NCBI RefSeq assembly: GCF_018398875.1
Contig: NZ_JAGWDK010000014.1
Location: 1 to 64,000 of the forward strand
Source: Bradyrhizobium sp. sGM-13
Lineage (GTDB): Bacteria; Pseudomonadota; Alphaproteobacteria; Rhizobiales; Xanthobacteraceae
Reading direction: 5' to 3'
DNA length: 64,000 bases
In this document: piece by piece, positions 1-64,000 of the stretch
How positions within the stretch are numbered: the first letter of the stretch is position 1
Layout of the letters: the number at the start of each line of letters is the position of its first letter
Notes under the pieces: model-generated
Told to the model about the DNA's origin: nothing
The model's input: the letters and a program-made list of their open reading frames with translations, nothing else
Database searches by the model: none
Made by a program: the position numbers and the translations under genes

Positions 1-59
1 CGCATCTCACCGCACGTTCGTGACGATCGCGAGCCGCCCCTCCATCGGGTGAGACAGCG

Positions 60-160
60 GAGTTATGCGACTGATTTGCCCCTCGCGTTAAGCGAAATAT
101 TTTTGTTTCCGGGCCTTGACGTCATTTCTGAAAATCAGAAGTGATTTGCCCCGCGGCGGA
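60..160. repeat. Possible intergenic repeat with 15-bp palindrome
   Basis: The stretch holds two copies of TGATTTGCCCC (about 71-81 and 142-152) and a perfect palindrome, TTCTGA-AAA-TCAGAA, at 126-140. It lies outside any gene I can support. It resembles intergenic repeats I associate with Bradyrhizobium, but that is memory rather than a search. A regulatory palindrome for the gene ending at 202 is unlikely because it sits at that gene's 3' end. Confidence 0.3.
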
Positions 161-201
161 TTGCACTGGAGGTCCGGCTCGTCCAGTCACCGGCTCAGCA
201 C

Positions 202-465
202 TCAGCGCGTTTCCTCTTCCGCGTTCTTCGATGCGGATTTTGGCTGCGGCGCCTTTGAACCCATTTCCTGACAGGGCAGTTGCGTCCATGAGCCGTCGGC
301 CGCCTGCTGATAGGCATGGCAGGAGGCGGAAGCGGGTGCTTCGTTCGTCCTTGCCGGTTGGGAATTCGTGTTGGAGTTCGTGTTAGAGTTCCTGGCGAGC
401 GTCGGCGCTGCCAAAGTGAGGAGGGCGGCCGCCGAACCGAAGAAGATCGCTTGCCCTAACCGCAT
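202..465 (-). CDS. Small secreted protein, unknown function
   Basis: 87 aa. The N-terminus is a clear signal peptide: a hydrophobic run at residues 5-20 ends in a TLARN cleavage region. The mature part starts with an Asn/Thr-rich repeat (SNTNSNTNSQ) and has two cysteines (in SASCHAY and LPCQE) that could form a disulfide. AGGAGA lies 8 nt before the ATG, so the start is well supported. It is probably periplasmic. I recognise no domain. Short Asn/Ser-rich exported proteins of this kind are common in Bradyrhizobium. Confidence 0.75.
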   Translation of the reverse strand: MRLGQAIFFGSAAALLTLAAPTLARNSNTNSNTNSQPARTNEAPASASCHAYQQAADGSWTQLPCQEMGSKAPQPKSASKNAEEETR

Positions 466-679
466 GGGAAATTCTCCTGTGTCGAAAACGATGTGTTCTT
501 CCTAAAAAGGATTGTGGAATTTTTTGGGAATGCTGATGGACGTACCGGCACTTGCTTAACGTTTTGCAAACGAAGGCCGCCGACGCGCTGCAGCGCAAGG
601 CGAATTCTGTTCTCGCGGTGTGGAACCAGCTTCTTCAGCCGTGCGTTGGCTTGGCATCATGCCGAGAGGCACGACCTCC

Positions 680-919
680 ATGCGTCGGGAAAAATCACTC
701 TTCAATGCGCTGCTCACCCATTTTCTGATGGGCGTGGCGCTTGGACTAACGCTGGTTCTGTTGCTCGGCCTCATCGATGCCTTCCATGTCAGAGACCACG
801 TCGCCAAGAGCGGCGCACCTGTTCAGACCACGGTGATGCTGGTGACAACCTACGGGCTAATGTTCGGCATCGGCGCAGCGCTGACCGGTTTGGTGTTGAC
901 GCTGGAAGACGAGGGCTGA
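680..919 (+). CDS. Small inner-membrane protein with two TM segments
   Basis: 79 aa from the ATG at 680; an in-frame ATG at 659 would add 7 residues. GAGAGG at 663-668 is about 11 nt upstream of 680, so the start is not firmly fixed. Two hydrophobic helices (about residues 9-31 and 50-72) flank a short polar loop, and the C-terminus is acidic (LEDEG). No domain is recognised. It converges on the membrane-protein gene at 939-1370. Confidence 0.65.
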   Translation: MRREKSLFNALLTHFLMGVALGLTLVLLLGLIDAFHVRDHVAKSGAPVQTTVMLVTTYGLMFGIGAALTGLVLTLEDEG

Positions 920-938
920 GGTCGGACGGACCGCCCGA

Positions 939-1370
939 TCAGCGGCGCAGGCGGGCGATCGTGCCGGCGGTGATCTGCATGGCGACGCCGACCACCCATC
1001 CGGCCATGATCATCCAGATCCATGCCAAATGCGGATCGTGGCGCAGCACGATTAGGCCGACGCAGGCGAACGCCGAGAACGCCGCGAGGAAGGTCCCGAT
1101 CGAGCTTAGCAGGTCCGGCGTGTCCACTCTGTCGACCCAGGCGTCATCGGGAGGCCGGTCGTTCGATGCGGTGGAGCGCAGCGGCGTATCGATTCCGAGG
1201 TAAAAGCCGATAGCGCCGCCGACCATCATCAGCAGCAGGAACGCCTGATTGGTGAGTGCAGCGTGGCTCGTCCCAACCAGTGCGGCCACAAACAGCCCGC
1301 TCGCGGCGCCGGCCATGGCAAGCCCGAGGCGTTCCAGGACGTGGGCGACTTTTCGAACGCCGGTTTGCAT
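939..1370 (-). CDS. Hypothetical membrane protein, four TM segments
   Basis: 143 aa from the ATG at 1370; longer upstream in-frame sequence looks non-coding. Hydrophobic segments lie at about residues 15-35, 43-60, 88-108 and 115-138. A polar Asp/Arg-rich loop separates the first and second pairs. The N-terminus (MQTGVRKVAHVLERLG) is basic and amphipathic. I do not recognise the family. Its promoter would lie in the 153-nt gap before the divergent SDR gene at 1524. Confidence 0.65.
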   Translation of the reverse strand: MQTGVRKVAHVLERLGLAMAGAASGLFVAALVGTSHAALTNQAFLLLMMVGGAIGFYLGIDTPLRSTASNDRPPDDAWVDRVDTPDLLSSIGTFLAAFSAFACVGLIVLRHDPHLAWIWMIMAGWVVGVAMQITAGTIARLRR

Positions 1371-1523
1371 GACGGTGAGCCCGCCGGTTAGGGAAGGAAG
1401 CTTAGGACGGTTTCCGATAAGGTGGAAGCAACTTAGCGGTGCAGGTAGTGCGCCGAATTGATACGGCGCAAGAAGTGTCGGCCTGTAGAATTGGCTGTGA
1501 CAGTTTCGATGGGAGACGCGAAC

Positions 1524-2312
1524 ATGAGCCTGTTGGGTACGCCATTCGACCCCGCGCGCGAGGCAGCGCTCGTCACCGGCGCGGGCAACGGGATCGGCCG
1601 CGCAATTGCGCAGGCGCTGGTGGGCGAGGGCGTCCGCACGGTGTTTGCCGATGTAAATCGGGACACGGTCACGGCGGCAGCGAAAGCGTCGCCGCGGCCG
1701 GAACTGGCGCTGCCCTGGGTTGGGGATCTCGCCGATCCCGCGGCGCGCGAGGCGCTGCTGGCTGAAGCCGCGTCTGCCGTCGGCCGCGTGACGCATTTCG
1801 TGCACAGCGCCTCGCCGCCGCGGCGCGAAGCCGATCATGCGCTCGGCGTCACCACAGAGATTTGGGCGCAGATGCATGCGGTGAATCTCGACGCCGGATT
1901 CCACCTCTGCCGCGAACTGGCGCGCAAGCTGATCGCCGACAAAACGCCCGGCTCGTTCCTGCTGCTGACCTCACTGCATGCCGGCACGCCGCGCAACCTG
2001 CCGCATTACTCGACGGCGAAGGCGGGGCTTTCGATGCTGGTGAAGGAATTGGCCAAGACGTTCGGCCGCTTCAACATTCGCGTTAACGCTTTGGTGCCGG
2101 GCGCGATTGCAGCCGGCGGCTTCGTCGCCGATCCGGCGCTCGCAAGACACATTCCGCTCGGCCGGCTCGGCGAGGCCGAAGACCTTGCGCCGCTGGCGCT
2201 GGCGGTGCTGTCGAACCGGATATCGGCCTATGTCACGGGCGCGGCAATCGCGATCGACGGCGGGCTGTCGCTGACGAACTGGTTCGAGCCGCCGGAGCTG
2301 GGGGATTTGTAG
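1524..2312 (+). CDS. SDR-family oxidoreductase
   Basis: 262 aa. A classical short-chain dehydrogenase/reductase that uses NAD(P)(H) on an unknown alcohol or ketone substrate. The cofactor motif TGAGNGIG is near residues 17-24. The catalytic residues appear as the Ser of LLTSLH and YSTAK. The segment after the active site (VNALVPGAI) and the C-terminal IAIDGG motif are also typical. The ATG at 1524 is chosen because GGGAG at 1511-1515 gives normal spacing; an ATG at 1509 is the alternative. It stands alone, so nothing indicates its pathway. Confidence 0.85.
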   Translation: MSLLGTPFDPAREAALVTGAGNGIGRAIAQALVGEGVRTVFADVNRDTVTAAAKASPRPELALPWVGDLADPAAREALLAEAASAVGRVTHFVHSASPPRREADHALGVTTEIWAQMHAVNLDAGFHLCRELARKLIADKTPGSFLLLTSLHAGTPRNLPHYSTAKAGLSMLVKELAKTFGRFNIRVNALVPGAIAAGGFVADPALARHIPLGRLGEAEDLAPLALAVLSNRISAYVTGAAIAIDGGLSLTNWFEPPELGDL

Positions 2313-2318
2313 GCGCTT

Positions 2319-2398
2319 GTAGGATGGGTGGAGCGAAGCGATACCCATCACCTTTGCGGCCCGAATGATGGGTTTCGCTTTCGCTCAACCCACCCTAC
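2319..2398. repeat. Palindromic intergenic repeat
   Basis: Inverted repeat. The left arm, GTAGGATGGGTGGAGCGAAG..., at 2319-2350 pairs with the right arm ending CAACCCACCCTAC at 2366-2398. It begins just after the SDR stop codon and could fold as a long hairpin in RNA. Similar elements built around GGATGAGCGAAGCGAT occur later in this window (19896-19971). Confidence 0.7.
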
Positions 2399-2405
2399 GA
2401 GACTA

Positions 2406-2564
2406 TCAGATAGCGCCGCCTTGATGCTTCTCGTACCATTTCGGGCCGGGGCCGCGCATGTAGTGCAGCTCGGGGCGATAGCGATTGCGGGCAGGGTCGA
2501 GCAGAACCAGCAATCGCGCGGCGACCTGGTTCAGGTATCGAAGAAGCGCTTGCATGGCCAGCAT
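2406..2564 (-). CDS. 52-aa protein with C-terminal HYMRGPGPKW motif
   Basis: A short ORF starting 9 nt after the DUF6894 gene (2574-2807), with GAGAGGT just upstream. The N-terminal half is an amphipathic or hydrophobic helix (ALLRYLNQVAARLLVLL). The C-terminal half contains RYRPELHYMRGPGPKW, which recurs almost unchanged in the ORF at 4704-4859 behind the other DUF6894 copy. This paired conservation argues that it is translated. Function is unknown; its position suggests co-expression with the DUF6894 protein. Confidence 0.7.
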   Translation of the reverse strand: MLAMQALLRYLNQVAARLLVLLDPARNRYRPELHYMRGPGPKWYEKHQGGAI

Positions 2565-2573
2565 GGCGACCTC

Positions 2574-2807
2574 TCAATGCGGCTCGCCGAGCACGGACGA
2601 AAACGGCAGGGCGAAGATTTCGACGTCGAGATCGTCGCTCGCATGCAGCGTCCAGTCGCGCCAGTCTTCCGGGCACTGCGCCGTAATCAGCGACTGCACG
2701 ACGCGGGCGGCGTGGTCACGCGCTTCGGCCAGATTCCCGACGGCAAGGCCACGCTGATCGATACGTACGCCGTCGGAATTAGAGCAGTGGAAATAGACTA
2801 GTGCCAT
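2574..2807 (-). CDS. DUF6894-family protein, copy 1
   Basis: 77 aa. It starts with the family pattern (VYFHCSNSDGVRIDQRG) followed by a helix of the NLAEARDHAARVV type and ends in ...PFSSVLGEPH. It is closely similar over its whole length to the protein at 4869-5102: both share YFHCSNS, EDWRDW, SDD and the C-terminal PH. The family is abundant in Bradyrhizobium and has no known activity. It is followed by a 52-aa ORF, forming a two-gene unit that is duplicated 2.3 kb away. Confidence 0.8.
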   Translation of the reverse strand: MALVYFHCSNSDGVRIDQRGLAVGNLAEARDHAARVVQSLITAQCPEDWRDWTLHASDDLDVEIFALPFSSVLGEPH

Positions 2808-3059
2808 GTCCGACTCCCGCGATTGCGATTCACGCTGAAGAAAATATCAGGCGGAAGACCGGCTTGATATTCGGGGAGATTGCGGGGCGGGATATTACGG
2901 GGACGAGCGGCCTCGAGTGGAACCGCGCGATCCCTAGACTTGTCCTAAAATTATCTACTGCGGCAAGAGGAACGAGATTTTCGCTTCGGCCGTTTTGACG
3001 AGGACGCCGCGACATTCGAATCGCTGCGGCGAGGACGGATGCAACCCCGGGAGAGCAAC

Positions 3060-3245
3060 ATGATGTCGGAAATGCAGATCCACACGATTGCACGTCAGAT
3101 GATGGAGAAGCACGGCCTCACCGCGATCGCACAAGCCGCACACAACGCACAGGCTTGCGAGAGCAGCGGCGACATTGAGGAAGCCAAGGAATGGCGTCAT
3201 ATCGAAGACGCCATGAAGCTGATGCGAGGCCCGCATCAGAGCTAA
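3060..3245 (+). CDS. Small conserved soluble protein
   Basis: 61 aa from ATG 3060 (MMSEMQIHTIARQMME...); the adjacent ATG at 3063 is an alternative. GGGAGAG at 3049-3055 is a good ribosome-binding site. It is predicted all-helical with no signal peptide or TM segment, and ends ...AMKLMRGPHQS. Small proteins of this pattern are, from memory, frequent in Bradyrhizobium genomes; no function is known. Confidence 0.7.
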   Translation: MMSEMQIHTIARQMMEKHGLTAIAQAAHNAQACESSGDIEEAKEWRHIEDAMKLMRGPHQS

Positions 3246-3302
3246 CGGATTTGTCTCGGATGCGGCGCGGCACAGCGCGCAGCATCCGGAACACGCAGTT
3301 AC

Positions 3303-4388
3303 TTACCGCAGCGGCATCGGCGGGCGGACCACCGGCTCGCCGTCATCAGCCATCGATTGCTGCGGCGGTGCCGGCGGCAGCGGCGCGGGGGCGGCGGCTG
3401 CCGGCGGAGGGGGGACATAGGCGGCTTGGGCCGGTGGGTAGTAAGCCGGCTTCGGCTTCCGGACAGGCGCGACAGGCGCATTCGCGGATCGGGGTGGCGG
3501 CGGCGCGGCTGTTACCCTCGGGCGAAAATTCTGTTCGGGCCGGACCTCAGCAGCCCTCGCTTCCGAAGCTTTCATTTCGGCAGCCTTGGCCAATTCCCGC
3601 GCCATTTGCGCTTGGCCTGCCTTGAGCTGCGCGATGGTGGCTTTGAGTTCTTCAACCTGCTGGCCCATCGCGGCGAGATCTTGTGCCATCGACTGCAACT
3701 GAGCCGATTCCGCGGAGGGAGCTGCCGCGGCCGTAGCTGTGGGTTCGGGCTGAGTCGGTGCTGCCGTTGCCGCCGGCTCCGCTGCGGCCTGATCGGTTGC
3801 GGCGGCGGGAGCGGCCGGCGCGCTCGGTTCCTCGGCCACGGCGGGCTTGGCCGCCGAAGGCAAGGCTGCCAGCACGAAGGGTGGCGCCCATTCGGCAGCC
3901 ATCGCCTTGGCCTGATCGCCATAATGCTGCCAGGCGGCGGCAGCAATGGCGCCGACCAAGGCCAACAGCGCCATCACCACGCGCTTCGTCCATTTGGCTA
4001 TTGGCTGCTCGCCGGCGGGCTTCAGGCCATCCAGCTTGATCTCCTCGCCCGGTCTGATGTTGTTGACCTGGACATCACGCATCTGGACATCCCGCATGTC
4101 GGTGGTGCGAAACGTCGGTTCGACCTGCGGGGTTGGCGCACTGATCGAAATCGCGGGCGCGACGTGAACCTGCGGCTTGGCCGCGGCTTGCACTTGCGGC
4201 TTGGCCGCGACTTCAGCTTGCGGCGTGACATGAACCTGTGGCGCTACCGGTTGGACTTGCGGCGCTATGGGAGGGGCGGCCGGATCGTGGGCCAGCGGCG
4301 GCGCCTTGTGGGCGTGTGCGGCCAGCACCGATTCGATCGCAAAAACGTCGTGCGGATCAGCCTCTTTCAAAGTTGGCGTGGATTGCAT
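3303..4388 (-). CDS. Ala/Pro-rich single-TM protein with coiled coil
   Basis: 361 aa from the ATG at 4388, preceded by AAGGGA; in-frame sequence upstream has no coding character. Layout: a cytoplasmic N-terminus with repeated PQVxVxPQ and KPQVQAAAKPQVHV segments; a TM helix (VVMALLALVGAIAAAAW, about residue 150); a long Ala/Pro/Glu linker; a short coiled coil (SMAQDLAAMGQQVEELKATI...); and a Pro-rich tail. This resembles envelope or polarity scaffold proteins in shape only. No family is recognised. Confidence 0.7.
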   Translation of the reverse strand: MQSTPTLKEADPHDVFAIESVLAAHAHKAPPLAHDPAAPPIAPQVQPVAPQVHVTPQAEVAAKPQVQAAAKPQVHVAPAISISAPTPQVEPTFRTTDMRDVQMRDVQVNNIRPGEEIKLDGLKPAGEQPIAKWTKRVVMALLALVGAIAAAAWQHYGDQAKAMAAEWAPPFVLAALPSAAKPAVAEEPSAPAAPAAATDQAAAEPAATAAPTQPEPTATAAAAPSAESAQLQSMAQDLAAMGQQVEELKATIAQLKAGQAQMARELAKAAEMKASEARAAEVRPEQNFRPRVTAAPPPPRSANAPVAPVRKPKPAYYPPAQAAYVPPPPAAAAPAPLPPAPPQQSMADDGEPVVRPPMPLR

Positions 4389-4703
4389 TGGCGGTCCCTT
4401 GCTCAGTCCAATGTTACCCGGATCGGGGCGGCAAGCATGCTCTGCTGCGTGGAAAACCTCTGCCCTGGCCACCACACGGCCAGCGAGGTTTGACCAAAGC
4501 AAGGCGAGAGCGTGGAGAGGTTAGGGCCGCGGCTCCCGCCGCCGCGCTGGAACCCGGGCGCAGCGATTACACCTGCAGGCGGCCGGGCACGGGCGCGGAG
4601 CCTGTCATCACTACGCGAGCGCTACTGCGCTCGTCGCGGGCCGCCGCGCTACGCGCAGACCCGTTGGCGCTCCCCATTATGCGGGGCTCATGACGCAGTG
4701 AGG
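4389..4703. other. Intergenic stretch, nothing supported
   Basis: No coding frame looks convincing here on either strand. The stretch holds the promoter region of the gene at 3303-4388 and the 3' flank of the 51-aa ORF at 4704-4859. It is very GC-rich with short CGCTACG/GCG repeats (4610-4680), but no clean terminator was found. Confidence 0.4.
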
Positions 4704-4859
4704 CTAGAGGACGGCGCCGGTAGCGCGAGGCGGATGCCGGGCGTGCCACTTTGGGCCGGGGCCGCGCATGTAATGCCGCTCGGGACGATAGGGGTCGCAG
4801 GCGCGCTCGATCAGGTGGTGCCACCGTGCCATGATCGCGTCCAGGCGGCGGAGCAACAT
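4704..4859 (-). CDS. 51-aa protein with C-terminal HYMRGPGPKW motif
   Basis: A short ORF starting 9 nt after the second DUF6894 gene. After a basic amphipathic N-terminal helix (MLLRRLDAIMARWHHLIERA) it has PYRPERHYMRGPGPKW, matching the 2406-2564 ORF at nearly every position of that motif. The helical halves differ much more, which suggests selection on the C-terminal motif. GAGAGG precedes the ATG. Function unknown. Confidence 0.7.
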   Translation of the reverse strand: MLLRRLDAIMARWHHLIERACDPYRPERHYMRGPGPKWHARHPPRATGAVL

Positions 4860-4868
4860 GGCAACCTC

Positions 4869-5102
4869 TCAGTGCGGCTTGCCGAGGACGAAGGCGAAGG
4901 GCAGAACGAATATCTCTTCGTCGAAATCGTCGCTGACATGCACGACCCAGTCGCGCCAGTCTTCCGCGTCCCGCCCCATGATGAGCGATCGAACGATGCA
5001 GGCGGCGCGGTCGCGCGCCTCGGCGAGGTCGCTCACCGCTTCGCCGGATCGATCGAGCCGGACTTCCCGGGAGTTTGAGCAGTGGAAATAGACCTGGGTC
5101 AT
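4869..5102 (-). CDS. DUF6894-family protein, copy 2
   Basis: 77 aa, the same length as the paralogue at 2574-2807. It shares VYFHCSNS, the LAEARDxAA helix, EDWRDW, VSDDFDEEIF and the C-terminal LGKPH. No signal peptide or TM segment is visible. The 51-aa ORF at 4704-4859 follows on the same strand. Upstream (5103-5426) lie a CRP-like palindrome 69 nt from this start and an orphan terminator on the other strand. Confidence 0.8.
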   Translation of the reverse strand: MTQVYFHCSNSREVRLDRSGEAVSDLAEARDRAACIVRSLIMGRDAEDWRDWVVHVSDDFDEEIFVLPFAFVLGKPH

Positions 5103-5170
5103 GTCGGGCCTCCTGTTGCAGGCGATCTGTACTGTTGGTCGCAGGCTAGCCGGACAAGGTTCTGGTACTC

Positions 5171-5186
5171 TGTGATGCGCCTCACA
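5171..5186. promoter_or_regulatory. CRP-type palindrome TGTGA-N6-TCACA
   Basis: TGTGATGCGCCTCACA matches the CRP consensus TGTGA-N6-TCACA exactly and extends by one pair to CTGTGA/TCACAG. It sits 69 nt upstream of the minus-strand DUF6894 gene and about 100 nt upstream of a plus-strand terminator. Whether this organism has a CRP-family protein with this specificity cannot be seen from the window. Confidence 0.4.
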
Positions 5187-5219
5187 GTCGTCGCTTAAGA
5201 TTTTATTAAGACTGTAGTG

Positions 5220-5318
5220 GTCAAACTTTAGGCATGGAATCGCAGCGGAACCGGACCTCCCGAGCCGGCAGTTGCAAGAGAGGGCCGGCGGCGTAACGCC
5301 CGTCGGCCTTTTCTCTTT
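5220..5318 (+). ncRNA. Candidate small RNA ending at orphan terminator
   Basis: No plus-strand gene lies upstream of the terminator at 5283-5318, so any transcript it ends must start nearby. The CRP-like site is centred at about 5178.5; a start near 5220 would put it at the classical -41.5 position. The interval holds a second possible hairpin (ACCGGACC / GAGCCGGCAG region). Start and existence are inferred; no known RNA family is recognised. Confidence 0.25.
5283..5318 (+). terminator. Rho-independent terminator, orphan
   Basis: GGCCGGCGGCG / CGCCCGTCGGCC forms an 11-bp stem with one bulge and one G-T pair around a TAA loop, followed by TTTTCTCTTT. It is a strong intrinsic terminator shape on the plus strand with no recognised gene in front of it. 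Confidence 0.6.
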
Positions 5319-5426
5319 GCGACCCGCAGCAAATCGTCACTGATATTCACGGCGCTGTGAATTCGCCGCCGGAACCAGCATCTTATCCTGCTCGTTCGCT
5401 CTTCATGTTCACATGGAGAATGAGCG

Positions 5427-5771
5427 ATGACAAAACTCACACTGCTCGGCGCGGCCGCCATCCTTGCGATGGGGCTCGCGACGCCTGCGCTCTCGCAGGA
5501 AGCCACCCAGGAGCCCGGCATGGTCGGGTTCTCCCACCCGAACTCCGACTACTTGCTCGGCGGATACGGCGTGCGAACGCCGAGCCGCTATGACTATAGC
5601 TACTACTACGGGCCTCGCGCCTATTACGGCCCGCGCGTGTATCATCGCCCGGCCTATATCGGCGGACCGGTTGGCTTGGCTGCCGGCGTAGCGGTCGGAA
5701 CGGCGGCCGCGATCGCGGGTGCACCGTACGTTGATTCATATGCCTATTATGGTGGGCCCGGCTATTGGTAG
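5427..5771 (+). CDS. Exported Tyr/Gly-rich protein
   Basis: 114 aa with a clear signal peptide (LTLLGAAAILAMGLATPALSQ). The mature part has a Tyr-rich low-complexity section (YDYSYYYGPRAYYGPRVYHRP), then a hydrophobic GLAAGVAVGTAAAIAGA segment that could be a TM helix, and a C-terminal SYAYYGGPGYW. GGAG at 5414-5417 precedes the ATG. An intrinsic terminator follows at 5796. It looks like a cell-envelope protein; no activity can be assigned. Confidence 0.75.
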   Translation: MTKLTLLGAAAILAMGLATPALSQEATQEPGMVGFSHPNSDYLLGGYGVRTPSRYDYSYYYGPRAYYGPRVYHRPAYIGGPVGLAAGVAVGTAAAIAGAPYVDSYAYYGGPGYW

Positions 5772-5795
5772 AGCCGGACTAGCAACTGCAAAGAA

Positions 5796-5816
5796 GCGGC
5801 CGCAAGGCCGCTTTTT
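5796..5816 (+). terminator. Rho-independent terminator
   Basis: GCGGCC-GCAA-GGCCGC followed by TTTTT, 25 nt after the stop of the gene at 5427-5771. Confidence 0.8.
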
Positions 5817-5876
5817 GTTGGCTGCTTGAACCTTCAGCGGGTGGCTGCGGCATAGGACGACAGTAGCGCAAGGAAG

Positions 5877-6008
5877 ATGATCGTGCTCAGCACGGTTCGC
5901 GCTGAGGACGAGCTCGATCGCCTTGCCAAAGCCATCGAGGCGGCTCAGGCCTTGCATGAGAGTGGCGCGCATGGTTCCAGTGTCATCATCCAATGTCCTG
6001 AGGGTTGA
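5877..6008 (+). CDS. Possible 43-aa ORF upstream of FMN reductase
   Basis: An ORF that ends 6 nt before the start at 6015. The peptide has a plausible helix (RAEDELDRLAKAIEAAQALHESG). AGGAAG lies directly against the ATG, too close for good initiation; the GTG at 5883 would have better spacing. It could be a leader peptide or a chance ORF. There is no similarity evidence. Confidence 0.25.
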   Translation: MIVLSTVRAEDELDRLAKAIEAAQALHESGAHGSSVIIQCPEG

Positions 6009-6014
6009 GGTCTC

Positions 6015-6605
6015 ATGAGCAACCGTATTCTCGTCCTTTACGGCTCCTACCGTTCCGACCGCATGGGCATTCGTCTCGCGCAGTTCGTTGTCGAGGGGTT
6101 TCGCGCGCGCGGCGATGATGTCGAGTTGATTGACGCCAAGGCGATCGGCCTGCCGATGCTGGACCGGATGTACAAGGAATATCCGAAAGGCGGTGCGCCC
6201 GCGGCGCTCGAAGAACTTGCGGGAAAGATCCGCAGCGCCGACGGCTTTGTGTTGGTGACCGGCGAATATAATTGGGGCATGCAGCCGGGGCTGAAAAATC
6301 TCACCGACCATTTTCTGGAAGAATGGTTCTGGCGGCCGGCGGCGATTGCGAGCTATTCGGCCGGCCGCTTCTCCGGCGCACGCGCCGCGCTCGCTTGGCA
6401 CGGCACGCTTTCGGAAATGGGCATGGTGGTGATTTCGAGTTCGGTCGCGGTCGGGCCGATCGGGCAGACACTGAGTGAAGACGGCAAGCCGATCGGAGAG
6501 GGCGGCAAGGCGCTGGCTCACGCGTTTCCGCGCTTCGCCGATGATCTCGTATGGTGGATGGAGGCGGCACGGGCGCAGCGGGAGCGCAAGAAGCCGCCAT
6601 ATTGA
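6015..6605 (+). CDS. NAD(P)H-dependent FMN reductase family protein
   Basis: 196 aa flavodoxin-fold protein. The phosphate-binding loop follows strand 1 (ILVLYGSYRSDRMG, residues 5-18). The conserved segment around VLVTGEYNWGMQPGLKNLTDHF matches the FMN-reductase/quinone-reductase pattern (usual form EYN.s.pg.lKn.iD), and a further strand carries GMVVISSSVAVGP. GAGGT precedes the ATG. It should reduce FMN or quinones with NAD(P)H in the cytoplasm. The physiological acceptor is unknown, and there is no neighbouring monooxygenase. Confidence 0.85.
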   Translation: MSNRILVLYGSYRSDRMGIRLAQFVVEGFRARGDDVELIDAKAIGLPMLDRMYKEYPKGGAPAALEELAGKIRSADGFVLVTGEYNWGMQPGLKNLTDHFLEEWFWRPAAIASYSAGRFSGARAALAWHGTLSEMGMVVISSSVAVGPIGQTLSEDGKPIGEGGKALAHAFPRFADDLVWWMEAARAQRERKKPPY

Positions 6606-6765
6606 GGGGCATATCTCCCATGCCCCGAACGGAGCGCAATGTTGGCGAAAACGCACCCACTTTTCGCCACGGCTGGACAGCAGATTGCGAATTGCCTGCC
6701 ATCTTCCGCCTCTCTTGAGCTGCCGCAGGCAGCTCGTCCATTTGCTTCATGCACGGGTAGAATTG

Positions 6766-7116
6766 ATGTCGCCAACGAAAGCGCGCTGCGGCCTGCTTGT
6801 TCTTGTGTTGATGGCCGCGCTCTCCGGCCCGGCTGTCGCGCAGAATCTCGATCAGGGCAAACCGGCGTCAAAGCTGTTTGCCGAAGGTTGCGCGTCCTGC
6901 CATCGCAGCCCGCGTGGGCTCGCCAAGGGCCGCTTTCACCTCACGCTTTATTTGTTTTTGCAGAAGCACTATTCCACCGGCGCGAGCTCGGCCTGGGCGC
7001 TGACGTCCTATCTGGAATCCATCGATAGCGAAAAGCGCGCCGCGGCGAAGCCGCAGGCAGCGTCAGCCAAGTCGCGATCATCGATGCGTCCGCCGGCGCC
7101 GGTGCCGACGCGATAG
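6766..7116 (+). CDS. Small c-type-heme-motif exported protein
   Basis: 116 aa from the ATG at 6766, with a signal peptide (GLLVLVLMAALSGPAVA). A single CASCH motif (CxxCH) in GCASCHRSPRGLAKGR would bind heme c in the periplasm. There is no obvious distal Met in the short heme domain, so the heme may be five-coordinate or use another ligand. The tail is Ala/Ser/Pro/Lys-rich. It is shorter than typical class I cytochromes. Function unknown. Confidence 0.7.
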   Translation: MSPTKARCGLLVLVLMAALSGPAVAQNLDQGKPASKLFAEGCASCHRSPRGLAKGRFHLTLYLFLQKHYSTGASSAWALTSYLESIDSEKRAAAKPQAASAKSRSSMRPPAPVPTR

Positions 7117-7232
7117 GCCGCGTCGCCATCGCTTGCTCACGGCAACGCTGCGAAATCTCCCCGACGCGGCCATCTTTTCGACTTTTGCCGGCATAGCATC
7201 ATGAGCATGTGTGGTGGCGGGGAGTAATGACG

Positions 7233-7412
7233 ATGGTAGTGGCTGAACTTCAGACCAAGGTGGAGAAGTACGAGAGCCGGGCCGGCAAGTGCGAAGCAAA
7301 GGCCAAGGAGGCCACGGACAAGGCGCAGCAGGCCTTCTACGAAGGGCTGGCCGGCTACTACGCGAGCCTGGCCACCGATTTTCGCAAGATTCTCGAGAAG
7401 CGAACCGCGTAG
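7233..7412 (+). CDS. Small charged helical protein
   Basis: 59 aa from the ATG at 7233, which has GGGGAG 8 nt upstream; the ATG at 7227 is too close to that site. The protein is a Lys/Glu/Ala-rich helix (LQTKVEKYESRAGKCEAKAKEA...) ending FRKILEKRTA, likely a coiled coil. No known domain. Confidence 0.65.
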   Translation: MVVAELQTKVEKYESRAGKCEAKAKEATDKAQQAFYEGLAGYYASLATDFRKILEKRTA

Positions 7413-7483
7413 GCGTCACCATCGGCGGATTACGCCTTCGGCCAATCCGCCGATCTACGCTCTACGAAATGGCATACGCGTAT

Positions 7484-7708
7484 TCACGCGCCGCCGATGG
7501 CGCGGGTGATCGTTCCACCGCCGCCGCAATTGAGGCAGGGAGAGCCGTTGATGCGGCCCTTGCCATGACATTCGGGGCAGATGTCGTCGCCGGTGCCGGG
7601 CGTTCCACGGGGTGCTTCATCGCCGGGATTGAGCATTGAATTTGCCGCCTGCATCTGGGCGTTCGAGCGCGATTTTGTGCTTTTCGAATTTGGCGCCTTG
7701 TTCCGCAT
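7484..7708 (-). CDS. Small zinc-knuckle protein, DnaJ-like CxxCxGxG repeats
   Basis: 74 aa from the ATG at 7708, which has a strong AAGGAGG 8 nt upstream. The C-terminal part has CPECHGKGR and CLNCGGGG, two CxxCxGxG-type knuckles as in the DnaJ cysteine-rich domain. There are enough cysteines for one zinc site, against two in DnaJ. The N-terminal 40 residues are basic and Ser/Asn-rich, probably disordered. It may be a chaperone-like or nucleic-acid-binding accessory protein; that is inference. Confidence 0.75.
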   Translation of the reverse strand: MRNKAPNSKSTKSRSNAQMQAANSMLNPGDEAPRGTPGTGDDICPECHGKGRINGSPCLNCGGGGTITRAIGGA

Positions 7709-7805
7709 GGTGCGTGCCTCCTTGAGAGCTTTGCGACAACGCCGTTGCGGGGAGGAGGTTGCGAAGGATGCGCAACCTTCGCCGCTGCAAAAACGTTGCA
7801 ACGAC

Positions 7806-8012
7806 ATGACGGAACACCCGACGATGCACCCCATGACGAGCTTCAACCCATCGGAGCCCGCCGTCCTGCACGACCTCGCAAGCGATCAGATCATCACCTG
7901 GATCGGCGACGAGGCCGACGACTTCCGCCGCTTCAGCCGCACGCGCGACGACGGCACGGTGGCGTGGCGGGAATATGTGTTCGACGGCTGGGGGAATGTG
8001 ATGGGTGGGTGA
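7806..8012 (+). CDS. Small acidic hypothetical protein
   Basis: 68 aa (MTEHPTMHPMTSFNPSEP...), with possible later starts at the internal Met residues. The sequence after residue 15 is compact and varied (SDQIITWIGDEADDFRRFSRTRDDGTVAWREYVFDGWGNV), which looks like a small folded domain rather than random frame. It is divergent to the zinc-knuckle gene. Family not recognised. Confidence 0.55.
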   Translation: MTEHPTMHPMTSFNPSEPAVLHDLASDQIITWIGDEADDFRRFSRTRDDGTVAWREYVFDGWGNVMGG

Positions 8013-8030
8013 GAGCGCGCTCGCTACTTG

Positions 8031-8939
8031 CTACGGCCGCTGCGATATCTCCTTGCCGCGTTCGGCGAGCTTCACCATCACCTGCAGCGCCTGATTGGTC
8101 GGCGTCGCGATGCCGAGTTCGGCGCCCTTGCGCACCACATGGCCGTTGAGGAAGTCGATCTCGCTGGGCTTGCCGCGGGCAAGATCCTGCGCGGTGGACG
8201 ACATCTGGTTCGGCATCATGTTGGGGATGTTCAGGATATGCTCCATGAGGTCGTCTGATATCGAGACGCCGCAGGCGCGGGCGACGGATATCGCTTCCTG
8301 CACCGCGCTTCTGACGACATCCCGGGTGCCTGCGACGTCCAGCATCGGCCCGTAGGAAATGCTCGCCACCGCAGACAGCGCGTTGAAGGCGCAGTTGATG
8401 ATCAGCTTGCTCCACAGCGTCCGGTCGATGTCGTCGGCGATCGTGATGCCGATGCCGGCGGCCTGAAGCATCTCGGCCAGCGCAGCGCTCGCGGCCGAGG
8501 GGCCGATGGCGAGATCGCCGCCGCCGTGATGCCTGACGTGGCCGGGGCCGGCCATCTCGCTGCCGACATAGACGACGACGGGAATGACGGCATGGCCGGT
8601 GACGGCAGAAAGACGCGGTGCGTTGTCGACGCCGTTCTGCAGGCTGAGCACGGATGTTTCCGGCCGCAGGTGTCCGGCGAGCGACCGGCCGGCCTGTTCG
8701 GTATCGGCCGACTTCACGCAGACCAGCACCAGATCGGGCGCGGCGAGGGTAGTCGTGTCGGTCGCGGCGCGGGCGGGCAGGTACTCCCTGAAACTCGTGG
8801 TGTCCAGCAGCAGGCCATGGGCATTGATGGCGTCGACGTGCGGCTGCCGGCCGATGAAGGTCACGTCATGCCCAGCTTTGAGTAGCAGTCCGCCATAGTA
8901 GCATCCGACTGCACCAGCACCGACGACTGCGACTTGCAT
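8031..8939 (-). CDS. 2-dehydropantoate 2-reductase (PanE/ApbA family)
   Basis: 302 aa from the ATG at 8939. The N-terminal NADP-binding Rossmann motif is VAVVGAGAVGCYYGG. The central Lys of LWSKLIINCAFNALSA matches the catalytic lysine/asparagine region of the family, and the C-terminal helical domain contains SSTAQDLARGKPSEIDFLNG. It would reduce ketopantoate to pantoate in pantothenate synthesis, though family members also act on other 2-oxo acids. A second, more distant relative lies at 33593-34657, so a panE assignment between them is not certain. Confidence 0.85.
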   Translation of the reverse strand: MQVAVVGAGAVGCYYGGLLLKAGHDVTFIGRQPHVDAINAHGLLLDTTSFREYLPARAATDTTTLAAPDLVLVCVKSADTEQAGRSLAGHLRPETSVLSLQNGVDNAPRLSAVTGHAVIPVVVYVGSEMAGPGHVRHHGGGDLAIGPSAASAALAEMLQAAGIGITIADDIDRTLWSKLIINCAFNALSAVASISYGPMLDVAGTRDVVRSAVQEAISVARACGVSISDDLMEHILNIPNMMPNQMSSTAQDLARGKPSEIDFLNGHVVRKGAELGIATPTNQALQVMVKLAERGKEISQRP

Positions 8940-9164
8940 GTTTCTCTCCACTCGGCTGAGTGGGATCGGGTAGCTGATCTGAGCCGATGCCGCAATTCTG
9001 GGGCTGACCTCTAATTCCTGTGACCCAATCACCACACTCGAACCGAATTGCGTCGAGGAGGCCGTGCCTGATCGCGTTCGGCCACGCTTCCGCCCGGATT
9101 CAGGCCCGCCATTGCCCCGTGTTGGTTTTCGGCTTGGGCTGGGGCGCGAGCGGGGGATTGCAAC

Positions 9165-9755
9165 ATGTCTTGCATTGGCTGCACCAGTACTTCGTGCGTC
9201 GACGTCAGAGCAGGCCGTACCCGATTTGAAGCGCCATCAATCACGGCCGCACGCGCAAGCAAATTCATACGGCTGCTTGCTGTCGCGTTGGGAACGGCAT
9301 CGCTCGCGGCCTGCGCGCAGTCCTCGGTCGTTACCCAAAAATCCGAACTTCGCGCCAGCCGGCAGGCGTCGCTCGATCAGGATCGAACGACATCGTCCAT
9401 GATGAAGCGGCGCGTGGCCGCCGTGAGAAAGCACACCCGGTCTGCGTCGCGCAGGGACGCAGGCGGCACCAAGACTGCCTCGCATGGGGTTGCCAGCTTC
9501 TACACCGAGGGAACGAAGACCGCGAGCGGCGAAAAGTTCAACACGATGGAAATGACCGCCGCCCATCCGACATTGCCGTTCGGCACCAAGTTGCGCGTGA
9601 CAAACGTCGCGAGCGGCCAGTCGGTGACGGTGCGGGTCAATGACCGCGGTCCCTATGTTCGGGGGCGCATTGTCGACGTCTCCTATTCCGCAGCCGACGC
9701 GCTGGGAATGGTGGGGAAGGGCGTTGCCAAGGTCAAACTCGACGTCGTGCAGTAG
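9165..9755 (+). CDS. rlpA: RlpA-family septal lytic transglycosylase lipoprotein
   Basis: 196 aa. A signal sequence ([17 protein letters not shown]) ends in a lipobox with Cys50, so the protein should be lipid-anchored. A linker precedes the double-psi beta-barrel domain (about 107-196): [28 protein letters not shown] and [27 protein letters not shown] are all family motifs, including the catalytic-region Asp of NDRGP. RlpA cleaves denuded glycan strands at the septum. There is no SPOR domain. The start is uncertain because upstream residues look poorly conserved. Confidence 0.85.
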
Positions 9756-9758
9756 CGG

Positions 9759-10607
9759 CTACCGGATAATCGCAATACACTCGAATTTGCGCCGCGGACG
9801 CGTCAGCAGTTCGGCGCTCTCGACGATGCGCATTTCCTCCATGCCGCTGGCCGCGGTGCGTTCCAGCACGGCGAAGATGGCGGAGGCGGCGTGGCTGAGC
9901 GCTTCCGGCGTGCCTGCGCCGCCGAGGCGGGCGGATACCAACAGCGCGGCAAAGAGATCGCCGGTGCCGTTCGGGCTGATGGCAAGTTTCGGCGTGCGCA
10001 CGCGCCACGCCTTGGCGCGCTCGACAGCCAGCGTCTCGATCTCGCCTTCGGGTGTATCGGCCAGCTCGGCGCTGGTGACGACGATTGTCCCGCGCGCCAT
10101 GAACGCGCGCGCTGCCTTTACCACCTGATCGGTCGTCGCGGCTTTCGTTCCGCACAGATATTCGAATTCGAAATGATTGGGCGTGATGAGATCGGCGAGC
10201 GCGCAGAGACGATCGCGCACCAGCGGCGGGATGTCGGCGTGGACGAACAGGCCGCGGTCGCGATCCCCGAGCACGGGATCGCAGCAATAGCGCAGCGCCG
10301 GATTCTTCGCCTTGGCGCGCGCGACAAACTCCGCGACCACCTTGGCGTTCTCGGCCGAGCCGAGATAGCCCGACAGAATCATCTGCGCGGCGTCGAGCGC
10401 ACCGCGCTCCTCGATACCGCGCAGGAGATCGGCAACGAGATCTGCATCGAGCACGCGGCCGCGGATGGTCGGATAGCCCGGCCGGTTGGAAAGCAGCGTG
10501 GTCGGCACCGCCACGACGTCGATGCCATGCATCTGCATCGAAAACACCGCGGCGCTGTTGCCGACATGGCCGAAGGCGACCTGCGACTGAATCGAAATCA
10601 CGTTCAT
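9759..10607 (-). CDS. pdxY: Pyridoxal kinase PdxY
   Basis: 282 aa ribokinase-fold enzyme that phosphorylates pyridoxal in B6 salvage. It has the N-terminal SQVAFGHVGNSAAVFSMQ substrate-binding segment, YCCDPVLGDRDRGLFV, TPNHFEFEYL and the anion-hole/catalytic motif NGTGDLFAALL. Length and motif order match PdxY. It converges on rlpA with 3 nt between the stop codons. It is monocistronic as far as can be seen. Confidence 0.9.
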   Translation of the reverse strand: MNVISIQSQVAFGHVGNSAAVFSMQMHGIDVVAVPTTLLSNRPGYPTIRGRVLDADLVADLLRGIEERGALDAAQMILSGYLGSAENAKVVAEFVARAKAKNPALRYCCDPVLGDRDRGLFVHADIPPLVRDRLCALADLITPNHFEFEYLCGTKAATTDQVVKAARAFMARGTIVVTSAELADTPEGEIETLAVERAKAWRVRTPKLAISPNGTGDLFAALLVSARLGGAGTPEALSHAASAIFAVLERTAASGMEEMRIVESAELLTRPRRKFECIAIIR

Positions 10608-10718
10608 GCGGATAAGTTCTGGGAAATGCCGAATTGCCGGGCGGGGAACCTGCCGAGGTTAACACATTGGTCATTTGTTTGCGGGCATTTTCACGATCCT
10701 ATTCAACAAAGAGGCACC

Positions 10719-10988
10719 ATGTCTGACATCACCATTCCCGGCGGGCGGATTCGTTCTTTCGTTGAGCGGATCGAGAACATCGACAGCGAATTGCAGGAGC
10801 TGAACGAGCAGAAGAAGGAAGTGCTTTCGGAGGCCAAGGGCGAAGGGTTTGACGTAAAGATCCTCAAAGAGATCATCAAGCTGCGCAAGCAGGACCAGGA
10901 CGAGCGCGACGAGCGCGAAAGCCTGCTCGATCTCTACATGCGCGCCATGGAAACCGCGCCGCCGCAGAAGGAAGCGAAGGCGGCGTGA
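10719..10988 (+). CDS. gapR: GapR-family DNA-binding protein (DUF2312)
   Basis: 89 aa. The pattern is typical of the family: GGRIRSFVERIENIDSELQELNEQKKEV..., KGEGFDVKILKEIIKLRKQD, then a coiled DERDERESLLDLYMRAM. In Caulobacter, GapR is a nucleoid-associated protein that binds overtwisted DNA ahead of replication and transcription. AAAGAGG precedes the ATG. It is divergent from pdxY with 111 nt between starts. Confidence 0.9.
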   Translation: MSDITIPGGRIRSFVERIENIDSELQELNEQKKEVLSEAKGEGFDVKILKEIIKLRKQDQDERDERESLLDLYMRAMETAPPQKEAKAA

Positions 10989-11324
10989 TGCTGCCGGCAC
11001 GTTTCTAAATACGCTCACTTTTTGTGTCATGGCCGGGCATAGCCGTCCAAAGGACGGCGTCGCTTGCGCTCGCCTATGGCCGGCTATGCACGTCTTTCTG
11101 CGTCATCGCGCAATAGCGTAGATGGCGGCCCCGCCAATTCATCGCGAGAGCGGCGGATTTTCCGGCTGCAACGCGGAAAATTCCAGCGAACCTTTGCGGC
11201 TGGTCGTGCGACCAACGGCCGGTTCCGCATTCTGTCCTGCATGTGTGCATTGCAACAATAGACTATTGCAGCGCAGCAAAATGACTATTAGGTCCGTATT
11301 TCAAGCTACCTATGGAGAATTGAA
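10989..11324. other. Intergenic region with a palindromic repeat
   Basis: 336 nt between gapR and the secreted-protein gene. It holds the repeat at 11024-11097 and the promoter region of the next gene. GGAG at 11314-11317 is that gene's ribosome-binding site. No coding frame is convincing. Confidence 0.5.
11024..11097. repeat. Palindromic intergenic repeat
   Basis: GTCATGGCCGGGCATAGCC and CTATGGCCGGCTATG form the outer arms around an inner GCCGTCC-AAA-GGACGGC hairpin. It has the shape of a dispersed rhizobial palindromic element and differs in sequence from the other repeats in this window. Confidence 0.6.
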
Positions 11325-11594
11325 GTGAACAAGATTTCCCTGTCCATCGCTGCCGCTGCTCTGCTCGCGATCCCGGCTGCAACTGGCGCTGTCGCAGCCG
11401 AGTTGCCGGCCTATCAAAAGGCGGGCTTTCCGGTTTCGGCCGTGCAGGTTCAGGTGCTGGGCGCTGAAAGCGTCCAGGAAGCATCGCCGGACGCCACGTC
11501 GGCCACTCCGTTTCAGCTCAGCGTGCTGACGCCGCGGGGCAAGATCACGACCGCACAAGGCCGGACCGACACCACCGGTCGCGCTATTCGCTGA
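11325..11594 (+). CDS. Small secreted protein
   Basis: 89 aa with a GTG start and GGAG 7 nt upstream. Signal peptide: ISLSIAAAALLAIPAATGAVAAE. The mature part is about 64 residues (LPAYQKAGFPVSAVQVQVLG...), contains no cysteine and ends TDTTGRAIR. An intrinsic terminator follows. No domain recognised; probably periplasmic. Confidence 0.7.
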   Translation: MNKISLSIAAAALLAIPAATGAVAAELPAYQKAGFPVSAVQVQVLGAESVQEASPDATSATPFQLSVLTPRGKITTAQGRTDTTGRAIR

Positions 11595-11653
11595 GCGCAG
11601 CCGTTTGATCGGCGCTTGAGCTGGGCCGAGTGAGCGCCTTGCCGAAGTTTCAA

Positions 11654-11683
11654 AAGCCCGCGATATCCTCGCGGGCTTTTTTT
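11654..11683 (+). terminator. Rho-independent terminator
   Basis: A perfect 10-bp stem, AAGCCCGCGA / TCGCGGGCTT, with a 5-nt loop followed by a T run, 60 nt after the stop of the 11325 gene. Confidence 0.85.
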
Positions 11684-11717
11684 CGTGATGAGCGCGCTCT
11701 CCGCAGCGGGCAAACAG

Positions 11718-11835
11718 GAAGCAAACGTGTTGTTAAGAATTCGCCCGCGCTGATTTGTACGATTCCGATTCGTTCTTTGCGAACAAAATGGAGTCGGATG
11801 GAGAACAAGACTGTGGTGCTGCTTCTTTCTCTGCT
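11718..11835 (+). repeat. 118-bp direct repeat, copy 1
   Basis: It aligns without gaps to 12336-12453; I count 11 mismatches in 118 positions by eye (about 91% identical). It contains GATTCCGATTCGTTC and a possible reading frame beginning with ATG at 11798 (MENKTVVLLLSLL). In copy 2 that ATG is ACG. The two copies flank the CsaA-like gene. Confidence 0.85.
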
Positions 11836-11865
11836 GACGCTGACACTATCTCATCCGATTCTATT

Positions 11866-12240
11866 TCATCGGTAAGTGCCCGCGTAACCCGCGGCATCAA
11901 AAGATCGGCTCGCCGATCGCAACCTCACTGCGCGGCCCAGCACGATCACATTGCCGTCCGCATCCTTCGCGCCGAGGATCAGGAGTTCGGACGTAAAACC
12001 CGCGATGTTCTTCGCACCGAGATTGCAGACGCATACGACCAGCGAGCCGAGCAGGGCAGCCGGCTCATAGTTCGTGATTTGCGCGCTCGACCACATGATC
12101 CGCTCAGCGCCGACATCGACGCCGACCTTGTAAGACGGATTGCGCGCGCGGGGAAACGGTTGCACGTCCACGACCTTGCCGATCCGGATATCGAGGCGGG
12201 CGAAGTCGTCGTAGGTGGCTTGGGGTTTTAGCGGGGACAT
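11866..12240 (-). CDS. CsaA-like tRNA-binding protein, C-terminus frameshifted
   Basis: 124 aa as read from the ATG at 12240. The OB-fold tRNA-binding domain is clear: FARLDIRIGKVVDVQPFPRARNPSYK, SSAQITNY, LLGSLVVCVCNLGAKNIAGFTSELLILG. The family usually ends with a xxGEPIF-type terminus. Here VIVLG is followed by unrelated residues, while an adjacent frame reads PRSEVAIGEPIF and stops at 11897-11899. One missing base near 11934-11939 explains this, and the restored protein would be 114 aa, normal for the family. The reading frame as given runs 11 extra residues (DAAGYAGTYR and so on). Confidence 0.75.
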   Translation of the reverse strand: MSPLKPQATYDDFARLDIRIGKVVDVQPFPRARNPSYKVGVDVGAERIMWSSAQITNYEPAALLGSLVVCVCNLGAKNIAGFTSELLILGAKDADGNVIVLGRAVRLRSASRSFDAAGYAGTYR

Positions 12241-12335
12241 GGCGTCGGTCTCGGTTGGTAGGTTGGATTTCAGAGAATAGCGAGTAGGACGGGTTAGCCA
12301 ACGGATCGAGCACGGCATCGGTGCCACGCAAGCAC

Positions 12336-12453
12336 GAAGCAAACGCGTTGTTAAGAATTGGCCCGCGCTGATTTGCACGATTCCGATTCGTTCCTTGCGA
12401 ACAAAATAGAGTCGGACGGAGAACAAAGATGTGGTGCTGCTTGTCTCTCTGCT
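12336..12453 (+). repeat. 118-bp direct repeat, copy 2
   Basis: The partner of 11718-11835, same orientation and length. It lies directly upstream of the ROK kinase start at 12509 and may carry its promoter. The frame ENKDVVLLVSLL parallels ENKTVVLLLSLL of copy 1. Confidence 0.85.
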
Positions 12454-12508
12454 TCAGGTGAGCATCGGCTGGCGTTATGATCGTCCGACAGCGCAGGGCG
12501 CGAAATTC

Positions 12509-13222
12509 ATGGCGAAGAAAACGGGCAAGCGGGCGTCGCGACATACGGTCCTCGTGATCGATATCGGTGGTTCGCGCGTGAAGGTCATGACCAGCACGGA
12601 GCGAATCAGGCGCGCGTTTGCGTCCGGTCCTGATCTTTCCGCGAAAGTAATGGTGAGGAAGGTCAAGGCGCTGACAAAGGACTGGTCCTATGACGTCATC
12701 GCGCTCGGATATCCGGGACCTGTGGTCAACAACCGGCCCTTGTCGGAGCCTCACAATCTCGGTCTCGGGTGGGCCGGTTTCAATTTCGAAAAGGCCTTCG
12801 GCCGCCCGACTAAGGTCGTCAACGATGCGCTGATGCAGGCGATCGGCAGCTACCAGGGCGGCCGGATGCTGTTCTTAGGGCTCGGAACGGGTCTCGGCTC
12901 CGCGATGATAGTAGATGGCATTCTGGAACCGATGGAGCTCGCTCACCTGCCTTACCGCAATGGCAAGACGTTCGAGCAATGCGTCGGCGCCGCAGCCCTT
13001 AAGCGCATTGGCAGGAAGAAATGGCAACGCGCGGTCGATGACGTCCTGAAGCGTCTGCTCGCGGCACTGGAGCCGGATTACGTCATACTGGGCGGCGGAA
13101 ACGCCGACAAGATGGACAAGCTGCCGCGCAAGGTCCGGCTCGGCGCCAACACCAACGCGTTCGAGGGCGGATTTCGGCTGTGGAAGAAGGGGGTGGTCAA
13201 ACCGCGCGGCGCTCGCCGATAG
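12509..13222 (+). CDS. ROK-family sugar kinase, polyphosphate-glucokinase-like
   Basis: 237 aa from the ATG at 12509 (MAKKTGKRASRHTV...). ASKHA-fold motifs: the phosphate-1 loop VIDIGGSRVK (about residues 17-26), GYPGPV, the phosphate-2 loop LGLGTGLGSA, and a C-terminal LGGGNADK. Acidic VVNDALMQ would include the catalytic Asp. The compact length and pattern match polyphosphate glucokinase-like ROK proteins. The substrate is inferred as glucose; no sugar transporter is adjacent. An in-frame extension upstream enters the 118-bp repeat and is less likely to be translated. Confidence 0.8.
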   Translation: MAKKTGKRASRHTVLVIDIGGSRVKVMTSTERIRRAFASGPDLSAKVMVRKVKALTKDWSYDVIALGYPGPVVNNRPLSEPHNLGLGWAGFNFEKAFGRPTKVVNDALMQAIGSYQGGRMLFLGLGTGLGSAMIVDGILEPMELAHLPYRNGKTFEQCVGAAALKRIGRKKWQRAVDDVLKRLLAALEPDYVILGGGNADKMDKLPRKVRLGANTNAFEGGFRLWKKGVVKPRGARR

Positions 13223-13260
13223 AGGATGCCGTCCTGACGGCGCCAGTGAGTAGGGGCGGG

Positions 13261-13494
13261 CTATTGACGATCAGGGTCCGGTCGTTCGGTCGATTGCTCG
13301 ACCTCTTGCTCCCAAGCGCCCTCAAACGGCCGGGACACTGCCGCCGCCTGGTTGCCTCGAATATCGGATGGCCGCGTGATCCTGCGCTCGTAGTGGGAGG
13401 CCAGTTGCAGCAGCCGCCGCTTGACCAACGGGTCAGCTTGCTCGGCGAGGGCCCTGACTGTCCTTGCCCTTTCCCTGCAAAACTCGTCGTCCAT
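13261..13494 (-). CDS. Small hypothetical protein
   Basis: 77 aa from the ATG at 13494 (MDDEFCRERARTVRALAEQADPLVKRRLLQLASHYERR...). The N-terminal 45 residues follow a pattern I associate with numerous small rhizobial proteins (FCRxRAxxVRxLAxxADPxxKxRLLxLAxxY), probably a helical hairpin. The C-terminal tail is polar. It converges on the ROK kinase. Function unknown. Confidence 0.65.
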   Translation of the reverse strand: MDDEFCRERARTVRALAEQADPLVKRRLLQLASHYERRITRPSDIRGNQAAAVSRPFEGAWEQEVEQSTERPDPDRQ

Positions 13495-13796
13495 ATCCGT
13501 CCCCGGAACTCGAGCACCATGGGAGAAACTGTAGGGTAGGTGGTTTGAACCGCGTATGGGCCAGATCACAGATCCGTATCGAATGCCCCGGGTGAGTGGG
13601 CTGCGCCATCTTCGGGGGCCCTTTTGTTGCAGTGAGCGGGTTCCCAGCATCGCGGACAGCACGTAAGCTGTGTCAGCCGAACGCGCCCCACCGCTCGTCA
13701 GAGATCATCGCGGAACGCCGATCGAAGACGGAGCGAAGGAGAAGAGGACAGCGAAAAGCTGCGAAGCGGCGCACAGTCTTGGAGGGGAGGCCACCG

Positions 13797-14795
13797 ATGC
13801 TGCCATCCGTGAACCGCCGTCGCGCGCTCGCGCTCGTTAGCTCTTTCGTTGCCGCGCCGTGGCTTATGCCGCGTATGGGCCGCGCCGCAGAGGCCTGGCC
13901 GATCCGGCCCGTAAAATATGTAAACGGCTTTCCGGCGGGCGGCGCCACCGACACGCTCTCGCGCCTGCTCTGCCAGAAGATGAGCGATCTGTCCGGCCAG
14001 TCCTTCGTGGTCGAGAACAAGGCCGGCGCCGGCGGCGTGCTGGGCGCGGACGCGATCGCAAAGGCGCCGGCGGACGGCTACACGGTCGGGCTTGGCGGTA
14101 TCGCCTCCAACGTGCTCGCGATCGGCAGCTACGCAAAACTCCCATATCGCCCGCGCGAGGATTTCACCTTCATCTCCGGCATGTGGCAATTGCCGAACAT
14201 CCTGAGCGCGAAGAAGGACCTGTTCTCGGCGGACCTGAAGGAATTGCTCGCGGCGTTCAAGAAGGAGCCGGGCAAATACACCTACGCCTCCGCGGGCTTC
14301 GGCACCACGCTGCATCTCTCCGGTGAGATGTTGAACAGTATGGCCGGTGTCCAGCTCCGCCACGTGCCCTATCGCGGCGCAGCTCCAGCGCTGAACGACC
14401 TGCTCGGCGGCAATGTCGATCTGTTGTTCGACAACCTGCCGGGCTCGCTCCCGAGCGTGCGCTCCGGCGCGATCCGCCCCGTGGCGGTCACCGCGAAGAA
14501 GCGGATCGCGGAGCTTCCCGACGTGCCCGCGTTCGCCGAATTGTTGCCCGGCTACGAGATGACTTCATGGACCGCCTTGATCGGTCCCGCCAACATGCCG
14601 CCCGATCTCGTCGCGCAGATCAACGCGCTCACCGCAAAGGCCCTGAACGATCCCTGGCTCAAACAGCGCTACGCGGACTTAGGGGCCACTACGTGGCCGA
14701 CCACGCCGCAGGAAATCACGGCTTATCGTGATAGCGAGGAAGCGCGACTGTTGCCGATCATGAAGGCGGCGGGAATTAAGCCGGAAGGTGGGTAA
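13797..14795 (+). CDS. Bug/TctC solute-binding protein
   Basis: 332 aa from the ATG at 13797, with GGAGGGGAGG upstream. The signal is Tat-like (NRRRALALVSSFVAAPWLMP). The periplasmic binding protein has the family hallmarks: WPIRPVKYVNGFPAGGATDTLSRLL, VENKAGAGGVLGADAIAKAPADGYTV and LSGEMLNSMAGVQLRHVPYRGAAPALNDLLGGNVDLLFD. Bug proteins bind carboxylates such as citrate or aromatic acids for TctAB transporters, but no tctA/tctB is nearby, as is common for orphan Bug genes. Confidence 0.9.
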   Translation: MLPSVNRRRALALVSSFVAAPWLMPRMGRAAEAWPIRPVKYVNGFPAGGATDTLSRLLCQKMSDLSGQSFVVENKAGAGGVLGADAIAKAPADGYTVGLGGIASNVLAIGSYAKLPYRPREDFTFISGMWQLPNILSAKKDLFSADLKELLAAFKKEPGKYTYASAGFGTTLHLSGEMLNSMAGVQLRHVPYRGAAPALNDLLGGNVDLLFDNLPGSLPSVRSGAIRPVAVTAKKRIAELPDVPAFAELLPGYEMTSWTALIGPANMPPDLVAQINALTAKALNDPWLKQRYADLGATTWPTTPQEITAYRDSEEARLLPIMKAAGIKPEGG

Positions 14796-14990
14796 GGAGA
14801 TGCTCGTGGTCTCCGAGGCTCGCCTGCCGAGATCACCCCGAGAGTTTGCGCAGAGCCCATAACGAACGAGCGATGGGCGAGAGCGCCGCGTCTCGCGCTT
14901 GCGAGATACCTGCATCCTTCGGCTAACGCGACCCTGCTCAGGGAACACCTGTTTCGCCGCGGCGTTCCTGCTCGTGAGGAGGAATTCGCC

Positions 14991-16043
14991 ATGAAGTTTA
15001 GAGCATTGTTCATTGCAGCAGCCGTGCTGCTGATGCCGACCGCCGCATTGGCGGCGCCGGGCATCGTTACCACCACGGTCAGCCTGAAGGCCGGGCCCGG
15101 TGAAGGTTTTCCGACTGTTGACCGCATTCCCGGCGGCACCCGGGTCAACATCCACGGATGCTTCAGAGGCAAGGCCTGGTGCGATGTGAGCTGGTCGGAT
15201 GATCGTGGCTGGGTGTCGTCGCGGTATCTGCAATATCTCTACCGCAACCGCTACGTCTATCTGCCCGACTATGTCGACGAGATCGACGTTCCTATCGTGC
15301 CGTTCGTGCTGACCACGTACTGGTCGAGCCACTATGCGGGACGTCCCTGGTATCACCGCCGCGCCCACTGGAGCGGCTACTGGCGATCGCATGAGGGTGT
15401 CGCGACGCGGTTGACGATCGACCGCTCGGCGGCCCGGATCGGCCGCGCGGCGGTCGCGCGCGATGCTGCGCTCCCCGAGGCAAGGACGCGTGCAAATGCG
15501 CCTATCGGTGTCGAGGAGAGGTCGCGCGCCCGTGTCGAGGAACGGACGCGCGCCGGTGTGACGGAGCGGAGCCGCGCCGGCGTGACGGAGCGCGTGACGC
15601 GGGAGAGGGACATCACGACGCGTGGCGCACGCGAAGAGCGCGAACGCGCGGTGGTGCAGGACCGCATGACGCGCGAAAACGCGCGGACGGCGCGAGAGAG
15701 CGCGCGGATGACGCGTGAGAACGCAAGAGCGACGGTGCGCGAGCAGCCGACTACTCGCACCCGCCCGCAGGCGCCGCCGATCATGGCGCGCGGCCATGAC
15801 GAACCGCGTGCGGCTGCGCCGCGGATGGAGCGTGCCACGCCCCGCATGACGCAGCCCGATGCGGCGCGACGTGGTGGAGGCCCGCCGAACGTACGCGCGC
15901 AGCAGACGCCGTCCCCGGCTGCCCCGCGTGCAGCAGCGCCCGCAACGCCGCAGGGCGGCGGCGCGCAGATCGCACCGCGCGGTGGCGGTGGCGGTGGCGG
16001 TGGACCGGGCGGTGGCGGAGGCCCCGGCCAGGACAGGCGCTAA
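14991..16043 (+). CDS. Exported SH3-domain protein with Arg-rich repeats
   Basis: 350 aa. Signal peptide: FRALFIAAAVLLMPTAALAA. A bacterial SH3 domain follows (about 24-80: TTTVSLKAGPGEGFPTVDRIPGGTRVNI...CDVSWSDDRGWVSSRYL), then an aromatic segment. Residues about 150-260 are Arg/Glu repeats (variants of EERTRAGVTERSRAGVTER and TRENARTARESARM), and the tail is Pro/Gly-rich. The SH3 domain probably contacts peptidoglycan. GAGGAGG precedes the ATG. A terminator follows at 16051. Confidence 0.8.
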   Translation: MKFRALFIAAAVLLMPTAALAAPGIVTTTVSLKAGPGEGFPTVDRIPGGTRVNIHGCFRGKAWCDVSWSDDRGWVSSRYLQYLYRNRYVYLPDYVDEIDVPIVPFVLTTYWSSHYAGRPWYHRRAHWSGYWRSHEGVATRLTIDRSAARIGRAAVARDAALPEARTRANAPIGVEERSRARVEERTRAGVTERSRAGVTERVTRERDITTRGAREERERAVVQDRMTRENARTARESARMTRENARATVREQPTTRTRPQAPPIMARGHDEPRAAAPRMERATPRMTQPDAARRGGGPPNVRAQQTPSPAAPRAAAPATPQGGGAQIAPRGGGGGGGGPGGGGGPGQDRR

Positions 16044-16050
16044 TGAACGA

Positions 16051-16080
16051 AAAGCCCGGCCTTGAGCCGGGCTTTTCTTT
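16051..16080 (+). terminator. Rho-independent terminator
   Basis: AAAGCCCGGC-CTTGA-GCCGGGCTTT followed by TCTTT, 8 nt after the SH3-protein stop. Confidence 0.85.
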
Positions 16081-16281
16081 TGTTCGACGATCGGCCGGAC
16101 AACGCTTGGGTACCACGCTGCTCATGCGTGTATGGCGAGTTAGTTAGCGAGCGGGAACCGCCGCGAAATCGCCTCAACTGCCGAAATTTCATGCTGTTCC
16201 GCGATCTCTGGTGTCGGAACACAGTACCTTGCCGCTCGTTCTAACTGGCGTAACAGCTCAACGCGCTCGACAGGAGTGTCC

Positions 16282-16542
16282 ATGCGAAATGTCATTCTTC
16301 CAATTGTCACTGCCCTAGCGCTTGGTGCAGCGACACCTGCCGTCGCCTTCGATTCCGGTGACCAGATTTCGATGGAGACCGCGCTCGACGTCGCGACCGG
16401 TCTCGGCGTCATGACGGTGTCCTATACCCAGTTCCAAGGCGATCAGTGGGAGATCAAAGGCCGCGACCGCGCGGGCCGCTGGATGGAAGTCTATGTCGAC
16501 TCGCGAACCGGTGAGGTGCGCCATCTCAATCGCGGATGGTAG
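16282..16542 (+). CDS. Exported PepSY-domain protein
   Basis: 86 aa from the ATG at 16282 (AGGAG 5 nt upstream). Signal peptide: NVILPIVTALALGAATPAVAF. The mature part is one PepSY-like unit: ISMETALDVATGLGVMTVSYTQFQGDQWEIKGRDRAGRWMEVYVDSRTGEVRHL. PepSY domains often inhibit or bind proteases in the periplasm, but single-domain rhizobial members have no proven role. Confidence 0.8.
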   Translation: MRNVILPIVTALALGAATPAVAFDSGDQISMETALDVATGLGVMTVSYTQFQGDQWEIKGRDRAGRWMEVYVDSRTGEVRHLNRGW

Positions 16543-16610
16543 TTGCGTTCTCACCGGCGAGTAACAAGCAGCCTGCATGAGCCAACCGGGTTGCTCGTCC
16601 GGCTCCGCTG

Positions 16611-18680
16611 CTAACGCCACATGCCGCGCATGCGCTCGCGAATATCCATCTGCACGCTTTGACCTGGCATCGGCGTGCTGCCGTTGCCGCCGCCGGCCAG
16701 GTCTGCCGATCGAACAGTTTTACCAGGTGCTCCGGGATGAAGCGCGTCCGCGACGCATTAGACATGGCGGTCGCCACGGGCCTGCTAGCCGTGCACGAAG
16801 AAGCGCTGCGGCACGATCAGATGCAGATCGTCCTTGGCGCGCGTCATCGCGACGTAGAGAAGGCGGCGCTCTTCTTCGAGTTCAGCCGTCGTGCCGGCAC
16901 CGAGATCAGACGGCATGCAGCCGTCGACCACGTTCAAGGCGTAGACCGACTTCCATTCCTGCCCCTTGGCAGAGTGGATCGTGGACAGGATCAGATAGTC
17001 TTCGTCGCGCAAGGGCGGGCCGGAGTGATCGCTGGTCGCATCAGGCGGATCGAGCGTGAGCTCGGTCAGAAAGCGCTCGCGGGAAGGATAACCCGAGGCG
17101 ATCTGCTCGAGCTGCAGCAGGTCGGCCAGCCGCACCTCGGCATCCTCGTGGATTCGCTCCAGATGCGGGGTGTACCAGAGCCTGATACGTTCGATGTCAA
17201 CAGGCCATTCCGAATAGCGGAGGTTGGTAAGCGTTTCGACAAAGGCGCTCCAGTCCTGGCCGGCGCGGGGAGGCGTCGGAAGGGCAGCGAGCGCGGAGAT
17301 CGGATCGGCCATTACGGTGGTTTGATCGAGAATGCGCTGGGCCGACGCCGGGCCGATGCCGGGCAGCAAATGAAGCACGCGGAATCCGGCGACGCGGTCG
17401 CGCGGGTTCTCGACGAATTTGAGCAGCGCCAGCACGTCCTTGACGTGGGCGGCATCCAGAAACTTCAGGCCGCCGAACTTGACGAAGGGAATATTGCGCC
17501 GCGTCAGCTCGACCTCCAGCGGGCCGCTGTGCGAGGAGGTCCGGAACAGGACGGCCTGCTCCTTGAGCCGCGATCCCTATTCGCGGTTCGCCAGCACTTG
17601 CTCGACGATGTAGCGCGCCTGGTCGGCCTCGTCGCGAACCGTGACCAGACGCGGCAATTGCGCCGAATGGCGCTCGGTCCAGAGGTTCTTGGTGAAGCGT
17701 TCCCTGGCAAGCCCGATCACGCCATTGGCGGCGGCGAGTACCGGCTGGGTGGAGCGATAGTTGCGGTCGAGCGTGACGATCTCGGCTCGAGGGCTGAAAT
17801 GATCGGGAAAATCCAGAATATTCCGAACGGTGGCCGCGCGAAACGAATAGATCGATTGGGCGTCGTCCCCAACCACGGTAAGGCCGCGTCCATCCGGCTT
17901 GAGCGCCAGGAGTATCGTCGCCTGAAGCCGATTGGTGTCCTGATACTCGTCGACCATGACATGATCGAACCGCCCGCCGATCTCCTGCGCGATTCCCGGC
18001 TCCGATACCATCTGCGCCCACCACAGCAACAGATCGTCATAGTCGAGCACGTTCTGCTTCTGCTTGGCCTCGACGTAGCCGGCGAACAATTGCTTGAGTG
18101 CATCCGCCCATCCCGAACACCAAGGATAATGCTGTCCGAGCACCGTCTCCATCGGCATCTGCGCATTCACGCAGCGGGAATAGATCGCAAGGCAGGTGCC
18201 CTTGGTCGGAAAGCGGCTCTCGGTCTTTGAAAATCCGAGCTCGTGGCGCACCAGATTGAGCAGATCAGCCGAATCCTCGCGGTCATGGATAGTGAAGGCC
18301 GGATCGAAGCCGATGCTTTCAGCGTATTCGCGCAGCAGTCGCGCCCCGATGCCGTGAAAGGTCCCGGCCCAGGTCAGCGCTTCCGTCATGATGCCGGCCT
18401 TGTCGCCGAGCACGCGGCGCGCGATGCGCTCGACCCGCTGCGTCATCTCGGCGGCGGCACGGCGCGAAAACGTCATCAGCAGCATGCGGCGCGGGTCGGC
18501 GCCCTTGATGATGAGGTGGGCAACCCGGTGCGCGAGCGTGTTGGTCTTTCCGGATCCTGCGCCGGCAATGACAAGGAGCGGCGAGCCTATGGTTCCATCC
18601 GGGCCGATGCCGTGCTCGACGGCCCTGCGCTGCTCGGGATTGAGGCTTTCCAGATATTGATCGGTAGTTTCAGCGAGCAC
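16611..18680 (-). pseudogene. UvrD/PcrA-type ATP-dependent helicase, multiply disrupted
   Basis: Reading from the GTG at 18680, the frame shows a superfamily 1 helicase: Walker A GAGSGKT near residue 40, motif II VDEYQDTN, GDDAQSIYSFR, DRNYRST. It stops at TAG 17577-17579 after LANRE, yet the same frame continues with helicase sequence (LKEQAVLFRTSSHSGPLEVE..., STIHSAKGQEWKSVY, YVAMTRAKDDLHL). A second TAG lies at 16785-16787. One extra A near 16759 shifts the frame through FIPEHLVKLFDRQTWP, and a compensating indel near 16670-16690 restores MDIRERMRGMWR before the stop at 16611. The total span of about 690 codons is a plausible full length. Confidence 0.9.
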
Positions 18681-18887
18681 GAATCACCCCATGTCGATCG
18701 GAGGATCGGCGGATTCGCTGAAGGTCGCAATGACGGATGTCCGCGGCTCGCCTTCGGCTAACTAAGCCGCCCTACGCTTGCTTCTCCTTGACATGTGAGC
18801 GCTCCGCCGCCCGAATGCGAACAGCGCATAAGCGCCCGTCGCGGTGTCTCACCCGGCGCATAAAAAACAAAGCGGGAGGGTTTGCGA

Positions 18888-19874
18888 ATGTTTCGCCAGG
18901 TGAGAAATCACGTCAGAAATCTCGCGCTTGCGGCGCTTGCGGCCGCAAGCCTGCTCGGCGCCGGAAACGCGCAAGCGGCCTTCCCGGAGCGGCCGATCAC
19001 GCTGATCGTGCCGTGGGCCGCCGGCGGCGGCACCGACGCGGTCGCGCGCCAGATCGCGAGCATGCTGGAACGCGATCTCAAGCAGCCGGTGAACGTCGTG
19101 AACCGCACGGGCGGGTCGGGCGTGGTCGGCCACCAGGCGATCGCCACCGCCGCGCCGGACGGATACACGTTCGGTCTCATCACGCTCGAGATCAACCTGA
19201 TGCACTGGGTGGGGCTCACCGATCTCACGTGGGAGAAGTACACGCCGATCGCGCTGGTCAACCAGGACCCCGCCGCGATCCACGTGAAGGCGGACTCGCC
19301 CTACAAAAGCGTCAAGGAGCTGTTCGCGTATATCAAGGCGAACCCGAACAAGCTGGTGGCCTCGGGTACGGGGCAGGGCGGAAGCTGGCATGTCGCGCTC
19401 GCCGGCCTGATGCAGGCCGACGGCGTTTCGCCCGGCTCGATCCGTTGGGTGCCGTCCACCGGCGCCTCGACCGCGCTGACCGATCTCGCGGCTGGCGGCG
19501 TCGATTTCGTCGCGTGCTCGATGCCGGAAGCCGAGGCGCTGCTCAAGGCGGGGCGTATCCGCAGCCTCGTGTTCTTCTCGCCCAAGCGCGCGCCGAACTT
19601 CCCTGATGTGCCGACCACCGAGGAGGCGACGGGTCACAAGTGGCACAAGGGTGTGTGGCGCGGCTTTGCGGCGCCCAAGGGCCTGCCGAAGGAGATCGCC
19701 ACGCAGTACGAGACCGCGATCAAGAAGGTCTGGGACAGCGCGGAGTTCAAGGAGTTCATGAACAGGCGCGGCTTCGACATGATCTATCTGGATTCGGCTG
19801 GCTTCGGGGAGTTCATGAAGGCGGACAACGAGGACAACGGCAAGGCGCTGAAGTCGCTGGGGCTGGCAAAGTAA
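18888..19874 (+). CDS. Bug/TctC solute-binding protein
   Basis: 328 aa from the ATG at 18888 (GGGAGG 7 nt upstream). Signal peptide: LALAALAAASLLGAGNAQA. Family motifs: FPERPITLIVPWAAGGGTDAVARQIA, VVNRTGGSGVVGHQAIATAAPDGYTFG and the C-terminal FMNRRGFDMIYLDS. It should bind a carboxylate in the periplasm. No tctA/tctB genes adjoin it. It is preceded by the disrupted helicase on the other strand and followed by a palindromic repeat. Confidence 0.9.
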   Translation: MFRQVRNHVRNLALAALAAASLLGAGNAQAAFPERPITLIVPWAAGGGTDAVARQIASMLERDLKQPVNVVNRTGGSGVVGHQAIATAAPDGYTFGLITLEINLMHWVGLTDLTWEKYTPIALVNQDPAAIHVKADSPYKSVKELFAYIKANPNKLVASGTGQGGSWHVALAGLMQADGVSPGSIRWVPSTGASTALTDLAAGGVDFVACSMPEAEALLKAGRIRSLVFFSPKRAPNFPDVPTTEEATGHKWHKGVWRGFAAPKGLPKEIATQYETAIKKVWDSAEFKEFMNRRGFDMIYLDSAGFGEFMKADNEDNGKALKSLGLAK

Positions 19875-19895
19875 GTGAATGAAGTGAGTGGCGCC

Positions 19896-19971
19896 GTAGC
19901 CCGGATGAGCGAAGCGATATCCGGGGCGGTGCTAGAGTTGTCCCGGATGTCGCTTCGCTCATCCGGGCTAC
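19896..19971. repeat. Palindromic intergenic repeat
   Basis: GTAGCCCGGATGAGCGAAGC...ATCCGGG and TCCCGGATGTCGCTTCGCTC...GGGCTAC pair as long arms. The GATGAGCGAAGCGAT core resembles the arms of the 2319-2398 element. It lies just after the Bug gene stop. Confidence 0.7.
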
Positions 19972-20159
19972 TTACTGCTTGCTGACCGTATCGCCTCCCG
20001 GACCCAGTGCAGATACTCTTCCGCAGTACATCGCAGGGCCCGGACACAAAATCGCGAAAACAACCCCATGCAAAGTAGCGAGCGTAGGGCGGATGAGCGC
20101 CCGTCAGCCCTGCATGGGCGTGGGTTGAACAGGGGTGCAGGGTGACGTAAGCGTCCGCC

Positions 20160-21080
20160 ATGAACCAGCCGACCAGCGGCGGCGATGCTCCAGCCCAAAA
20201 GCCTGACGCGAAGCCGGCTCTGCTTGGGGTCGCGTGCGGCGTGGGTGCGGCGCTGTTCTGGGCGCTCGGCTTTGTCGCGACCCGGCACGGGCTGAAGGTC
20301 GGCTTCACGCCGCCGGACCTGCTGATGCACCGCTTCGTGTGGTCCGGGCTGGTGTTCCTGCCGCTCGTGCTTCGCGCCGGCATCGGCAATCTCAGCGGCA
20401 TCGGATGGGGCCGCGGACTGGTGCTGATGGTGCTGGGCGGGCCTGTGATGTCGCTCATCAGCTATACCGGCTTCCTGTTCGTGCCGCTCGGCCATGGCAG
20501 CGTCATCCAGCCTTCCAGCGCGACGCTCGGCGGCCTGCTGCTGGCCGCGGTGTTCTTGCGCGAGCGGGTTCCGCCCTCGCGCGTGCTGGGGGCGCTCGTC
20601 ATCATCGGCGGGCTTGCGGTGATCGGCGCCGAGTCGATCGGGCATATCGGCGCCGATGGCGTGCTGGGCGATCTGCTGTTCGTGATGACCGGATTGATGT
20701 TCGCCGTGTTCGGCACGCTGCTGCGCCATTGGCGCGTCTCGGCGTTCTCGGCCGCCACCGTCATCAGCGTGGTGTCGCTGGCGCTGCTGCCGCTCTATGC
20801 GGCCTTTGGCGGGTTCGCGCGCGTGGCGGCGCTGGGCCTTGGCGAAAACGCGCTGCAGGCGCTGGCACAAGGCATCCTGGCCGGCCCCGCCGCGCTGTAT
20901 CTGTTCGCATTCTCGGTCCAGACCATCGGCGTCGCCCGCGCCGCGGTGTTTCCCGCGACTGTGCCGGCGCTGACGATCCTCGCCGGCTGGCTCCTGCTCG
21001 GCGAGCCCCCGACCGCGCTGCAGGCGGCGGGACTGGTCACGGTGCTGTTTGGATTCTATCTGGCGCAGAGGCAGCGGTGA
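20160..21080 (+). CDS. EamA-family (DMT) transporter
   Basis: 306 aa with about ten TM helices in two repeated EamA halves. The first starts ALLGVACGVGAALFWALGFVATRHGL; the second starts near GVLGDLLFVMTGLMFAVFGTLLRHW. The conserved end of the second half is ALTILAGWLLLGEPPTALQAAGLVTVLFGFYLA. It is probably an inner-membrane exporter of metabolites or amino acids; the substrate cannot be read from sequence. Its last 80 bp recur at 22472-22551 between REP-like motifs. Confidence 0.85.
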   Translation: MNQPTSGGDAPAQKPDAKPALLGVACGVGAALFWALGFVATRHGLKVGFTPPDLLMHRFVWSGLVFLPLVLRAGIGNLSGIGWGRGLVLMVLGGPVMSLISYTGFLFVPLGHGSVIQPSSATLGGLLLAAVFLRERVPPSRVLGALVIIGGLAVIGAESIGHIGADGVLGDLLFVMTGLMFAVFGTLLRHWRVSAFSAATVISVVSLALLPLYAAFGGFARVAALGLGENALQALAQGILAGPAALYLFAFSVQTIGVARAAVFPATVPALTILAGWLLLGEPPTALQAAGLVTVLFGFYLAQRQR

Positions 21081-21106
21081 GGTGTGTCATCGGCCGTGCC
21101 GTCATC

Positions 21107-21173
21107 AATTACGGTGACAGTGCACTAAACAGCACTTCGCCGTCGGCAGATTAAGTGCACTGTCACCGTAATT
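21107..21173. repeat. REP-like inverted repeat, copy A
   Basis: The left arm AATTACGGTGACAGTGCACT and right arm AGTGCACTGTCACCGTAATT are exact reverse complements, around a 26-27 nt centre. It sits 26 nt after the EamA stop. The same arms recur at 22451-22470 and 22553-22612. Confidence 0.8.
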
Positions 21174-21205
21174 GTGTCACCCGTAATTCCAGCCCGCGCG
21201 CCTCG

Positions 21206-21349
21206 TCAGCGATTGAGTGACAGGGTCGGCGCAATGGTTGCGGAGTCGTCGTTTTGCAGATCACTGACCAGCACATAACCGCCAAACAGGATGACGGCCA
21301 GCAAGCCATAGACAAGATAGGAACGCCGTCCGGATCTCTGACCGCTCAT
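21206..21349 (-). CDS. 47-aa single-TM protein
   Basis: From the ATG at 21349: a basic N-terminus (MSGQRSGRRS), one TM helix (YLVYGLLAVILFGGYVLVSDL) and a short polar C-terminus. It is 34 nt downstream of the gene at 21384-21755 on the same strand and may be co-transcribed with it. Function unknown. Confidence 0.5.
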   Translation of the reverse strand: MSGQRSGRRSYLVYGLLAVILFGGYVLVSDLQNDDSATIAPTLSLNR

Positions 21350-21383
21350 TTCGCTGCAATCCGTGTCTTGGCGAACCGGCCGC

Positions 21384-21755
21384 TCAGCTCTTTGTGGCCG
21401 TCTTGGAGAGCTCGGTTTCCACGCCGGCTGCGCAGGCCCTGGCGAATGAATAGTCCATGCTCGTGGAGGCAACGGTCTTGACGTATTCGCTGATGACGTT
21501 CTCCTTTGAATAGGGGCCCGCCGCCTTGAACTTGGCGACGGCGCCGTCGGCCGCCGTGAACTGCGCGACGCAGATCGGGACCAGGACAGACATCCGGCCG
21601 TTGCTCTCTGCCATGGCGCTCATGGTCTTGGCAGTGCCGCCGGTGACCCAGCCGCCCCACATGAATCCGATCGCCATCGCCGCAACAGCGCCGAACGCGA
21701 TACCTTGGAGAAAACGGGTTCGCGCCTCACCTTGCAAAATGTCGGGCATTCTCAT
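21384..21755 (-). CDS. Hypothetical single-TM exported-domain protein
   Basis: 123 aa from the ATG at 21755 (GGGAG upstream). One TM helix (FLQGIAFGAVAAMAIGFMWGGWV, residues 15-37), then a domain facing the periplasm (SVLVPICVAQFTAADGAVAKFKAAGPYSKENVISEYVKT...) with two cysteines. A conserved-looking alphaproteobacterial protein, but no named family comes to mind. Confidence 0.65.
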   Translation of the reverse strand: MRMPDILQGEARTRFLQGIAFGAVAAMAIGFMWGGWVTGGTAKTMSAMAESNGRMSVLVPICVAQFTAADGAVAKFKAAGPYSKENVISEYVKTVASTSMDYSFARACAAGVETELSKTATKS

Positions 21756-22029
21756 GATGGTCTCCCTTGTTGTTGTTTGCGCGCACGAGCGCGTTCGCAG
21801 CCGCAGGACGCCGCGTCCGCGCTTGGCAAAAACATTCAGCCTATTGAGATTGCGCCTTCCGATGGCACGCAAGCTGCCGCTACGAGGACGAGCAGCGACT
21901 TCGGACGTCACCGCTTCATGGACAGCTTCAAGGCGAACAACTGTACCTTGTCGTTCAACGGTAGACCCTTGGCGTGATGCTGTACAGCACGTTCTTGGTC
22001 TCTAGTCAGAAGGTCGTAAGTGTTTCGTT

Positions 22030-22290
22030 TCAGAAATTTGCGGCGACCAGATCGTAAGAGCCGCGGCTGCCACGGACGTAAACCTTCGCAGCCGCCGCAC
22101 ATATCACATCACGGTTGCAATCGAACGCGTCCAGTAAGCCGGACTCGTCGGGGCGGGCATCTGGTTGAATTCGCCTCAATGCGCCTTCGTCGATGAAGAA
22201 TGACGCTTCCAGCGCGCTGTCGTGTCCCCAAAACCGCACGGCTCGCCGGGTTTGGTCATATGAACGGCTATGATTTGGAAATTCGATCAT
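22030..22290 (-). CDS. DUF1488-family protein
   Basis: 86 aa. MIEFPNHSRSYDQTRRAVRFWGHDSALEASFFIDEGALRRIQ... is the typical DUF1488 pattern (xRxVRFWGHDxxxExxFxV), ending VYVRGSRGSYDLVAANF. It is a small soluble protein of unknown function, common in rhizobia, with no visible operon partner. Confidence 0.8.
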   Translation of the reverse strand: MIEFPNHSRSYDQTRRAVRFWGHDSALEASFFIDEGALRRIQPDARPDESGLLDAFDCNRDVICAAAAKVYVRGSRGSYDLVAANF

Positions 22291-22450
22291 GGGTTGCCAC
22301 CGATCAGATTATCAGCCGCCGCGTCTCACCAGCTTTCTCACGACCTCTGTCGAGGCCTGATTCAATGGCCTCGAGACCCCGCCCATCGAAGCGACGTGCG
22401 TTTGGTCAATGTCGTTGACGAGATTTGGCGTGGGCTAAGCTTCGGAATTG

Positions 22451-22470
22451 AGTGCACTGTCACCGTAATT
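22451..22470. repeat. Single REP-like arm
   Basis: AGTGCACTGTCACCGTAATT, identical to the right arm of the 21107-21173 element. It directly precedes the duplicated EamA tail, so that fragment is bounded by REP sequence on both sides. Confidence 0.8.
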
Positions 22471-22471
22471 C

Positions 22472-22551
22472 GCGAGCTTCCGACCGCGTTGCAGGCAGCG
22501 GGACTGGTCACGGTGCTGTTCGGATTCTATCTGGCGCAAAGGCAGCGGTGA
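22472..22551 (+). pseudogene. Duplicated 3' end of EamA transporter gene
   Basis: 80 bp matching 21001-21080 (the last 26 codons plus stop of the EamA gene) with 6 mismatches by eye. The frame is intact: ELPTALQAAGLVTVLFGFYLAQRQR then TGA. Four of the six differences are in third codon positions, as if the source copy diverged under coding constraint. There is no start or upstream part of the gene, so it is a remnant. Confidence 0.85.
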
Positions 22552-22552
22552 T

Positions 22553-22612
22553 GATTAGGTGACAGTGCACTAAACTGCACTTCGCCAATTTAAGTGCACT
22601 GTCACCGTAATC
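22553..22612. repeat. REP-like inverted repeat, copy B
   Basis: Arms GATTAGGTGACAGTGCACTAAA and TTTAAGTGCACTGTCACCGTAATC, with a shorter and divergent centre than copy A. It follows the duplicated EamA tail exactly as copy A follows the intact gene, so tail and repeat were probably copied together. Confidence 0.8.
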
Positions 22613-22734
22613 CCAGTAGCTGGAAGCGACCAATGAAAGACGTTGGCAGCTGGCGCTGCCAAAAATTGCTTTGCGGCCTTGACGATCGGCCGGCTAATGG
22701 GTGTCACCGCAATCTCTAGATTGGTCTCGGGAAT

Positions 22735-23247
22735 TCATCGCGAGAACTCGTGAGTGACGGAAAGATAGGGGCCGAATAGCTCGTCGATACGCTTGTAGAA
22801 ATTTTCAAGCTGATTGAAATGCTCTCGTCGCCTTGCCAAAATTGCGGCGCGATCGGATGGGATCAAGTGCGGTTCCTTCAGTTCCTTGTTACAAACGTCC
22901 AAATCCAGTGCGTGATTATACAGGCTGTCCAAGTATTTTCTAATGTTAGGCCCAAATAACCAGCGGGCAGCATCTATCCCTTCCAATAAGTCTGCTTCGA
23001 TCGCCGGGTCCGACGCCCCGTGAGAGATGATTTTTGCAATCGCCCGACGAACCGTCGAGAATGTCTCCAAGCGACGCTGAAACAAATCGAGTGCCAATTT
23101 GTCTTGGGCGATGTCAGCTTGCCGCTTTGACATCTTCGCCTGGTACAAACCGAACGCAATCGCAACACCGGCAGCCGTCAGAGCTGCCAAAACAGTTGCC
23201 GCTGGTCCGGCGAGTTTAGCTATCAAATCGACAGTACTGGCAGCCAT
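22735..23247 (-). CDS. Hypothetical membrane-anchored helical protein
   Basis: 170 aa. An N-terminal TM helix (GPAATVLAALTAAGVAIAFGLYQ, about 14-36) is followed by a helical cytoplasmic domain. KLALDLFQRRLETFSTVRRAI and AARWLFGPNIRKYLDSLYNHAL match a pattern I associate with a widespread, uncharacterised family (x-DLFxxRxxxxxxxR ... xxFLFGxxIxxYL). Base composition appears less GC-rich than flanking housekeeping genes. It is 139 nt downstream of the 453-aa gene and could be co-transcribed. Confidence 0.7.
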   Translation of the reverse strand: MAASTVDLIAKLAGPAATVLAALTAAGVAIAFGLYQAKMSKRQADIAQDKLALDLFQRRLETFSTVRRAIAKIISHGASDPAIEADLLEGIDAARWLFGPNIRKYLDSLYNHALDLDVCNKELKEPHLIPSDRAAILARRREHFNQLENFYKRIDELFGPYLSVTHEFSR

Positions 23248-23386
23248 CGGGTAGTCTCGTCGGTGAGATCAGGTTGCGGTGATCAGCGCGAGGGCTTTCT
23301 GTGTAGTGAATTCGATATACATCAGGCAGCGAATAGGCGGCTTGAACCGAGGTGGCGGACTTGGCTGCGTTAATCCGCCGTCCGAG

Positions 23387-24748
23387 CTAAGCCTTGGCTT
23401 CTTTTATCCAATAATCGTATTGAGCTTTGGACTGCGTCGGCACGCTGGCTGCTGAAATGAGCGTCACCAGCTGCGCGAACCGCTTTCTACAACTTGTTTG
23501 GTTCTTTATTCGGTTTCCGACGACTGTGCTGGGCAACGATCCAAAGTTGAGCAGTATTCCAACTTCGCTGGGCGAGAACGATTTTATCATTTTTTCGTAC
23601 GACGGCATTGCCGCGTTTGAAACACCCCAAGGGTTCCCCACCGCACACGTCGTGACAGCTTCCACTACCGAATATTGTGCGCTCGCTGGAATTTGATTCT
23701 GTTCAGAAATTTGCCGTAAGCGTTGTGCAAACGGCGGTTCGTTGTAGAAGTTGTTCATCGCGTTGTGCACAGCGAGTAGATTTGCGCTGGCCGTTGTGAA
23801 AATCAAATGAAGTTCCGAATCGCCGAGCAGCGACAACAGGCCTAGTTTTTCGAAGAACTGTGATGACGCTTTGCTGCGCTTCTCGTCGCCTCTCGCCTTG
23901 TATTCTTGATGCCGATCAATCAGTTCGGATTTGGAGTTAGGTGAAAGAGCGCCTTTGAACGGTTCGCAAATCGCCAACGAATTCACACGAGCCTGTTCGC
24001 CAGACGTAGGATCGCAATAGATGCCATGCAACATTTTGAACAACGCCTCGCGCTGCGCATCGAAGGTATCCGACAGGCGAGTGACCCAAAGTGTTATCTG
24101 CTCCTGAGAAAAGCTAGACGCCTTGATCGCCGTGATGAAGCCTTGAATGTCTACACCGCGAGGATTTTTCTCGTTCGTGAGAGCATGATTTCCGCATCGG
24201 CTGAGAAAATTGAGGAATTCGTATTCGTCAAGTGCGCCCTTGGTAGGATGTGCAGCAGAAAAATTATTCCTGATGTCTCGGTTTTGATCGAGCAGAAAGA
24301 ATCCATCTTCGGTAATGAGATTCAATTTCAAACATAAACTGAGAAGCTCTGCGTCTTTCAGATCAACGAGCGCGGCTTCGTCGAAGTCTTTGTCGATTAC
24401 CTGAGGAACGACCGCCAAACCAAAGCTTCGTACTTTGTTCCTGAGTTCTATGACGGCCGCGTTCCAGGCGTAGTTGATGGCACCATCGAAAAGTCCGGCT
24501 GCCACAGCAACGCACATTCGGACAATTGTTTCACTGCGATGTTCTGGTGGTATCTTCTCGATCAAGCGCGGTAGATTGCTCCAAACGTGGGCGATCTGAT
24601 CGTCGGCTGGCAGTATCCCTCTCTCCACGCCCAACGCCTTCGTAACCGCTTCCAGCATCGGAACTGAGTTCGGCGCAATATCCGGCAGCGCAATTGCTGT
24701 CTTCATGCCCTTCATAGGAAGTGCCATTCCCTTTATAGGAAGTGCCAT
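23387..24748 (-). CDS. Large accessory protein with HEPN-like R-x6-H motif
   Basis: 453 aa, soluble, mostly helical, no known family recognised. RDIRNNFSAAHP contains R160-x6-H167, the R-x(4-6)-H arrangement typical of HEPN ribonucleases and Abi-C type proteins; a preceding helix (LSLCLKLNLITEDGFFLLDQNRDI) fits that context. HEPN assignment is inference from the motif alone. The start is ambiguous: a 21-bp tandem duplication gives in-frame ATGs at 24748, 24727 and 24706. GC content looks lower than in neighbours, suggesting acquired DNA. Confidence 0.7.
   Translation of the reverse strand: MALPIKGMALPMKGMKTAIALPDIAPNSVPMLEAVTKALGVERGILPADDQIAHVWSNLPRLIEKIPPEHRSETIVRMCVAVAAGLFDGAINYAWNAAVIELRNKVRSFGLAVVPQVIDKDFDEAALVDLKDAELLSLCLKLNLITEDGFFLLDQNRDIRNNFSAAHPTKGALDEYEFLNFLSRCGNHALTNEKNPRGVDIQGFITAIKASSFSQEQITLWVTRLSDTFDAQREALFKMLHGIYCDPTSGEQARVNSLAICEPFKGALSPNSKSELIDRHQEYKARGDEKRSKASSQFFEKLGLLSLLGDSELHLIFTTASANLLAVHNAMNNFYNEPPFAQRLRQISEQNQIPASAQYSVVEAVTTCAVGNPWGVSNAAMPSYEKMIKSFSPSEVGILLNFGSLPSTVVGNRIKNQTSCRKRFAQLVTLISAASVPTQSKAQYDYWIKEAKA
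24707..24748 (-). repeat. 21-bp tandem duplication at a start codon
   Basis: Two adjacent 21-bp units, each beginning ATGGCACTTCCTAT and ending in AAGGG plus one base, encode MALPIKG and MALPMKG. A third in-frame ATG follows at 24706. The repeat lies at the N-terminus of the 453-aa gene. Confidence 0.85.
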
Positions 24749-25075
24749 TGTGTAACCTCGATCGCAAGTTTGGACGGGCGCAGCCTGAGCAGAACACCGA
24801 CATTGCGATGTTCGCCCTGCTTGGTGACGTTCACATTTATAAGATTAGTAGTCGCGCAATTGCAACTTTTGCAAGTGCTTTGATGATTGTTATTTGGGCT
24901 GATGGCCCGTGAGGGCGAAGAGCCGTTCTATAAATTGCCTGACTTCGTTCCGGATATCCTCGTCCAAAAGGGACAGCGTGGCGAGTACTCCGCCCCAGCT
25001 CTTCGCTCGTAGATACTTGTTTTGAACAAAAGCTGACTGGATTCCGATAATCCGCAATGGGGTTTCTGCGGAGCG
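24749..25075. other. Intergenic stretch, no gene supported
   Basis: 327 nt of lower-GC DNA upstream of the 453-aa gene. It should contain that gene's promoter. TTTATAAGATTAGTAG near 24837 is AT-rich, but no clear promoter can be assigned. No coding frame is convincing. Confidence 0.4.
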
Positions 25076-25104
25076 TAGAAAAGGCCGCTATTTAAAGCGG
25101 CCTT
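25076..25104 (-). terminator. Rho-independent terminator of nrdJ
   Basis: On the minus strand AAGGCCGC-TTTAAATA-GCGGCCTT is followed by TTCT. It lies 25 nt after the nrdJ stop. Confidence 0.75.
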
Positions 25105-25129
25105 CCCGTTCCGTCGATCTGTCAATAGC

Positions 25130-28100
25130 TCACGAACACCCCGTCGTGGACCCACACGTATCGCACTTCATGCACGTGCCATTCCGCACCAGCGTGAAGT
25201 TGCCGCACTCCGAGCACATCTCGCCTTCGTAGCCTTTGGCTTTCGCCTCAGCCCGGCGTTCGGCCTTGGACGGGGCGACGGCGACTGCGGCGCTGCCGGA
25301 CTTGCTCCATTGCAGGGCTCCCAGCTTTTCTGTCGGCGACAGGTCGTGCTGGGATTCTTGCCTTAAGGCGACGGCGCCTTCGTGCGCGTCGGAGCTGCGG
25401 GCGCTGGGTCCGTGGCCGCCGATCGCGGTGACGTTGTGGGAGCCGCGGGCATCCACGTCGCCGCCGCGCATCACGACCAGATTGTCCGTGCGCGAGCGGG
25501 TCAGGCCCTTGGACAGATATTTGGTGGCCTGCTGGCCCTGGTCGGACGGCTCCTTGCCTTCCTCGACGCCCTTGCCGAGCGCGTCGAAATTCGACTCGGT
25601 CGGATCGACATGGGCGAGATCGAAGCGCGACATGTAGCTGACCGCGAGCTCGCGGAACACATAGTCGAGGATCGAGGTCGCATACTTGATGGAGTCGTTG
25701 CCCTGCACGGGGCCCGCCGGCTCGAAGCGGGTGAAGGTGAAGGCGTCGACATATTCCTCCAGCGGCACGCCGTATTGCAGGCCGAGCGAGACGGCGATGG
25801 CAAAGTTGTTGATGAAGGAGCGGAGCGCCGCGCCTTCCTTGTGCATGTCGATGAAGATCTCGCCGAGACGGCCGTCGTCATATTCGCCGGTGCGCAAGTA
25901 CACCTTGTGGCCGCCGACCACCGCCTTCTGGGTGTAACCCTTGCGGCGATCCGGCATCTTCTCGCGCTCGCGCATCACGACGATGCGCTCGACCAGTTTT
26001 TCGACGATCTTTTCCGAGACCTGCGCAGTGCGCGCAGCCATCGGCTTCTCGTAGAGCGCCTCCACCGCATCGTCCTCGTCGTCATCGTCGGCGATGAGCT
26101 GCGAGTTCAAGGGCTGGGAGAGTTTTGAGCCGTCGCGGTAGAGCGCGTTGGCCTTCAGCGCGAGCTTCCAGGACAAGAGATATGCCGCCTTGCAGTCCTC
26201 CACCGTGGCGTCGTTCGGCATGTTGATGGTCTTCGAAATCGCGCCCGAGATGAACGGCTGCGAGGCCGCCATCATGCGGATGTGGCTCTCGACCGATAGA
26301 TAACGCTTGCCGATCTTGCCGCAGGGGTTGGCGCAGTCGAACACCGGATAGTGTTCGGCCTTCAGATGCGGGGCACCTTCGACCGTCATCGCGCCGCAGA
26401 TGTGGACGTTGGCAGCCTCGATCTCGCGCTTGGTGAAGCCGAGCGCGGCGAGCAGGTCGAAGCCGGGGGCGGCGATCGCTTCCGGCGCGAGGCCGAGCCT
26501 GTCACGCAAAAAGTCCTCGCCAAAGGTCCACTTGTTGAAGGCGAACTTGATGTCGAAGGCGGTCGGCAATGCAGCTTCCACTTTGGCCAGCGCTTCGTCG
26601 GTGAAGCCTTTGGCCTTCAGTGTCGAGACGTTGATGCCGGGGGCATTGGAGAGCGAGCCGTGGCCGACGGCGTAAGCCTCGATCTCCGCAATATGCGCTT
26701 CGCTGTAGCCGAGCGCGCGCAGCGCCGCGGGGACGGCCTGGTTGATGATCTTCCAGTAGCCGCCACCGGCAAGCTTCTTGAACTTCACCAGCGCGAAGTC
26801 AGGCTCGATGCCGGTGGTGTCGCAATCCATCACGAGGCCGATGGTGCCGGTCGGCGCCACGACAGTCGTCTGCGCGTTGCGGAAACCGTTGGCTTCGCCG
26901 AGCGCCAGCGCGTCGTCCCACGCTTTCGTCGCATGCGCGATGACGTCTCCTTGCGGGCAGGAGGCGTGGTCGAGCGGCACCGGGTTGACCGACAGCGCCT
27001 CATAGCCGGAGGCGTCGCCGTGAGCGGCGCGGCGGTGGTTGCGGATCACGCGCAGCATGTGCTGGGCGTTCTTCTTGTAGCCGGGGAAGGTGCCGAGCTC
27101 AGCCGCCATCTCGGCCGAGGTCTTGTAGGCGATGCCGGTCATCACGGCGGTCAGCGCGCCGCACAGCGAACGGCCTTCCTTGGAGTCATAGGGCAGGCCC
27201 ATGGTCATCAGAAGGCCGCCGATGTTGGCAAAGCCCAGGCCCAGCGTGCGGAACTCGTAGGAGAGTTCGGCGATCGCCTTCGACGGGAATTGCGCCATCA
27301 TCACGGAGATTTCGAGCACGATGGTCCAGAGCCGGCACAGGTGCTCGTACGCCTCGACGTCGAAGCGCTTGGTCGTGGTCGAATAGAACGTCAGCAGATT
27401 GGCCGAGGCGAGGTTGCACGCCGTGTCGTCCAGGAACATGTATTCTGAGCACGGGTTCGATGCGCGGATGTCGCCGGACGCCTTGCAGGTGTGCCAGTCG
27501 TTCATGGTGGTGTTGAAGTGCAGGCCCGGATCGGCCGAGGCCCAGGCGGCGTGGCCGATCTTTTCCCAGAGCTCGCGCGCCTTGAGAGTCTTGGTAATCT
27601 TCTTGTTGGTGCGGCCGATCAGATTCCACTCGCCATCGGTTTCGACCGCGCGGAGGAAATCGTCCTTCAGCGAGACCGAGTTGTTGGAGTTCTGGCCGGA
27701 GACGGTCAGGTAGGCTTCCGAATCCCAGTCGGTGTCGTAGATCGGGAAATCGATGTCCTTGTAGCCTTGCTTCGCGAACTGGATCACCCGCTTGATGTAG
27801 TTGTCGGGCACCAGCGCGCGGCGTGCGAGCTTGATTTCGCGACGGAGCGCCGGGTTCTTCTCGGGATCGAAGCAGTCATCGCCCGAACCCTCACAGTTCA
27901 CGCAGGCCTTCAGCACGGCCTTGAGGTGCTTCTGGTTGATCTTGGAGCCGGTGACCAGCGCCGCCACCTTCTGCTCCTCCTTCACCTTCCAGTCGATATA
28001 GGTCTCGATGTCGGGGTGATCGACGTCGACCACGACCATCTTGGCCGCGCGGCGCGTGGTGCCGCCGCTCTTGATGGCTCCCGCCGCGCGGTCGCCGATC

Positions 28101-28876
28101 TTCAGGAAGGACATCAAGCCGGACGAGCGGCCGCCGCCGGAGAGGCGCTCGCCTTCGCCGCGCAGGCGCGAGAAGTTCGAGCCGGTGCCGGAGCCGTATT
28201 TGAACAGGCGCGCCTCACGCACCCAGAGGTCCATGATGCCGCCCTCGTTGACGAGGTCGTCCTCGATGCCCTGGATGAAGCAGGCGTGCGGCTGCGGGTG
28301 CTCGTAGGCCGATTTCGACTTGGTCAGCTTGCCGGTCTTCCAGTCGACGTAATAGTGGCCCTGGCCGGGACCATCGATGCCATAGGCCCAGTGCAGCCCG
28401 GTGTTGAACCATTGCGGCGAGTTCGGCGCGACCATCTGTTTTGCGAGCTGGTAGCGCAGCTCGTCGCAGAACGCCTGCGCGTCTTCATCTGACGAGAAAT
28501 AGCCGCCCTTCCAGCCCCAATAGGTCCAGCAGCCGGCGAGGCGATCGAACACCTGTTTTGCGCTGGTCTCGCCGACATAGCGCTCGCTTTCAGGGAGCAG
28601 GGCGAGGGCCTCGGTGTCCGGCACCGAGCGCCACAGCCACGACGGGACGGTCTCTTCCTCGACCTTCTTCAGGCGCGCGGCAACGCCGGCCTTGCGAAAG
28701 TACTTCTGCGCCAGGACGTCGGAGGCAACCTGCGACCAGAACTGGGGCACTTCGACATTCTCAAGCCGAAACACGACCGAACCGTCGGGGTTGCGGATCT
28801 CCGATGTCGTCAGCCTGAAATCAATCCCTGCATAGGGTGACTGGCCGGAAGTGGTGTTGCGCCGTTCGATTCGCAT
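25130..28876 (-). CDS. nrdJ: Vitamin B12-dependent ribonucleotide reductase (class II)
   Basis: 1248 aa from the ATG at 28876 ([20 protein letters not shown]); the in-frame sequence upstream looks non-coding. It reduces ribonucleotides to deoxyribonucleotides with adenosylcobalamin as radical source. The [21 protein letters not shown] substrate/active-site motif lies near residue 475. The C-terminus (from about 1220) is [28 protein letters not shown], a cysteine cluster typical of long alphaproteobacterial NrdJ. The acidic ADDDDEDD loop is also usual. It is a single gene with its own terminator and a long leader. Confidence 0.95.
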
Positions 28877-29080
28877 AGTTGTCGTGCCCCGTCTTCTTGC
28901 CCGGTCCGCATTTCCTGCGGTTGCCGGATGTTTCAGTGAGCGAACTTTCGGCACCAAGGTTGAAGACAACCTTGGTCCCTGAGATCCGCAAGCTCTACCG
29001 GTGGACCCGGCCCTGTTTCTGTCTTCGCCACCCCAAGGGCTCGTCCCGCCTTTTCGGCAAGGCAGCCCCTTCCTTCGTTT

Positions 29081-29129
29081 GAGCATGGTCTGTTCGGAAA
29101 ACCGGTACCCACTTTTCCGGACCATGCTC
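29081..29129. repeat. Palindromic intergenic repeat
   Basis: GAGCATGGTC...GGAAAA and TTTTCCGGACCATGCTC form the arms. Such GGAAAACCGGT...CTTTTCC elements are, from memory, dispersed in many rhizobial genomes. Confidence 0.7.
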
Positions 29130-29368
29130 CCAACTCAACGCCGCGACTCGTCGCCTTGAGCCATTCGGCTCGTTTTTAAGGCCCGGATCGCCCCCGAATT
29201 TTGGGCAGACAAGCCCTCGATCCGTGCCTCAACCGGCTGACGGAGTGTTCGTTCGGAACCCATTTGGGAGCGATCGGCGGGACCCAGAACTTAACTCGCG
29301 CCGTCCAGCAATAAGGCTAGGCCAAACCCGTTGCGCCCGTCAAGGAGTAGTACGAGTTCCTGAATCAA

Positions 29369-29384
29369 ATACTAAATATGGTGG
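29369..29384. promoter_or_regulatory. Possible NrdR box upstream of nrdJ
   Basis: ATACTAAATATGGTGG resembles the NrdR consensus (acaCwAtATaTwGtgt) in its core. NrdR sites normally occur as a tandem pair about 31 bp apart; I do not see a second copy, so the call is weak. Confidence 0.25.
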
Positions 29385-29669
29385 AAAGTGAGGGATAACA
29401 GGGGGTGTTCCCGCGCCTGTGATGGTGCCAAGTATCGGTGAGTCCTCAGGGATTCCCAACCCAAAAATTTGTTTCCTCGCGTGTGGAAACAGGCTTCGTC
29501 CCGCTGTTCACAGGGCAGGTATTTTTTCTCCCTTCGGGATTGCGTTCGAAAGACTCACGTAACGCTACGGAACGGGGAGGGCTGGCATGCCCGCGAGCCC
29601 GTGGTCGCGCCCGCCGATAAGCGGCAAGGTGAGGCCGATTCCACCGTTTTTCCGTCCCTGCCGGGCTCC

Positions 29670-30569
29670 ATGACAGAATCAAAACCGACCAGCGCGCCGA
29701 TGCGGATCGCGCCCGCAGGCCTGATGTTCCTCGCCATCACCTCGGTGGGCTGGGGGTTTAACTGGCCCGTCACGAAGTACCTGTTGAGCGAGCTGCCGCC
29801 GCTGACGCTGCGGGGCTCGACCGGCGTGGTCGGCGCGGCGCTCTTGGCCGTGCTGGCGCTGGCGCGCTCGCAAAGCCTCAAGGTCGAGCGGCATTTGTGG
29901 CCGCGGCTGATGCTCTCGGCCCTGCTCAACGTCACGGGATGGATGGTGCTGATGGGGCTGGCGTTGTTGTGGCTGCCGGCCAGCGAAGCGGCGCTGATCG
30001 CCTACACCATGCCGGTCTGGGCCTCGCTCTTGGCCTGGCCAGTGCTCGGCGAGCGGCCGACTATTCTGCGCACAGTGGCGCTGGTGATGGCGTTCGCCGG
30101 CCTCGCCGCCATCATGGGCGGCAACGGCTTTAGCGCGACCGCTGCAAAGCTGCCGGGCATGGTGATGGCGCTTGGCGGCGCGTTCGGCTTTGCGCTCGGC
30201 ACGGTGCTGGCGAAGAAGTTGCCGGTGCCGCTGCCGCCGATCCCGGCCGCGGCCTGGCAGATCGGGCTGGGATGTTTCCCGATCGTCATCATCGGTCTCG
30301 CCGTCGAGACCACGCAGATGGAGAAGGTGACACAGCTCGGCTGGTGGCTGCTGATCTATTCCACCGTGATCCAGTTCTGCATCGCCTATGTGAGCTGGTT
30401 CGCCGCGCTCGCCCGCCTGCCGGCATCAGTCGCCGCGATCGGCACCATGGCGGTGCCGGTGATCGGCGTCGTCGCCTCGGCCATCGCGCTCGGTGAGCCG
30501 CTCGGGCTGATCCAGATCGCAGCCCTGGTGTTCACGCTGGCGGGCGTGGTGCTGGCGACAAGGTCCTAG
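29670..30569 (+). CDS. EamA-family (DMT) transporter
   Basis: 299 aa from the ATG at 29670. About ten TM helices in two EamA repeats; key stretches are LMFLAITSVGWGFNWPVTKYLL, LALLWLPASEAALIAYTMPVW and WQIGLGCFPIVIIGL. It is a close paralogue of the protein at 40500-41405: the two share ITSVGWG/VTSVGWG, SEAA, GGNG and WQIGLGC at matching positions. It is an inner-membrane transporter of unknown substrate. Confidence 0.85.
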   Translation: MTESKPTSAPMRIAPAGLMFLAITSVGWGFNWPVTKYLLSELPPLTLRGSTGVVGAALLAVLALARSQSLKVERHLWPRLMLSALLNVTGWMVLMGLALLWLPASEAALIAYTMPVWASLLAWPVLGERPTILRTVALVMAFAGLAAIMGGNGFSATAAKLPGMVMALGGAFGFALGTVLAKKLPVPLPPIPAAAWQIGLGCFPIVIIGLAVETTQMEKVTQLGWWLLIYSTVIQFCIAYVSWFAALARLPASVAAIGTMAVPVIGVVASAIALGEPLGLIQIAALVFTLAGVVLATRS

Positions 30570-30670
30570 CTTGCCAAGTTGCAGTTTTGTGCAAATATGC
30601 AACCCTTCGGCGAAGCTGAGTATCTGTTTTTCTTCGGTACGATAGTTTGCATTTTGGAATGGAGTATGCC

Positions 30671-31126
30671 GTGAGCGAGTTGCTTCATCCAATCGCTCCG
30701 CATCACCTGCCGGGCTTCATCACCGCTCCTGATAGCACCGATATCCTCATGGTGGTGGTCGGCATCGTTCTGCTCGGTGCCGTTCTGTTGGTCGGTAATC
30801 TTTATCTGCGTTTGCACTCTTTGCCGGAGCGGATGGCGCACAAATCGCAGAAGCTGCAATTCGAGATCGTGGCTGTGTTGGGTTTGTTGGCGCTCTTTAC
30901 CCACATTCACCTGTTTTGGGTAATCGGGCTGTTGCTTGCCATGATCGATTTGCCCGATTTCAGCACGCCGCTGCGCAGCATCGCGGGATCCGTCGAGAAG
31001 ATGGCCGGCGTTCCGCCAGGAAGCGAAGCGGCCGAAATAGCCGATGAAGGCCCGGCCCACGCCGCTCGCCCCGAGGGAGCGGATGCGACAAAAGCCGGCG
31101 TTAGGGGAGTGCGCAGCCATGCTTGA
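30671..31126 (+). CDS. DUF3302 (YiaW-like) membrane protein
   Basis: 151 aa from the GTG at 30671 (GGAG 6 nt upstream); ATG 30659 would add four residues. TM helices lie at about 21-42 (ILMVVVGIVLLGAVLLVGNLYL) and 62-90. The stretch LHSLPERMAHKSQ...LGLLALFTHIHLFW matches the DUF3302 pattern of E. coli YiaW (LHxxPxxxAxK...LFTLHxxWP). The stop overlaps the start of the next gene by 8 nt, as expected for a coupled YiaW/YiaV-type pair. Role unknown. Confidence 0.8.
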   Translation: MSELLHPIAPHHLPGFITAPDSTDILMVVVGIVLLGAVLLVGNLYLRLHSLPERMAHKSQKLQFEIVAVLGLLALFTHIHLFWVIGLLLAMIDLPDFSTPLRSIAGSVEKMAGVPPGSEAAEIADEGPAHAARPEGADATKAGVRGVRSHA

Positions 31127-32351
31127 ATTGCTGCTCTGCTCCCTGGTCACGATCTTTCCGGATTACCTTTATCGCCGCTACTGGCAAGGGAAGCGTCTCG
31201 GGCGGGAGATCACCTTCTATTCAGTATGGTTTGAGCTAAGGTGGGGCATCGTCACCTGCCTCATGCTGACGGTCGGCCTGATTACGGTCATCTTCTATTT
31301 TCATCCGTCGACCAACACGGCGACGCTGTTCTACAGGACCATTCCGATCGTTCCTGAGAGAATTGGCCGGGTCGCAGAAGTTCGCGCTGATTTCAGCGCT
31401 CCTGTCCAGCAGGGTGATGTGATCTTCAAGCTGGACACTTCAAAGCAGGAAGCCGCAATGGAAGCGGCCCGGCGCAAGATCGCCGAAGTCGAGGCCGCTT
31501 TGCTGGTGGCGCAGGCCGACATCCTCAAGGCCGAAGGACAGATTCAGGAGGCCAAAGGCGCCTATCAGCAAGCTTCGGATGAGCTGGACACCAAACGCGA
31601 ACTTCAAAGGCGCAATCCCGGCATAGTCCCGCAGCGTGACATCGAAAAGCTCGAGGTGCTGCTTGCGGGTCGGCAAGGGAGCCTTGATTCCGCGACAGCT
31701 TCGAAACAATCAGCAATGACTCGCGTGAGCGCGCTTCTGCCCGCGGAGAAGGCAAGCGCGGAGGCGGCGTTGGCCGATGCGCAGGTCGATCTGGACAAAT
31801 CCTATATTCGGGCTGGCGTCGCAGGCCGGGTAGAGCAGTTCACGCTGCGCGTGGGAGATGTCGTCAATCCTATGATGCGCTCGGCTGGCGTTCTCATTCC
31901 GGAGGGGGCAGGACAACGCGCGCTTTTCGCGGGCTTTGGACAGATCGAGGCGCAGGTCATGAAGGTTGGAATGGTCGCTGAGGCCACATGCATCTCGAAG
32001 CCCTGGACTATCATTCCGATGGTGGTGACCGGTGTGCAAGATTACATCGCCGCAGGCCAGGTCCGCGCTGGCGAGCAGTTGCTCGACGCGCAGCAGGTGA
32101 TGCGTCCAGGCACCATTCTCACCTATCTGGAGCCGATCTATAAAGGCGGCCTTAGCGGCGTGACACCGGGAAGCAGTTGCATCGTCAACGCCTATACCAG
32201 TAACCACGAGCGGATTGCCTCGAACGAGACTGGCTTTTTCAAGCGGCTTGCGTTGCATGCCGTTGACACCGTCGGCATCGTGCACGCGATGCTGTTGCGC
32301 ATCCAGGCCCTGCTGCTTCCGATCAAGACACTTGTGTTGAGCGGACACTGA
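31119..32351 (+). CDS. HlyD-family membrane fusion protein (YiaV-like)
   Basis: 410 aa from the ATG at 31119, inside the end of the DUF3302 gene. One TM helix (about 45-68), then a biotinyl-lipoyl half-domain (IPIVPERIGRVAEVRADFSAPVQQGDVIFKLDTSKQ), a long alpha-hairpin (about 110-220) and a beta-barrel (KSYIRAGVAGRVEQFTLRVGDVV). The C-terminus (MLLRIQALLLPIKTLVLSGH) resembles the end of YiaV. It likely links an inner-membrane partner to efflux or envelope transport; no pump or outer-membrane channel gene is adjacent. Confidence 0.85.
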   Translation: MLELLLCSLVTIFPDYLYRRYWQGKRLGREITFYSVWFELRWGIVTCLMLTVGLITVIFYFHPSTNTATLFYRTIPIVPERIGRVAEVRADFSAPVQQGDVIFKLDTSKQEAAMEAARRKIAEVEAALLVAQADILKAEGQIQEAKGAYQQASDELDTKRELQRRNPGIVPQRDIEKLEVLLAGRQGSLDSATASKQSAMTRVSALLPAEKASAEAALADAQVDLDKSYIRAGVAGRVEQFTLRVGDVVNPMMRSAGVLIPEGAGQRALFAGFGQIEAQVMKVGMVAEATCISKPWTIIPMVVTGVQDYIAAGQVRAGEQLLDAQQVMRPGTILTYLEPIYKGGLSGVTPGSSCIVNAYTSNHERIASNETGFFKRLALHAVDTVGIVHAMLLRIQALLLPIKTLVLSGH

Positions 32352-32455
32352 GTTGCTCGTTTGAAACGCTTTTTTGTGATCCCGCTGGCCTGCCGCGGCC
32401 AAGCTTGGTGATTGTGGCCGCGTTGGAGATCCAGATGTAGGAAAGGAGATCGCAC

Positions 32456-33049
32456 GTGCGCCAGACGCTTGGACATCCTCTTGGCTGCGATTGCCTGGGT
32501 CGCCGTGGTTTTCTCAAACTGGCTGCCGGAGCTACTGTAGTCGGCATTGGCGGTGGCAGCGTCTTCCGTGCAGATCGCCCGGCGGCCGTCTTGCTGACGT
32601 GCATAGATTCGCGTGCGCCTGCCGAGGTGATCATGGATCTTGGACTTGGCGACATTTTCAATTGCCGGGTCGCGGGTAACGTTAGAAACGCGGACATCCT
32701 GGGCAGCATGGAATTCGCCTGCAAATTGGCGGGCGCAAAGGTCGTACTCGTAATGGGCCACACGGCATGCGGCGCCATCAAGGGCGCCATTGATAATGCC
32801 GAATTGGGAAATTTGACGGGCTTGCTGACCAAGATCAAACCGGCAGTGGAGGAGACGACCTATACCGGCGAGCGCCTGGCAAAGAACTACGCCTTCGTCG
32901 ATGCCGTCGCTAGAAAGAACGTAGAAATGACCGTTGCGGGCATCCGGAAGGACAGTCCCGTGCTTGCCGAGCTGGACGCGAAGGGTGAAATCAAGATCGC
33001 CGGTGCAATGTACAGTCTCGAAACAGGTGCGGTGGAGTTCTTTGACTGA
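32456..33049 (+). CDS. Beta-carbonic anhydrase with Tat signal, N-terminally shortened
   Basis: 197 aa, GTG start. The Tat motif GRRGFLKLAAGA at 15-26 suggests export. Zinc and catalytic residues are present: C49, D51 and R53 in LLTCIDSRAP, then H102 and C105 in GHTACGAIKG. The C-terminal core (TLANI-like LLTKIKPAVEE, VARKNVEMTV) is normal. The usual stretch of about 50 residues between Tat signal and CxDSR (ALxxLxxGNxRF and following) is missing; VFRADRPAAVLL joins directly. It interconverts CO2 and bicarbonate if folded. Confidence 0.8.
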   Translation: MRQTLGHPLGCDCLGRRGFLKLAAGATVVGIGGGSVFRADRPAAVLLTCIDSRAPAEVIMDLGLGDIFNCRVAGNVRNADILGSMEFACKLAGAKVVLVMGHTACGAIKGAIDNAELGNLTGLLTKIKPAVEETTYTGERLAKNYAFVDAVARKNVEMTVAGIRKDSPVLAELDAKGEIKIAGAMYSLETGAVEFFD

Positions 33050-33091
33050 AGCGCGTGAGCCAAGAATTCCGGAAATTTATGCCTGACCTGG

Positions 33092-33376
33092 CTAATTCTT
33101 CATACAAGTCACGCTGTACCAAGTGTATCCGCACCGTTTGCCGGCTTTCGTGCCATCCTTCCGGAGCTGATGCGGGAGCACTTTTGTCTGGCCGCCTCCC
33201 AGCCGAACCGTGCAGAGCTCCTCAGCAATAGTGTCGGCATCCGACCCACATGGGTACAGCGTGTGGCTGCCTGTCGGACAACGTCGTTCTCCGATACAGA
33301 ACCGATTTAATTGCTGCGCAAGAGACATTTCACAGGAAATCGCGAGACACAAAAGAACAAGGATGGTCGTTCTCAT
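33092..33376 (-). CDS. Small secreted cysteine-rich protein
   Basis: 94 aa from the ATG at 33376 (GGAG 6 nt upstream). Signal peptide: TTILVLLCLAISCEMSLAQ. The mature part has six cysteines (FCIGERRCPTG, YPCGSD, ELCTVR, KRCGYTW, VTCMKN), suggesting three disulfides and a compact extracytoplasmic fold. The gene lies at somewhat lower GC. Family not recognised. Confidence 0.7.
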   Translation of the reverse strand: MRTTILVLLCLAISCEMSLAQQLNRFCIGERRCPTGSHTLYPCGSDADTIAEELCTVRLGGGQTKVLPHQLRKDGTKAGKRCGYTWYSVTCMKN

Positions 33377-33592
33377 TGCGCGCTCCATTTTTCACGAAGT
33401 CGATTCTTCTTTCGGCGTTCCAATCTAACCTACAACATCGTCGGCAAACCGACGGCGTAGCCGGACGGTAAAATTGAAAGCCGCTATCTGATTGTAATAT
33501 CTCCCAGTTTGCAGTACGCCTCCTGCTGAGTTAGTTCTGGCATAATGGGTGCCAGACTTATAGGGGCTGGTTTTATCTGTGAAAGAGAGAGT

Positions 33593-34657
33593 ATGGCGCG
33601 CAACATTCTGATCCTGGGGGCCTCGTATGGCTCCTTGCTGGCGACGAAGCTTTTGATGGCCGGTCACAACGTAACCCTGGTATGCCGGAAGAAGACGGCC
33701 GAGCTCATCAACCGCGACGGCACCGAAGTACGCATCAAGCTGCGCGACGAAGCTGTGCACCGCGGGATCTTTTCGCGCAACCTGCCGGGCAAGCTGGATG
33801 CGACGACGCCCGCCGAGGTCGACCTCTCCCGCTATGACTTGGTCGGTCTCGCGATGCAGGAGCCGCAATACACCAATCACACGATCCGCGTTCTGATGAT
33901 CAAGATCGCCGAGGCGAAACTGCCTTGTCTGTCGATCATGAACATGCCGCCGTTACCCTATCTCAAGCGGATCCCGGCGCTGGCGGACATGGACTTGGAA
34001 GAGGCCTATACCAACGCGCAGGTGTGGGAACGCTTCCAGCCCGGGCTGGTGACGCTATGCTCGCCCGATCCGCAGGCCTTCCGGCCGCCGGAAGAGGCGG
34101 CAAACGTCCTGCATGTCGGCCTGCCGACCAACTTCAAGGCCGCGGCATTCGCGGATGAGCAGCACAACAAGCTGCTCCGCGAGCTGGAAGCTGATATCGA
34201 TGCGGTGACGCTGGATGGCCACGACGTCCCGGTGAAGCTGAAAGTGTTCGACTCGCTGTTCGTGCCGCTCGCCAAATGGTCGATGCTGCTGACCGGCAAT
34301 TACCGCTGCATCACGCCGAACGATCCGCAGTCGATCCGCGACGCCGTGCACGGCGACCTGAAACTGTCGCAGTCGATCTACGACCACGTTGACGGCATCG
34401 CCCGGCGCCTCGGCGCCGATCCGCAGGATCAGGTGCCGTTCGGGAAATATGCCAAGGCGGCCGAAAGCCTGCTCAAGCCGTCATCGGCGGCCCGTGCGGT
34501 CGCCGCCGGCGCGCCGTTCATCGAGCGCGTCGACCTGCTCGTGAAGCTGATCTCGCACCAGCTCGGCGCGCCCAGCGCCGAGATCGACCGCACGGTCGAG
34601 ATCGTGGACCAGAAGCTGAACGAGAAGATCGTGGCGGGGGGATCGGGCGCGCAGTAG
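33593..34657 (+). CDS. Ketopantoate-reductase-like dehydrogenase
   Basis: 354 aa from the ATG at 33593 (GAGAG upstream). N-terminal Rossmann motif: ILILGASYGSLLATKLLMAGHNVTLVCRKK. GASYGS departs from the usual GxGxxG. The middle and C-terminal parts (LFVPLAKWSMLLTGNYRC..., KLISHQLGAPSAEID) are unlike standard PanE. It is probably an NAD(P)-dependent dehydrogenase of the 6-phosphogluconate-dehydrogenase-like superfamily with a different substrate. No operon partner. Confidence 0.7.
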   Translation: MARNILILGASYGSLLATKLLMAGHNVTLVCRKKTAELINRDGTEVRIKLRDEAVHRGIFSRNLPGKLDATTPAEVDLSRYDLVGLAMQEPQYTNHTIRVLMIKIAEAKLPCLSIMNMPPLPYLKRIPALADMDLEEAYTNAQVWERFQPGLVTLCSPDPQAFRPPEEAANVLHVGLPTNFKAAAFADEQHNKLLRELEADIDAVTLDGHDVPVKLKVFDSLFVPLAKWSMLLTGNYRCITPNDPQSIRDAVHGDLKLSQSIYDHVDGIARRLGADPQDQVPFGKYAKAAESLLKPSSAARAVAAGAPFIERVDLLVKLISHQLGAPSAEIDRTVEIVDQKLNEKIVAGGSGAQ

Positions 34658-34776
34658 GGGGCGCGTAAGCGAGGGTTCGCTTCTGCAGCGAAGAAGCGCG
34701 CCCCGCTCGATGACCGAGACTGCATGTCCAATGCCGCTATGATGCCCCCTTCATGCGGGGCATCAATCGTGAGAGA

Positions 34777-35483
34777 TCAGCCTGGCGCACGTTCCACCGC
34801 GTGCCGCAACCACACCACGCCGCCTTCAAGCGTTTCGCAGTGCGCGAGGCGCAGCGATTGCCCGGATCCGGGGCGGTCTCCCTCGGGCCCGTGATAATCC
34901 ACGATGCTCTGCGCTCCGGCCACGCCATCGACGGCCGGATGGATCAAGGTGCTGAACTCATCGATGAGCTTGTGCTTCAGAAAGGCGCCGTTGATCTTGC
35001 CGCCGCCTTCGAGAAGAAGCGTTTTGACGCCAAGCAGCGAAGCGATCTCTTCCATCGCGCGGGGCAGATCATCGCCATTGGGGCCGGCGAAGACATAAGA
35101 CACGCCATCCTCACGCAGTTCCGCGAGGTACGCATCGGACACTTTGCCCAGAACGGCGACGACGTGGTCGCCGCCAATATTTGCCGTAATGAACGCGGCC
35201 CGATGGATCGATGCCGATCGCAAGCGTCCGTCCGCCCCTCTCGGCAATATGGGCATCACGCGCGAATATGGGGGTCTTTGATTGGCCGTTCCGCTCCCTT
35301 CGCCATCTCGCTCATGGTCCTGCGGCCGACGATCCATCCATCAGCGCCGAACTGGTCATGGACGCGTTCATAATGCCTACGCAGGATATCTCGGGAGATG
35401 CCCTTCGCAGGCGAAGTGAACCGGCTCGGATGCAGGCGACCGTCGATCGACGTGCCCATATGGCAGATGATGTAGGGTCGCAT
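34777..35483 (-). pseudogene. RibD C-terminal-domain reductase, frameshifted
   Basis: The frame from 35483 gives MRPYIICHMGTSIDGR...GADGWIVGRRTMSEMAKGAERPIKDP and stops soon after. The rest of the domain (AAFITANIGGDHVVAVLGKVSDAYLAELREDGVSYVFAG..., LLLEGGGKINGAFL) lies in another frame. Adding one base to the run of five G at 35270-35274 rejoins them. The whole would be about 235 aa, normal for this dihydrofolate-reductase-like family. The start lies 15 nt after the LysR stop. A sequencing error in the homopolymer is possible. Confidence 0.8.
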
Positions 35484-35498
35484 GGGGTCTTTTCCTGC

Positions 35499-36392
35499 CT
35501 ACTGCCGGTCTCTCAATGCCTCGACCAGCGCGATGAATGCTGGCGACGACTGACGGCGGCTCGGGTAGTAGAGATGATAGCCGTCCCAGTACGGCGAAAA
35601 GTTCTGCAGGACGCGCACCAGTCGTCCCTTCGAAACGTGGGGTATGATGATTTCTTCCGGGATGTAAGCAAGCCCGAACCCCTCCAGCGATGCATCGAGC
35701 GCATTGAAGATGTTGTTGAAAGCCAACTGCCCGTCCACACGGACCTTCAGCTCCCGGCCGTTCTCCTCGAATTCCCATGCATACATGCGGTCCGATGTCG
35801 GCAGCCGGAAATTGATGCATGTGTGCTGGACCAAGTCCTTGGGATGTTTCGGCCTGGGATGTTCTTTGAAGTATTCCGGGGAGCCTACGACGGCGAGACA
35901 AAAGTCCGGCCCGATCCGTGCCGAGATCATGTCCTTCGCAAGATGCTCGCCCATGCGCACACCAGCGTCAAACCGTTCTGTCACAATGTCTGTCAACCCA
36001 TTATCGAGTACGAGCTCAACCTTGATGTCGGGAAAACGGATGAGGAACTTTTTCAGCTTTGGCCACAGCACATAGCTGATTGCATAGTCGGCGGCCGCAA
36101 TGCGGATCGTGCCTGCGGGCTTGTCACGCAATTCCCCCAGCGCCTCGACCTGCGCTTCGATTTCGTCGAGATGTGTGCTGATGCCGTTGAGCAATCTTTC
36201 GCCGGCTTCGGTAGGGGCTACCGCGCGCGTCGTACGAGTGAGGAGACGCACGCCAAGTCGCGCCTCCAGCTCGCGGATCGTATGACTGAGCGCAGATTGC
36301 GAGACGCCGAGTGTGGCAGCAGCTTTGGTGAAGCTGCGTTCGCGGGCCACCGCCCGGAAGGCCAGAAGGTCATTGATATTCTCGCGCAGCAC
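35499..36392 (-). CDS. LysR-family transcriptional regulator
   Basis: 297 aa. The N-terminal winged HTH (residues 5-62) includes FRAVARERSFTKAAATLGVSQSALSHTIRELEARLGVRLLTRTTR, followed by a periplasmic-binding-protein-like effector domain (about 92-297; IRIAAADYAISYVLWPKLKKF..., SDRMYAWEFEENG, GFGLAYIPE). The RibD-C gene follows 15 nt downstream on the same strand, an unusual order since LysR genes are often divergent from their targets. Confidence 0.9.
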   Translation of the reverse strand: MLRENINDLLAFRAVARERSFTKAAATLGVSQSALSHTIRELEARLGVRLLTRTTRAVAPTEAGERLLNGISTHLDEIEAQVEALGELRDKPAGTIRIAAADYAISYVLWPKLKKFLIRFPDIKVELVLDNGLTDIVTERFDAGVRMGEHLAKDMISARIGPDFCLAVVGSPEYFKEHPRPKHPKDLVQHTCINFRLPTSDRMYAWEFEENGRELKVRVDGQLAFNNIFNALDASLEGFGLAYIPEEIIIPHVSKGRLVRVLQNFSPYWDGYHLYYPSRRQSSPAFIALVEALRDRQ

Positions 36393-36461
36393 TCATGAGT
36401 CCTTCTCATAATTACTGCCTGATTATAGGACCCAGGTGGCGGTCAGTCGATGGTGTCGGAT

Positions 36462-36890
36462 TCAGCGCGCGCGTTCGATCGTAACGGCAACCGAACCGGG
36501 TCGGTCGAAAATCGAAACGTCATCGCTCACCTGTCCAAGGACGATGATCCCCGGCTGCAGGACCTGACCGTCGCGGTAGTAGATGACGAAGTGATCCGAA
36601 GTCCAAAGCCCGAGTGTGCCCTTCGAAAAACCGGTCTGCCTCGAGGTTTCCGCAAGCGGTGCGGGCAGATTTCCAGTCTTTTCCTGACGCAGGTGATCGC
36701 GCATCTCCATCGTGACCGGCAGCATCCGCAGAAGCGATCGGGCTGTCTCGTTGTCTGCCAGTTCAGCTCTCATCTCTCCCCATGCCGAAGAAATTACGAT
36801 ACGTTCCTGCGCCATGAGCAGTCCTCCTGGCCCAAAGAAAAATGCGAGCGCTAAAGCTGTCCTCGTGAACATGACCGTCCTGCTAGCCAT
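36462..36890 (-). CDS. Exported cyclophilin-like-fold protein
   Basis: 142 aa from the ATG at 36890; the ATG at 36872 is an alternative. Signal peptide: ALALAFFFGPGGLLMAQ. The mature part (MRAELADNETARSLLRMLPVTMEMRDH..., GTLGLWTSDHFVIYYRDG, PGIIVLGQVSDD) matches the cyclophilin-like domain found in small bacterial proteins of the MTH1155/TM1367 type. These usually lack prolyl-isomerase activity. Periplasmic role unknown. Confidence 0.75.
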   Translation of the reverse strand: MASRTVMFTRTALALAFFFGPGGLLMAQERIVISSAWGEMRAELADNETARSLLRMLPVTMEMRDHLRQEKTGNLPAPLAETSRQTGFSKGTLGLWTSDHFVIYYRDGQVLQPGIIVLGQVSDDVSIFDRPGSVAVTIERAR

Positions 36891-37135
36891 CACGCCTTTT
36901 GCTACACGGGCGCGGCATCCTGGTGGCCAGGGTATGACGCGCCAAGCACAACAATAAGCCGGGAAAATCCGGATGTGGTTATGAGCTGTATTCATGAATT
37001 CCGGACTGCATTCTGCCGCGACGTTTGGAGCGAGCGCACTGCTGCTGGTTGGTGCCACGGGCAAGCCCACTAGGTCTTAAAGGACCATTGAGGCTTCGCC
37101 GGTCCTTAGTATGAATGATAAGCTGGGGCTCACTG

Positions 37136-37224
37136 TCATTCCCGCCGGCCATGATGACGTCGGTGGACAACAGCTCGATCGACTTGCCGTCCTCGATCAA
37201 CGCCAACGCGGCACCTTCCGGTGC
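37136..37224 (-). pseudogene. Receiver-domain remnant
   Basis: Translation gives APEGAALALIEDGKSIELL and then STDVIMAGG. This matches the phosphoacceptor region of the hybrid kinase at 37665-39899 (NLIESGQAFDLLFTDVIMPGG, Asp676) with P changed to A. Nothing before or after continues the domain, so it is a short relic of a related response-regulator gene. Confidence 0.6.
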
Positions 37225-37233
37225 GGATCATGC

Positions 37234-37566
37234 CTAGACGGCAAGTTGCTTCACTAATTCGGGAATAAGCAGTTTGAGCTTCCCGTGACTGATGAGCGGC
37301 GAAGCGGCGATCTCGGCGAGGCGCTGTTCGATGTGGCGCCACTGATTCGTCTCGCGCGGGTCGGTGTCGCCCTTGGCGAGATTGCAGGGGTAGCAGGACA
37401 GGACGCGGTTGCTCCTGCCATTCTGACCGCCCTTGGAGAGCGGGATAAAATGGTCGATGCTGGCCTTGACCTTGCCCCCAGTCTTTATCCGGGGCAGTCC
37501 AACATCGCAGTAGGCGCAGCGTCCGCCCCAATCGAAATAGCAGCGCTTGTAGATCACGTCGGCCAT
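37234..37566 (-). CDS. HNH endonuclease family protein
   Basis: 110 aa from the ATG at 37566; a TTG at 37599 could extend it by 11 residues. HNH signature: CAYC, then the metal-site core KASIDHFIPLSKGGQNGRSNRVLSCYPCNLAKGD, with four cysteines for a structural zinc. Likely a stand-alone DNA nuclease. No phage genes are nearby. It is separated by 9 nt from the receiver remnant. Confidence 0.85.
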   Translation of the reverse strand: MADVIYKRCYFDWGGRCAYCDVGLPRIKTGGKVKASIDHFIPLSKGGQNGRSNRVLSCYPCNLAKGDTDPRETNQWRHIEQRLAEIAASPLISHGKLKLLIPELVKQLAV

Positions 37567-37664
37567 TAGCCTTGGCTCTTCCCGAATCTCTTCGTCCAAG
37601 TCACCCGTTCATACATCAAGTTGGCATCGAAAACGACGCCGCAGGAGGGGGGCTTGCGCCTTGT

Positions 37665-39899
37665 TTATCCCGACAGCGCGCGGCGCACCATGTTCGCCAA
37701 CTGCGACTGCCGGTACGGCTTGGTCAGCAGCAGCACGCCGGGATCGAGACGGCCCTGGTGCACGATCGCGTTGTCGGTATAGCCGGACGTGTACAGGACT
37801 TTGACGCCGGGCCGGAGCTTCAACACCTTGTCCGCCAGTTCGCGGCCGGTCATGCCGCCGGGCATGATGACATCGGTGAACAGCAAATCGAACGCCTGAC
37901 CGCTTTCGATCAGGTTCATCGCCGCCGGTCCGTTGGCAGCGGCCACCGTGCGATAGCCGAGGCTCTGCAATTGCGTGGTGACGAAGTTGCGCACCAGCGC
38001 GTCGTCTTCCACCACCATGATGGTCTCGTTACCATGCGGCAGCGCCGCTGCCGCCGGCGGCGCGGCCTCGACCTGGCCGCGGGCAGGGGGCAGATAGAGC
38101 TTGATCGTGGTGCCGTGGTCGACCTCGCTGTAGATCCGGATATGCCCGCCGGACTGCTTGACGAAGCCGTAGACCATGCTCAAGCCGAGGCCTGAGCCCT
38201 TGCCGACCTGCTTGGTGGTGAAGAACGGCTCGAACACCTTGTCCAGCACGTGCTGCGGCATGCCGGCGCCGGTGTCGCTGACCGCGAGCATTACATAGGG
38301 ACCTGGCTTTGCGTCCGGGTTGGCCTGCGCATAGGCCTCGTCGAGCACGACGTTGCGCGTCTCCAAAAGCAGCTTGCCGCCGTTCGGCATCGCATCGCGC
38401 GCGTTGATCGCCATGTTGAGCAGGGAGTTGGCGAGCTGCGATGCGTCGATATGGGCAATCGCCACTTCCTGCTCGAGAATGGAGTTGACCTCGATCTGCT
38501 CGCCGAGCGTCGGGCGAAGCAGTTTTGCGATATCGAGCACGGTCGCGTTGATGTCGACATTGCGCGGCTGCAGCGGCTGGCGGCGGGCGAAGGCGAGCAG
38601 ATGCTGGATCAGCTCGCTGCAGCGCTCCGCCGCCTGGTCAATCAGTTCGGCGGTCTTCTGCAACGCCGGCTCGTGCGCAAGGTTGGCTACCAGCGTTTCG
38701 GTGGTGCCGGTGATCACGGTCAGCATGTTGTTGAAGTCGTGCGCGACGCCGCCGGTGAGCTTGCCGATGGCGTCGAGCTTTTGGGCTTGCTGCAGCTTGT
38801 GCTCGGTTTCGCGCGACCCCGTGATGTCGTGGTAGACCAGCGCTGCGCCGCTGATGGCACCCGAGGCATCGCGCAGCGGCCGGCCGCTGATCACGAGGTG
38901 AACCGGCGGATCGCCGCTAACCGGGCGCAACACGATCTCGCTGGCGTCGAACGCTTCGCCGCGCAGCGCGCGCGAGGCGGGCATGTCATGGACAGGTAGC
39001 AGCGTGACGCCGTCGGCATGGAAAACCGCGCTGAGCGACCGTAAGTGCTCGACCGTCATGCCCGGCCGGTAGCGCAGCATCTTCTCGGCGGCCGGGTTCG
39101 AGAGCAAAACCTCGCCCCTGGTGTCGATGACAAGCACCGCCTCCGCCATGCTGTGAAAGGTGCTGCGCAAGACCGCGGCCGAAAGCCTGAGTTCTTCATG
39201 CGCGGCGACCAGATGTTCGGTGCGCTCGGCGACCGCGGCCTCCAGCGCCTCGTTGGTGGCCTTGGTGGCGCTCAGCGAATCCTGCAGTTCCCGGCGCGAG
39301 CGGCGGGTTGAGACCGTCAGAAGAGTGGCGAGGAACAGAATCAGCAGGACGCCGGCGAGATCGATCGCCAGCAGGAGCGTCCCGTTGGTTTCGGATTCGG
39401 CGCGTCTGGCAAAAAGCAGCCTGCGCTCTTCTGCGACCGCTTTCTCGAGGTTTTCGGTGATTGCGGCCGTCGCCGCACGGTCCTCCTGGTTAACGAGCGC
39501 CGCGACAGCGGCGCCATCTCCCGCGGTGCGCAGCCTGATCAACTCGCCATTGAAGGCAATCTGCCGCTCGACCAGCGCCTTGGTTTCCTCGATCAGCCGC
39601 CTTTCGGTGGGATTATCCTTGACCGCCTCGACCAGTGCCGCCAGCGCCGGCAGGGTGGCGTCGCTGGCCTCGCGGTATTCCCTGGCGAATTCCTGATCGC
39701 CCGATAGCGCAAAGGCGCGCGCCGCGCTTTCCGTCCGGCGCAGCAGCGGGCGCATATCCGAGATTTTGCTGAGAATTCCAAGCGCACGGTCGACCGAGGC
39801 TGCATCGGACCGCGACTTGAGGTCAAGACCGATCGAGGCAGCGCCGATAATGAGGAGGATCGCGAGGCCAATTCCAAGAATGATACGCTGCGAGGGCAT
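37665..39899 (-). CDS. Hybrid sensor histidine kinase (CHASE3-PAS-HK-REC)
   Basis: 744 aa. TM helices at 6-24 and 172-193 flank a CHASE3-like helical sensor domain. A PAS domain follows (about 240-365; MAEAVLVIDTRGEVLLSNPAAEKML). The HisKA H-box H387 is in TGGVAHDFNNMLTVI. The ATPase domain has an N-box (NMAINARDAMPN), G1 (DTGAGM) and G2 (GKGSGLGLSMVYG). The C-terminal receiver (626-742) has Asp676. The HDFNN-type kinase with attached REC is common in rhizobia. It follows the REC-only gene by 15 nt. Confidence 0.9.
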   Translation of the reverse strand: MPSQRIILGIGLAILLIIGAASIGLDLKSRSDAASVDRALGILSKISDMRPLLRRTESAARAFALSGDQEFAREYREASDATLPALAALVEAVKDNPTERRLIEETKALVERQIAFNGELIRLRTAGDGAAVAALVNQEDRAATAAITENLEKAVAEERRLLFARRAESETNGTLLLAIDLAGVLLILFLATLLTVSTRRSRRELQDSLSATKATNEALEAAVAERTEHLVAAHEELRLSAAVLRSTFHSMAEAVLVIDTRGEVLLSNPAAEKMLRYRPGMTVEHLRSLSAVFHADGVTLLPVHDMPASRALRGEAFDASEIVLRPVSGDPPVHLVISGRPLRDASGAISGAALVYHDITGSRETEHKLQQAQKLDAIGKLTGGVAHDFNNMLTVITGTTETLVANLAHEPALQKTAELIDQAAERCSELIQHLLAFARRQPLQPRNVDINATVLDIAKLLRPTLGEQIEVNSILEQEVAIAHIDASQLANSLLNMAINARDAMPNGGKLLLETRNVVLDEAYAQANPDAKPGPYVMLAVSDTGAGMPQHVLDKVFEPFFTTKQVGKGSGLGLSMVYGFVKQSGGHIRIYSEVDHGTTIKLYLPPARGQVEAAPPAAAALPHGNETIMVVEDDALVRNFVTTQLQSLGYRTVAAANGPAAMNLIESGQAFDLLFTDVIMPGGMTGRELADKVLKLRPGVKVLYTSGYTDNAIVHQGRLDPGVLLLTKPYRQSQLANMVRRALSG

Positions 39900-39914
39900 T
39901 GCCAGTTGTTTACT

Positions 39915-40322
39915 TCACGATTTTGACTGCTGCGCGGAAGCTTTCGGGTTGGTGATGCATTGGTTGACCGAGGTCAACAATGCGTCCGGCGTGAACGGCT
40001 TGCGCAGACAGCATGCTGCGCCGAGCTCGATGGTCATCCGCAGGAACTCCGGTGCGCGTTCGGTGTTGGCGAAGGCGTAGCCCGACATCGCGATAACAGG
40101 TACATCCGGCTTGCGCTCGTGGAACATCCGGATCGATTCGAAGCCGCGCATATGCGGCATGAGCACATCGATCAGCATGACGTCGAAATCGGAAGTTTCG
40201 AGCGCGCGCATTCCCGCTTCACCACCGTCGGCAACGGTGACCTCGAAACCCTTGCGCGTCAGACAAACCTCGATGGCAACGCATACCATCGGGTCGTCAT
40301 CGACCACGAGAACGCGCGGCAC
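39915..40322 (-). CDS. Single-domain response regulator
   Basis: 135 aa from the GTG at 40322 (GAAGGA upstream); an upstream in-frame ATG at 40388 is less likely. Receiver fold: VLVVDDDP near residue 5, phosphoacceptor Asp52 in LIDVLMPHM, the Ser of AMSGY, and the Lys of RKPF. No output domain, so it likely acts by phosphotransfer or protein contact. The hybrid kinase gene lies 15 nt downstream, and the two probably form one phosphorelay. Confidence 0.85.
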   Translation of the reverse strand: MPRVLVVDDDPMVCVAIEVCLTRKGFEVTVADGGEAGMRALETSDFDVMLIDVLMPHMRGFESIRMFHERKPDVPVIAMSGYAFANTERAPEFLRMTIELGAACCLRKPFTPDALLTSVNQCITNPKASAQQSKS

Positions 40323-40499
40323 GATGATTCCTTCTTCCTCAGGGCGGCGGCAAGTCGCACGTCCCATGTGACGATTAAGTCGAAACATCGACAGGTCGTC
40401 TGCATGGTAGAGTGCCCATAAAAGCTGCCGAGGGCAATTCCGTTTCGCTGTATCAGAACGATAACAAATTCAACCGCCGGTTCCGGACCCAATCCTTTC

Positions 40500-41405
40500 A
40501 TGTCGCCAATCAACCATGCGAGGCGCGTCGCTGCCGCCCGGCTGTCGCCACTCGGGCTCATCCTGCTCGCCGTTACGTCAGTGGGGTGGGGCCTCAACTT
40601 TCCGATCATGAAACATTTACTGACCGAATGGCCGCCATTGTCCTCGCGCGGCCTGTGCGGCATCGTCGGCGCCGCGGCATTGGCGCTGTTTGCGGTCGCG
40701 CGGCGGCAGAAATTGAGCGTGCCGCGTCTCATGTGGCTGCGGTTGCTCCTGGTCTCGATGCTCACGATCGGCGGCTGGGTCGCGTTCATGGGGCTGGCGC
40801 TATTGTGGCTCACCGCCAGCGAGGCCGCAGTGCTCGGGATATCGATCCCGGTCTGGGTGGCGTTTCTGGCACGGCCGATCCTCGGCGAGCGGCTGTCGCC
40901 GCTCCGCGCCGTCGCGCTGATGGTCGCGCTTGCCGGCATCGCCGTGCTGATTGGCGGCAACGGCATCGAGGCTAGCGTCGAGAAATTGCCGGGCATCGCC
41001 TGCGCGCTGGCAGGCGCTGTGTGCGTTGGGCTTGGCACCGTATTGACCAAGCATTTTCCGCTGGCGATGCCGCCGCTGTCGCTGGCCGCCTGGCAGATCG
41101 GGCTGGGCTGCCTGCCGATCGCGATCGTGGGCCTTGTGGTCGAGCAGCCGCAACTGGCGGATCTATCATCCATCGGCTGGGCGTCGCTGCTCTACATGAC
41201 GCTGATCCAGTTCTGCCTGTGCTACGTGTGCTGGTTTGCCGCGCTGGAGCGGCTGCCGGCGGCGACGGCCTCGATCGGAACCTTGCTGGTTCCTGTCATC
41301 GGGGTGCTTGCAGCGGCAGCGATGCTGGGCGAGCCGCTCGGCCTGCGCGAGATCGCTGCACTGGTGTTTACGCTCGGCGGCGTCGCGGTGGCGTTGCGCT
41401 CGTAA
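40500..41405 (+). CDS. EamA-family (DMT) transporter
   Basis: 301 aa, about ten TM helices in two EamA repeats (LILLAVTSVGWGLNFPIMKHLL, LALLWLTASEAAVLGISIPVW, WQIGLGCLPIAIVGL, GEPLGLREIAALVFTLGGVAVAL). A clear paralogue of 29670-30569, with matching motifs in the same order; the protein at 20160-21080 is more distant. Substrate unknown. It is divergent from the two-component genes and converges on the BA14K gene. Confidence 0.85.
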   Translation: MSPINHARRVAAARLSPLGLILLAVTSVGWGLNFPIMKHLLTEWPPLSSRGLCGIVGAAALALFAVARRQKLSVPRLMWLRLLLVSMLTIGGWVAFMGLALLWLTASEAAVLGISIPVWVAFLARPILGERLSPLRAVALMVALAGIAVLIGGNGIEASVEKLPGIACALAGAVCVGLGTVLTKHFPLAMPPLSLAAWQIGLGCLPIAIVGLVVEQPQLADLSSIGWASLLYMTLIQFCLCYVCWFAALERLPAATASIGTLLVPVIGVLAAAAMLGEPLGLREIAALVFTLGGVAVALRS

Positions 41406-41423
41406 GTAATTTCAAACAAAGAA

Positions 41424-41447
41424 GGCGGCGCACCGGAATGCGCCGCC
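41424..41447 (-). terminator. Hairpin terminator between convergent genes
   Basis: GGCGGCGC and GCGCCGCC form a perfect 8-bp stem with an 8-nt loop. On the minus strand it is followed by TTCTTTGTTTG, so it fits the BA14K gene best; it may also slow transcription from the EamA side. Confidence 0.55.
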
Positions 41448-41468
41448 CTTCGAACTCACGATGTCTTG

Positions 41469-42179
41469 CTATTGCGCCGGGCAGGGATGACGTTGCCCGT
41501 CATAACCGAGATACGTTCCTGACGCCGGGTCGTAGGACTTGTATCTCCGCATGCAATACGCGACGGCATCATCACCGACCACGGGCGCTGCGGCGACTAT
41601 GGTGTCGTCGTAATAGTAGGGGTCATCGTAATAGGTGCTACCGTAATAGCCATAGGCCGACCCGATACCGGCACCGATCGCGAAGCCCGGCCAGAAGCCG
41701 CCGTGACGGTGGTGATGATGGCGATGATGGAAGTGACGGCCGCCGCCGTGCCAGCCGCCACCTGCGACGGTACCTCCACCGACGACTGGCGCGGGCCGGA
41801 CAAAGCCGGTTCCGCGGCCTTCCGTGCTGGCAACGGCGCCGGCCCTAAAGCCGGGACCGCCGGGTGCAACGGCCACGCCGCCACCTCTACCGCCGGGTGC
41901 AACGGCCATGCCGCCGCCTCTAAAGCCGCCGCCTCCACCGATAGCTGCGCCGCCGCCACCGGCCGCCATGCCACCGCCGCCACCTCTCATGCCGCCACCG
42001 CCACCGATAGCTGCACCGCCGCCACCGACAGCCGCACCGCCACCGCCGCCGACAGCCGCACCGCCACCGCCCCTGGCGCCACCGATAGACTGCGCCTGAA
42101 CGGCGCTGAGGCTTGGCGCGACCACCGGCAACACAAGCGCCATCGCTGCCGCGGTACTCAAAACCTTTAGACTGATCAT
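41469..42179 (-). CDS. BA14K-family exported protein, Gly-rich
   Basis: 236 aa from the ATG at 42179 (GGAG upstream). Signal peptide: VLSTAAAMALVLPVVAPSLSAVQA. Residues about 35-140 are Gly-rich repeats (variants of GGGGAAIGGGGGFRGGG and MAVAPGGRGGGVAVAPGG), then a His-rich patch (HFHHRHHHHRHGG). The C-terminal BA14K-type motif is AYCMRRYKSYDPASGTYLGYDGQRHPC. BA14K proteins are Brucella/rhizobial envelope proteins with lectin-like activity reported. The His patch could bind metal. Confidence 0.8.
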   Translation of the reverse strand: MISLKVLSTAAAMALVLPVVAPSLSAVQAQSIGGARGGGGAAVGGGGGAAVGGGGAAIGGGGGMRGGGGGMAAGGGGAAIGGGGGFRGGGMAVAPGGRGGGVAVAPGGPGFRAGAVASTEGRGTGFVRPAPVVGGGTVAGGGWHGGGRHFHHRHHHHRHGGFWPGFAIGAGIGSAYGYYGSTYYDDPYYYDDTIVAAAPVVGDDAVAYCMRRYKSYDPASGTYLGYDGQRHPCPAQ

Positions 42180-42435
42180 TTTAGGCTCCATTTGCGGGAT
42201 ATAGGCCCTAACCCGCTCAAGGGGCGGACGTTCCAGAGCCCGCGCGTTGATTGCACGCGAATACAGCCTGTCGGATCGCGGAACTGTGTCGGGATGAACG
42301 GATTGCGCCGATTCCGCGACTGTGGACGGGCAGCAAGCCGCCGTCCGGCACGGCCGGAATGTCAGCCTCTGTCTGGACAATCCGTCCGGCCGGTGGCATC
42401 AGAGCGGCACGATATCTCGAACCGGCCGAGCCCTC

Positions 42436-42846
42436 ATGAAGCTGTTTCTGCTGAAATTTTTCACTTGGTGGAACGGCCAAACATTCGGCACGCAATTGTG
42501 GACGTGGCGGTTCGGCGAATTGGTCGGACAGGACGAGCAGGGCAACCGCTACTACCGCACCAAGGGCGGCAAGATCGATCCGACGCTGGGTTTCGAGCGG
42601 CGCTGGGTGATCTACAACGGGCTTGCCGAGGCGAGCCGGGTGCCGCCGTCATGGCATGGCTGGCTGCATCACGTTGTCGATACCGCGCCGACTGAAGAGA
42701 CCTACACGCCGCGGGAGTGGGAGAAGCCACACGTTCCGAACCTGACCGGCACGCCCGCGGCCTACCGCCCCTCCGGCTCGACGCTGGCGAGCGGCCGCCG
42801 CCCCAAGGCGACCGGCGACTATCAGCCCTGGACGCCGGGAAGCTGA
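42436..42846 (+). CDS. NADH:ubiquinone oxidoreductase subunit NDUFA12
   Basis: 136 aa from the ATG at 42436. Typical family pattern: LLKFFTWWNGQTFGTQLWTWRFGELVGQDEQGNRYYR, ERRWVIYNGLAEASRVPPSWHGWLHH, HVPNLTGTPAAYRPSGS. It is an accessory subunit at the periphery of complex I, conserved from alphaproteobacteria to mitochondria. In related bacteria it often neighbours DUF2155 and aat genes, which here begin 8.6 kb away. Confidence 0.92.
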   Translation: MKLFLLKFFTWWNGQTFGTQLWTWRFGELVGQDEQGNRYYRTKGGKIDPTLGFERRWVIYNGLAEASRVPPSWHGWLHHVVDTAPTEETYTPREWEKPHVPNLTGTPAAYRPSGSTLASGRRPKATGDYQPWTPGS

Positions 42847-43150
42847 GACGATCGTCATTCACGCGCGTCGCGGTCATACCGCGTTGCATGCGCCTTAGAC
42901 CACAATCATCGACCCTGTGAATAACGGGATCAGCGGGGACATCCGCCGCAGCCGCCTTGCGCCATCCGCGTTATCGCGGCTCAATGTAGCCATCTTACGG
43001 AGATGGGAAACCATCGCGTCGGTGCCGGGCTCCAGTTCGCGACTGCCCCGGCGAGCAGCGGCCACCGAGTAGGACACGGCCGGGAGATAGGCCCCCGGTG
43101 CAGAAGTTCTGAAATCGCCCGCCAATGTGTGGCTGCCGTAGGACAGGAAA

Positions 43151-43184
43151 GGCCGTCTGGGAAACCAGGCGGCCTTTTTCTTTT
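43151..43184 (+). terminator. Rho-independent terminator
   Basis: GGCCGTCTGG-GAAA-CCAGGCGGCC (10-bp stem with one T-G pair) followed by TTTTTCTTTT. Confidence 0.8.
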
Positions 43185-43216
43185 GCGCCAAACGCCAGAG
43201 GTGCCTGCACCGGTTC

Positions 43217-43343
43217 GTGTCCCGGACGCGGTGCAGCGTTCTCCCGGCGATGCGAAGCATCGCGGCGCCGCAGAGCCGGGACCTATTCAGATGGGTCCCG
43301 CCTCTGCGTCGCGTCACTTCGTGCCGCGCCGTGTCCGGGACAC
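43217..43343. repeat. Palindromic intergenic repeat
   Basis: GTGTCCCGGACGCGG at 43217-43231 pairs with CCGTGTCCGGGACAC at 43329-43343. Inner hairpins include GATGCGAAGCATC and GGTCCCG-type arms. The GTGTCCCGG arm recurs at 52443-52485. Confidence 0.7.
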
Positions 43344-43361
43344 GATTGCAGAGGCACAGCG

Positions 43362-44066
43362 CTACCCCAGCCGTGCGGCGGCGCGGTTGATCATCTCGCC
43401 GCGTCGGATTTGCGCTGGCGCGATCCTATCCTTCATGAAGGCAAGCACTTCCGGCGGCGCGGTGTCGGGTGAGCCGGAATTGAACGGCGGCGCCGGGTTG
43501 TATTCGAGCCGGAGCTGGATCGCCTCTGCGGTCTTCTGATCGTGCAGTAGCGCGACCAGCGTCAGCGCGAAGTCGATCCCCGCGGTTACTCCGCCGCCGG
43601 TGACGCGGTTGCCGTCGACGCAGACGCGCGTCTTGGTCGGGATCGCGCCGAACGCGCTCAGAAAATCCATCGCCGTCCAGTGCGTCGCTGCGCGAAAACC
43701 CTTGAGCAGGCCGGCGGCGCCGAGCACCAGCGATCCCGTACAGACGGAAGTGATATACTTCGCGCCGGGCGCCTGCTTGCGCAGGAAGGCCAGCATCTCC
43801 TCGTCGGTGATCATGTCGTCGGTGCCGAACCCGCCGGGCACGCAGATCACGTCGAGTTGCGGACAGTCGGCAAAGGTCGTGGTCGGCGTCAGCACCAGCA
43901 CGGAATCACTCGTCACCGGCTCAATCCGTTTCCAGATCAAATGCACGTTGGCGCCGGGCAGGCTGGAGAACACCTGCAAGGGACCGGTGAAGTCGAGCTG
44001 GGTGACGCGCGGGAACAGCACGAGGCCGATCTGAAGCGGCGTGGACGATTGAGATGGCGCGGACAT
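43362..44066 (-). CDS. inhA: Isonitrile hydratase-like DJ-1/PfpI protein
   Basis: 234 aa from the ATG at 44066 (GGAGG upstream). DJ-1/PfpI fold: QIGLVLFPRVTQLDFTGPLQVF at the N-terminus, DVICVPGGFG, the nucleophile elbow TSVCTGSLVLGAAGLL with the reactive Cys, then ATHWTAMDFLSAFGAIP. The residues around the Cys and the ending LRLEYNPAPPFNSGSPDTAP match Pseudomonas InhA, which hydrates isonitriles to N-formamides. It is divergent from a GlxA-type regulator that shares the DJ-1 fold. Confidence 0.8.
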   Translation of the reverse strand: MSAPSQSSTPLQIGLVLFPRVTQLDFTGPLQVFSSLPGANVHLIWKRIEPVTSDSVLVLTPTTTFADCPQLDVICVPGGFGTDDMITDEEMLAFLRKQAPGAKYITSVCTGSLVLGAAGLLKGFRAATHWTAMDFLSAFGAIPTKTRVCVDGNRVTGGGVTAGIDFALTLVALLHDQKTAEAIQLRLEYNPAPPFNSGSPDTAPPEVLAFMKDRIAPAQIRRGEMINRAAARLG

Positions 44067-44178
44067 CGTGACCTCCGGAAAATTTGGCTTGACGAAGTGC
44101 ATCGTGCCATGGTCGCTTCTTGTCCGAAATGGCATATTTCCCTCATTTCAGGACATCGGCCAAAAGCGGGCAAATCTC

Positions 44179-45117
44179 ATGATCGGCGTTCTCGTGTTTC
44201 CGGATTTCCAGTTGCTCGATGCGGCCGGGCCGATATCGGCGTTCGAGATCGCGGCGCGCTATGCCGAGGGGGCGCCCGCGATCCGCGTTCTGGCGGTGAC
44301 GCCGGGGCCGGTGCGCTCGTCGTCGGGCGTCGAGATCGTTGCGCGAGGATTAAAGTCGGCATCTGCGATCACGACGCTGATCGTTGCCGGCGGCGAGGGC
44401 GTGCGGCAGGCCGCCACCTGCGAGAAGACGATCGGCTTCGTGCGCATGATTGCCAAACGCGGCATCCGCATCGCCAGCGTCTGCTCCGGCGCTTATGTCC
44501 TCGCAGAAGCCGGCCTGCTCGACGGCCGCCGCGCCACCACGCATTGGCAGCGCACGCGGCATTTTCTGAAAACCTATCCGCAGGTGAAGCTGGAGCCCGA
44601 TCGCATCTTCGTGCGCGACGGCGACGTCTGGACCTCGGCGGGGATATCGGCCGGCATCGATCTGTCGCTGGCAATGATCGCGGAGGACTATGGCGACGAG
44701 ATCGCGCAGAAGACCGCGAAGCAGCTCGTGCTCTATCACCGCCGCAGCGGCGGCCAGTCGCAGTTCTCTTCGCTTCTGGAATTGAAGACGCCGAACGGCC
44801 GCTTCGGGCCGCTGCTGGCCTGGGCGCGCGAAAACCTCGATGCGCCGCTCACCGTCGAGGATCTCGCCGAGCAGGCCGGCATGAGCTCGCGGCATTTCAC
44901 CCGCGCCTTCATGGCCGAGACCGGCACCACGCCGTCAAAAGCGGTGGAGCGGCTACGGATCGAGGTGGCACGGCAACGCGTGCAGTCCTCGAGCGAGGCG
45001 ATCGAGCGCGTCGCGCAGACCACCGGCTTCCGCGACCCGGAGCGGATGCGCCGCGCCTTCATCCGCGCCTTCGGCCAGCCTCCGCAATCGCTGCGCCGCG
45101 CGGCGCGGGCAGGGTAG
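44179..45117 (+). CDS. GlxA/FtrA-type AraC-family regulator
   Basis: 312 aa from the ATG at 44179. The N-terminal DJ-1-like domain (1-170: IGVLVFPDFQLLDAAGPISAFE, IASVCSGAYVLAEAGLLDGRRATTHW) is followed by a C-terminal AraC HTH (about 215-312: LTVEDLAEQAGMSSRHFTRAFMAETGTTPSKAVERLR, VAQTTGFRDPERMRRAF). It is divergent from the InhA-like gene with 112 nt between starts, so it probably regulates that gene, itself, or both. Confidence 0.9.
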   Translation: MIGVLVFPDFQLLDAAGPISAFEIAARYAEGAPAIRVLAVTPGPVRSSSGVEIVARGLKSASAITTLIVAGGEGVRQAATCEKTIGFVRMIAKRGIRIASVCSGAYVLAEAGLLDGRRATTHWQRTRHFLKTYPQVKLEPDRIFVRDGDVWTSAGISAGIDLSLAMIAEDYGDEIAQKTAKQLVLYHRRSGGQSQFSSLLELKTPNGRFGPLLAWARENLDAPLTVEDLAEQAGMSSRHFTRAFMAETGTTPSKAVERLRIEVARQRVQSSSEAIERVAQTTGFRDPERMRRAFIRAFGQPPQSLRRAARAG

Positions 45118-45131
45118 GTGAACGGAAGCTG

Positions 45132-45617
45132 CTACCTTCGGAAATCCACCCGGCCTTGCGCAAAGTAGCCGTCTATTCGCTGATCGCTCACCACCAGGCC
45201 GACCCAGGGCACCGTGATCTCCGGATTGTTCAGGTTGATATACTTGCCCACCAGCCGCCGCGGACCTTCGCGCCGTGCCTCGATCAGTCCCCGGCGCGCG
45301 CCGGCATTCCAGTCGAACAACAGGTACACGCGGTCCCCCACGGTTCTCGCTTCGCCCCGGCCCTGTTTCCATTTGTCGGGGGCATCGCCCGGTATGGTTG
45401 GGTCCGCGGCACCCTTCCAGCGGCTCGACCACTCACCATCGATCCTGCCGCGCTGGTAGCTCGCATCTCCGGGGCTCCAGGGCCTTGCATTCTCGTCGGT
45501 GGCGGATTCTTCCGGCATCGTGATGCGGGCGAACTGCATCACGTCGTCATCACCGGGATTTGGAACGTCCATGACGCCGAACGGATTTCGGGTCGTGAGA
45601 TCGCTTTCGGATTTCAT
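45132..45617 (-). CDS. Hypothetical soluble protein
   Basis: 161 aa; GGAGAAGG precedes the ATG. No signal peptide or TM segment. The sequence is rich in Trp and charged residues (RPWSPGDASYQRGRIDGEWSSRWKGAADP, RVYLLFDWNAGARRGLIEARREG, VGLVVSDQRIDGYFAQGRVDFRR), suggesting a beta-rich fold. It converges on the GlxA-type gene with 14 nt between stops. I do not recognise a domain. Confidence 0.7.
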   Translation of the reverse strand: MKSESDLTTRNPFGVMDVPNPGDDDVMQFARITMPEESATDENARPWSPGDASYQRGRIDGEWSSRWKGAADPTIPGDAPDKWKQGRGEARTVGDRVYLLFDWNAGARRGLIEARREGPRRLVGKYINLNNPEITVPWVGLVVSDQRIDGYFAQGRVDFRR

Positions 45618-45788
45618 TGGCCTTCTCCAACTGCAATCGCCCTGCCTTGGCTCAACGGCACGGCTTGGTTCGTGAGCTTGGGGATCGCAGGATCAAGCCG
45701 TCGCCGCCACCCGATTCCCGAAGGAACCGTGGTGGTGATGTAGCTGGAGTCGATTTCGAACCCGGCTGCAAGGGCCGGGGTAACCTCC

Positions 45789-46631
45789 TCACGCGGAGGG
45801 AGCGGCGCTGATTTCCAGATCGGCCACGACGCCAAAATGGTCGCTGGGCCAGATGCCGTCGACCGCTAGGTCGAATGCGAGCGAGGCGGCCTGAACCTCG
45901 CAGCTCGCCTCCGGGTGGGCGTCCCAGGAGCCCACGAAGACGTAATCGACCCTGCGCCGATGACGCGGCTGACGGACGATCCTGCCGATCTCCGACTGTG
46001 CATTTGGATTGTCGACGCTCCAGGTATACCCCTGACCTTCGCCTGCGACTTCCCAGGCGTCGTGATACCTGACGCTTCGTCCGCCGAGCGACTGCAGTCC
46101 GGTGAGGTAGCGAATGCTGGCCGCGTCAGGCGTTGCGTTGAAGTCGCCGGCAATGATGGTGGGAAGCGGCTGCCGGTGACGCGCGTCGAGGTCCGTCAGC
46201 GCAACGACCTGCCGTTCCCGGGCCGATTCCGCGGCGAGCCGCCAGGAGGTCGTAGCGGCGATGAACAAAAGATCGCCTTCGCCGGGTAACGGCACCGTTA
46301 CTGCCAGCGAACACCAGGGGACATCGTTCGCATCCGACATGCGCAGATCGAGGACTTCCTCGACGCGATGCGGCCATCGCGTCGCGACGGCGCTTCCGCC
46401 AAAACGATCGGCATGGGGCGGGACGGTGCGCAGCACGTCAGCCTGATGCGTTCCATGCAGACCGGTGTCGTGGATCAACTCGTCGAGTTGCGAATGATCC
46501 GGCGATTTGACCACTTCCTGGAATGACACGAGATCGGGAGCCAGCCGGCGCAGTTCCAGATTGATCAGACCGGTTCGTTTCGGGTCGCCTTGCCGATTCC
46601 AGACGTTGAGCGTGACGACGCGTAGCCGCAT
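45789..46631 (-). CDS. Endonuclease/exonuclease/phosphatase family protein
   Basis: 280 aa. All EEP landmarks are present: VVTLNVWN (metal-site Asn), VSFQEVV (catalytic Glu), IAGDFNATP (Asp/Asn) and IWPSDHFGVVADL (Asp-His pair) near the C-terminus. The family cleaves phosphodiesters in nucleic acids, lipids or inositol phosphates; the substrate cannot be decided. No signal peptide is evident, so probably cytoplasmic. Confidence 0.85.
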   Translation of the reverse strand: MRLRVVTLNVWNRQGDPKRTGLINLELRRLAPDLVSFQEVVKSPDHSQLDELIHDTGLHGTHQADVLRTVPPHADRFGGSAVATRWPHRVEEVLDLRMSDANDVPWCSLAVTVPLPGEGDLLFIAATTSWRLAAESARERQVVALTDLDARHRQPLPTIIAGDFNATPDAASIRYLTGLQSLGGRSVRYHDAWEVAGEGQGYTWSVDNPNAQSEIGRIVRQPRHRRRVDYVFVGSWDAHPEASCEVQAASLAFDLAVDGIWPSDHFGVVADLEISAAPSA

Positions 46632-46719
46632 CCTCGTAAGCCGGCTTCATGGACCAACCCGACAACGTCCGCTGGAGCAGTTGGTTCAGCGCCGCTTGCC
46701 GGTGCCTGCCTGCGCTGGC

Positions 46720-47601
46720 TCAAGCAACGTCGGCTTGCGCGCTCTGCGTTTCCTCGGTGAGCAGGGCGTCCAGATCGACAAGCTGCGGATCGTCGTCCTG
46801 CGGTTCGCCGTTTCCTGCGCTGCCGTGAAGATGCATCAACGTCTGCACGCGGCGGGCATTGAGATGGTCTACATGCTGATGCTGCAGCGCTACCGGCAGC
46901 AGCGCCTTGGGGAGCCCGACCAACGCAAAGGCGGAAACTTTGCGCACCTTGCCGTCCTCGCGCCAACGCAGGGGATGGAGGGTGTACATCAATTGCCGTT
47001 CGGTCTCTGCCGATCGCGGCTCGTCCGACAGGGATGGCGCGGGGTTGGCGAGGTTGGCGTTGCCCGCGCGCGTGCGTACCGCGGCGGAACGCAGCTCCCA
47101 GCAGATCAAGTCCGCCGCCGCGCGGACTTCGCTACGCACCGCATCCACGCTGGCCGAGAACCGGGTGGCTTCAGGTATCGACAGCGAGCTCTTCGTAACG
47201 GCCTCGACGAGCGCGGTTGTGCCGGCTTCGAATCCGGGCGCAGCGCGTTCGATCGCCGTAGCCATCGCCTCGATCTCGTCAGCCATCGCGTCGCGGTCGC
47301 GCTGGGCCTTGGCATCAGCGAGGGCGCGCTCGGCCGAGGCCACCTGATCGTCAAATTCCACCAATTCGGCGCGCAACGTCTTGGCGCGGTCTTCGACGGC
47401 GCGCATGCTGGCTTCGGCTCGATCGAGCCGGGAATTGTCGGCACCGGCTACCGCCAGCCGTTCGGCAGCGGCTCGCTTTTCTGCGAGTTCCGATTCGGCC
47501 ACGCTCAACCGCTCGGCCAACTTCTGCCGCGCCGTCAGCTTGTCCTTCAGCGCAACCTCGAAGCGCTCGATCGGGCCGAGCTCGCGCCTGAAAAATGCCA
47601 T
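46720..47601 (-). CDS. Coiled-coil hypothetical protein
   Basis: 293 aa from the ATG at 47601 (MAFFRRELGPIERFEVALKDKL). Residues about 10-110 are heptad-rich (RQKLAERLSVAESELAEKRAAAERL..., FDDQVASAERALADAKAQRDRD) and form a long coiled coil. A mixed domain follows, then an acidic tail (NGEPQDDDPQLVDLDALLTEETQ). There is no signal or TM segment. Possibly structural; not recognised. Confidence 0.7.
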   Translation of the reverse strand: MAFFRRELGPIERFEVALKDKLTARQKLAERLSVAESELAEKRAAAERLAVAGADNSRLDRAEASMRAVEDRAKTLRAELVEFDDQVASAERALADAKAQRDRDAMADEIEAMATAIERAAPGFEAGTTALVEAVTKSSLSIPEATRFSASVDAVRSEVRAAADLICWELRSAAVRTRAGNANLANPAPSLSDEPRSAETERQLMYTLHPLRWREDGKVRKVSAFALVGLPKALLPVALQHQHVDHLNARRVQTLMHLHGSAGNGEPQDDDPQLVDLDALLTEETQSAQADVA

Positions 47602-47791
47602 TGCAATCACCTCGCGGATTGCTGCCGAATCACCGGCAGAGTTGTTGCGTGCGACAGCTAGTATGAAACTTGGATAACATTGCGGCCTGAGTCGGTACAG
47701 CCCAGCCGGCCAATGAATGATGGCCGGTGCGAGGCCGGCCACCACCTTTCCCGCCGCCTATAGCCGCGCCTTCGCGCAGCAAGTGAACGAC

Positions 47792-49258
47792 TCAGCCGCG
47801 GAAAAAAACCAACGTGACCAAGGCGAACACTGGCAGCAATACGCACCCGGACCAGAGCATGTAACCGAAGAAGCTGGGCATCTTTACGCCCTGCTGGCGG
47901 GCAATGGCATAGACCATAAAGTTCGGCGCGTTTCCGATGTAAGTGTTCGCTCCCATGAACACCGCGCCGGCCGAGATTGCCGCGAGCGTCAATGCGCCCT
48001 CCCGCATCAGCCACTCGGCTCGCCCTCCTGCCAACTCGAAGAAAACGAGATACGTCGGCGCGTTGTCAAGGAAAGAAGAGAGGGCGCCAGTCAGCCAAAA
48101 ATAGGCAGCGATGTTGGCGCTTCCGTCCGCATTCGTCACCATGGCAACTAAGGGAGCAAAGGCACCTGCACTCCCGGCGCGCAGCATCGCCAACACGGGA
48201 ATAATCGTGACAAAGATGCCAGCGAACAGGGCTGCGACCTCCGCAATAGGAACCCACGAGAACCCGTTCGCCACATGGCTCTGCTTCGGCGTGACCAAAA
48301 GGGACAGAAGAGTCACCACGATCATGGCGGCATCCCGCAAGAGGTTCTGGATTGCAACCTCGATTCCCAAAATCCGAACCGTGCCGAGCTGCAGTTTGGC
48401 GCTGAGTAGGATAGCGGCGATGATGACGCCCCCTAGCAGCAAGTTGATTCCGCCGTTCACGCGAATTGGTTGATCCGGCGTGGGGTCGACCGGCACGTGT
48501 CCTTCGCGCTTGTAGATGATGGTGTCCAGGGCGAAGAACACCGCCAGAACGATTCCTGCCGCGAACAGCGTTTCAGGAAACAAGTGCTGTGTCGTCCAAA
48601 AAAAATCCACACCTCGGAGAAAGCCGAGAAACAAGGGCGGATCACCGAGCGGCGTGAGAGAGCCGCCGATGTTCGAGACCAGAAAGATGAAGAACACCAC
48701 GACATGCACGTTGTGCTTTCGATCGTCGTTGGCCCTAAGGACCGGGCGTATCATCACCATCGACGCGCCGGTGGTACCGATCAGGCTGGCGAGAATGGTT
48801 CCGATGCCGAGCAGCACCGTATTTGTCATTGGGGCGCCGTGAAGGTTGCCTGAAACCACGATTCCACTTGCGACCGTGAACAATGCCAGCAGAAGGAGGA
48901 TGAAAGGGATGTATTCCAGCAGCGCGGTATGAGCCAGCGCATGCACGGTGTCAGTTAGCCCGACAAACAGCGCCATCGGAATTCCGACGAGCGCTGGCCA
49001 GAACAACGCAATCTTGCCGTGGTGGTGTTCCCAAAAATGCGGCGCAAGGAGGGGGAAGAGCGCAATTGAAAGCAGGATGCCGACGAACGGCAAGCCCCAT
49101 GCAAGACCCAGTTTGGCTCCGTCCAGCTCAGCCGCCATTGCTTCGGACGGGAGCGCCACCGCGAGCGCGATTCCGGCCAGGATGCCAAGGGGGCTAAGCC
49201 CATCCATCCTGGAATGGCGTCCCGAGGCGAGGAACATGCGAGGTAAGGTTTCGATCAA
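47792..49258 (-). CDS. NhaD-like Na+/H+ antiporter (CitMHS/IT superfamily)
   Basis: 488 aa with about 12 TM helices. The TTG at 49258 is favoured because TGAGGA lies 5 nt upstream; ATGs at 49237 and 49207 are alternatives. Conserved parts include SNIGGSLTPLGDPPLFLGFLRGVDFFW, LGTILASLIGTTGASMVMIRPVL, and the C-terminal SSFLDNAPTYLVFFELAGG and GANTYIGNAPNFMVYAIARQQG. These NAP/GDPP signatures belong to the NhaD/ArsB ion-transporter superfamily. It likely exchanges Na+ for H+ at the inner membrane. Confidence 0.85.
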   Translation of the reverse strand: MIETLPRMFLASGRHSRMDGLSPLGILAGIALAVALPSEAMAAELDGAKLGLAWGLPFVGILLSIALFPLLAPHFWEHHHGKIALFWPALVGIPMALFVGLTDTVHALAHTALLEYIPFILLLLALFTVASGIVVSGNLHGAPMTNTVLLGIGTILASLIGTTGASMVMIRPVLRANDDRKHNVHVVVFFIFLVSNIGGSLTPLGDPPLFLGFLRGVDFFWTTQHLFPETLFAAGIVLAVFFALDTIIYKREGHVPVDPTPDQPIRVNGGINLLLGGVIIAAILLSAKLQLGTVRILGIEVAIQNLLRDAAMIVVTLLSLLVTPKQSHVANGFSWVPIAEVAALFAGIFVTIIPVLAMLRAGSAGAFAPLVAMVTNADGSANIAAYFWLTGALSSFLDNAPTYLVFFELAGGRAEWLMREGALTLAAISAGAVFMGANTYIGNAPNFMVYAIARQQGVKMPSFFGYMLWSGCVLLPVFALVTLVFFRG

Positions 49259-49309
49259 GGTGTCCTCAACGCGCGAATGAGTTGGAAGAAGATAACAATG
49301 CGCTTCCTC

Positions 49310-50257
49310 TTAATGCAGTGCTTTCAGCCAGACTGCAATTTCGCTGACGGCGACGTTGGCCTGCTGCAGCAGCTTGCCCATGGTGAAGAAGCCGTGGAAC
49401 TGGCCCGGGAAATGTCGGTAGGTCATGGGCACGCCGGCTTCCTTGAGCCGCGCGGCATATTCGGCGCCCTCGTCGCGCAGCGGATCGGCGCCAGCGGTTA
49501 GCACATAGGCCGGCGGCAACCCTGCCAGCGTTTTCGCGCGCGCGGGCGAAGCCTTCCAATGCTCGATGTCGGCCGCGCCGTTGAGATAATGGTTGCAGAA
49601 CCATTTGATTACGGAATGCGTCAGCAGGATGCTGGTCTCGGGCTCGCTGTGCGAGGGATGAGTCATCGCAAAGTCGGTGGCGGGATAGATCAGCACCTGG
49701 CCGGCGAGTTTCGGGCCGTCGCCGTCGCGTGCGGCGAGCGCCACGACAGCGGCGAGATTGCCGCCGGCGCTGTCGCCGCCGACCAGCAAGTGGCCGGAGT
49801 CGATGCCGAGCTGGCTGGCATTGGCAGCAACCCATTTCGTCGCCGTGATGGCATCGTCGGCGGCGGCGGGAAATTTGTGCTCCGGCGCCAGCCGGTAGCC
49901 GACCGAGATCACGATCAGTTCGCCCTCGTGGGCAAGCTTCTGGCAGACCACTTCATGGGTGTCGAGATCGCCGATCACCCAGCCGCCGCCGTGAAAGAAT
50001 ACCAGGCACGGCGCAAGGCCGTTGCTCTTGCGCAGCGTTCTCGGCGTGTAGATGCGCGCCGGAATCGTGCCGTGCGGCGCGGGGATCGCGAGCGGCTTGG
50101 TCGATTCGAGCGCGGGCGGTTCGGGATTACTGACGACGCGGGCGCTTCGATAATATTCGCGCGCTTCCGGCGCGGTCAGCGTCTCATAGGCGGGACGGCC
50201 CGCCTCCTGGAAAGCCTTGTAGACGGCGGCGGCATCGGGATCGAGCGTGACGGGCAT
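49310..50257 (-). CDS. HSL-family alpha/beta hydrolase (esterase)
   Basis: 315 aa; GAGAGG precedes the ATG. The oxyanion-hole motif FFHGGGWVIGDL and nucleophile elbow GGDSAGGNLAA define the hormone-sensitive-lipase group. The acid Asp is in TAGADPLRDEG and the His in FPGQFHGFF. It hydrolyses acyl esters of unknown identity. No secretion signal. The SDR gene at 50377 lies upstream on the same strand, separated by a palindromic repeat. Confidence 0.9.
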   Translation of the reverse strand: MPVTLDPDAAAVYKAFQEAGRPAYETLTAPEAREYYRSARVVSNPEPPALESTKPLAIPAPHGTIPARIYTPRTLRKSNGLAPCLVFFHGGGWVIGDLDTHEVVCQKLAHEGELIVISVGYRLAPEHKFPAAADDAITATKWVAANASQLGIDSGHLLVGGDSAGGNLAAVVALAARDGDGPKLAGQVLIYPATDFAMTHPSHSEPETSILLTHSVIKWFCNHYLNGAADIEHWKASPARAKTLAGLPPAYVLTAGADPLRDEGAEYAARLKEAGVPMTYRHFPGQFHGFFTMGKLLQQANVAVSEIAVWLKALH

Positions 50258-50276
50258 GGGACCTCTCGTTTTGAGT

Positions 50277-50371
50277 TGTCATCCGGGGCGCGCAGCGAAC
50301 CCGGGATCTCGAGATTCTCAGGTGCGCAATTGCGCACCGTAGGTCGGTCCTTCCGGACCGCCCCGGAATGA
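50277..50371. repeat. Palindromic intergenic repeat
   Basis: GTCATCCGGGGCG at the left and CGCCCCGGAATGAC at the right form the outer arms. Inner hairpins are GTGCGCAATTGCGCAC and GGTCCTTCCGGACC. It separates the esterase and SDR genes. Confidence 0.75.
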
Positions 50372-50376
50372 CGGTG

Positions 50377-51156
50377 CTAAGCCGCGGTGCGGCCGCCATC
50401 GACGGCATAGGCGGAGCCGGAGACGTAGCTCGCCTCATCCGAAGCCAGGAACGCCACGATGGAGGCGACTTCGGTAGCCTGACCGAGCCGCCGCGCCGGA
50501 ATCCGGTCGACGATCTTTTCGGTCGGCGGCGGCTCATTGCCGGAATTGCGGCCCTGCAGGATCGTGCTCAGCATCCGGCTGTCGATCAGGCCGGGACAGA
50601 CGCAGTTCACCCGCACGCCGGTGCCGGTGCATTCCCAGGCGGCGCTCTTGGTGAGACCGATCACCGCGTGCTTGCTGGCGCTGTAGGCGGCGATCATCGG
50701 CGAGCCGACCAGGCCGGCGATGGAGGCGGTGTTGATGATGCTGCCCTTGTTCTGCTTCAGCATCACCGGCAGCACGTGCTTCATGCCGAGAAAGACGCCG
50801 ACCACGTTGACGTCGAGCACGCGCCGAAAACTCTCCAGCGAATATTCCGGGATCGGCTTGATATCGCCCTCGACGCCGGCGTTGTTGTAGAAGACATCGA
50901 TCGTGCCGAACCGGTCGACGCTGGCGCGGACGTATTCCGCGACTTCTTCCTCCCGGGTGACGTCCGCCGCGACCGCGAGCGCTTCGGCCGAGGCCGGCAG
51001 GTCCTTGATGGCGGCCGCAAGATCCTGCTCCTTGCGGTCGATGGCGACGATGCGGGCGCCACGCTCGGCCAACAGGCGGATGGTCGCGGTTCCAATGATA
51101 CCGGCCGCGCCGGTCACGACGGCCACCCGGCCATCGAGGCGAATTCGATCGGGCAT
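50377..51156 (-). CDS. SDR-family oxidoreductase
   Basis: 259 aa classical SDR. Cofactor motif VTGAAGIIGTA near residue 15, NNAGV, the catalytic Ser of NTASIAG, and YSASK (Tyr/Lys), followed by VCPGLIDSRM and the C-terminal YAVDGG. Probably NAD(H)-preferring, because an acidic residue follows strand 2 (IVAIDRKE). Substrate unknown. It lies upstream of the esterase on the same strand. Confidence 0.88.
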   Translation of the reverse strand: MPDRIRLDGRVAVVTGAAGIIGTATIRLLAERGARIVAIDRKEQDLAAAIKDLPASAEALAVAADVTREEEVAEYVRASVDRFGTIDVFYNNAGVEGDIKPIPEYSLESFRRVLDVNVVGVFLGMKHVLPVMLKQNKGSIINTASIAGLVGSPMIAAYSASKHAVIGLTKSAAWECTGTGVRVNCVCPGLIDSRMLSTILQGRNSGNEPPPTEKIVDRIPARRLGQATEVASIVAFLASDEASYVSGSAYAVDGGRTAA

Positions 51157-51439
51157 AGCTTGAGGTTTCCTCTGGCTCGTCCGGTTATCCCGGATTTTGA
51201 TGGTTTTCGCACGTGGCCGCGCGACGGAGCGACTATTTCATCTGAAACCGGGCGTGGCTAGATATAGGGGACGAGCACTGAGGACGATTTCCGCCTTTCC
51301 AGGCCATGATTCACTGCGGCAGGATGGGGACAAACCGCCCTTTCCCCGCCGTATTCACCGTGTTAACCGGGAGGGACGCGAGCGGCGGACAAGTCTGTAC
51401 TATGTCACGAGCCCGATTCGCCTGTTAAAGCCGCGCGAG

Positions 51440-52423
51440 ATGCTTCGAACCATTGCCCTGACCGGTCTTGCGGCCCTGATCGCCGCCACCATGACCTCGC
51501 TTGCGCCGCCCGCGCAGGCGCAGATCGGCAATATCTTTTCCGATCCTCCGCTGCGGCCGCCGGGGGCCATTCCCCGCGGCAATCAACAGCAGCAACAATT
51601 CCCCGACGACGACGAGGAAGTGCCGGAACTGCCACGCGGCCGGCTGCTGCCGACCCCGAACCGTCCGCCGCCGGGGCAGGGCGCTCCACCGCCGGGAAGC
51701 TTCCAGTCGCAGCCGCTGGCGCCGCCGCCCGGCACCACCGCTCCTCCGCAGGGGACGCAGCCCGGCGTCGCGGTTCAGCCGCCGCAGCCCGGAGGTCCAG
51801 GCGTCGCCAACGCGCCGCCGGGTCAACGCCAGCCCCCTGCCAAGGGCGTGCCCAATTCGCCGGCGACCCTGCAGCCGGGCGACGAGGTCGTGTCCGAACC
51901 GCCGGCCACCAAGATCACCAACAAGAAGGCGAGCTTCTCCGGTCTCGACAAGATCACCGGCCGCATCATCAATTTCGACGAGGACATTGGCGAGACCGTG
52001 CAGTTCGGCGCACTGCGCGTGAAGACCAGCGCCTGCTACACGCGCCCATCGACGGAAGCTGCCAACACCGATGCGTTTGTCGAGGTCGACGAGATCACGC
52101 TGCAAGGTGAGGTGAAGCGGATATTCTCGGGCTGGATGTTCGCTGCCAGTCCCGGCCTGCACGGCGTCGAGCACCCGGTCTACGATATCTGGCTCACCGA
52201 CTGCAAAGTCCCTGACCAGACCATCGTCAGCGCGCAGCCCGATCCGGCCAAGTCGGCCGCGCCGCCGCAGGCTGCGAAGCGTCCGCCGCCGCCGAAGCAG
52301 GCGGCGCCGCGCCCGCCAGGACCGCCGCCGCAGCCGCAATTCCAGCAGCAGCCGCAGCAGGCCCCACCGCCTCCGCCGCAACAGCGGCCCGGTGGCTTGT
52401 TTGGTGGGTTGTTCGGGAACTAG
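51440..52423 (+). CDS. DUF2155 exported protein, Pro/Gln-rich
   Basis: 327 aa from the ATG at 51440. Signal peptide: TIALTGLAALIAATMTSLAPPAQA. A Pro/Gln-rich linker (about 30-150) is followed by the DUF2155 domain (about 160-265): KASFSGLDKITGRIINFDEDIGETVQFGALRVKTSACYTRPSTEAANTDAFVEV, GWMFAASPGLHGVEHPVYDIWLTDC. The Pro-rich tail ends GGLFGGLFGN. The domain probably resides in the periplasm. It often neighbours aat and NDUFA12 in alphaproteobacteria; aat converges on it here. Confidence 0.85.
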   Translation: MLRTIALTGLAALIAATMTSLAPPAQAQIGNIFSDPPLRPPGAIPRGNQQQQQFPDDDEEVPELPRGRLLPTPNRPPPGQGAPPPGSFQSQPLAPPPGTTAPPQGTQPGVAVQPPQPGGPGVANAPPGQRQPPAKGVPNSPATLQPGDEVVSEPPATKITNKKASFSGLDKITGRIINFDEDIGETVQFGALRVKTSACYTRPSTEAANTDAFVEVDEITLQGEVKRIFSGWMFAASPGLHGVEHPVYDIWLTDCKVPDQTIVSAQPDPAKSAAPPQAAKRPPPPKQAAPRPPGPPPQPQFQQQPQQAPPPPPQQRPGGLFGGLFGN

Positions 52424-52442
52424 CACGATACACGGCGCATCC

Positions 52443-52485
52443 GTGTCCCGGCTCAGCGTTGCACGCTGCACCGCGTCCGGGACAC
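52443..52485. repeat. Palindrome between convergent genes
   Basis: GTGTCCCGG and CCGGGACAC form the outer stem, with an inner AGCGT-TGC-ACGCT hairpin. It shares its arm with 43217-43343 and may act as a bidirectional terminator between the DUF2155 gene and aat. Confidence 0.65.
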
Positions 52486-52490
52486 GCGCG

Positions 52491-53165
52491 TCACATGCCC
52501 TTCGCGATGATCGCGAGTGCATCGGCACCGCTGACGCTGGGCGGCAATCGCTTAAAATCCGCAGGCTCTCCCGCGATCGCCTTGTCGAGCAAGGCGCGAT
52601 AGCGGCGTCTCGGAATTTCGACCGCGCCGAAGCTGCGCAGATGTTCGGTGACATATTGCGTGTCGAGCAGCTCGAACCCGCCTGCGATCATCCGCGCCAC
52701 CAGATGCACCAGCGCCACCTTGGAAGCGTCGCGGGCGCGGTGAAACATGCTTTCGCCGAAGAAGGCACGCCCCAGGCTGACGCCATAGAGGCCGCCGACG
52801 AGATCGCCGTCTTGCCAGACCTCGACGCTGTGGCAGTGTCCGAGTTCGTGGAGCCCGAGATAGAGATCGCGGATGCGCTTGTTGATCCAGGTGTCGTCGC
52901 GGCCTGGCTGCGGAGCCGCGCAGCCCGCGATAACCGCCTTGAAGGCGGTATCGACGGTCACGCGGAAATTGTCCGAACGCACGGTGCGGGCAAGCCGCGA
53001 GGCGATGCGGAAGCCGTCGAGCGGAATGACGCCGCGCATTTCCGGCTCGACCCAGAACAGCGTCGGATCGCCGGCACTCTCGGCCATCGGGAAGATGCCG
53101 CAGGCATAGGCCCGCAGCAGCACTTCGGGCGTGATTTCGGAAGCAGCAGACTCGCGCGAGGTCAT
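52491..53165 (-). CDS. aat: Leucyl/phenylalanyl-tRNA--protein transferase
   Basis: 224 aa. It transfers Leu or Phe from tRNA to proteins with N-terminal Lys or Arg (N-end rule, feeding ClpAP). Signature segments: [102 protein letters not shown] and [23 protein letters not shown]. Full length for the family. Confidence 0.95.
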
Positions 53166-53530
53166 GGGGCGGGAGAATAGCAGGACACGCGGGGGCTATG
53201 CTACGATTCAGACAAAAACAGCGCCTTCGGAATCGCGGTGAATGCTGGTAAATAGAGTTTGATTGATGTCGCCTCAATCGATCTTCTCCCGCCCTTCCAA
53301 CGATCCGACTGACGTTGTACGCTGAATGGACGGACATCAAACTGCTCCGCGAGCTGCCATTGGGGCGCGCCGACGCCACCGTTTGTATTGGCAGCGTCGA
53401 TGCCGTCGGCAGGCGTCGTACTTCAAATAGACCGACAGTCTTTCTTAGCCGGTGCGTCTTGGCATTCGCAATGCACGGCCGTGCGAGCCTGCACGACCGA
53501 ATATTTCCGTCGTGACCAGGGAGAAACGTC
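53166..53530. other. Intergenic stretch, nothing supported
   Basis: 365 nt between the divergent aat and DUF1330 genes. GGGAG just before 53531 is the DUF1330 ribosome-binding site. No convincing ORF, repeat or hairpin was seen. Confidence 0.4.
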
Positions 53531-53917
53531 ATGAAGACTCACTATTCAGTGACATTGGCGATGCTGGCGGGCTTAGGACTCGGTGCAGTCGCGGTTGAGA
53601 GACTTCACGCTCAGGCCACACCGCCAGTATACCAAGTCGTTGAAATCGAACCCTCCAACACGGCGGCCTACTTGAAGGACTATGCGCCGAAGGCTCAGGC
53701 CGCCATCAAAGCGGCTGGCGGCAAGTTCCTTGCCGCCGGAGGCAAAACCACGACAATCGAAGGAGAGCCGCCGAAGCCGCGCGTGGTTATCATCCAGTGG
53801 GATACCGTTGATAAGATCCAAGCGTATCGCGATTCAGCGGCCTTCAAAGACCTCGTGCCGCTCCGCGACAGTCTGGCGAAGTTCCGCTCCTTCTCCGTCG
53901 AGGCGGTACCTCAATAA
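53531..53917 (+). CDS. Exported DUF1330-family protein
   Basis: 128 aa. Signal peptide: VTLAMLAGLGLGAVAVERLHAQ. The DUF1330 domain (dimeric alpha-beta barrel type) runs from residue 32: VYQVVEIEPSNTAAYLKDYAPKAQAAIKAAGGKFLAAGGK, then PKPRVVIIQWDTVDKIQAYRDSAAFKDLVPLRD. Most DUF1330 proteins are cytoplasmic; this exported form is a frequent rhizobial variant. It converges on the amidohydrolase with 4 nt between stops. Confidence 0.85.
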   Translation: MKTHYSVTLAMLAGLGLGAVAVERLHAQATPPVYQVVEIEPSNTAAYLKDYAPKAQAAIKAAGGKFLAAGGKTTTIEGEPPKPRVVIIQWDTVDKIQAYRDSAAFKDLVPLRDSLAKFRSFSVEAVPQ

Positions 53918-53921
53918 TTGT

Positions 53922-54809
53922 TCACGACGGGCCTGCCGAATTGAAGCCGAACAGTTTTGCCGGATTGGTCACAAGGATGTTCTGCAGCTCGGCTTCATCG
54001 GCGACATAACGATAAAGCAGCTCGAGCAGGTCGGCGTCGTTGGGCGGCTGCACCACCGAAACTGGATGCGGCCAGTCGCTGGCCCAGACGCAACGGTCGG
54101 GCGCCGCCTCGATATAGGCGCGCGCGATCGGAATTACGTCGTCCCAGGGCGGGCCCTTCTTCGAGGTCTTTTCGCCGAGCGACAGCATCACCCAGAAATT
54201 GCCCTTGGACAGAAGCTCCAGCATCTTCTGCAGGTTCGGGTCGTCCTTGCCGCGCGTCGGGTCCGGGCGCGCCATGTGATCGATCAGCACGGGGACGTCG
54301 AGATTTTCGTACTTCGCGACGCTGGAGACGATGCCGTCCTTCTCCGGCTGGATTTTTGCATACCAGCCGAGTTCGCGAATCTTCGCGATGGCGCGGGCAA
54401 AATCCTTGTCCGAGAGCACCGCGCCGAGTTCCTGCCGGAAGCTGAAACGGGCGCCGCGGACACCGGCATCGTGCAGCTTGGCGAGATAGGCGTCACCGGC
54501 TTCGGCAAACACCAGCGCGTTGGCACAGCCGCGATAGTTCGGTCCCATCGCGGCGAGGCCATCGAGCACTACCGAATGATCGGCGCCATAGGTCGTGGTC
54601 TGCACGATGATGCCGCGCTCGATGCCGAGCGCCTTGTGGACGCGAAGCGCGGCCTCCCAGGTCGCAGTCGGCATCTGGTAGGCGGCACTCGGCCGCACCG
54701 GATATTTTTCCAGCGGCCCTAGCACGTGAAACTGGCTGTCGACGCTCTTCGGCGGCGGCAGTTTCGAGGGGCGGCGCGGGTTCGGATCGAACGGAAGATA
54801 GGTCGGCAT
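53922..54809 (-). CDS. Amidohydrolase 2 / LigI-like lactonase
   Basis: 295 aa; AAGGAACC precedes the ATG. TIM-barrel amidohydrolase of the 2-pyrone-4,6-dicarboxylate lactonase group: VDSQFHVLGPLEKYPVRPSAAY, VPVLIDHMARPDP and CVWASDWPHPVSV with the catalytic-region Asp. The first His of the usual HxH is Gln here (Q26-F-H28), in line with members that do not need a tightly bound metal. Last gene of the 58.6-53.9 kb operon. It probably opens a lactone or related ring. Confidence 0.85.
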   Translation of the reverse strand: MPTYLPFDPNPRRPSKLPPPKSVDSQFHVLGPLEKYPVRPSAAYQMPTATWEAALRVHKALGIERGIIVQTTTYGADHSVVLDGLAAMGPNYRGCANALVFAEAGDAYLAKLHDAGVRGARFSFRQELGAVLSDKDFARAIAKIRELGWYAKIQPEKDGIVSSVAKYENLDVPVLIDHMARPDPTRGKDDPNLQKMLELLSKGNFWVMLSLGEKTSKKGPPWDDVIPIARAYIEAAPDRCVWASDWPHPVSVVQPPNDADLLELLYRYVADEAELQNILVTNPAKLFGFNSAGPS

Positions 54810-54831
54810 CTCGGGTTCCTTCTGATCGGGG

Positions 54832-55215
54832 TCAGTCGATCACGGCGGTGAAATCGCATTGCACGAGCGCGCCATTCTCCATGTCCATCTGCAGCGCATG
54901 GCGGGCAGGGCGAGAGTGTTCGTCGGGAAACATCTTCAGCCATTCGGTATTCACCGGCGCGCGCTGCTTTCGATCCTGCAGCCACACCGTCATCTTGATG
55001 ATGTCATCGGTCGTGCCGCCGCCGGCTTCGACGATTGTCTTCATATGCGCGAACATATTGGCGCACTGGTCCTCGATGCGCTCAGGCATTGCGCCGGTCG
55101 CGGGATCGCGGCCGAGAATGACGCCGGACATCAGGAGATTGCCGATGCGGCAGGCATTCGGAATCGGATTGGCGTGCTTGAATTCGCCGATGTGAATGCT
55201 CTTGCGCCTTGTCAT
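54832..55215 (-). CDS. RidA (YjgF/UK114) family protein
   Basis: 127 aa; GGAGGGAGAG precedes the ATG. It has the family core: GNLLMSGVILGRDPATGAMPERIEDQCANMFAHMKTIVEAGGGTTDDIIKMTVWL, and SRPARHALQMD with the conserved Arg. RidA proteins hydrolyse reactive enamines/imines; those inside catabolic operons often act on a pathway intermediate. Position between hydratase and amidohydrolase genes supports a pathway role here. Confidence 0.88.
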   Translation of the reverse strand: MTRRKSIHIGEFKHANPIPNACRIGNLLMSGVILGRDPATGAMPERIEDQCANMFAHMKTIVEAGGGTTDDIIKMTVWLQDRKQRAPVNTEWLKMFPDEHSRPARHALQMDMENGALVQCDFTAVID

Positions 55216-55244
55216 CGCTGCTCTCCCTCCAGGATGCTTCTTGT

Positions 55245-56048
55245 TCAGACGAACTGGCAGGACACCGATCCGAACCGGCCGTAATCGGCATGAAACGTGT
55301 CGCCCTTGATGATGTCGACCGGGCGCGTAAACGATCCCGCCAGCACCACTTCACCGGCTTCGAGATATTCGCCTTGGGCAGCCAGCCGATCGGCAAGCCA
55401 AGCCACGCCGTTGGCGGGGTGGTTGAGCACGCCGGCGGCGATACCAGTCTCCTCGATCTGGCCGTTGCGAAACAACAGCGCGCCGATCCAGCGCAGGTCG
55501 GCGTCTAGCGGACGAATGGGCCGGCCGCCGACGACCAGCGCCGCATTCGCGGCATTGTCGGAGATCGTATCCATCACCTTGCGCGGCGCCTTCGTCTCGG
55601 GATCGACGCGATGCATCCGGGTTTCCAGGATTTCGAGCGCCGGCGTCACGTAATCGGTGGCGTTGAGCACGTCGAACAGCGTGCAATCCGGGCCCTTCAA
55701 CGGCGTTTTCAGCACGAAGGCCAGTTCGACCTCGATGCGGGGAGCACGGAAACGGTCGAACGGGATCGGCGATGCATCGGGGTAGAACATGTCCGCAAAC
55801 AGCACGCCGTAATCCGGCTCGGAAATGCCGACGGCGTTCTGCATCGCTTTCGATGTCAGGCCGATCTTGTGGCCCCTGACAATGCGGCCGCGGGAGAGCT
55901 GCAACCTGGTCCAGGCGCGCTGAATGGCGTAGGCGTCCTCGATCGTGAGATCAGGATATTCGCGCGTGAACGCCGGGATCAGCGTCTTGCTGCGTTCGGC
56001 GTCGTCGAGGCGCTGCGCCAGCCGTTCGATAGTTTGTTGATCGAGCAT
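55245..56048 (-). CDS. 2-oxo-hept-4-ene-1,7-dioate hydratase-like (HpaH/MhpD family)
   Basis: 267 aa, the standard HpaH length. [48 protein letters not shown] (metal-binding Glu residues), [15 protein letters not shown] and [17 protein letters not shown] are hallmark segments. The family hydrates 2-oxo-4-ene-dioates in meta-cleavage lower pathways. The start lies 3 nt after the FAH-family stop, so translation is coupled. Confidence 0.9.
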
Positions 56049-56051
56049 CTT

Positions 56052-56912
56052 CTATTGCTCCGCCGCCACGGTGTTGCGAAGCATGCCGATCTTTCCGGAC
56101 TCCACCTCGACGACGTCGCCGACCTTGAGCCAGCGCGGCGGCGTGAAGCGGGCGCCGGCCCCGGTCGGGGTACCGGTCGCGATCATGTCGCCGGGCCTCA
56201 AGGTGGCAAAGGTGGAGAGGTAGGCGATCAGGTAGTCGAATGGGAACATCAGCCGCTCGGTGGAGTCGCTCTGGCGCACCTCGCCGTTGACACGGGTGAT
56301 GATGTCATGCGGGCCACGCGGATCGCATTCGTCTGACGTGACGATCCACGGCCCGATGCTGCCCGAGCGGTCAAAATTCTTGCCCTGGGTGACGTTGAAC
56401 TTGCCGTGATGCAGCCAGTCGCGAACGCTGCCCTCGTTGCACAGCGTCATGCCGAAAATGTGCTCCCATGCGCGCTCGCGTGGAATGTGCCGGCCTTCCT
56501 TGCCGATCACGATCACAAGCTCGCCTTCATAGTCGAGCTGTTCGGAGACCTTCGGCTTCTCGATCGGCTGGCCGGAGCCGACGACGGAGGAGGGGTTGCG
56601 GACGAACAGGCTCGGATATTTCGGCAGGTCCGAGTTGTCCTTGTACTCGGCGTTGCGATCTCTGTAGTTCACGCCGATGCACCAGAGTTTTTCCGGAGCC
56701 GGGATGGGCGGCAGCAGCACAAGGTCATCCAGCGCATGGTCCGGCTTGAGGCCGGGGACCATTTGGCGCGCAGCTTCCAAGCCGTCCTTGGCGATCAGAG
56801 TCCGAATGTCAGGACATTTCGGTCCGGGCCGTTGGGTGAGGTCGACCACACCGCCGTCGACTGCCGCGCCGTAGCGCGGCTCTCCTTCCACCAGATAGCT
56901 CACCAGTCGCAT
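56052..56912 (-). CDS. Fumarylacetoacetate hydrolase family protein
   Basis: 286 aa; GAGGAGG precedes the ATG. C-terminal FAH domain (about 75-280): KLWCIGVNYRDRNAEYKD, the metal-site Glu of LDYEGELVIVIGKEGRHI, DWLHHGKFNVTQGKNFDRSGSIGPWIVTSDE and PGDMIATGTPTGAG. Members cleave C-C bonds of acylpyruvates or isomerise/decarboxylate HHDD. Pairing with an HpaH-like gene suggests action on an oxo-dicarboxylate. Confidence 0.9.
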   Translation of the reverse strand: MRLVSYLVEGEPRYGAAVDGGVVDLTQRPGPKCPDIRTLIAKDGLEAARQMVPGLKPDHALDDLVLLPPIPAPEKLWCIGVNYRDRNAEYKDNSDLPKYPSLFVRNPSSVVGSGQPIEKPKVSEQLDYEGELVIVIGKEGRHIPRERAWEHIFGMTLCNEGSVRDWLHHGKFNVTQGKNFDRSGSIGPWIVTSDECDPRGPHDIITRVNGEVRQSDSTERLMFPFDYLIAYLSTFATLRPGDMIATGTPTGAGARFTPPRWLKVGDVVEVESGKIGMLRNTVAAEQ

Positions 56913-56985
56913 TGTCGTCCTCCTCGAGAATTCTGCTTCGATCTGCGTCCGGTGTCAGCAAGCTCGCTACAGATTGCTGCCGCCG

Positions 56986-57603
56986 CTAATCGGTCGATTT
57001 CGGGGTTTGGAAGACGCCGCGCAGCGTCACGATCTCGCCGAGGCGAGCGTAGCGGGGCCCACCGATGCGGGCGATCGGGTCGAGCGCTTCGGTCTCGACC
57101 TTGCCGTTGTTCACGAGACCGTCGCGGATGTGGAACATCACGACCTCGCCGACGATGAGCCGGCTGCGCGCCTCGCCGAATTCGAGACATTGCCGAAACA
57201 CGCATTCCATCGCGACCGGGGCGGCGGCAAGCCGGGGCACCGTGATGCGCTCGCTGGGACGCGTTTCCAGGTTGAGCTCTCCGACCTCGCTGACTTCGGG
57301 CGGATGCTCGACCGAGCTGTCATGCACCGCACCCATCAGCGGCGTGTCGGCGATGTGAATTACGTACTCCTCGGTGTCGAGGATGTTGTGCGCCGTATCC
57401 TTGTAGTCGGGGCCTTTACGGCCGACGCTGATGGCCAGCATCGGCGGCTTCTGCGAGACGAAGGTGAAGGCGCTGAACGGGGCGAGGTTGAGCACGCCCT
57501 TGCGCGACAGGCTCGTCACCCAGGCGATCGGACGCGGCACCACGATGCCGGTCATCAGCCGGTAAATCCGCTCCGCGCCGAGATCGCCGGGATCGATCTG
57601 CAT
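56986..57603 (-). CDS. Flavin reductase-like domain protein
   Basis: 205 aa. FMN-binding split-barrel of the flavin reductase group: YRLMTGIVVPRPIAWVTSLSRKGVLNLAPFSAFTFVSQKPPMLAISVGRKG, KDTAHNILDTEEYVIHI and the C-terminal ARIGGPRYARLGE. Such proteins supply reduced flavin to a monooxygenase or act on their own, but no oxygenase gene is nearby. The start is 3 nt after the stop of the binding-protein gene. Confidence 0.88.
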   Translation of the reverse strand: MQIDPGDLGAERIYRLMTGIVVPRPIAWVTSLSRKGVLNLAPFSAFTFVSQKPPMLAISVGRKGPDYKDTAHNILDTEEYVIHIADTPLMGAVHDSSVEHPPEVSEVGELNLETRPSERITVPRLAAAPVAMECVFRQCLEFGEARSRLIVGEVVMFHIRDGLVNNGKVETEALDPIARIGGPRYARLGEIVTLRGVFQTPKSTD

Positions 57604-57606
57604 GGA

Positions 57607-58584
57607 TCAATCAGCCTTGATGTTCGCCTTGCGGACGACGGGAATCCACTTGGCGTCCTCGCGTTCGAGGTAGCTCGTGAACTCTGCCGGCGTCATCGAT
57701 ACGGCCTCGGCGCCGAGCGCGTTGAACTTCTCGATGATGGCGGGATCTTTCAGGATCTCCGCGAGGGTATCGTGGAGCCTGGTCACGATTTCGGGCGGCG
57801 TGCGTGCGGGCGCGAACAGGCCGGTAAAGGTCTGGCCGTCAAATTCCTTGTGGCCGAGTTCGGTGAAGGTCGGAACATCCGGCAGCCAGGAGGCGCGGCG
57901 GCTGCCGGTGACGGCGAGCGCACGCAGCATGCCGCTCTTGATCGAGGGTAACCCGACCGAGATCTGGTCCAGGGCAAACTGCACCTGTCCGCCGATCAGG
58001 TCGTTGAGAGCAGGCGCGTTGCCGCGGTAATGCACCGTCAGCCATTGCAAGCCCAACGTCGACTGCATGAGCTCGCTGAGCAGATGGTTGGTGGTGCCTT
58101 GGCCGGGCGAGGCCATCGTCAGCTTGCCCGGATCGCGGCGCGCGAGCTCGATGAATTCCTTCAGGTCCTTGGCCTGCACCGACGGATGCACTTCGAGGAC
58201 CAGCGGCGTCATCGTGATCGAGGTGATGGGAACGAAGTCCCGCTTCCAGTTGTAGGCCTCGCGCTTGGCGATCTCGGGTGCGAACAGCACGGGACCATTG
58301 GCGCCGACGAACAAGGCATAGCCGTCGGGCGGCATTTTCGCGAACGCCTCGCCGGCGATCAGTCCGCCGGCGCCCGCCTTGTTTTCGATGATGAACGGCT
58401 GGCCCAGCTTCGCCTGCAGCCTGTCAGCGATGACGCGCGCAGCGCTATCGACATTGCCGCCTGCCGGGTAAGGGACGATCAGCTTAACCTGACGCGCCGG
58501 CCATTGCTGGGCATCTGCCGGTGTGATCAACGCTGCCGTGAATAGTGTCGACAGAGCGACGCCCGCGATCGCGAAAAATTTCAT
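57607..58584 (-). CDS. Bug/TctC solute-binding protein
   Basis: 325 aa from the ATG at 58584 (GGGAGG upstream). Signal peptide: IAGVALSTLFTAALITPADAQ. Family motifs: WPARQVKLIVPYPAGGNVDSAARVIADRL, IIENKAGAGGLIAGEAFAKMPPDGYAL and LGLQWLTVHYRGNAPALNDLIGGQVQFALD. First gene of the catabolic operon, so its ligand is probably the pathway substrate. No tctA/tctB present. The IclR gene starts 172 nt away on the other strand. Confidence 0.92.
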   Translation of the reverse strand: MKFFAIAGVALSTLFTAALITPADAQQWPARQVKLIVPYPAGGNVDSAARVIADRLQAKLGQPFIIENKAGAGGLIAGEAFAKMPPDGYALFVGANGPVLFAPEIAKREAYNWKRDFVPITSITMTPLVLEVHPSVQAKDLKEFIELARRDPGKLTMASPGQGTTNHLLSELMQSTLGLQWLTVHYRGNAPALNDLIGGQVQFALDQISVGLPSIKSGMLRALAVTGSRRASWLPDVPTFTELGHKEFDGQTFTGLFAPARTPPEIVTRLHDTLAEILKDPAIIEKFNALGAEAVSMTPAEFTSYLEREDAKWIPVVRKANIKAD

Positions 58585-58726
58585 CGCATCCTCCCGAAAA
58601 GCGGCACATCTGCCGCTACATTCTTGTTTTGCGCGAGCCCCGTCCCGAGCGGCATGCGCATGTATTGTTCCCGCGTCAGCGATCTTGCGCGCAGCCCTTC
58701 CGCTGTCGACCAAATTGTGGTGTTTT

Positions 58727-58743
58727 TGTCCACATTGTGGACA
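58727..58743. promoter_or_regulatory. Perfect 17-bp palindrome, candidate IclR operator
   Basis: TGTCCACA-T-TGTGGACA lies 13 nt before the IclR start at 58757 and 142 nt from the start of the divergent operon. A further TTGTGG half-site occurs at 58715-58720. IclR-family operators are commonly short palindromes in such shared promoter regions. Confidence 0.55.
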
Positions 58744-58756
58744 GCGGACAGCGCGT

Positions 58757-59542
58757 ATGACGAATGGTCGGTTAAAGACACGAGGGCCGCGGCAGGGTGG
58801 GCAGGCGATCCGCCGCGCGTTGGCGGTGCTGCGGGCGCTCGCGGTTGGTGGGGAACGAGGCGTGCCGCTGGCTGAAGTCGTGCAGGCGACTTCGCTCGCT
58901 CGCCCGACCGTACATCGCATCGTGCATGTGCTGATCGAGGAGGGGATTGTCGAACGCAGCGAACGGACGGGAAATTATGTCGTCGGCCGCCAGGTGCCCG
59001 AACTGGCGCTGGCGCGTCCATCGCGTTCGCCCCTGATGGTTGCAGCCGAGCCGCATCTGGCGGCAGCGTCGGCGCAACTCGGCGATACCTTGTTTCTCAC
59101 GGTGCGCACCGGCCTCGATACGCTGTGCGTGGCGCGTCGCATCGGTAGCTATCCGATCCAGGTGCTGTCGATCGAGGTCGGTGTGCGGCGTCCACTGGGC
59201 GTCAGCAGCGCTGGCGTAGCGATCCTCGCCGCCATGCCGTCAGCCGAGGCGCGCAAAATCGTGCTCGCCAACGAAACACGGTTTGGCGCTTACCGGACCG
59301 ATGCGGCCACCGTGCTCGGGCAGATCCAGCTTGCGCGGCGCCGAGGCTACAATCTGCGTGATGTCGGCCTCGTGCAGGGAACGAAGTCGCTTTCGGCCTG
59401 GATCCGGACTCCTGACGGCCAGCCCGCCGCCGCGATTACACTCTCCGCCATGCGCAACAGATTGGGCCCACGCCGCGCGATCGAGGTGACGGACGTTCTT
59501 GTCTCGGCTGCGCGCGCGATCGAAGCGACGGCACGGGAGTAG
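58757..59542 (+). CDS. IclR-family transcriptional regulator
   Basis: 261 aa from the ATG at 58757; upstream in-frame sequence overlaps the divergent promoter and is rejected. N-terminal winged HTH (about 15-75: AIRRALAVLRALAVGGERGVPLAEVVQATSLARPTVHRIVHVLIEEGIVER), then the effector-binding domain (about 90-255: DTLFLTVRTGLDTLCVARRIGSYPIQVLS, GVSSAGVAILAAMP). Likely local regulator of the 58.6-53.9 kb operon, probably sensing the aromatic/dicarboxylic substrate. Confidence 0.9.
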   Translation: MTNGRLKTRGPRQGGQAIRRALAVLRALAVGGERGVPLAEVVQATSLARPTVHRIVHVLIEEGIVERSERTGNYVVGRQVPELALARPSRSPLMVAAEPHLAAASAQLGDTLFLTVRTGLDTLCVARRIGSYPIQVLSIEVGVRRPLGVSSAGVAILAAMPSAEARKIVLANETRFGAYRTDAATVLGQIQLARRRGYNLRDVGLVQGTKSLSAWIRTPDGQPAAAITLSAMRNRLGPRRAIEVTDVLVSAARAIEATARE

Positions 59543-59543
59543 C

Positions 59544-60635
59544 CTAACTCGCCGCGGCGTTGGTCGATTTCGGCGCCGCTGCCGGGACGCGGCGGAAACG
59601 CAGTACGATCTTAGTGCCGTGGTGGTTGGGATCGCGCTCGGCGCTGGCATCCAGTTTGGCGGCCATGGCGCTCACGATGCGTTGTCCCATGCCGGTGGAG
59701 CGCGGGTCCGACTTGGCGTTGAGGCCGACGCCGTCGTCCGCGATCGACACCACGAGGTCTTCGCCCTCAGGCTTGAGCTCGACGTGAATGGGACCGGCGC
59801 CGTCGGGATAGGCGTATTTGACGGCGTTCATCACCAGTTCGTTGACGATGATGCCGATCGCCACCGCGCGGTCCGGGTCGATCTCGATCGGTTCGGCCTT
59901 GAGCGTCAGCCGCGACATCTTGTTGCCCTCGGCCGAACGGCGGAGATCCTCTAGCAGAGCTTCGAGATACTGGTTCAACAACACGCTCTTGAGATCGTGC
60001 GAGGTGTAGAGACGGCGGTGGACCTGGGCGACCGCCGCGACGCGGCCCATCGCATTGGTCAGTGCCGCCTTGACGTCGTCCTGGGTCGCCGAATTGGCCT
60101 GCAAGTGCAGCAGCGAGGCGATAATTTGCAGGGAGTTGCCGACGCGGTGGTTGACTTCGCGCAGCAGCACTTCACGTTCGGCGGCGAGCGCCGCATAGCG
60201 GTCGCGCGAGGCGTGAACCTCGGCTTCGGCCTCGTCGCGGGCCCGTTGAAGCTCGGCCTGCCTGAGCGCGCCGGAGATCGCGACCTGAAGCAGCGGAATG
60301 AAATCGCCCCGCGTGTCCTTGACGAGATAGTCGGCGGCGCCGGCCTTCAGCGCCGTGACAGCGATCGCCGAATCCTGCGCGGCCGTGACAAATACCACCG
60401 GCGGGGCGTCCGGTATCGCCATGATGCGCTCGAGCGTTTCGAGGCCGTCGAGACCCGGCATGTACTGGTCGAGCGCAATCACGTCGATACCGCCTTGCGC
60501 CAGCCGCGCCAGCCCTTCTTCGCCGCCCGCCGCGTGCACGACCTTGAAGCCTGCCCGGGTCAGGCCGCGGTCGACCAGCCGTGCGAGGCCGGCGTCGTCG
60601 TCGATATAGAGCAGCGTCGGCGTCGCGGGTTTCAT
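59544..60635 (-). CDS. Response regulator fused to HisKA_2/HWE-type kinase
   Basis: 363 aa from the ATG at 60635. Receiver domain 1-120 with IDDDAG and phosphoacceptor Asp56 (ALDQYMPGLDG). A coiled linker (RDEAEAEVHASRDRYAALAAERE) leads to a HisKA_2 dimerisation domain with the phospho-His in LREVNHRVGNSLQII, then an ATPase domain (NELVMNAVKYAYPDG, IADDGVGL, STGMGQRIVSAM). The start overlaps the previous gene by 4 nt. It is the output kinase of the three-gene relay; there is no DNA-binding domain. Confidence 0.9.
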   Translation of the reverse strand: MKPATPTLLYIDDDAGLARLVDRGLTRAGFKVVHAAGGEEGLARLAQGGIDVIALDQYMPGLDGLETLERIMAIPDAPPVVFVTAAQDSAIAVTALKAGAADYLVKDTRGDFIPLLQVAISGALRQAELQRARDEAEAEVHASRDRYAALAAEREVLLREVNHRVGNSLQIIASLLHLQANSATQDDVKAALTNAMGRVAAVAQVHRRLYTSHDLKSVLLNQYLEALLEDLRRSAEGNKMSRLTLKAEPIEIDPDRAVAIGIIVNELVMNAVKYAYPDGAGPIHVELKPEGEDLVVSIADDGVGLNAKSDPRSTGMGQRIVSAMAAKLDASAERDPNHHGTKIVLRFRRVPAAAPKSTNAAAS

Positions 60636-61072
60636 ATGGCGGCCGGAGGGACCTGAATGACGGAGAAGAACAGACCGAGTTGGCGAATGGCGTTGGCGAA
60701 GCTTTCGTAGTTCACGGGCTTGGTGATGTAGACGTTGCAACCGAGTTCGTAGCAGCGCTTGATCTCGTAGGAGTCGTCGGTCGTGGTCAGTACCACGACC
60801 GGCGTGGTCTTGAGATACTGGTTTTCCTTCACTCGCTTCAGAATGTCGATACCGGACGTATCGGGCAAGTTGAGATCGAGCAGGATCAGGAGCGCGCCGC
60901 CCTTGTGGTCGAGGCCCGTCCCGTCCTTGCCGAACAGGTAATTCAGCGCTGCTGTACCGCTGGTGAACGGAATTATCTCATTGTTTACGCCGGATCGGCG
61001 TATGTTCCGTTCGATAAGGCGAGCATGGCCCTCGTCGTCCTCGATCATGATGATGGTGACTGGATTACTCAT
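60632..61072 (-). CDS. Single-domain response regulator (Rcp1-like)
   Basis: 146 aa. IMIEDDEGHARLIERNIRRSG, phosphoacceptor Asp66 in ILLDLNLPDTSGIDIL, TTTDD, and KPVNYESF near the C-terminus are typical of Rcp-type receivers that pair with phytochrome-like or CHASE3 kinases. It overlaps both neighbours by 4 nt (ATGA), so all three genes are translationally coupled. Confidence 0.9.
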   Translation of the reverse strand: MSNPVTIIMIEDDEGHARLIERNIRRSGVNNEIIPFTSGTAALNYLFGKDGTGLDHKGGALLILLDLNLPDTSGIDILKRVKENQYLKTTPVVVLTTTDDSYEIKRCYELGCNVYITKPVNYESFANAIRQLGLFFSVIQVPPAAI

Positions 61073-62601
61073 ATCCGTATGTTCCGGTTACTCGCTGGCC
61101 AATTAATGGGCAGTGTGATCGTAAACGTGCTGCCCTGGTTAAGTTCCGACGCGACCGACATGGTTCCTCCCAAGCGGCGCACTAACGCGCGGACATGGGC
61201 AAGTCCGATGCCTTGTCCCGGCTTGTCCTGGGTTCCCGCGCGGCGGAACAAATCGAAAATGCGCTGATGGTCCTTGGGATCGATGCCGCGGCCATTGTCT
61301 GATATCTCGAAAACAGCAAAGCCGAGCTTGGTGCGACCGCGAATCGTGATCTCGCCGGGAACCCCGGTCTTGAGATATTTGAGCGCATTGTCGATGAGAT
61401 TGGAGAATATCTGCTCCAGGGCAAGGCGATCGCTGACGATATTCGGCAAGGCGTCGATCCGGATCTCGGCCTGGGCCTCGGCGGCCTGGTGCGCCACGGT
61501 CGCCACAATTCCCTCGATCAGCTCTTTGGTGTCGATCCAGACCGGCTCGAACTCGCGCCGCCCCTCGCGGGTCAGATTGAGGATCGCCGATATCAGCCGA
61601 TCCATCTTGCCGATCGACGATTTGATGAAGCTGAGCGCCTCGGAGAAATCCTCCGAGAGCTTCTGGTCGGGACCTTCGAGTACGGGCTCGGCGGTATCGG
61701 TGGCATTTTCCGGGGCGGGCGGCGCTTCGGATTGCGCGCGGGAAAGCGCTGCGATCCGTTTGAAGATATCGCCGCGCAATTCCTCCAGCTCGCTGGTAAA
61801 GCCCATGATGTTCACCAGCGGCGAGCGCAGATCGTGGCTGACGATGTAGGCGAAGCGCTGGATCTCGTCATTGGCTTCACGCAGGTCGGCCGTGCGCTCG
61901 TCGATGGTGGCCTCGAGGTTGAGGTGGCTGTCGCGTAGCCTAGCGTCCGCCTGGTCGCGTGCGCGCGACGAACGGCGGACCAGGAAGATCGCAATGCCAG
62001 CCAGCACGACCACCAAACCCGAGCCGATGCCGGTGATCGAGGCCGCCAGGGTCTGGCTGCGGTCCGCGTTGGTCGTGCGCTCGACAAACAGACGGTCCTC
62101 CTCGGTTCGCATCCGCACGGCGAGATCGTCAATGTGTTTCATGGTGTCGCGCCCGATGCCCTCGCGCACGATCTTGGAGGCATCGTTCAGGCGCTGGGAC
62201 CGGGCCAGCTCCATCGTCGTACGGAATTCCTCGATGCGCTGCTCGTAGAGCGGCATAATCTCGTCCATGAGCCCCCGTTGAACCGGATTGTCGCTGACAA
62301 GCCGGCCCAACCGCGTCAGCGCCGGCGCCAGTTCGGACATGGCTTGCTCGAAGTCGGTCCGAAAGTCGGGGCGCAATGTCACGAGGTAGCCGCGCTGTGC
62401 GCTTTCGGCACGCCGCAATTGCAATTGGACGAGCGATATCTGGTTCTCGACCTCGACGGTGCGTTGCACCGCGCGCGCGTCCTCGCGCGCCTTGTTCACC
62501 AGATAGACCGAACCCGCGCTGATGGCGGTCAACACCAATAGCCCCGCCGCAAGCAGCAGGATGTGGCCCACGGCGCGCTTGCGCTGGACATCAGCGATCA
62601 C
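61069..62601 (-). CDS. CHASE3 sensor histidine kinase
   Basis: 510 aa, GTG start. TM helices at 11-34 and 187-208 flank a CHASE3 domain (VENQISLVQLQLRRAESAQRGYLVT...). HisKA follows with phospho-His256 in AYIVSHDLRSPLVNIMGF, then an insert rich in Pro/Ala (about 290-320) and an ATPase domain (NLIDNALKYLK, ISDNGRGIDPKDHQRIFDLFRRAG, GQGIGLAHVRALV). First gene of the relay. The sensed signal is unknown. Confidence 0.9.
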   Translation of the reverse strand: MIADVQRKRAVGHILLLAAGLLVLTAISAGSVYLVNKAREDARAVQRTVEVENQISLVQLQLRRAESAQRGYLVTLRPDFRTDFEQAMSELAPALTRLGRLVSDNPVQRGLMDEIMPLYEQRIEEFRTTMELARSQRLNDASKIVREGIGRDTMKHIDDLAVRMRTEEDRLFVERTTNADRSQTLAASITGIGSGLVVVLAGIAIFLVRRSSRARDQADARLRDSHLNLEATIDERTADLREANDEIQRFAYIVSHDLRSPLVNIMGFTSELEELRGDIFKRIAALSRAQSEAPPAPENATDTAEPVLEGPDQKLSEDFSEALSFIKSSIGKMDRLISAILNLTREGRREFEPVWIDTKELIEGIVATVAHQAAEAQAEIRIDALPNIVSDRLALEQIFSNLIDNALKYLKTGVPGEITIRGRTKLGFAVFEISDNGRGIDPKDHQRIFDLFRRAGTQDKPGQGIGLAHVRALVRRLGGTMSVASELNQGSTFTITLPINWPASNRNIRI

Positions 62602-62721
62602 GGTGATCTCGTGTCATGGACAAGCGGAATACGCGCCCCCGGCAACCCCCTGTACATCCCAACGTGCGATGGAACCCATCGGTTCCATCGGCCGTCGAAA
62701 ATTTCAGGCGCGCCCAGAGGT

Positions 62722-64000
62722 CTAGCCGTCCGCGGGTTGGCCGGCGAGGTACTGCTCGAGCCAGTGAATGTGGTAGTCGCCGTTGATGATATCGGCCTCC
62801 CGGACCAGTGCCCGGAACAGCGGCAGCGTGGTTTCGATGCCGTCGACCACCATCTCGTCGAGCGCCCGGCGCAGCCGCATCAGGCATTCGGCGCGAGTTT
62901 TGCCGTGCACGATCAGCTTGCCGACGAGTGAATCATAGTAGGGCGGAATGACGTAGCCCTGATAAACCGCGGAATCGATCCGCACGCCGAGCCCGCCGGG
63001 CGGGTGGAATTGCGTGATCTTGCCGGGCGAGGGGCGGAAGGTCTGCGGGTTTTCCGCATTGACGCGGCATTCGATGGCATGCCCGATGATAGCGATCTCT
63101 TCCTGCTTCGCGGGCAGGTCGCCGCCGGCGGCGATGCGGATTTGCTCCAGCACGAGGTCGATGTCGGTGATGCTCTCGGTGACGGGATGCTCGACCTGGA
63201 TGCGGGTGTTCATCTCGATGAAATAGAACTCGCCATCCTCATAGAGAAATTCGATGGTGCCGACGCCGAGATATTTCATGTCCCGCATCGCCTTGGCGCA
63301 GGTCTCGCCGATCTTGGCGCGGGCGGCGGCGGCGAGAACCGGCGAGGGGCCTTCTTCCCAGACCTTCTGGTGACGGCGCTGCAGCGAGCAATCGCGCTCG
63401 CCGAGATGGATCGCACCGCCGCGGCCGTCGCCGAGAATTTGGATCTCTATATGGCGCGGCTTCTGCAGGTATTTTTCGAGATAGACCGAGGCGTCGCCGA
63501 ATGCGGATTTCGCCTCATTGGAGGCGGTGGACAGCGCCAGCATCAGGTCGTCGGCGGTGCGGGCAACCTTCATGCCGCGTCCGCCGCCGCCGGCCGCCGC
63601 TTTCACCAGCACCGGAAAGCCGATCGCCTTGCCGATCGCCATTGCATCGTCATCGGAAGAGACCGCGCCGTCGGAGCCCGGCACCACCGGAATGCCGAGC
63701 CGCTTGGCGGTCTTCTTGGCCTCGATCTTGTCGCCCATCAGGCGGATGTGTTCGGCCTTCGGGCCGATGAAATGCAGATTGTGCTCGGCGAGGATTTCGG
63801 CGAAGCGGGCGTTCTCGGAAAGAAAGCCATAGCCGGGATGCACGGCATCCGCGCCCGTTATCTCACAGGCCGCGAGCAGCGCCGGGACGTTGAGATAGGA
63901 GTCCTTGGAAGGCGGCGGCCCGATGCAGACGCTCTCGTCGGCGAGCCGCACGTGCATCGCGTCGGCGTCGGCGGTGGAATGCACGGCAACGGTGGAGATG
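62722..64000 (-). CDS. accC: Acetyl-CoA carboxylase biotin carboxylase subunit, 5' end cut
   Basis: 426 codons are visible; the frame is open at the window edge, where ISTVAVHSTADADAMHVR matches residues about 25-45 of AccC, so roughly the first two dozen residues are missing. It carboxylates biotin on AccB using ATP and bicarbonate, the first step of fatty-acid synthesis. Motifs: PGYGFLSEN, the Gly-rich ATP loop KAAAGGGGRGMK, KPRHIEIQILGDG, GERDCSLQRRHQKVWEE and FIEMNTRIQVEHPVTE. accB is expected just beyond the window. Confidence 0.95.
   Translation of the reverse strand, partial: ISTVAVHSTADADAMHVRLADESVCIGPPPSKDSYLNVPALLAACEITGADAVHPGYGFLSENARFAEILAEHNLHFIGPKAEHIRLMGDKIEAKKTAKRLGIPVVPGSDGAVSSDDDAMAIGKAIGFPVLVKAAAGGGGRGMKVARTADDLMLALSTASNEAKSAFGDASVYLEKYLQKPRHIEIQILGDGRGGAIHLGERDCSLQRRHQKVWEEGPSPVLAAAARAKIGETCAKAMRDMKYLGVGTIEFLYEDGEFYFIEMNTRIQVEHPVTESITDIDLVLEQIRIAAGGDLPAKQEEIAIIGHAIECRVNAENPQTFRPSPGKITQFHPPGGLGVRIDSAVYQGYVIPPYYDSLVGKLIVHGKTRAECLMRLRRALDEMVVDGIETTLPLFRALVREADIINGDYHIHWLEQYLAGQPADG

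Follow-up and report, generated by a model that had tools for sequence, protein, structure and literature searches.

A solo gene family joining a predicted HEPN domain to an ARM/HEAT-like domain is a candidate abortive-infection ribonuclease of several bacterial phyla

HEPN domains are well known as effectors, and HEPN systems have been described in several reports that are drawn on here in part (PMC9519451, PMC13092281, PMC9122126). In the portion of a superfamily survey used here, the ribonuclease motif follows the rule Rx4-6H, with a six-residue spacer in some families and mostly N, D or H after the arginine, and an additional conserved acidic residue typically lies in an Ex3[KR] signature (PMC3710099). 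The same portion reports that HEPN is fused to an extra domain in some of the Abi proteins that carry it, among them AbiJ, AbiU2 and AbiV, and that some HEPN Abi families occur in operons with restriction-modification (R-M) systems (PMC3710099). Tha, from an S. aureus prophage, is a 301-aa protein with a C-terminal HEPN domain, an Rx4H motif in which the catalytic arginine is followed by a polar asparagine (R265-N...H270) and inhibitor proteins (Ith), with tail proteins as its trigger, and it has been proposed to be an abortive RNase, as far as the consulted part of its description goes (PMC11087260). The DefensePredictor system DS-11 likewise consists of a single HEPN protein that acts in defence and carries a regulatory domain, in this case a CBS domain, according to the part of the source used (PMC13092281). 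In our literature searches, neither a HEPN domain joined to an ARM/HEAT-like domain nor relatives of such a protein lacking the HEPN motif were found described.

The gene analysed here lies in a 64,000-nt stretch of DNA from Bradyrhizobium sp. sGM-13 (contig NZ_JAGWDK010000014.1, positions 1 to 64,000), hereafter the window. As an earlier note on this DNA had indicated, two ORFs stand on the same strand, one for a 453-aa protein (23387..24748, minus strand) and, 139 nt away, one for a 170-aa protein (22735..23247, minus strand). Their low GC content, which the note had judged by appearance, was borne out by calculation: 1-kb windows over 22000-25000 have 49-54% GC and the surrounding windows 57-70%, the two genes have GC of 0.50 (453-aa) and 0.51 (170-aa) against 0.63 for the whole window, and their GC3 values are 0.55 and 0.56 versus 0.85 for nrdJ and 0.87 for eamA. 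Both genes are real, with foreign composition and codon usage. At the start of the 453-aa gene, a tandem 21-nt repeat (family D4; 24704-24724 and 24725-24745, minus strand; copies 90% alike) gives rise to several in-frame ATG codons, which correspond to M1, M8, M12 and M15 of the translation.

Both genes are held by the spacer between eamA and nrdJ (21173..25129). The repeats that the note had placed on the side opposite nrdJ are present, with a palindromic repeat at 21106-21174, to which the label REP-like is given in this analysis, and more arms at 22448-22470 and 22558-22612. All 60 genus members searched (the window genome included) match the nrdJ end to some degree, one of them by short weak matches only, and 48 of the 60 match the eamA stretch to some degree, with short repeats counted. 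Fifteen eamA-nrdJ stretches were taken and 12 were set against the window; bar short repeats and a copied gene end, 21173-25129 was common to none of these 12 relatives. The spacer measures 4.0 kb here, 1.0 kb in genome G001, 0.8 kb in G030 and about 21 kb in G031, of which 19.9 kb was visible, and it is a site of variable content among relatives. An 80-nt copy of the 3' end of eamA is located at 22472-22551 (93% identity), which would suggest an attachment-site duplication, but palindromic repeats accompany that copy.

The 453-aa protein carries the R-x6-H sequence that had drawn attention to it, R160-N-N-F-S-A-A-H167-P168 (24245..24271, minus strand), in which six residues separate R from H and the residue after R is polar, in agreement with the Rx4-6H rule. 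The occurrence of R-x(4-6)-H in this protein is by itself no more than chance, as 69% of 2000 shuffles of the protein contained R-x(4-6)-H and 12% contained R[NDH]-x(3-5)-H; the weight therefore lies on the conservation of the motif. Indeed, each of R160, N161, H167 and P168, whose conservation the earlier note had left as a check, is retained in 111 of the 115 aligned rows. Because the HEPN motif formed part of the seed for the collection scans, the 28 rows not matching the seed were weighed separately: 24 keep R, N and H, three are without them (L116-L118) and one is a fragment. In addition, all 13 aligned rows from whole-protein or profile searches keep R and H, and one further row (L007) is without them. 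The Ex3[KR] signature is matched by E101-L-R-N-K105 in the window copy, with E101 varying among homologues, and D88 is nearly invariant (112 of 115 rows).

A HEPN domain was assigned to residues 67-196 (24161..24550, minus strand) on the predicted model and the structure ranking. The model of residues 24-200 (pLDDT 90.8, pTM 0.86; 89.2 and 0.69 for the whole protein) places R160-H167 in the HEPN-like bundle that the note had anticipated. In the VIA-align ranking of this N-terminal domain, HEPN/HepT or nucleotidyltransferase-associated domains, as we take 2jpu, 2q00, 1wwp, 1ufb and 7bxo to be, occupy the top 13 PDB rows, with Z of 7.9-10.9 and rmsd of 2.5-4.0 over 104-115 residues, and the best solved structure is 2hsb (Z 10.9, rmsd 2.5, 110 residues). 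HepT/HEPN toxins (Z 7.4-9.6) and Csm6 (Z 6.3-7.5) are in the same list. The structure tool itself notes that a Z below about 13 does not settle the identity of a helical bundle. A generic helical bundle was weighed as an alternative; unrelated helical proteins appear in this list only from Z 6.7 down once the MtlR-type rows are set aside. A Foldseek search with the N-terminal domain alone was led by HEPN chains at a best E of 0.57, which is not significant, the whole model had no match in PDB and BFVD at E <= 0.001, the whole protein had no match in a PDB sequence search, and a PDB search with the HEPN-domain profile returned only two chance-level chains (E 0.48). Because the sequence and Foldseek searches gave nothing significant, it is the VIA-align ranking, together with the motif and a profile link, that carries the HEPN fold claim. 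In that link, the profile of PHROG 27609 reaches an otherwise different protein without a Pfam name (L008, E 3.2e-6), whose C-terminus carries the Rx4H form RNGCGHPN, and hhalign puts RNGCGHPN in register with RNNFSAAHP (E 1.3e-4, probability 53%). The HEPN fold of residues 67-196 is thus a high-confidence prediction.

A HEPN fold could also serve as a binding or regulatory module with no nuclease, as in MtlR or nucleotidyltransferase-associated HEPN. MtlR structures do occur in the fold list of the N-terminal domain (3brj, Z 7.7; 6kcr, Z 7.8; and 3c8g, which we presume to be MtlR-like), and a sister branch of the family persists without R, N and H. The retention of R, N, H and P in 111 of 115 rows is what is expected of an active site and argues against such a module, which we consider unlikely at this locus.

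The remainder of the protein, residues 199-453 (23390..24154, minus strand), is an all-helical domain of ARM/HEAT-like appearance in the whole-protein model and its structure list, helical throughout save for two short bridges in the secondary structure of the model. VIA-align returned mostly ARM/HEAT proteins for this part, with Z up to 9.6, which is under the tool's decisive level for repeats, and rmsd of 3.4-7.0 over 115-228 residues for the top three such rows. Because this arrangement is common and such Z values are frequent for helical repeats, the ARM/HEAT likeness is offered as a description rather than as a claim of homology. The Pfam domain Aquarius_N_1st, presumably an ARM-type domain, weakly matched 8 of 52 family members (best E 0.0012). 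Two blocks stand out by their conservation in the 115 rows. The block N333-F-Y-N-E337-P338 (23735..23752, minus strand) contains the most conserved residues of the protein, with N333, F334 and E337 each in 114 of 115 rows, and the block G371-N-x-x-G375 (23624..23638, minus strand) keeps G371 in 111, N372 in 108 and G375 in 112. We propose that this C-terminal domain may be the sensing or regulatory part of the protein.

In these features the family can be compared with the described systems. Like Tha, it is a single HEPN effector on prophages, with an asparagine (N161) after R160, whereas its HEPN domain is N-terminal, its motif is Rx6H and its C-terminus is an ARM/HEAT-like domain of 255 residues, which sets it apart from Tha as described in the part of the source used here (PMC11087260). 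Three family members had no match in the phage collection. The family differs from the HEPN Abi families in domain order and in its C-terminal module, and the 453-aa protein has no Pfam match. The HepT/HEPN toxins 5yep, 6m6u and 7bxo are among the closest folds (Z 9.0-9.6, rmsd 3.1-3.5, 112-115 residues), but compared with HEPN-MNT systems the 453-aa protein is much larger, the 16 largest clusters of neighbours at 92 loci include no MNT antitoxin family, and the same-strand neighbour of the window gene is the 170-aa protein, not an MNT nucleotidyltransferase. DS-11 is set apart by its own regulatory domain, which is CBS and not ARM/HEAT-like in the part of its description consulted (PMC13092281).

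The earlier note had assigned the gene to no known family, and database searches agree. The 453-aa protein matched no Pfam family and no PADLOC-DB 2.0.0 family at E up to 1, and no NCBIfam cut-off was reached; a match to blaOXA-576 (E 0.18), far under the cut-off, was disregarded. Only PHROG 27609, which is the family of this protein itself and is annotated as of unknown function, was matched (phrog_27609, E 6.7e-44, residues 75-451). Among 52 family members, PADLOC gave two isolated weak matches (best E 0.018), and Abi models were absent from the best 25 of the 32 Pfam families matched. Literature text searches, with supplements outside their scope, yielded no recognised description of the phrog_27609 family or its role, and no activity, toxicity or phage assay of a family member.

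Relatives were found on 77 plasmid records, 65 with at least 80% protein coverage and 48 typed conjugative. Those from Rhizobium, Sinorhizobium and Sphingopyxis are 52-53% identical, and further plasmid hosts are Lactococcus, Listeria, Bacillus, Acinetobacter, Escherichia, Klebsiella and Streptomyces. The family is also present at 257 confirmed genome loci (only the best 80 being retained), on 21 viral contigs and in 54 of 5426 complete E. coli genomes, with 34 places chromosomal and 20 on plasmids. The closest kin, in Bradyrhizobium sp. WSM3983 and Rhodopseudomonas palustris, are about 70% identical. Within the genus, only the window's own genome was positive among 60 searched (0 of 59 others), and across the phylum the PHROG 27609 profile matched 7 of 398 genomes, the own genome counted. 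The family therefore has a sporadic distribution and a mobile context, on plasmids, in prophage and on viral contigs, which disfavour a housekeeping RNA-processing protein of unusual composition; HEPN domains do occur in RNA processing too, according to the part of the survey used here (PMC3710099), yet with the family absent from the 59 other relatives and from all but 54 E. coli genomes we regard this explanation as very unlikely.

Against five relatives, pN/pS is 0.24-0.33 with synonymous sites saturated, which indicates that the 453-aa gene is under purifying selection. The tree of 75 labelled rows from 21 classes has 27 class changes against a floor of 20 (a count made without a shuffled control), and it is largely clade-structured for this reason. 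Near-identical rows across phyla were also seen (L075/L077 and L028/L029); in each pair one row or both come from a metagenome bin, and mis-binning is a possible cause. Horizontal acquisition is the best reading of the sequence data for the 453-aa gene, and the family is large and widespread over several bacterial phyla, and apparently undescribed.

The 170-aa protein has one hydrophobic stretch by hydropathy, near residues 8-35, in accordance with the single TM helix seen by the earlier note, and it has no Pfam match; an NCBIfam match to MakA (E 0.042), far under the cut-off, was disregarded. The note had joined the two genes into a module of a HEPN effector and a membrane-anchored partner, and they are indeed on the same strand, 139 nt apart and both of foreign composition. 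This claim did not survive comparison with other loci, as no linked case was found outside the window in the loci compared. A tblastn search of loci L001-L124 with the 170-aa protein returned only the window copies (L001, L005 and L119) and L120, L121, L122 and L124, which are loci retrieved using the 170-aa protein itself, and none of the 768 ORFs lying up to 4 kb from the family gene at 92 loci is a relative (best E 0.80). Moreover, among 60 relatives the presence of one family is independent of that of the other, with 170-aa relatives in 4 of the 59 other genus genomes, all without the 453-aa family, and on plasmids a weak 170-aa relative is found in eight records, none with 80% coverage. 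A two-gene module is thus extremely unlikely, and the best reading of the 170-aa gene is a passenger of similarly foreign composition that is no conserved partner.

The neighbour survey covered 92 of 101 loci, three of the motif-less branch included (L116-L118), and left out nine as fragments, disrupted, recoded or near-duplicates. No recurrent partner-like neighbour was seen in the 16 largest clusters of the 768 ORFs, and a same-strand ORF lies within 60 nt upstream at 16 of 86 loci and downstream at 13 of 84, as counted by a crude ORF caller. The family gene is a solo gene without a conserved partner. Neighbour labels were assigned from sequences, except the hsdS of L085, which was named by PADLOC. 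A tyrosine recombinase family recurs most often (12 loci, including L116 and L117); next come two families with four loci each, of which one is a Type I restriction methylase. With R-M and recombinase queries taken from target loci, each counted at other loci only, and 106 controls from 26 host genomes, a tyrosine recombinase within 4 kb was found at 12 of 92 loci versus 0 of 106 controls (p 7e-5) and a Type I R-M gene at 7 of 92 versus 0 of 106 (p 0.004). The note had raised enrichment in defence islands as a check. For the five nearest ORFs, PADLOC showed no clear excess at 26 loci (130 proteins) over 26 controls (126 proteins), which speaks against a defence role; among the first 25 of 129 target and of 77 control families, the matches were restriction, TIR and mad8 on the target side and CRISPR, mad6 and PD-T4-6 on the control side.

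Annotated regions were viewed for nine plasmids (one without annotation) and six E. coli members. The E. coli regions include one in a P4-like element with DRT3a/3b 1.7 kb away, one with CBASS genes, an IS element in between and a tRNA-Thr gene alongside, one on a plasmid with TrlF and DUF4297 genes 3-4 kb away, and one flanked by the ogr and tail genes of a P2-like prophage; a named defence system is absent in two of the six. An hsdS-type gene precedes the family gene on the same strand in L084, L085, L096 and L097, and in Listeria an AbiJ_NTD3/Abi_C gene lies 7 nt upstream. On one plasmid a nucleotidyltransferase is 0.75 kb from the family gene on the opposite strand. These gene neighbourhoods make a defence role plausible. 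They could also suit a HEPN ribonuclease for maintenance or competition of mobile elements, namely an addiction or growth-control toxin with the ARM/HEAT-like part as a built-in antitoxin: a PemK/MazF gene is nearby on one plasmid and a MazEF-type pair about 3 kb away on another, and the conjugative plasmids and the recombinases near 12 loci are in line with this. Since no conserved antitoxin-like partner is seen at the 92 loci, and the R-M, DRT3, CBASS and AbiJ-type company fits defence at least equally well, we see such a toxin as a less probable account that still deserves some weight.

In the sister branch, the HEPN motif is lost in L007, L116, L117, L188, the plasmid copies L196 and L197, and the fused copy L118, and all seven motif-less copies aligned retain N, F and E of the C-terminal block. 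In each of the six unfused copies, the gene is directly 3' of a gene for a 339-359 aa protein, with an overlap or a 1-nt gap. The six 339-359 aa proteins have DGI, GGAR-x-RA and SQDG in common, near their ends, and those tried had no Pfam or PADLOC name. Local hhalign comparison with diadenylate cyclases (DAC) gave E 0.0034-0.008 at a low probability of 5-9%; the DGA...GxRxRA motifs fall in register and the score was reached in 0 of 60 column shuffles, which is suggestive only of a distant likeness to these enzymes. A PDB profile search for the DAC-like partner gave nothing better than E 0.079, to a lipoprotein of a different type. The L118 copy carries a caspase domain (PF00656, E 1.4e-13) fused in front of the module, and the fusion adjoins a 1045-aa protein matching a SIR2-Argonaute model over nearly its whole length; the Vibrio copy has both a BsuBI/PstI-type restriction gene and a gene for an Eco57I-type methylase in its vicinity. 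The motif-less relatives sit in conflict-type gene sets. It is conceivable, though we put it forward tentatively, that the ARM/HEAT-like sensor with its HEPN RNase is a new scaffold of bacterial immunity with three outputs, the motif-less form being re-used as an adaptor with the DAC-like protein or, fused to a caspase, beside a SIR2-Argonaute.

The predicted fold, the conserved motif, the foreign composition, the mobile contexts, the lack of a conserved partner and, to some extent, the proximity of defence genes were obtained by computation. We infer from them, as the probable function of the 453-aa protein, a single-gene abortive-infection ribonuclease in which the HEPN domain is the cutter and the ARM/HEAT-like domain a sensor or lock. 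In this mechanism, the N-terminal HEPN domain with its intact R-N-x5-H site would be a dimeric, metal-independent ribonuclease, and the C-terminal superhelix would hold it silent and sense a phage- or infection-derived trigger. Once triggered, the HEPN domain would cut cellular RNA, either tRNA or mRNA, and the resulting growth arrest would block phage production. If this is true, a family present in multiple phyla, in E. coli and on conjugative plasmids would be an unrecognised phage-defence effector that was missed by the PADLOC models of 2023. Through its E. coli members the idea could be put to the test directly in laboratory strains, and the sister branch without the motif would serve as a natural experiment to show what is sensed by the C-terminal module.

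The spacer between the eamA-type gene and nrdJ (window positions 21173-25129), which holds the genes for the 453-aa HEPN plus ARM/HEAT-like protein and the 170-aa protein, is a variable-cargo site in the genus, and its DNA content differs among the compared relatives (L133-L147), ranging from 0.8 to about 21 kb. A second copy (80 nt, 93%) of the eamA-type gene's 3' end (window 21001-21080) lies 1.47 kb downstream at 22472-22551, and each of the two is followed by copies of a palindromic repeat. The 453-aa gene (23387-24748, minus strand; PHROG 27609) also carries a 21-nt tandem duplication at its start (window 24704-24745), which creates additional in-frame ATG codons; the N-terminal stretch made by this duplication has no counterpart among the aligned homologues.

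Relatives of the 453-aa protein were also observed in other genetic contexts. On one plasmid and three chromosomes of E. coli (L017, L174, L175 and L179), genes for a BCCT transporter and a DUF2254 protein are followed by the family gene and then by an integrase gene, an order that constitutes a repeated cassette. The family gene in a Gracilibacteria bin (L095) is read through 18 TGA codons, which would be accounted for if TGA is a sense codon in this lineage.

Other relatives lack the HEPN motif R-N-x5-H but retain the C-terminal block with N, F and E. On a viral contig (L118:4054-9314), such a motif-less module is fused to a caspase and adjoins a SIR2-Argonaute gene. In six further loci (L007, L116, L117, L188, L196 and L197), the motif-less gene is directly preceded by a gene encoding a protein distantly similar to diadenylate cyclases. 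These two genes possibly constitute an undescribed two-gene nucleotide-signalling conflict system.
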